A stretch of DNA of 26,879 nucleotides from Hamiltosporidium magnivora (Eukaryota > Microsporidia > Dubosqiidae). Made by a program: the position numbers and the translations under genes. This document shows, piece after piece, positions 1-26,879 of the stretch (positions are counted from its first letter, which is position 1; each line of letters opens with the position of its first letter). The notes under the pieces were generated by a model that did not search any database, was not told the origin of the DNA, and was given only the letters and a program-made list of their open reading frames with translations. Location: assembly GCA_004325065.1 (NCBI GenBank), contig PITI01000057.1:1-26879 (forward strand), in the 5' to 3' direction.

Positions 1-620
1 AAAACTGATGTTAAAATTCGGAATAACAGATCCGACATATTTATTTTAGATAAGAAAAAAATAAGATAACACTCATTGAAGTAGGAATCACTTCCCAAGA
101 TTCACTTCAAATAGTTGAAACTGAAAAAATTACGAAGTATGACCTGCTAGCCAATGAGTTGGGTCTTATTTATAAGTGTAGTGTTGAGATAATCCCTTAT
201 GTGATGACCTGGGACGGTATTGTGACAAAATACCACAAATCTCATCTTAAAAGACTAGAAATACCCATGAATGTAGAGGCATACATTCATTCTATAGTAC
301 TTAAGAAGACAGTCCAAACAATTTCCTTTGATCGATGAAGAGGACTTGATTCAGGACTAAATGCCGAAGAGAGCTGGGAGAGTGTGTCAATGGGTGTTAT
401 TATGAGAGCAGAGATGTATGAGGAACCAACACCCCCTTTAAAAGAAGAGAAGAGAGAGGAAGATGGTGCAAAAAATTTTAAACCAAAAAATAAAGCACCC
501 TTTATTTCACAGGAAGGAACCACTTTAGAGGAACCGACCAATAACATAAATGAACAGTCGAATTTGAAATTAGAGACAAAAGTGGTTAAAGAGGTAGAAG
601 AAAATACATCAAAATGTTAA
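1..620 (+). pseudogene. Non-LTR retrotransposon ORF, C-terminal endonuclease part (copy 1)
   Basis: The reading frame that is open at the left edge ends in TAA at base 69. A one-base shift near 58-66 then moves the meaning into frame 66-620. That frame contains ITLIEVGITSQDSLQIVE and IIPYVMTWDGIVTKYHK, which I recognise as the C-terminal part of microsporidian reverse-transcriptase proteins. The upstream piece RSDIFILD followed by LIEVGI fits the PD-(D/E)xK layout of the restriction-like endonuclease of R2/R4-type non-LTR elements. An in-frame TGA at 336-338 sits where copy 2 has a sense codon (AAA). The frame then stays open into a Glu/Lys/Pro-rich tail ending at 618-620. The reverse transcriptase itself would lie left of the window. 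Two disabling changes against two badly eroded sister copies make this the youngest copy. Its 3' end lies only about 120 bases before the TCP1 start codon. Family assignment is from recalled motifs. Confidence 0.8.
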
Positions 621-728
621 AAATATCTTAACCCAGAATTTTATTAAATAAAATGCACACATTTCTTAAATATAAAAATATTTTTTCCTTTTTTCTTTAA
701 AAATTTCCAAATAAAATATTTTATTAAA

Positions 729-733
729 CCCTT
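729..733 (+). promoter_or_regulatory. CCCTT start-proximal motif of TCP1
   Basis: CCCTT lies 10 bases before the ATG at 744, in otherwise almost pure A/T sequence. The same five bases precede the otubain and CHY genes at short distance. Microsporidian genes are known for CCC-type signals just before the start codon, thought to mark transcription or translation start. The match supports the ATG at 744. Confidence 0.6.
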
Positions 734-743
734 TCATTTAAAA

Positions 744-2429
744 ATGACTGATATTTCTCAACACAATTTGTTCATTGATGGTAAAGTTTTGGTAGGGAAT
801 TCAGTAACGGAAAAGTTTAATAATGCCTGTACAAATACTTCGAACATTCTTCGTACTTCCTTTGGACCACTGGGATTGGATAAGATGTGCATCGATCCTT
901 CTAATAATATTTTAATTACAAATGATGGCGCAACAATTTTAACAAATACTACCAACGGTAACGATTTCGATATAATCAGTCAATTTCTTTCTAACATTTC
1001 GAATCAACAGGATAAAGAAATTGGAGATGGAACAACTTCAGTAACACTTCTTGCTACATCTCTCTATTCAAAAGCTGTGAATTTACTTTCCTTAAATGTT
1101 TCACCTCGAGTTATAATAAATGGATATCGTATGGCTTTGAAAGAATCTATCAGATTTATTAAACAAAAGCTTGAATTACCACTTCAATCTTCTCAACTCA
1201 ATAATCTTATAAGAACAACTATTTCTTCCAAACTTATAAATTCAGCTGCAGAATATTTCATTCCTTTAATAGCAAAAGCATCAAAAACTTTAGAAAATTA
1301 TGAAGTCGAGGAAATACCAATTCTTAAAAAAGAAGGCAAAGGAATAAACGATTCTACTTTGTTACAAGGATATGCAATTAATGTGACTCCTATTTATAAT
1401 TTAAATAAGTTTTCTCAAAATTCAGGAAATAAAAAAATAATTCTAATTGATTTCAATTTAAAGAAAACCAAACTTCCTCTTACAACTCACATTGTAATTG
1501 AAAATCCTGATGAGTTGGAATCTATAAGAATGAAAGAAATTTCACAATTAAAGAACAAAGTAATGACACTTATTAAGACAGGTGTCGATATAATATTTTC
1601 GAGTAAAGGAATCGATGATATTGGAATTACATTGTTTAGAGAACACGAAGTTATGTTCGTTCGTAGAGTAAGAATTGAGGATTTAAAAGTTTTATCAAGA
1701 TTAACAAAGTCTCCAATCTATACGGATATAATCGGTATAGGTGACTCTGAAGCAAATCAAAATATAAGTTCTGATGATTTTAACAATTTTACAATTCTTC
1801 CTACGACAGTCAATTCTGTTAAACAAATTTCAGCCGGAGAAAATGAATTAATGGTTGTTGAACCGATTAATAATATAATGATTTCATATTTGTTGAGAGG
1901 ACCAAATGAAGCCGTTCTTGAAGAGATTCATAGAAATTTACTCGATTCCTTACATTCTGTCAAATCCTTAACAAAAAGAGATAGAATAGTAGCAGGTGGA
2001 GGTGCTACTGAGTTGGCTCTTTCTTTATTCCTACAAGATTTCAGTTCTGCAATTTCGACCAAAGAATTTTTACCAATTCATAGATTTGCAGAAGCTTTAC
2101 TTGTAATTCCTAAAACTCTTATAAGCAACAGTGGATTGAACAGTACAGAAATTCTTAGTAAAATGGTCAGTAAAATGCAAAATTCAGTCAAAAATAAAAA
2201 TGATTCTGATATTCAGAAAGGAAATAAACAAGAACAAAGCAATAAATATTTTGGCTTTGATTGTTTAACTGGAAAAATTCAAAATAATATTGAAAATGGA
2301 ATAATCGAACCAAGTAGTCTTAAAATTAAAGTTCTAAGCATTGCTACAGAGGCTGTTTGTAACATGATTAATGTCGATAGCATTGTCATTTTGAATAAAG
2401 AAAAGAAAAGAGAAAGAACTGAATGTTAA
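744..2429 (+). CDS. TCP1: T-complex protein 1 subunit alpha (CCT1)
   Basis: This is the alpha subunit of the cytosolic CCT/TRiC chaperonin, an ATP-driven double ring that folds actin, tubulin and other proteins. At 561 residues it matches the usual length. In the equatorial domain GPLGLDKM (41-48), TNDGATIL (59-66) and the nucleotide-binding GDGTTS (94-99) are intact. The GGGATE loop lies at 418-423. Asp401, in LLDSLHSV, fits the Asp that activates water in group II chaperonins. Alpha rather than another subunit is indicated by GPLGLDKM, by the SSKLINSAAEYF stretch, by the IPKTL helix near 455, and by the C-terminal GKIQNNIENGIIEPS. The apical region is divergent and Asn/Lys-rich, typical of fast-evolving microsporidian proteins. 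The C-terminus ends in a basic, charged tail. A CCCTT motif lies just upstream. AATAAA follows the stop codon by 14 bases. No introns are seen. Confidence 0.95.
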   Translation: MTDISQHNLFIDGKVLVGNSVTEKFNNACTNTSNILRTSFGPLGLDKMCIDPSNNILITNDGATILTNTTNGNDFDIISQFLSNISNQQDKEIGDGTTSVTLLATSLYSKAVNLLSLNVSPRVIINGYRMALKESIRFIKQKLELPLQSSQLNNLIRTTISSKLINSAAEYFIPLIAKASKTLENYEVEEIPILKKEGKGINDSTLLQGYAINVTPIYNLNKFSQNSGNKKIILIDFNLKKTKLPLTTHIVIENPDELESIRMKEISQLKNKVMTLIKTGVDIIFSSKGIDDIGITLFREHEVMFVRRVRIEDLKVLSRLTKSPIYTDIIGIGDSEANQNISSDDFNNFTILPTTVNSVKQISAGENELMVVEPINNIMISYLLRGPNEAVLEEIHRNLLDSLHSVKSLTKRDRIVAGGGATELALSLFLQDFSSAISTKEFLPIHRFAEALLVIPKTLISNSGLNSTEILSKMVSKMQNSVKNKNDSDIQKGNKQEQSNKYFGFDCLTGKIQNNIENGIIEPSSLKIKVLSIATEAVCNMINVDSIVILNKEKKRERTEC

Positions 2430-2437
2430 AAAAAGAA

Positions 2438-2720
2438 TTCTTCAATAAAATAATTTTATGCTTTTTTTAATCTTTAAAATTCTGAATTAAAAAATATTTT
2501 TTAAATAAAATAATTTTATGTCTCTTTTAACTTTAAAATTCCGAATTAAAAAAGATTTCTTCAATAAAATAATTTTATGCCTCTTTTACTTATAAATTCT
2601 GAATTAAATAAGATTTACTAAAAAAAAATTTATGATTTCTTTATTTACTAAAATTTTGGTTAAAATCTTTTTCACATTTTAAATAATTTTATGCTTTTTT
2701 TATTTTTAAGAAATAAATTT
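2438..2720. repeat. About 60-bp AT-rich tandem repeat between convergent genes
   Basis: The block AATAAAATAATTTTATG recurs so that it ends at 2460, 2520 and 2579, a period of 60 then 59 bases. Each block is followed by a T-rich stretch and then AAATTC(T/C)GAATTAAA. Two further, looser copies reach to about 2720. The array fills the space between the 3' ends of TCP1 and the otubain gene. Because each unit carries AATAAA, it may supply 3' processing signals to TCP1. Confidence 0.75.
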
Positions 2721-2739
2721 CAGTAAAAAAAATTAAATT

Positions 2740-3405
2740 TCATTTCTTTTCATAAATCGGTTCGAAATGTCCAGGAGTAAATAAAATTGAAATTTTAAAT
2801 TCATTATTACCAAATCTATGAGTAAAAAATTGTTTTGTTCCTTCAATATTTATAATTTCAATTGAAATCGGTAATTCCTTAACCAAAGCTTCAATTTCAA
2901 TATGACTTGTTTCAACATAAAATACTTCTACATGTCTTTTACAGTAATTATCCACTGTCGTATCTACCATGAATGGCTGATAAATTTCTTTATTTGTCCT
3001 TAGAATAGAAGATATTAAAATTTTAAAATAAGCAATAATTTCATTGAAATCTGTTTGATCAATATTTTCAAAATCAAAATTGTTATTTCTTGAATCTTTT
3101 AAAATCTCTATAAATCTTTCATAAAAATCAATAAAAGAAATTTCATCAATTCCAGTAGATTTTATAGTTTCATTGCATTCTTCCAATGATTTCATAAAAT
3201 TTAAAAAAATATCATTTGATATTGTTTTTGAAATTTCTAATAATTTGTAAATAAAACTTATATAAAAACAGTTTCCATCTTTCTTCGATTCTCTATAATA
3301 TTCATATTTCTCTAAAATCATTTCAAAAACTTCTTTAAATTTTATATTTTCAGAAACCGGATGATCTGATAACTTAAGAAGTTTACTTACAGGTTTTTCT
3401 GACAT
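2740..3405 (-). CDS. Otubain-like deubiquitinase (peptidase C65)
   Basis: Otubains are cysteine proteases of the OTU class that cut ubiquitin from proteins or chains. The 221 residues align by eye with OTUB1 along most of their length. KDGNCFY carries Asp43 and the nucleophile Cys46. The helical segment with TGIDEISFIDFYERF (about 109-123) and AYFKILISSILR matches the otubain core. QPFMVDTTVDNYCKRHVEVF and SHIEIEALVKEL follow in the same order, and the protein ends in ILFTPGHFEPIY with catalytic His213. The third catalytic position, Asp in OTUB1 (GHYD) and Asn in OTUB2, is Glu215 here. The protein is shorter than human OTUB1 mainly at the N-terminus, where OTUB1 binds E2 enzymes. The start is supported by CCCTT ending 2 bases before the ATG. 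It converges with TCP1. No signal peptide or membrane span is seen, so a cytosolic or nuclear location is likely. Confidence 0.9.
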   Translation of the reverse strand: MSEKPVSKLLKLSDHPVSENIKFKEVFEMILEKYEYYRESKKDGNCFYISFIYKLLEISKTISNDIFLNFMKSLEECNETIKSTGIDEISFIDFYERFIEILKDSRNNNFDFENIDQTDFNEIIAYFKILISSILRTNKEIYQPFMVDTTVDNYCKRHVEVFYVETSHIEIEALVKELPISIEIINIEGTKQFFTHRFGNNEFKISILFTPGHFEPIYEKK

Positions 3406-3407
3406 TT

Positions 3408-3412
3408 AAGGG
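3408..3412 (-). promoter_or_regulatory. CCCTT start-proximal motif of the otubain gene
   Basis: On the minus strand the sequence before the start reads ATATCCCTTAAATG, so CCCTT ends 2 bases before the ATG at 3405. It is the same pentamer as before TCP1 and the CHY gene. Confidence 0.55.
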
Positions 3413-3490
3413 ATATTCCAAATATTTGTTTAGAGATTTATATTTTCATAATTAAATGAAATTTTAAATAAAATTATTTATACACTTTTA

Positions 3491-3605
3491 TATTAGAGAG
3501 ATTTATATCAGAGAGATTTATATTAGAAAGATTTATATTAGAGAGATTTATATCAGAGAGATTTATATTAGAGAGAGAGATTTATATTAGAGAAAGAGAT
3601 TTATT
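3491..3605. repeat. 15-bp minisatellite upstream of the otubain gene
   Basis: The unit AGAGATTTATATTAG or AGAGATTTATATCAG repeats head to tail at 3497-3511, 3512-3526, 3527-3541 (AAAG variant), 3542-3556 and 3557-3571. A 19-bp unit with an extra AGAG follows at 3572-3590, then a decaying unit. The C-bearing and T-bearing units alternate in part, suggesting duplication of a two-unit block. It lies 85-200 bases upstream of the otubain start. Confidence 0.9.
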
Positions 3606-5195
3606 TTTGTTAATTTCGAAACGAATGTAAACCATTAAAAGAGAAATTTTTTTGATTATTTTGTGACATTAAAGGAGAAAATCAATTTAAGATTCTTAAA
3701 AATAGATTCAGAAAGATATTTATTTAAAAATTATATTTTATATTTATGAATGTTCAATCACTACAACGAAAAGTATTTCGTAATAAATTATTTTGATATT
3801 TCACAGCTTATTGTTTTTTTTGTTGAATACTTAGGCGTTTTTCAAATTATAGATTCATCAATTCATTGTTTTCCTAGTTTTTTGATTTAATCTTATAATT
3901 AATATTTTATTTAAACTTATTAAATTTATAATAATAGCATTTCATTTAATGAGTTTAATATCATATTAAGAAATATTATGGCTTTGAGTTATCAGTATTT
4001 ATTCTTAAACCTTTTCAATTAAATTAGTATTGGTTTATCGATTTTAATAAATATTTTTGATAGTTGTTTTAAAATGAAATAAAATATTAATTTCTATAAT
4101 TCTAATCACTAAATGAAACTGTAATATATAGAATTAAATAGCTACAATAATATCTTAAACTATTATCTATAATAGTTAGAAATTCAATAAAATATACTGA
4201 TACATCTGTATCTTGAATGAATTAAAATGGCTATTTTTCAACTTATAATATCAATTTTAATAACTTCTTAAATTCCTTTTTAGGAATTTTTAACACAATC
4301 CGTTTTTATTTCATGAGAATAGAAATATATCTTTTTTAAAAAAAATAAAATATAGAATAGTTTATACATTCTCTTAACATGAAATATTCAAGGATTTTCA
4401 TAGTAGAACTTGGAACGATAGATATATATTAATTCAAATTTTTTATATCGAAAGTTAAATTTTGGTCATTAAAATATTTTTTACTTATATGAAAGATATA
4501 TCACATACTTTGTTTCTATATTTCTAGTAATTTTTTTGAAAGAAAAATTGATCATAAACTTTTATATTATCGTTATAATACTATTTAATATGAATTCTAT
4601 TCAAATACAATCTAAATTGTGCTTGGTAAGTCTTTCAAATATAATATTTAGAATATTTGATTTCTTGGAAAAATAAAATCCAAGGAAGCAAGGATATCTG
4701 AAAATAAACATAAACCAGATACTAATATATTATAAAATATCAACTATTTTTTATGTAGTCGTATAAAAATAGTTTGAGAAAAATCTTATTTTTAGATTTC
4801 TAAATCATGTTTAAATCTTTCTTCAGCCTTCAGTTTTTGTTATTTAGTATATAAAACAGAGTTTTAGACTGTATTATTTTATCAAATGGCAATACGGATG
4901 TGGTATCATAATTTATGAGATTAAAAACCAGTATTTGTTAAAATTGATTTTATTTTTTTCTTTATGAAAATAAAGAATGATTGATTTAGATTGTAACATT
5001 GGAAATATATAAATGTATTTCTATGCTTAGATTATCAGTTTGTAAGATTTTCTTAATTATATTTTTTTTACAAATTTAAAAAGAATTTCTGAGTCACTTA
5101 AATCAACAGAATATTTTAAGAAATTTTTTGTTTTATTAATATGCTGACTCTAAAATGTTCTTAAATGTATTTTGTATAAACATCCATAAAAAAAT
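3606..5195. other. AT-rich intergenic stretch, no gene seen
   Basis: There is no ORF of note on either strand and no tRNA-like box pair. I saw no retroelement or transposase remnant. The sequence is long A/T runs with short, unconvincing inverted repeats. It separates the divergent otubain and CHY genes. Confidence 0.6.
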
Positions 5196-5200
5196 CCCTT
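5196..5200 (+). promoter_or_regulatory. CCCTT start-proximal motif of the CHY gene
   Basis: The sequence AAAATCCCTTCCAATG puts CCCTT 3 bases before the ATG at 5204. It is the third occurrence of this pentamer directly before a start codon in the window and supports this start. Confidence 0.6.
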
Positions 5201-5203
5201 CCA

Positions 5204-6319
5204 ATGTTCAACTATGAAAAACTACTCGAAAATCATAAATTCGAAAGAAATGAAGATTCTATCACAATAGAATTAAATATTCCTGAAGATTTCATTTATG
5301 AAATTTCTTCAATAAATGTAATATTTACGAATTGTGAAGTGAAACTTTTATGTGATGAAATACCAGAAAATATAAAAGAAAACATTTATAGATTTTATAA
5401 GAACGATGTATTTCTTTTTATTACGTTTTTGGAAGAAAATTTGGAAGTGTTTTTAAGTGGAAAAATTCCAAAAAGTGATTATAATTCTCAAATAAATACC
5501 AATAATTCAAATATGTCTAATATTAAGGAAAATAGGAATGAAAATAATAAAAATATTTGTAAACCAGCTATATTATTACCAGATGATTATGTTTATCCGA
5601 TTAATGATATAAAATCATTTAATATATCTTATAAAGCAGATAAAAAGAATATTGCATTGCTTTTGGCGGAGAAATTAAATATCAAAGTTTTGTGCAATAA
5701 ATGTAAAAAACATTACAATATTCATTCTAGATTAATATGCGATAAATGTAATGAAATGCTAATATATGAATATTTTTCAACTTTATCAGATCAATTTTTT
5801 GGATTTATTAAATTGGAAAATTGTACTTTTATTGCTTTCAATTATAATAGTTATGTAATAAATTGTTTAACATGTTCAAAAATTTATAGAACTACCGAAA
5901 TAGGAATAAATACCCAATTTGAGTTTAAATGCTATGGATGCTATTCTTTTATAAGTCTTACGCTTAAAGATATTCAATATAAGACATATCAAAAATCTTT
6001 ATCTTCTAAAATTAAAGTTGGTGTACCTTTGCCTGAAAATGGCACATGTATTCATTATAGAAAGTCATTTAGATGGTTTAGATTCCCTTGTTGCAATAAA
6101 TTATTTCCATGCGATATATGTCATGATAAAGAAACAGATCATTGCAATGAAATGGCAAATAAAATGGTATGCGGATTTTGTTCGAAAGAACAAAGTGTAA
6201 AAAATAATTGTGAATGTGGCATGACAATGAAGAAGAGTACAGCACATTGGGAAGGAGGTAAAGGAACACGAAATAAAGTTGTTATGAGTAAGAAAGATAA
6301 TAAAAAATATAAAAAATAA
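5204..6319 (+). CDS. CHY-type zinc finger protein with two zinc ribbons
   Basis: The 371 residues follow the architecture of an uncharacterised fungal CHY zinc-finger family. An N-terminal alpha/beta region (about 1-88) looks RWD-like. An Asn-rich linker follows (about 91-118). Two four-Cys ribbons come next: Cys164/Cys167/Cys179/Cys182 and Cys221/Cys224/Cys243/Cys246. The CHY finger (about 282-338) starts with TCIHYRKSFRWFRFPCC and includes CDICHDKETDH and CGFCSKEQ, with ligands such as Cys282, His284, Cys296, Cys297, Cys303, Cys306, His307, His313, Cys323, Cys326, Cys336 and Cys338. The tail HWEGGKGTRNKVVMSKKD matches the WEGGKGTRDK ending I recall from fungal members. CHY fingers bind zinc; yeast Hot13 uses one in the mitochondrial intermembrane space. 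This longer form has no assigned role and no targeting signal I can see. AATAAA overlaps the stop codon. Confidence 0.88.
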   Translation: MFNYEKLLENHKFERNEDSITIELNIPEDFIYEISSINVIFTNCEVKLLCDEIPENIKENIYRFYKNDVFLFITFLEENLEVFLSGKIPKSDYNSQINTNNSNMSNIKENRNENNKNICKPAILLPDDYVYPINDIKSFNISYKADKKNIALLLAEKLNIKVLCNKCKKHYNIHSRLICDKCNEMLIYEYFSTLSDQFFGFIKLENCTFIAFNYNSYVINCLTCSKIYRTTEIGINTQFEFKCYGCYSFISLTLKDIQYKTYQKSLSSKIKVGVPLPENGTCIHYRKSFRWFRFPCCNKLFPCDICHDKETDHCNEMANKMVCGFCSKEQSVKNNCECGMTMKKSTAHWEGGKGTRNKVVMSKKDNKKYKK

Positions 6320-6363
6320 AAACAAGTGAGAAATTAAAGCTTTATAGATGAATAATATAAATA

Positions 6364-6640
6364 TGAATTGTATGGTTTTTTTTCCCACCATGCCGGGAGC
6401 AGAATTGGCTTGGGGTATTCTCTGCTTTTCGTAAGAGTCGACTAAAAAAACTGATCCTCCATATGCGGGGTTGGGCGTAGCGCTAACAACCGACCCTTTA
6501 AAACCACCTTGTTACAAAACCCTCAAAAGTAAACAAACCCACTAGAAAAAGACTAATGGGTGGTGTTACTGAGGGAGGCTAAGGCTCGTGCAGGGGTGTA
6601 GTGCCGAGGATGAATGAATGGTTGTTTATTTTTTTTAGAT
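6364..6640. mobile_element. GC-rich non-coding insert, possible retroposed element
   Basis: Base composition jumps from near 20% to about 47-50% G+C (hand counts of 6421-6480 and 6541-6600) and drops back sharply. There is no ORF. The stretch begins near CCCACCATGCCGGG (6384) and ends in GGATGAATGAATGG, a short simple repeat such as many non-LTR elements and their SINEs carry at the 3' end. TTGGGCGTAGCGCTAACAAC and GAGGCTAAGGCTCGTGCAGG remind me of arthropod non-LTR element ends, but this is memory, not a search. The flanks are similar: TGAATTGTATGGTTTTTTTT on the left and TGAATGAATGGTTGTTTATT on the right, which could be an imperfect target-site duplication. It lies 65 bases after the CHY gene. 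Confidence 0.5.
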
Positions 6641-9600
6641 GTCTCTGTACCAAACTAGAATTTGATTCATACTTTTTTATCCTAAAATGAATTTTTTTCC
6701 CACAAATATAAGTTGCCTAAATTTTCATTTTTTTACTCTTATGGTTTGAAATAGTTTAACTGTCATTTCTTTAGTATTCGAAAAATAAATATTAAATCAT
6801 TTAGATATTATAACTAAAAAACATGTCATTTTAAGCAATATATCAAACTAGAAACCAAATTACATCGATTGATCTTAGAGAGAAAATCCCATGGGCTTTA
6901 AAAAGTAGGAAAAAAAATCTAAAATATAGCTTAAACCGCGAACCTTTGGTATCCATGTAAGAGATATATTTTTTATTCTAAAACTCCAAAATTATCACTT
7001 AGTCATTGTAAACTGTCGTATCAAAACCCGCTTTATCGATTACTTACTACAAAATAAAAACAAAATGGCTATATAATATCAACAACACTTACAAAGGTAT
7101 ATGAAATGAAAGAAAAATGATTTACATTCATTGATGTCAAAACATATTTAGCGGCCCGAAAAACACATTATTAAGAGTTTTGAAACGATATAAGGCAAAT
7201 AAAAACAACAGAGAATTGAGAAAATCAACAAACTAGAACCGATAAAAAAAACTGCACAAAAAAATCCGAATATACATCGCGAAATCGAAATAATTTGATA
7301 TCGAAGAAAAATGGTTTTACGTAGATGAAATCATACTTATAATAGAAATATAAATCGAGAGCGAAAGAACTCGAGATAATGCCCAAGGCTCATAAAAGAA
7401 ATTTCAATAGCTTTATGGCTTAAAACACAGACGAATAAAACTTCATTTTAATACATGCAGATGATATTTATTAATTTTAGACGTGAAATGAGTTTTATCT
7501 AGTCCGATATGGGAATTTCCCGACTTTTTGCTCTATGAAACGATCTGAATCGCTTTGGCAATAAAAGTAAAAGATTTTTGGCAAAATCTAGACTTTTTTA
7601 TAGACTATGAAAAAATAAAGAATCAAACACGGGGTTAAGGGGGGGTCTAAACTGATTTTATTATATATTGAAATATATTTTAAAGTAACAAACTAAAATA
7701 TTAGTTGAAAAATTGCATGGTGCATTTTAAACTGAATTACAAAGAAGGGCACCGAAATACTGCCTTCTGATACTGATTAGGAGTTTTTGAATAGATTCGG
7801 TGGCTTAGTTTTGCGCATTTATTCTATTATTAGAATAATATATGGTCAGCCTTGACCTACAAAAATAAAGAGACAAGTTGACGACCAATCTAAACACTCA
7901 AACGTGCTCAAAAGAAGCATTAAAGAAATTATCTGGCCAAATATTATTTACACTCACCTTGCAAGGATAGAAAAATGCAATATTCACTTACACAATGGAA
8001 TCGGCGCTTCTCAATACGTTTTTAAATTTCAGCGGAAGCTTTTCTACATAAGTTATATCAGATAAAAATTATATTAAACCCTAAAACAAGGAAACTGATG
8101 ACACTTATGCCTAAATATCTCCTAAACACACATTTACAATTATGAAATTTTCTCAACAAAGATTTGTAATTGATAATAATTTGTACCAGAGCTGTGATTT
8201 GAGAAACTATAATGCTTGACAATATAAGATTAAGTATAGAGAAACGTGATAAATTAAATAAAGTCTTAGAGGCGCATAAAATGTGCATACTTCGGAAACC
8301 GTGGGAGATTCTGCTCCAATAATACGAGAAAGATTTAATTTCCTCAAGCTTTTGTCATATCAGAAAAACTCTCATACAAACAAAAATACCAAGAAGACGA
8401 AATAGGTAACGTTTTCGAGAATCATGTTTGAAATATAGTTGAGCTGTTTAGTGAAGATTCTTTTCAGGTTCAACTAAATTATGAAGAGCATATTATGGAA
8501 AAATTTCACAGGGGAAATTCAAGGGTGAATCTAATCATCATTAAAAGTGCTTTATTTCTCTTATTTATATTCTTTTCTGCATATTTTTACTTTTTAAATC
8601 CATTTTAAATTTAATTTATTGTTATCAGAGTAAGTTATTCATAAGTAAGAAACAATTCATTTTAATTTATAATTTTTTTAAAAATTTAAAATTTGAAATG
8701 GTAGGTGAATCCGAAGAAAGAAGAAAAATTACATTTTATTACTGTTATATTTACTTGCAATGTTACATTTTATAACCTAAACACATGGTTTAACATTCTG
8801 ATTGTTTTCTTTAATCTCCATATTTTAGAATCATGTTAATATAGGAGAGAATTTTGATTTTATAAACAATTTTCTTGATTTTTGTGATATTTCTTTCTTT
8901 TTTTGCTTAAAATAGAATGAATTGACCAATAATAAGTTATAGATACAGCATTTTTTAGAAACCTACAAATTTTATACATTCTTCATGACGTTATCGGGTC
9001 TCATTCTAAGGAAAATTTATGAATGTAGTGATATATCAGAAATGCAGTTGATCCCTTTCATAAATGCTAAAAGGTGACCTTCACAGCAGAATTGTACTAC
9101 ATATTTTATATAAAGATACCAGGATTAATTATTAACAGTGTAATTCAATTGTAAATTTTAAAATATTAGATCTACAAATAATTTTCTATGAAAGATTCTA
9201 TGCGAACAAATATATGGCGGCTATTTGTGTAACAATTATAATTCAAGGGGAAAAAAGGAATTTGTATACAATGTTTATTTGATACCGTTTGATGGAATCA
9301 TGGCCTTATGAATACATCGGAGGTTTATGAACCTTATAATATAAAAACACTAAAGATATACTATACTTGAATAATATAGTTAAAGCTTTATAAAACCAGA
9401 GGATATAAAATGGGTTTTTGGAAAACTGACAGCAATATTAGGAAAAGATTGATAGACTATAAATAAATTTAAGACGAATCATATAAAATGATTTATTTAC
9501 ACACTCTACGCAAGAAATTTTTTCAATAGAGGCATATTATTCTAAAGAATGAATTGCGATACCCGGAAACACTTTAATGAAGATTAGAGAAAAATATGAG

Positions 9601-11612
9601 CTAAATGTGAAAAGACTAACATGGATGCTAATTTTGTGGCAGGATTTTTTTTGGCTTGTTTTTTTACAAGAGATGAAAACATTATTAAATTAAAGTTTCG
9701 CTATATTTAGGCGTGTCATGAGCATTTTTCTTGTGATTGATTGGATTCTCCGCCCAATGCGAACCTTATTTGTTCGGAAGATAAAGATTGCAACGCCAGG
9801 TGATTGAATCTAGTTAGCCAAAGAAAATTTCATATCCTCAGCACTATACAATTGACGCTTCGACGAAGCCTTCTGAAATTTAATCTGAAAATTTGAATGC
9901 AGAAACAAAGGATATAGAATCGTTATTTAAAGCAATCTAATGTATTCTTTCTAAGGAAGGTCGATACTTTGTGGAGACCAATATATTCTAGATATATGAG
10001 AAGAAAAACCATTAGGATAGATATTTGAAGCGAATTTAAAATTACCAAGATAATATTTATAACATGGATCAGCGCCTTTAAATTATGAAGGCACGAATCT
10101 AATCTCTGTGATTAATTTGAGAAGACTTGAATGACTGAAACGATAGAATGAATTTTTGCAAAAAAGCTGTTATACAAATCTGCACATCTAAGCTTGAATT
10201 CTTAGAAAAGGTAGACACCTATAAGTATTATTAGATTATGTCGAATTAGAAGCAATAAAAGCCGATTTGGTTTGTTCGGAAAAAGTTCATATATAAAATA
10301 TGAAGAAATAGAAAAGGAGCGTTAAGTTTATCATTAAGAGCTGTGAGGCCGCGAGGTATATAAATAAAACAGGAACAGATAACATATTAAACAATAAAAC
10401 AGAAGCATATCCGCTTTAAAATACCAAAAATCATACCAAAAGCTATTAATTTGATTTATTTTGTTTTCAAAATATATCTGTTTTTGAATAAATTGATGAA
10501 ATATTCAAATTCAATAAACAAATGCAAACAATAATCTAGCTAAAAATAGAGTCTTTTTAATCAATTATTTTGTACTTTCACATAAATTATAAAATATAAT
10601 AGAATATTGAAAGATAAAATTCTCAAATTGAAAAATATTAAGTAAATTAGAAATTCAAATCAATTAACTCGTATCTAGTAAATTTCCAAGCCTGTATGAA
10701 TCTAATGTAAATATCAGACCAGAACAGAACAAATAAAAACCTTACTTCCGCTAATTAATACCCCATTGATTTCACGAAATATAAAACCTTTGCTGAAAAT
10801 TAAAAATTTTAAATATTTTTATACTATTACTCTCTATAATTCATAAAGAACTACTTTGAATGACTCTTTCAGCAAAGTTATCATTTCACATCCCCCAAAA
10901 ACTATTCTTATTCATCTAAAACTTAAAGTATCTCAAACCAAATATTTTATAAAAACCATATTACAAAATCCAGGATACGATAAACATTTAAAAGTTTGAA
11001 TCGGAATGAATGGATACATTATATTTTTTTCGAAGATCGCGAATTAAAAAAAGTAGAAATAATTTTATTTATCTATAATTAGATTACTTTATACTAGAGT
11101 TCTATAATCGACAGATTGCCAAAGTAATTTTTAGGGCGCAGGAGAAGCCCTTGTCAAAAGCTTATCAAAAAATATGATTATGGGTTTTTTTAACAAAATA
11201 CATATATGTTACGACTGAGAATAAAGCAAAAATTATATTTTAATGAAATATTTCGTTGCTTTGCCTAAAATTATGACACATCTCTAGATAGTAAGCTCAT
11301 TGTTACTCGGGTTTGTATTGCAAAAAAACGAACTATTACTGAACATGGGCTCTAAAAATCTCTGTCTGACTTTACTATTGTGCGTTTTCCGCAGTCAGTC
11401 AATAAACCTTACTAAGCGAATACGCTACGCAATTAAACATCCGATTTCAAACATTACCTTCCAATTTATACATTCTTAATTGATAAGTGACATAACCGAA
11501 AGAATGTAGGGATAATACAAACGCTGGCAATTTATTCATCAAGTGTAAATAATATTTTTTAGCTTTTTTATGCAATTTTTAAATAGTTTAATGGATTATA
11601 ATCTACAGAGCT
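6641..11612. other. 5-kb AT-rich tract, no intact gene
   Basis: There is no convincing gene on either strand. Several parts have more balanced base use than the A/T desert and give short coding-like runs interrupted every 10-30 codons, for example around 7100-7420, 8090-8520 and 9300-10330. I could not assign them to a family and they may be old mobile-element debris. No tRNA or array was found. Confidence 0.5.
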
Positions 11613-13370
11613 ATGCCAAAAAATGGTAATAAATGACGTGTAGGCTAATTATAAATTCAATTATACAACAGAAAAAGATGGTACGAAAAGAAATCAATTT
11701 ATTTTATGTTCAATATATTTTAAACAACAGTCTAAAACTATTAAGGTTATTAGAGCGTTTTAAAAATCGGCATGGTGGTGAAGGCATATATAACATGAAA
11801 ATTTGAAACAAGAAAACAGCTCGATATGATTCTGAGTTAAAATTCAAAATTATGCGCTTCAACAAAACAAATGCCTTTGATAGAGGCGTTATATTAAGTG
11901 AGCTTTCTGCGTACAAAGAGAAAAAAAAACTAACACAATCGCAAAGGAATGGATAAAATCTTGCGCATTAATAATAGCCAAAAAAGTATTAAATTCTACA
12001 GCAACAAAACATAAACCAGAAAATTCCGTTATCGAGGAATATTAGATGGGGAATTTAAGATCTTAGAAAAGACGTTTTACTGTAGATAATAGATGGCATG
12101 AAAGTAGGTCTAAATAAGATAAGTATACAATGTTATGAGTCAAATAATGCGGATATTACAGCCAAGTGCTATTATTCATGCAATATGTAAAAGAAAAAGA
12201 AATGATAAAAAAATTTCTATTTTTTTTAGCCATTGGTTTTGAGTTCCAGAAGAATTGATATTTTTAGTCACATAAAAGATTTTTTTAAATATCAATTACA
12301 ATAGAACAAGATAAGCTCAATATTCCTTATTGAGCTCCAGCACGCTAGGCAATATTTCTGAATTTTTTTTAGACATCAAAAGAGAATTGCCGCAAGTTAC
12401 AATAACCTTCGCATGTTATATCGTCATGCACTTAAGCTAAAAACTTTGCCATGAGCATTAAAATATCCCAAATTTTCTGTTAAAGCCGTATTAAAATATA
12501 CCCGTGAAAGGAATTTTCTCATTGTGTTTATCGTTTCATTTTAGAAGAAACTGGCGCTGTTACTACAGTATTTTTATTTTTCACTAAAATACGCTCGATC
12601 TTCTAAGGCTGCATGCTTAGCTGAATTTTGGAATTACCTTGAAAAAATTATTCAGTTACTGACTAGCGAAACTGTAATTTAGCAAAGGATTTTGCGACTA
12701 AATACGCTATTCCTAGACTAAGCCTCTTGTCGGAAATATAAGACTACTTAAACAAATTGAACATATCAATCCAAGGATTTGGTACAAATATAACGTTAGC
12801 TAGTGAAAACTATCTTTATTTATTAGAAAATTCGAAATTCGGATTGCTTCGAGTTTAATTTCGGAATTTATAATTTTTCCCTCGATTAAATCATTTGTTG
12901 TGGAAAATGAAAAAAATACAATTGTACCCGACGCTGCAATGTATTTGAAATTATTAGGTGAATCATCCAATAGGTATTTTTCTTATGTAAATATCGCCAA
13001 AACTCAAAACTAGACACCGAATTCAATTCCTTACATCTAGATCCGATGAATGACAGTGATCCTAAAAAAGACAATCGTTCTGAAATACAAGACAGTGTAA
13101 ATATTCAAAGAATATTTAAGCAATTGGAATTACAACTATTATGGGGTACACAGTTAGAACGATATCCACAATCGGCAAAAGAAGCATCGAAGTAACTTCT
13201 ACTATTTGCTCCTACCTATTTTGTGATATGATTTTTCCTCGCTTTTGCACATAAAAACCAAAACGTGAAATTGCTGCAATGCAAGCGATATCATGGGTGC
13301 GTCTCTTTCGAAAAAGAGCCCTGTTTCACAACTATTATAATAAACAAGCAAAAACAGTCATGTAATTAAA
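11613..13370 (+). pseudogene. hAT-superfamily transposase fossil (BED finger to dimerisation domain)
   Basis: Read across frames, the region follows a whole ZBED5/FAM200-type hAT transposase in order. ATGCCAAAAAAT opens at 11613. A BED-finger-like piece TEKDGTKRNQFILC lies near 11670-11710. AKEWIKSCALIIAKK begins at 11941 and KIPLSRNI lies near 12020, matching the IPLSNNT block. The catalytic LDEST block appears as QCYESNN, with TAT at 12134-12136 where the catalytic Asp should be. VLLFMQYVKEKEM begins at 12166. LNKLNISIQG follows 12742 and matches LNELNLSLQG. ERYPQSAKEAS and LLLFAPTYF (13157-13230) match the C-terminal hAT dimerisation domain. Stops and frameshifts occur throughout, so no protein can be made. 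The total span, about 586 codons, is near full length. Terminal inverted repeats were not found by eye. Confidence 0.8.
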
Positions 13371-15249
13371 TAAAATAATATTTCTACGTATTTGATATAC
13401 AATATGTAGACCTTTTTAAATGAACAACAAATTTTCAAAAAATTAAAACATTATTTCTTTGTAAATGCGGAGACTAATTTTCATTTGCAAAGTGTATACT
13501 TCATTTAAAAGATTAAATACCACTGTTATATAACATCTAAAGACTATATTTTAGGGAAATATTCGTAAAAATTGATATACAAAATATCCAACTGTAAAAC
13601 AGAAAAAATTCTTTTCACAATATAATATAAAATATAACACTTTATTAAAAGCCCCATGATGCTTGAATAATTTATAATGATTCTAAATTACTAACAGAAA
13701 ACAAGAAACAAAGATAAAGACATTTCAAGCCTTAATTTTTATATCAAAAAAAGTCATTTTTGTTGGATACTGCATCTCTATATCATGATTCTGGTATTTA
13801 GGATTTAAAGTTTGTTATTTTTGACTCTTTTTCATACGAAGTCATTATTCCATGATTATAAACTTAAAAGAAATAGATAGTTTATCATGACAAAAAAGGT
13901 GGTCTTATGTTCGAAACACGTGATACATTTTTAAAGTAAGCTTCTTTAAAAAACTAGATATTTTTAAGGTATACATGCAAGAGTTAAAAAATTTAACCTA
14001 TGTAGCCTAAAATATTTACCTTAACAAGAAATTAAATATGATATGACAATAAAACCATGGGTTCACCTTAAATAATCGCTTTGTGTAGTTAAATCCGAAA
14101 ACTACAAATTTGACTTGTTTATAATCAAAAGTACATTTTTATGCCTAGATTGAATATTATATATGCAATAGCTTTCTATGGATCCCAAAGAGTTCAAAAA
14201 ATGTCCTTAGAAAGTAATAAATGATTGCTCTAAGAGCAGTGTCCTCTCAATAAATTGAATTGATAATATTTTATTAAAATTCTTATATAGCTTTTAGTCT
14301 GTTTTAGATAGACCAAGAATCGACTCTATCCAATAAAAAAATTTGATATGCTATAAAAACAGCAAAAGAACATTATTTGAGCTTACTTAAAAACATACCT
14401 ATGAAAAGAAAATGGATATTAATAAAACAAAAAATCTCGTCAATACTAGAGATTTTATGACCGAAATTATATCACTGTCTTAAATCATAAAAATTGAAAT
14501 CTAACATAAAGAACAGTTTTTAAAAGACAAGTATTGTGATTCTAAATAAATATTCGATGATTCCTAAAAAAATCTCCCATCTTTTGTGAAAGAGAAAATT
14601 CAAGGAGGATACAAGACGAAGAATGACATTGAATAATGCAATTAAAAGTATTCTGAAAGTGTTAAAATATTTTCAAAAAGAAAAAATTTAATGTTTATTG
14701 AAAAAATTTATGCAATAGAATTGGAACTTAATTAATAAGAAGATAATTAGCACATTAAAACCCAATTTACTATTTAAATTTTCTTATATTCGTTATTTAT
14801 TTTTAAAATACTAGCGCTTTAATTAAAACTATATTAATTAATTCACAATCGAATGATTTATAAAACCCATCAAAATGTTTTATCTAAATTGAAAGATTTG
14901 ATAAATTAAAAACATATTTTATCTAAAAAATCCGAAATACTTTTTATATTTGCAAAAAATTTTTGACATGATAAAAGATATTGTGAAGAGTTTATACTGC
15001 AATTGTTTTTTGCAAGATGGAGAATTCAAATGAAAGATTTTCTTTTGATATTACTATTTTTAGATTTACAATACTTCCCAAAAAGAAGTTATTCTACTTT
15101 AGTAGACAATAACTAAATTAGTACGTTAATAGTAAATAATTGTATTTAATTTAGAAATTTATAAATTAATTTTATAAATATAATGATTAGAAAAAATATT
15201 TTCTATCAACTAACTGATAAGAAATATATATAATAAATTCTTGTAATCC
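13371..15249. other. AT-rich intergenic stretch, no gene seen
   Basis: There is no ORF above chance, no RNA gene and no recognisable transposon remnant. The right part, before 15250, becomes almost pure A/T, as upstream of the other genes here. The right-hand end of the hAT element should lie within the first few hundred bases but is not visible. Confidence 0.5.
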
Positions 15250-16401
15250 ATGCAATTTAGAATGAGAAATGGAGAAAATATAAATGAAAATAATACAAAT
15301 AGGAAATTAAATTATTCAATGTTTCCTAATAGTTCGAATAAAAAGATTTTTAGCCAACAAGGAATTGTTTCAAGCAATCCATTTTTCGATAGAAGAATAT
15401 TACATAATCGTTTTAATGAAAGGTTCATAAATAAGCGAATAATACCTAATAAATGGTATGATTTTTTCCCTGGTAGAATAGTGAATAATGAAACAATAAG
15501 AAATTTAAATGAAAGAACCAAACCGACAACATGTAATAGTTTTAAACTAAAGGATGAAGCAGATCTTTTGCTGGATTTTTCTAGATCAATTTCGATTGAA
15601 AAAAAATTTAAGGTGGAATCAAATTCCAACATAAATGTTGATTATTTGAATTGTAAAAGTGAATTAGCAAATTCTGAATATTTCAAAAGCGTACCTGAAT
15701 CACCCAACCTCAATATTTTTCATATTTCAGATAACGATCAGAGCGTCTGTAACCCTAACTTGAAGGATGACATAGCTTATGAACGATTAGATTTACCCAA
15801 TGATGGATTGAGCAACATTAAAAGTAAATTATTAAACGAAAACAAAGAAGTTGATCATTTCAATGAATATTCCGATGAAAATAAAAACACATCTACACGT
15901 GTTTTCTGGAGAAAATCTAGTATAATTTCGCCTGATATGATTGTTTCTCGTAAGAATTCAGAATTAAAAGCAATTCAAATGCCTCACCGCGAAAATAACA
16001 TCATTAAAAATACTAAACCAGAAGAAGCTATTTCTGCAATACCAAAGCCAAAGAAATCGAAACTAATTGAAATGTTTAATTGGATACAAAAATATGATCC
16101 TATTTATAAAGCAAATTCCATGGCGAAAAAGTACTTAGCTTTTCTTATAAAGAATATTGATGTTTACACGAATCGACGTAAGCGCTCAAAGCAGGAAAAT
16201 CTTTCATCAGAAGATAAGAAGAACAATCATGTTGAATCAGAACACCATCGTCGCGATGCAATTAATTTGGGTTTATATGCACTAAGTGAGATAATTCCTG
16301 GTCCAGTTTCAAAAAGTAAAAAAAGTGTGATATTAAATGCGATTCATTATATAATGAAATCAAGATACGAAAATAGTTATTTTTCTAAAAAAAGTTTATG
16401 A
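15250..16401 (+). CDS. Basic helix-loop-helix protein, probable transcription factor
   Basis: The 383 residues show no overall similarity I can name, but the C-terminus reads as a bHLH domain (about 322-372). The basic region NHVESEHHRRDAI places His327, Glu331 and Arg335 at the spacing of His5/Glu9/Arg13 of class B proteins such as Max. Those residues contact the E-box CACGTG. Helix 1 is INLGLYALSEIIP (338-350), a short loop follows, and helix 2 is KKSVILNAIHYIMK, which resembles the KSAVLRKAIDYI type. Residues 1-260 are Asn/Ser-rich and probably disordered. A basic patch, TNRRKRSKQ (about 307-315), could serve nuclear import. There is no leucine zipper after helix 2; the protein ends 11 residues later. 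The first ATG is used, with the next in-frame ATG at codon 5. No CCCTT precedes it, only ATCC. Partner and targets are unknown. Confidence 0.8.
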   Translation: MQFRMRNGENINENNTNRKLNYSMFPNSSNKKIFSQQGIVSSNPFFDRRILHNRFNERFINKRIIPNKWYDFFPGRIVNNETIRNLNERTKPTTCNSFKLKDEADLLLDFSRSISIEKKFKVESNSNINVDYLNCKSELANSEYFKSVPESPNLNIFHISDNDQSVCNPNLKDDIAYERLDLPNDGLSNIKSKLLNENKEVDHFNEYSDENKNTSTRVFWRKSSIISPDMIVSRKNSELKAIQMPHRENNIIKNTKPEEAISAIPKPKKSKLIEMFNWIQKYDPIYKANSMAKKYLAFLIKNIDVYTNRRKRSKQENLSSEDKKNNHVESEHHRRDAINLGLYALSEIIPGPVSKSKKSVILNAIHYIMKSRYENSYFSKKSL

Positions 16402-17249
16402 AAGTTTATTAAATGTAAATTTATTTTTATTTTAAATCTGTATTATTAAAATTTTCTTACTTTTATTAAATAAGAAAAATTAACAGTAAATGTTACTAGC
16501 ATGACTTATTGTCGTTGCAACTAACTTGCTTTGATTTTAGATCAAATAATCGTTAAATTTAAAATTATAACTCATCAGTACTGAATATGTAGCTTTTTTG
16601 ATCTTTTGTAATTATATTGCATATTCTGCAACCTTTCATCTTCTACTAATATATTATTTAAAATCCACTTTGTATCACGATGCAATCTTCATATTTATAA
16701 AATTGTTTTGTATGTAATGCCGTATCATATAAATTTTTCTTTTTTATAGAGCTTTTTCTATTTGCAATTAATTATTCATATATTTTCTCGATTCCAATAT
16801 ATTATATGCTTTTGTTATTCTGTCCTTATATTTTCCCATTTTTTTTCTGTTTACAAGTCAAAACATAAAGTGTATCAAAAAATTAATATATCGCGAGGCA
16901 CATCAAAATTATATAATTCATGTTTTTTCTACGATCTGTGTTTTAGCCCGAAATTTTTTTTAAAATAAAAATTGATTTAAATTCTACGTTAAAAGAACTT
17001 TAATAGAACTGGTCGGAAAAACAATTTTATTTGTATAGATTATCGGTTAAAATATATTTTCGAGGCTTTTATAAATCTTTTATTCGCCATTATAACACAT
17101 TATTTTAGTCTTCTGATCCAAATTTTTATTTGATCGAATGGCAGATTCTCTGGATTGGTTCGTCACAAAATTTTGAATAATATATTTTTGGTTAAACCTA
17201 TTTAACACCATCCTCCCGATTTATTGGTTTCTTAAAAAAATTTACTGGT
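16402..17249. other. AT-rich intergenic stretch, no gene seen
   Basis: The only ORF is a 68-codon frame at 16762-16968, rich in Phe, Tyr and Ser, with no start signal and no recognisable domain. I regard it as chance. No RNA gene or repeat array was seen. Confidence 0.5.
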
Positions 17250-17605
17250 TTTTTATGTCTTTCAGAACCTTGAATTACACCTATCGATAATATTTCGCAG
17301 TTTTATATGTATTTATCTTGGCCTAAGTTCCTCTGTCAAGCAAATAAATCGTTTCGGCTGTCTTTTCAGGCTTTAATGATTAATATGTGTGTTCATACAT
17401 TCATGGTTATGCGAAGTTTTTTAAGATACATCTTACATTGTTTTACCACAATACCGTTTTAAGTTATCACATAAGGGTCATTTTCAATTTATGCCCATGC
17501 ATAATAACGTATTATTAGCTGATATAATATGCCATAATTTCTAAGTTTTTCAGGTTCAACAATTTGCAGGGAATTGAGGTAGTTTATTGCTTTTAATTGT
17601 GTGTA
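17250..17605 (-). pseudogene. Decayed non-LTR retrotransposon fragment (copy 3, inverted)
   Basis: The reverse complement aligns with copy 1 in nucleotides across about 85-410 of that copy. Examples are CCCTTATGTGATAACTTAAA against CCCTTATGTGATGACCTGGG, then ACGGTATTGTGGTAAAAC against ACGGTATTGTGACAAAAT. Further on, ACCATGAATGTATG matches CCCATGAATGTAGA, and AATTGTTGAACCTGAAAAA matches AATAGTTGAAACTGAAAAA. Nearly every frame is broken. It is the same C-terminal endonuclease region as copies 1 and 2 but lies on the opposite strand. Homology may continue to about 17940 on the upstream side, too eroded to be sure. Confidence 0.8.
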
Positions 17606-20600
17606 CCAATGTTTTTACTTTTACATTAACAACAAATTTTGTATATTTTTACATATCAAATATAACGAATAGGATATTCTTAAGTTCCAAAATGCACTAA
17701 GAAACAAAGTGAAAATCCAATTTAGCTACATATGTCTAAAAATTCGTATTTAGAATACGTTTTGGCTTCAAGTCGGCGAATTAGCTCTTAAAAATCGAGT
17801 GATTATAGACGCGATAATATTTCTGAAATATAAATCAATCTAATTGATGCAAAACATTATGACATAATATTACTCCTATAATAGATTATGGGAATGCATG
17901 TTGGCACTAAATTCATGTTGCTTCTTATTATTGACAAGAAATTAAATACTATTTAACCTGTAGAAACCTTATATTCAATTATTTGCACGACAAATCCCAA
18001 AATATATTATTTGCGAACAATTCAAACAATTTGAATCTGAATAAAATATATATGTTTAGAAAATATTTGTATTTTATAGATGTAAAAGATACTTGTCAAT
18101 AACATTGAAGCAAATTAAAAAAAACTTTTTTGTCTATTTGTATGATTTTGCTATGTGCATACAAACTATTAAAAATGAATCAGAAAACTTGTTCTAAATT
18201 ATGTCTGTATAACTCAAATATACGTGCTATTTATGATGTTCTAAAAAACCACAAAGAATGGGATGCTTTCTAATAAGTAAATTATATTTTTATAGGCACT
18301 TTAAAAATAATTTTTGATCATAAACAACATATAGATAATCATAGTATAAAATAGGTTCGAATGTAATCGAAATAAACTCACAGCCACAAAAATGGCTAAA
18401 TTTTCTTTTTTTAGCCGATATAGTTCTGGTTTTTTTTCTGTATTTAAATCACTAGAATCAAATAACCATCATTCTATTTGACAAAATCTCACTGTTTTGG
18501 ACATTATTTAGAACACATTTTGGGCTTGTATATTCTCGACAGGTGAAAACAAATTTTACAGTGATTAAAATCTTTGTCCTTTTATTAGGAGTTTTAAACG
18601 TTATCTTTTGACTAGTTTGGTTGCCAATCACACACAAACCATTCCTAGCCGAAGGATAATGATCGATCAACCGGTTGCAAGTCAAAAAACTTTAGTAGAA
18701 ATTCCGTATTTCTAATCATATACCAATGATACGTGAAGTTAATGATACAATATGAAATCTTGGATAAATAGATGATGAAATTCGGTGAGTATTAATGTCT
18801 AAAAGCTTTTTTGCCTAAAGAGGATTTTCTCGAGAAAGCCTAGGAACAAGAAGATATTTTTTAAATAGAATTTCCAAGTATTTATTTTGACTTTATACAA
18901 AAGACATGTAACGGGTGTAAATTAAATTCACATAGATCATTTTTTTAAGAAAAAGTCTTAAAAAGTCTTTATATTGTACAAAAATATCATTTAAAGTTTA
19001 TATGAGAAGTAAGTTTTTATTCTAATTTAGATTCAGTTAAAAATACATGCGAATCTGAAGGCCAAAAGAAAATAAATTCAGAGTTAGTAAAGGAAACGCC
19101 GAAAAACTTACAATTTAAGTATTCATAGAAGATTAAATGTTTTTTTCTTATTTGTTACAATTATTTTATTGATGCCATATTTTTTGACTTCATAGAGTTG
19201 TATAAAACATTCATTCTATAACCGAATTTTCTACGAAAAACACACTTACTATTTTTTCGGAAACATTATGAAATACCTGCTATAAAGACAGTTGAGTCAT
19301 ATTTGACCAGTTTTCAATTGCAGTTAGAAGAACTCAATAAAACTATAAAAGTTTAAAGAAATAATAACAATTAATTCCGTTGAACATAACTTAATTTCTT
19401 AATTATTGAATTCCTCTTTTATCTCTCGATATCGAGGATGAACAGTTGGAAATATTCTAATTGCTTCTTTTAATCTGTTGTAACTCGGGATTATAAGGAA
19501 TTTGCCTTTAGACTAAATGTGCTTTATATTCCATCAAAATGTCAACAATGATTTGCATGTAAATTTCACATACCCATCGCCAATAAGATAGCTTTTAATT
19601 TGGTTATCCTCTCTCCACCTCCGTTGAACATAAACCATTTTATAATACAATTTCATATTTAATTAGATTTTTTTCCTTTAAATATAAGCTTTGCATCAAG
19701 AATCCTTCCGCATATTTCAATTATTGTTATCGTTGAATTGATTTAATAAATCTCTTAATTCTTATAGAATAGTGTCAATTAATTATTCAAAGGCACTCAT
19801 CTTTGAAAAAGATTTTTAATTAAATTTATATTTTTAAAATTAGGCCAAAAAGTGTAAGTTTATATTATTAACTAAATAGTTCTGCAATTTCTGTGAAACT
19901 TACAAAAATAGTCATTTTTCTGAATTTAGAAAATATAATTGAATATAAATTTTTTAATCTCGGATTTTAAAGGGAAAATTAATAATATTGATAGCAACAA
20001 GATTTACCAAATTGTGAAATAAACTTATATTTTAATTTTCCCGAAATCTTCTAATTACAATTTTTATTCAAAAAACTACGTAAATCTTAGTCGTATTACA
20101 AATCATTTTTCTATTCGCAATATTAAAATTAGAATACATAACTTCTAAACATAAAGAAAATATGAAAAATTAATTTCTATAAAAATTATATTAAACACTT
20201 TTATTTCCTAAAATATGATTCAGTTTGTCGGAACAAAATTTTATATGATATTGGCATCTAAATGTTGTTTTTTAAAAAGTACAACTTATAATCATTAAAA
20301 GTAATAATATGCCTATACACAAATCCATTTTAATGATTGATTTCAAAACTAGGAAATACAATTAGTAAGATTTTTTTAAGATAAAATGGAATTAAAGTAT
20401 AAGTGATTTTAAATATTAAAAACTTAAAGAGAAAAAATTAAATTAATAATCCACCCAGACCTATAGAATCGAAAAGCCGCTATTTTCACTCGCTACAGAA
20501 TATTACCATGAAATTTTGATTTACTTTAAAAATTTACCAAATGAGAGAGTTTTATAATTTTAATACTTGAAAGTATATTAAAGCGTCTATTTAAAACTTT

Positions 20601-21912
20601 GAAACTAAATTAGAAGAAACATGTATCAAAAGAAATATTTTGTAACTTATTAAAAAAATATGATGATATCTAGAATCAATCTATATAATTTGAAGCACAA
20701 TGTGTGACCTAATATTATTTTAAAAGACTGTATATAAATTTATTCTTTTGGAATGATTTCATGAGTGGAAAAGACAAATGAAAAATGAAAGAGTAATTCT
20801 ATTTCAAAATTATAAATCAAAAGTTAAAGAAATCAAAATAGAATAGTTCAGAAAGTTATAATCAATATAAAAATTCTCAAAAGAGCCTTTTAAACTCTAA
20901 TTCTTTTTAGGTTTCTCAGAAATTTTAATCGCATCTTTTAAAGTACCAAATAATTCCAAACACAAATCAGAATTTAAACAAATAGAAAAGAATAATCGTA
21001 AAATAAACCAAAAATAAATGAGATATATTTATGAATAAGACTAGATGGGAATATTTTAGAAAATTACTGTGCAAAAGAAATATTGCAGTTGTTGAAACTT
21101 TTATACGCTAATCTCAATAAAAGTAGAAAGATTTTAAACATTTCGTAATTAAAATCTTAATTTTAAGTAGGATTACCAACTCAATAACAAGCCTTTAATT
21201 CCATCACCTACATTAGAGTTAGATAAAATTTAATGGAATTATTTTCTTACCATTTTTGATTTCATAAATATTGTATTATCGTAAATATTTGAAAATGTTT
21301 AATACTTTGCTTACTTACGATTCCATATTTATTCGAAAAAATAAGCATAAATACTATAAAGAAAAAGAAATAAATTTTAAATTTTATTCAACGATTTCTA
21401 TTCATTCGATTTTGTATTCTATACTTTTAAAAATTGACTTTGACCTGGTTTTTGATAAAAACAAATACATAAATATTATTTAATCTGTTTATTGAATTGT
21501 AAACCTGTATTCACTCACATTAATTAATATTATAAAATAAAGAGAATATTTTCTATCTTATTTTATATATAGCCAAGAAAAACAGCATGCATATTTTTTT
21601 GAAATTATTTCGTTTAACAAAAATACGCTGCTTTGCTTAAAATACCAATTAGAAACACAAAAAATCAAATTAATGTACAAATTCTTCTAAAATAAAAATT
21701 TTTAGTTAAACTTTTTGCGGAAATCCGATATTTAAAATAGTTCGGATGAAAAACCGAGTCTTTTCTAATATTTTTTTTAATGCTGTAAATCGTTTTCTTT
21801 TTATCTTTAGATATTCTTTTCATTATTTCCCTAGGATTTAGCGAAAATAAAATTAAAATCGAATGGGGAGATGAATTTTTCAATATATTATATTTGTAAA
21901 TATGAATTTGTT
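17606..21912. other. 4.3-kb AT-rich tract, no intact gene
   Basis: No convincing gene was found. Short frames at 18458-18685 (-) and 21271-21483 (+) have no start motif and no domain I recognise. Around 19400-19640 the minus strand gives short coding-like runs such as RLKEAIRIFPTVHPRYREI, probably debris of an old gene or transposon of unknown type. The remainder is A/T-rich with homopolymer runs. Confidence 0.5.
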
Positions 21913-23643
21913 TCAATTTCTTATTTCAATCGAAAATGACTTTTTATGTGCTCGCTTATTGTATATATAATAACAAAAAGATGCAATTAATATAATCATT
22001 AGTATTAATGTTAATATGCAATGTTTTTTATATTTAAAGTTTTTATCAAGTAACATTTTTTTATCTTTTATTTGATAATGTCCATCTAAAAACGGACGAA
22101 TTGATTTTTCGCATTCTTTAATATTTTGTAAATATATTTCAAAATCCGTTGTCATTTCTATAAATATTTCTTTATTTACAAAATAATAATATGTTAAGTA
22201 ATAAGGAATATTTTCTAAATAAAGAAATATTTTTGTATCAATATTTTCCTCACAAAATTTATGGAATATCATTGTATTTTCAGAATTTAAAATGACTAAA
22301 TTTTTACAAATTCTGTTCACATCAGCTATTTTAGGTCCTCGAGCGGCATTTTCAAGTATTATACTATACAACGTGTTTAATTTATTCTGAAAATTATTTT
22401 CTAATTCTTTTACAAAATTGTTGTATTCAGAAATAAAGTATATTTCGTTTGTTCTTAAAATCTTAAAGATTTCCTCCGAATTGATTTTAATATCTTCAAT
22501 ATTTTCAAGTTTTATTTCTTTGATATTTTTGTGTGAAATTAAAATCGAGGCCATAATTAAACTTGACATCCACAACTCATTTTTGTGATATTTTTCATTT
22601 AAAAGTGAATAAATGGCATACCAAATGAATAATAAATTATTTTTCTCGGTTTTAGAATAGATTTCAAAGGTATCCAAAGTATCTTCCAAAAGAATAAAAG
22701 ATTGATTATTATTTTGCATCAGTTTTTCGTTTTTTTGATTTAAAAGATACTTTTTATTAAAATCATCTTTTAATTCTTGAATTTCAAGTATAAACGATGT
22801 TATTTCGAACTTCAACCCCAGATTTATATTTTTCAATGTATATTTGTTTAGTATGGAAGGTGTTTTTGATATTAATAAAATTTCATTATAATCATCTGTT
22901 TCTAAAAAAAGTTTATCAAAAACATTCGAAATTATAATTTTCAAAAATTTGACAAAATTATCAAACGGCTCGGTTTCTTTTTGTTGAAGTTTTATGTTCC
23001 GCATGCAAAATTCTTCAATTACAGAATAAAAACAAAAATGGCCTATAAAACTTAAATTTTCATTCAATTCTCTAATTCCCCAATATTTAAAAATATTTTT
23101 TGTAAAAATAACTTCATAATTTCTATTATTTGTCGAATCCTTTCTTTCGATCTTTACCGAACCGTCTTTTTTTATACTTTCTGAAAAAATATTATGTATG
23201 ATTTCATTAGATTTTTTCTTTAAAATACTATTTTTATTTAAAAGTTCGTTAAATCTTATAAAAGATTCAATGTTGTAAATAAATTCTGAAGAAATGACTG
23301 TAAATCCGATTTCTTTTGTAGAATCATCTATTCTGGGGAGATTATGTTTTAAGCTAAAATATATATACGCACTGTAGTTTTCGTCATATGAATCTATTTC
23401 ATAATAAAATAAATTCAATAGAAATTTTATTGCCGGATTTATATCGTTTGATTTTTTGATTGTTTCAGTAAATGTTCGTAAAGTATTACTTCGCATTGAT
23501 AATATTCCATTAGTGTTTTTTTCTATGTCATTTATGTTTAAAGGAATTTTTATATATAATTTCGGATCTGATTTCTTTGGAAGTTTATAAAGATTTTTTT
23601 TAACGTTTTTACAGCAATTTTCTGTTATAAATTCATTTTGCAT
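21913..23643 (-). CDS. Hypothetical protein with one C-terminal membrane span
   Basis: I do not recognise this 576-residue protein. It is rich in Asn, Ile, Lys, Glu and Phe, and predicted mostly helical. There is no N-terminal signal peptide. One hydrophobic segment, about 542-561, is flanked by Lys/His on the left and a short basic tail of about 15 residues on the right. That gives the look of a tail-anchored protein with its body in the cytosol. A Cys pair (10-11) lies near the N-terminus. The length, unbroken frame and codon use like the other genes argue that it is real. The minus strand before the start lacks CCCTT; a GGGGG run lies 39 bases upstream (23683-23687), and GGG-type signals are also reported before microsporidian genes. 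It is probably a lineage-specific membrane protein, with function unknown. Confidence 0.8.
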   Translation of the reverse strand: MQNEFITENCCKNVKKNLYKLPKKSDPKLYIKIPLNINDIEKNTNGILSMRSNTLRTFTETIKKSNDINPAIKFLLNLFYYEIDSYDENYSAYIYFSLKHNLPRIDDSTKEIGFTVISSEFIYNIESFIRFNELLNKNSILKKKSNEIIHNIFSESIKKDGSVKIERKDSTNNRNYEVIFTKNIFKYWGIRELNENLSFIGHFCFYSVIEEFCMRNIKLQQKETEPFDNFVKFLKIIISNVFDKLFLETDDYNEILLISKTPSILNKYTLKNINLGLKFEITSFILEIQELKDDFNKKYLLNQKNEKLMQNNNQSFILLEDTLDTFEIYSKTEKNNLLFIWYAIYSLLNEKYHKNELWMSSLIMASILISHKNIKEIKLENIEDIKINSEEIFKILRTNEIYFISEYNNFVKELENNFQNKLNTLYSIILENAARGPKIADVNRICKNLVILNSENTMIFHKFCEENIDTKIFLYLENIPYYLTYYYFVNKEIFIEMTTDFEIYLQNIKECEKSIRPFLDGHYQIKDKKMLLDKNFKYKKHCILTLILMIILIASFCYYIYNKRAHKKSFSIEIRN

Positions 23644-23682
23644 ACAATTTTATTTTTAGTATCATATATTTATAAACGTTAA

Positions 23683-23687
23683 CCCCC
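23683..23687 (-). promoter_or_regulatory. G5 run upstream of the 576-residue protein gene
   Basis: On the minus strand TTAGGGGGTTAAC lies 39 bases before the start codon, the only G/C block in a purely A/T leader. It may be the GGG-type counterpart of the CCCTT motif, but one instance is weak evidence. Confidence 0.3.
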
Positions 23688-24261
23688 TAAAATATATTTA
23701 ACCTGTAATTGGTCTGTTACTTAACAAAAGAATGTAATGTACTGATAAACATTTTTAGTTTATATGATTGGTATCTTCGCATCTAAATAACAAATAAAAT
23801 TGATTTCCAAAAATTATTTGTAAAAAATTGCATTTTTTTCAATCGTTATATAATTTCTCAATTCTTTAGAACAAATCCTTGATTGGGTATAACCTAATAA
23901 AAGCCTGAGATTATATATTTTTTATGATTTTTTTTATATTTTGAACTATAATGGAAAAAAAAAGTGAACCAATGGTCCATCCTATTATTTTTCTGCTGAG
24001 ATTATTAAAGACAGAGTAGCAATAATTTTCTTAATGCCAATGTTTCCATTTACCCTTCCGTTAATAAGAAATGTCGTATTTTATTCTTTCTCCCGGTTAA
24101 AAAATAAGAAATGCTATTATAAACTGTCATTGTCTCGAACTACACAAATCTTTGCATATATAAAGTTAAAATTTAAAATTTTGCTCGCTTTCAATTGTAT
24201 TTTCATATTCTATATGCTCGGTTTTGGAAGAATTTCTTACTAAAAATATACTTAATTTTCT
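23688..24261. other. AT-rich spacer, no gene seen
   Basis: One 69-codon frame at 24034-24243 has hydrophobic runs but no start signal or family match and ends just before the GC-rich island. I treat it as chance. Confidence 0.45.
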
Positions 24262-24960
24262 GTTGATGGTAGAGTGAGGATAACCCCATAAAAAACTTTT
24301 TGCTTGACAATGAGTGTGTGAACTGGTGTGAGGATCATTGTGTGGATTTTTGGCGGGAATAAAACCACACTACATCTTCGGTTGTTCAATGGGAGTTTGT
24401 ATGACGAAGAGGTCTACAAAACGGTGAAACTTTTTCTACAAATTTATTTGTAGTTTTTTATGTAACTGGACCAAAGGCCACGGTCAAATATGTAGGTAAT
24501 TACCATGTAAAAGCATGGAAACCTAACCTTGGTCACCGGGTTAGAAGAATTAGCGTCTGGGAGATATAAAAATAGAAACCATTAAAAGCCGGGATAGCTA
24601 AGTAGCAGGTTATACCTGTTGGTATGACATTGCACTGTGTAGTTGGACTCCCTGTTAAGTCACTGAAATATACTTAGCTAGAAGTTTATTGGGTTAGGAA
24701 AGTGTAGAGTAAGTGGGAATGCTGCATAATCTTGGGGTGCTCAAGGGGGGCTTCGGCCTTCGATCACACTCCATGCAACGGACATTAACGAACTTCGGGC
24801 AACTACCCCGCCTATTAATTAGGTTCTACACACCTAGTAGATGAAAGGCTTTGGGACTTAGGTACCGCAGGGAGTACTGATGGATGTTGGATTAGAAGTT
24901 ATTTATGTTAAACCCAGAACTGCGTTAATGCCAGGAAAACAAATATAACACTTGGCACTG
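24262..24960. other. GC-rich structured non-coding island
   Basis: About 700 bases stand out by composition (about 55% G+C by hand count of 24721-24780) and have no coding frame. They hold many perfect or near-perfect inverted repeats. GTGTGG-A-TTTT (24340-24350) pairs with AAAACCACAC (24361-24370). CTACAAAT (24436-24443) pairs with ATTTGTAG (24446-24453) and is followed by six T. A nested stem is formed by ACCAAAGG (24470-24477) with CCTTGGT (24527-24533), TAGGT (24493-24497) with ACCTA (24521-24525), and CCATG (24503-24507) with CATGG (24514-24518). TAGCTAAGTA (24595-24604) pairs with TACTTAGCTA (24671-24680) around a CAGGT/ACCTG hairpin (24606-24618). GGC-TTCG-GCC lies near 24750. It could be a structured RNA, or the untranslated part of a retroelement, possibly host-derived. 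I matched no known RNA family. Confidence 0.6.
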
Positions 24961-25659
24961 TTTTAAAAAGATGTGAACCCTAAATAAAGTAACGATTTTT
25001 CGTTGATATCTATTTTACCCCCCTCTTTTTCTTCATTGCATTTCCTTGTTAAATTGCATAAAATGTGATAAAAACATGTTAATAAAAACTGAAAAAAACA
25101 CTTTTTGTAAAACCGATTAATTTAAAGTTATTTTAGTAACTTGGGGTTCTATTTTGGTTATTTTTCAAATTTTTATATTTTTAGATTAAGTTACAAAGGT
25201 TTGTCATATTTAAAGGAAAATTTGAAAAAAAAAAAACCAGTAGAAGATAATTATATAAAAATGGAATAAATGAAAAATGCATTAGAACTTAAAATTCTTT
25301 CACTTTTTGGAATTTTTCTTAATTAGATTTTTCTGATATTTTGTGAATTCTTTTTTTTTAATTTTTTTATAACTTCTTTTTAATTTCCTTTTTTTATTTT
25401 TTAAATTAGTTTCAACATTTGTTTAAATTTTTTTGCGTTTAAAACTGTCTTATTTTATTAAAATTCTTTAATCTATCAAAAAATCAATATTTTCCCGCCA
25501 AAAAAGCATAAATACGAATATTTTTAAGGCGCCATCTGATTTAGCAGATGTGATATTAAGATCTGCTGGATTTTATTTTTAACCAGGATAAAATTCAGAT
25601 TGTAGGGTAGTAAATATAAAATAGGACAAGAAATATTAATTTTTATGACATTTTTACAC
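24961..25659. other. AT-rich spacer, no gene seen
   Basis: This is T-rich and A-rich sequence with long homopolymer runs. A small perfect hairpin, CATCTG (25533-25538) with CAGATG (25545-25550), lies in a short GC-richer patch. No ORF or RNA gene was recognised. Confidence 0.45.
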
Positions 25660-26879
25660 CGCAGCCTATAAATGAACTTCGAAGAAGCCTAAATAATCTT
25701 GAGTTACGAAACTAACACATGCTTCTGTAACTCTTAGATTGTCTAGAAAATGGTAAGGAAATACCAACTCGATGAGCGGTAATTCTAACGGGATGAATAC
25801 TAAGAAAAGCCATCTTGCACTAATAAAATGCTTCTTGAAACTAAAATATAGGTTAGAAGAAAAGTCAAATCAATATAATTTAGAAGTAGCTTAACTTGCA
25901 AAATTATATACCGAAATATAAAAGCATAAATATCATTCAAGGTTATATAATAGAAGAATAAATGAGCTTTTGTGTGTAGGAGACTTTCTAGGTTTCTAAA
26001 GAAATGAACATGCATCCAAGAGAGGAAAATCTGTTTTAATATAACCCTTATCGAGAATGTATTCTCGGAGAAATAGATATGATTCCAAACCACAATAAAT
26101 GTGTTAAAATACTAGGCATTCAGCAGCTCGATGCAAGAATCTAGTCGGGCATTACTATAATAGACGGCAAAGAGAGAGGGTAGATGCCTACACTTACTCC
26201 TTTTAAATTGATATTAATTCAAATCAACAAAACGAATTAAGAGTCACTCAGTCCAAGAAACTTTCGAAAACAAACATATGAAAATACGAGTAGACGCTGT
26301 GATAAAAACTGATGTAAAACCTCTGAATAATTGATCCGAAATATATAATTTGAATAATATTAAAAAGAAGAACATTTATTGAAGTGATAATTGCACCTCG
26401 AGATCTACTTCAGATAGTTATAATTGAAAAAATTGTAAAGATGACCTATTAGCAAACGATTTGTGTTTTATTTATAGGATAAGTATTCAAATAATCCCTT
26501 ATTTTATAATCCAAGATGGTATTGTGACAAAATATCATCAGTAATACCTCAAAATATCGCAAATATCTATGATTATGAAAGCATATAGTTAATTGATGGC
26601 ATTTAAGAAGAAAGGCAAAATAATTTATTTTGATCGAAAAAGAGGACCCGAGTCGTGATCAAATGATGAATAGAGCTGGGGAAAAATGTCAATGAGTGTT
26701 ATAAAAAAGCAAAAAAGCATGATGATACAATACTCGTATTAGACAAGTTAGTATAGAAAAAAATTGTATTAACCTTGTAAAAATAGCAAATCCTATATTA
26801 TAGATAAAAGATGAGTAGTACTGTAAATAAAGAGTCGGATTTGGAAGAATTAAAGATTTCGTAAGAGGTAGAAGAAAAT
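25660..26879 (+). pseudogene. Decayed non-LTR retrotransposon ORF (copy 2), runs off the window
   Basis: From 26305 to the last base this aligns with copy 1 from base 1 to about 605, in the same orientation. It starts with AAAACTGATG in both and ends with GAGGTAGAAGAAAAT in both. Upstream of that, 26117-26176 reads HSAARCKNLVGHYYNRR. I recognise this as the His-x4-Cys zinc-knuckle stretch that lies between reverse transcriptase and endonuclease in this family. RVDAVIKTDV begins at 26287. Further upstream, short frames such as the one starting ATG at 25794 (MNTKKSHLALIKCFLKLKYR) and YNRRINELLCVG near 25950 look like the region before the zinc knuckle, so the copy extends left to about 25660. 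Stops and shifts are frequent. No reverse-transcriptase core (YADD-type) was seen, so this copy is probably 5'-truncated. Confidence 0.75.

What the first reader, a model, noticed from the sequence alone, without database searches (positions are those of the whole stretch)
24262..24960. Foreign-looking 700-bp island packed with nested inverted repeats: candidate structured RNA or element UTR
Seen directly: sharp G+C rise, no ORF, and a series of stems. These include a perfect 10-bp long-range stem (24595-24604 with 24671-24680) enclosing a smaller hairpin, and a three-tier nested stem (24470-24533). So many GC-containing, correctly nested pairings are hard to expect by chance in non-coding DNA. 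Inference: selected RNA structure, either a stand-alone ncRNA or the untranslated region of a retroelement. Its composition matches neither the genes nor the spacers, so recent arrival, perhaps from an arthropod host, is possible.
Basis: partly seen in the sequence, partly recalled or inferred. Interest (0 to 1): 0.75.

Follow-up and report, generated by a model that had tools for sequence, protein, structure and literature searches.

The report
SINE-like jumping repeat in microsporidian
The odd GC-rich patch is one of roughly two hundred or more decaying copies of a non-coding jumping element in a parasite of water fleas, so its apparent RNA folds are not conserved, but two related families of such elements make an overlooked kind of repeat for this group.

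Summary
The GC island is real, but it is not a conserved structured RNA. It is one copy (24269-24990) of a dispersed, non-coding family of about 728 bp. The genome holds about 200 places by motif count; fetched copies are 61-98% identical to the family majority. Ends are sharp, flanks unrelated and no long ORF is shared. Target-site duplications of 10-16 bp flank 14 of 36 full-length copies, against 0.4% of 1260 mismatched flank pairs, as expected of LINE-driven retroposition. The first 105 or so bases are shared with a shorter family (about 220 bp, TAAG-type tail); one copy of it also lies in this window (19390-19618, minus strand) with a perfect 14-bp duplication. Copies decay toward the genome's composition, which explains the odd GC. 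The host is a Hamiltosporidium, probably H. magnivora. No tRNA/5S/7SL ancestry, Pol III boxes or LINE-shared terminus were found, so it works like a SINE but is not a classical one. I found no earlier report of SINEs in microsporidia (CC-licensed papers only).

The parts
24269..24990 (+). Full-length copy of the long (~728 bp) SINE-like retroposon family; 89.5% identical to the family majority
24269..24371 (+). 5' head module shared with the short family (66-73% identical to the 9 short copies compared)
24255..24267 (+). 5' target-site duplication ATTTTCTGTTGAT (11 of 13 match the 3' copy; decayed, not significant on its own: 10.6% of mismatched flank pairs score as high). One extra G follows at 24268.
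24991..24994 (+). Four extra bases between the family's 3' end (...AAATAAAGT) and the duplicated target; other copies carry up to 18 unrelated bases here
24995..25007 (+). 3' target-site duplication ATTTTTCGTTGAT
19390..19618 (-). Copy of the short (~220 bp) SINE-like family with degenerate TAAG-type tail
19620..19633 (-). 5' target-site duplication of the short copy, TTATGTTCAACGGA
19376..19389 (-). 3' target-site duplication of the short copy, TTATGTTCAACGGA (14 of 14 identical)

Best explanation
The island is one decaying copy of a non-autonomous, SINE-like retroposon. A source copy is transcribed from its 5' end (starting GTGGAGG). The endonuclease and reverse transcriptase of a resident LINE take up the RNA in trans, nick AT-rich DNA, and reverse-transcribe it at the nick (target-primed reverse transcription), which leaves 10-16 bp duplications. 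Each copy then drifts neutrally toward the AT-rich genome composition. Shown: copies, ends, duplications, shared head, AT-ward decay, and a LINE with an intact reading frame in the same genome. Inferred: transcription, LINE drive in trans, and which LINE does it.
For: Own-genome search: 40 of 40 scored places match (the window itself included), nearly all over the full element, with unrelated flanks. Motif counts: 208 tail places and 201 internal places, 0 for the reversed-pattern control. TSD score of 10 or more in 14 of 36 full-length copies, against 0.4% of 1260 mismatched pairs. 37 of 40 long copies begin within 6 bases of the family start; up to 18 unrelated bases precede the 3' duplication. 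A second family shares only the head (72-79% in 9 of 9 copies, 3 of which had been found through the head) and has its own TSDs (5 of 10 copies against 2 of 90 mismatched pairs); 40 of 40 scored places (query included) of 163 candidates. Substitutions imply an equilibrium GC of 0.256; GC rises with identity to the majority (rho 0.61, n = 40). Copies span 61-98% identity. Perfect tails lie within 710 bp of a contig start in 21 of 80 cases, 3.4 expected, which suggests young near-identical copies break the assembly. A LINE with an intact 914-aa frame (RVT_1 110 bits; endonuclease match 21.1 bits, below its 24.5-bit cut-off) is present.
Against: No LINE sampled shares its 3' end with the element. 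A 48-bp, 73-77% similarity (E 2e-5 and 1e-3; 0 of 200 shuffles as good) lies inside the 3' region of one LINE, about 310 bp before its end. No poly(A) tail. No tRNA-type A/B boxes beyond shuffles and no Rfam relative. Subfamily structure is weak: 2 of 561 variant-column pairs with r2 > 0.4, one of them adjacent columns; permuted mean 0.08, maximum 2. 22 of 36 copies score under 10 in the TSD test, and the window copy's own TSD scores only 7. No transcript data.
Confidence: 0.83

Rival explanations
1. Retropseudogenes of one functional cellular non-coding RNA: a conserved, GC-rich RNA gene of the parasite is retrocopied repeatedly by LINEs, and the copies themselves never propagate.
For: Near-star relations among copies. 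GC-richer source in an AT-rich genome, as structured RNA genes often are (recalled). Slight plus-strand folding bias: majority z = -1.60, 9 of 10 single copies negative.
Against: A second family shares only the head, which fits a reusable promoter module better than one RNA gene. No Rfam family matches at E up to 10 beyond chance-level hits.
Confidence: 0.11
2. A stand-alone structured RNA, or a UTR under selection for its stems.
For: Perfect 10-bp stem and three-tier nest in this copy. The middle tier is kept whole by 29 of 40 copies.
Against: Consensus fold -5.4 kcal/mol for 40 copies. 10-bp stem and outer tier complete in 1 of 40 copies each; no covariation above shuffles. Fold z = -1.56. 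Decay toward genome composition.
Confidence: 0.03
3. A non-autonomous DNA transposon (MITE) or a solo LTR.
For: Short, non-coding and multi-copy; DNA transposons and LTR elements occur in this genus and genome.
Against: None of the 4 inverted pairs found lies at the two ends. TSDs are long and vary from 10 to 16 bp, not fixed and short as for those classes (recalled). Ends are not TG...CA. The Ty3-type element at L070 has no match to the family better than E = 0.14.
Confidence: 0.03

Closest known systems
EhSINE1 of Entamoeba histolytica (PMC2996970, passages seen)
   Same: Non-coding, about 500-600 bp, flanked by TSDs, conserved 5' and 3' ends, only limited similarity to A and B boxes, presumed LINE-driven.
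   Different: EhSINE1 shares about 70 bp with EhLINE1 at the 3' end, is polyadenylated and has internal 26-27 bp repeats. Here no shared LINE terminus was found, and there is no poly(A) tail.
Classical tRNA-, 5S- or 7SL-derived SINEs (recalled)
   Same: Head module shared by families with different bodies and tails; TSDs; short-repeat tail in the short family.
   Different: No tRNA, 5S or 7SL similarity in Rfam searches and no A/B boxes; the long family has a body of about 620 bp.
RIME/NARTc of trypanosomatids (as described in PMC2996970)
   Same: Short non-autonomous partner of a LINE.
   Different: Those resemble their LINE along their length. Of 17 RT-region pieces compared here, 8 match the LINE protein and none of these 8 resembles the element beyond the 48-bp stretch; one other piece (L082) carries a 65% match over 392 bases that looks like an old inserted copy.

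Membership tests
SINE (non-autonomous, LINE-mobilised retroposon) | Non-coding, short, dispersed, multi-copy | tested here: met
SINE (non-autonomous, LINE-mobilised retroposon) | Variable-length target-site duplications (TPRT) | tested here: met
   short family
SINE (non-autonomous, LINE-mobilised retroposon) | Internal Pol III promoter (A/B boxes) or tRNA/5S/7SL ancestry | tested here: not met
   best A+B score 10-11 of 14 in five heads/elements, reached by 266-300 of 300 shuffles; whole long element 12 of 14, reached by 51 of 60 (box consensus recalled); no such Rfam hit at E up to 10
SINE (non-autonomous, LINE-mobilised retroposon) | 3' tail shared with a partner LINE, or poly(A)/simple-repeat tail | tested here: inconclusive
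   long family: no terminal match among 17 RT-region pieces (8 of them matching the LINE protein); 48-bp internal similarity only. Short family: TAAG-repeat tail
SINE (non-autonomous, LINE-mobilised retroposon) | LINE enzymes available in the same genome | tested here: met
   39 RVT_1 matches (LTR-type ones included), one in an intact 914-aa LINE frame
SINE (non-autonomous, LINE-mobilised retroposon) | Transcribed and mobilised in trans | not testable with these tools
   no RNA reads or assay
Selected structured RNA family | Covarying conserved stems | tested here: not met
MITE / DNA transposon | Terminal inverted repeats and fixed-length TSD | tested here: not met
Solo LTR | TG...CA ends with 4-6 bp TSD (recalled) | tested here: not met

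The most novel reading that the evidence does not exclude
A SINE superfamily of microsporidia without a recognisable Pol III promoter: a head of about 105 nt of unknown RNA origin has been joined to at least two unrelated bodies (about 115 and 620 nt) with different 3' ends. It uses host LINEs, is still spreading, and makes up part of the unclassified quarter of the Hamiltosporidium genome; the long body may be a captured cellular non-coding RNA.
Probability: 0.35. Interest if true: 0.6.

Novelty: new variant of a known kind. Interest (0 to 1): 0.42.

Why it matters
Microsporidia are models of genome reduction, and Hamiltosporidium is a large-genome exception: 39.56% interspersed repeats in H. 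tvaerminnensis, with 25.45% of the genome in the class 'other' (PMC10542269, passages). Two SINE-like families with a shared head could account for part of that fraction and for many assembly breaks. They also give dated, apparently neutral copies for measuring mutation bias: the implied equilibrium GC of 0.256 is close to the 26.6% reported for H. tvaerminnensis. A SINE-like element without known Pol III ancestry in this phylum bears on how SINE heads arise.

Tried and rejected
Rfam, gathering threshold: 0 matches in the window. Rfam at E up to 10 on the window copy and on a 96%-identical copy gave only chance-level hits. ARAGORN: no tRNA. Protein-coding reading: 10-20 stops per frame in the majority sequence, longest open stretch 77 aa; substitutions by frame 977/881/882, mildly uneven (chi-square p = 0.036), which I do not take as coding; a 71-aa open frame finds no candidate protein. 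LINE-tail sharing: no terminal match; the listing was cut, so the Ty3-type locus was compared again. Two pieces fetched around RT matches carry the family itself: L082 (bases 9-392 of the element, 65%) and the edge of L076 (bases 1-58, 83%); neither piece matches the LINE protein, and I read them as inserted copies. The C64 contig was hoped to be an empty site for the LINE, but essentially only its 3' flank matches. Exact 23-base scans of viral and prokaryote collections: 0. Pol III boxes: none. Subfamilies by linkage: weak.

Organism: the window's TCP-1 is listed at 100% to H. tvaerminnensis, but the sequences differ at one residue (560 of 561 identical). Contig C105 (21,997 bp) carries a stretch 100% identical over 69 aa to a protein named H. 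magnivora on a contig of the same length. So H. magnivora is inferred, not proven.

Rows dropped: of 50 pieces in 60 loci, 5 are heads of the short family and 45 are long-family; 40 of at least 690 aligned positions entered the alignment, and 36 with both ends and full flanks entered the TSD test. The first alignment left out 3 identical copies and matches under 500 bases. The copies fetched were the best-scoring ones, so 5'-truncated and very old copies are under-represented. Motif counts include near-identical contig pairs (for example C461/C627, C257/C312). The TSD score uses a milder mismatch penalty, and its cut-off of 9 was not set beforehand.

Full report
What was reported and what is there. 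The composition step is real (0.415-0.417 against 0.20-0.25), no ORF of 80 aa or more overlaps it, and the quoted 10-bp inverted repeat is present. Folding is only slightly better than chance: z = -1.56 on the plus strand with 1 of 20 shuffles as good, and z = -0.17 on the minus strand with 8 of 20. Rfam gives nothing.

A dispersed repeat. Searching the window's own assembly (G000, 10.74 Mb in 644 contigs) with the island gave matches at 40 of 40 scored places (the window included) out of 637 first-look candidates, 83-88% identical outside the window and nearly all over the whole stretch. Widening the query by about 400 bases on each side moved the ends of the matches only slightly, to about 24990 on the right. 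An alignment of 29 copies shows abrupt ends, GTGGAGGGAGG...TTTTAAATAAAGT, with unrelated flanks. Sixty fetched loci hold 50 distinct pieces, 45 of them of this family, 61-98% identical to the majority. A tail motif occurs at 208 places and an internal motif at 201 (up to 2 mismatches), each with 0 in the reversed control; a head motif, which can also hit the short family, occurs at 362 places (up to 3 mismatches). Diverged copies are missed by these motifs, while near-identical contigs are counted twice, so about 200 is a rough figure for these contigs.

How the copies were made. Direct repeats of 10-16 bp flank many copies. With one scoring rule, 14 of 36 full-length copies score 10 or more, against 0.4% of 1260 pairings of one copy's left flank with another's right flank. 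The 5' end is nearly fixed (37 of 40 long copies start within 6 bases of the family start); up to 18 unrelated bases separate the 3' end from the duplication. The window copy has ATTTTCTGTTGAT (24255-24267) and ATTTTTCGTTGAT (24995-25007): decayed, and not significant on its own (score 7, reached by 10.6% of mismatched pairs). Long duplications of varying length, full-length 5' ends and no terminal inverted repeats point to target-primed reverse transcription by LINE enzymes (established mechanism, recalled). The genome has 39 RVT_1 matches, LTR-type ones among them, and one LINE with an intact 914-aa frame (RVT_1 110 bits; endonuclease 21.1 bits, below the 24.5-bit cut-off). Its nine best relatives of 108 are named Hamiltosporidium reverse transcriptases.

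A second family with the same head. Pieces matching only the first 110 or so bases led to a shorter family of about 220 bp: 40 of 40 scored places (query included), the others 73-81% identical, of 163 candidates. In 9 of 9 copies examined its head matches the long family's head over about 100 bases at 72-79%; 3 of the 9 had been found through that head, 6 through the short element itself. It ends in TAAG-type repeats and has its own TSDs (score 9 or more in 5 of 10 copies, 2 of 90 mismatched pairs). A copy lies in this same window at 19390-19618 on the minus strand with a perfect 14-bp duplication. A head shared by families with different bodies and tails is typical of SINEs (recalled).

Structure is not maintained. 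Across 40 copies the consensus fold is -5.4 kcal/mol, against -195 for the single copy; the covariation term is +0.12, and 8 of the 40 predicted pairs show at least one both-sided change. The 10-bp stem and the outer tier of the nest are complete only in the window copy, 1 of 40 each. The middle tier is kept whole by 29, the inner by 15 and the small hairpin by 19 of 40. Pairing equals shuffled columns (78.1% against 78.0%) and the covariation score is below the shuffled mean (0.075 against 0.080). The structure does beat versions with slid partners (30-37% paired, covariation 0.02-0.06), as expected when it is taken from one of the rows, while slid versions have more both-sided changes. Folding z of the majority is -1.60; ten single copies range from -2.32 to +0.11, nine of them negative. 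A modest structure in the source RNA cannot be excluded.

Why the composition is odd. From the majority outward, GC-to-AT changes are 0.124 per GC site and AT-to-GC 0.043 per AT site, which implies an equilibrium GC of 0.256; more diverged copies are poorer in GC (rho 0.61, n = 40). Published genome GC of H. tvaerminnensis is 26.6% (PMC10542269, passages). The island is therefore best read as a relic of a GC-richer source drifting neutrally. Of 80 perfect tails (of 208 places), 21 lie within 710 bp of a contig start (3.4 expected), all in the direction expected if contigs begin inside a copy: young copies seem to break the assembly.

Organism. TCP-1 differs from H. tvaerminnensis LUQ84_3589 at one residue. 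Contig C105 matches an H. magnivora record in length and in a 69-aa stretch. H. magnivora is the likely source.

What it is not, and limits. No tRNA-type Pol III boxes beyond shuffles and no known RNA ancestry. Among 17 RT-region pieces, 8 of which match the LINE protein, none shares its 3' end with the element. The LINE at C233 has one other copy (C329, 89%) and ends about 310 bp beyond a 48-bp stretch that is 73-77% like the element's tail region, better than 200 of 200 shuffles. It works like a SINE; strict membership in the Pol III class fails the test made here. Literature: searches for microsporidia with SINE terms listed 6 of 6, 15 of 33 and 16 of 16 papers, and Hamiltosporidium with SINE found 0; no listed title or abstract opening is about SINEs of microsporidia. 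Term searches within PMC10542269, PMC7313128, PMC4202319, PMC12449221 and PMC13174016 found no 'SINE'; the passages seen report LINEs, LTR elements, DNA transposons, MITEs or unclassified repeats. PMC6416283 names SINEs only in general. Only CC-licensed papers were searched, and supplements could not be read.

Noticed in passing
window 19376-19633: Second, shorter SINE-like family copy on the minus strand with a perfect 14-bp target-site duplication.
   Followed up: yes
window 1-649: Another repeat: 82.7% identical to L021 825-1483, with partial matches at L015 and L058; not identified.
   Followed up: no
window 6380-6619 and 26284-26725: Repeats matching L055 2318-2560 (75%) and L021 804-1250 (68%); not identified.
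   Followed up: no
L069 2968-3072 and 3132-3179; L075 957-1004: Inverted repeat GATATACTCAT...ATGAGTATATC in the LINE 3' region, and a 48-bp stretch 73-77% like the long element's tail.
   Followed up: partly
L069 and L074 LINE 3' regions (variant in L075): A hairpin-like motif GGCRGGGAGCC...CYGCCATATTT recurs after the frames of different LINEs and could be a 3' recognition signal.
   Followed up: no
L033 243-665: Two short-family copies in inverted orientation, forming a long imperfect inverted repeat.
   Followed up: no
L082 624-1008; L076 1542-1598: Pieces of the long family close to reverse-transcriptase matches, read as inserted copies.
   Followed up: partly
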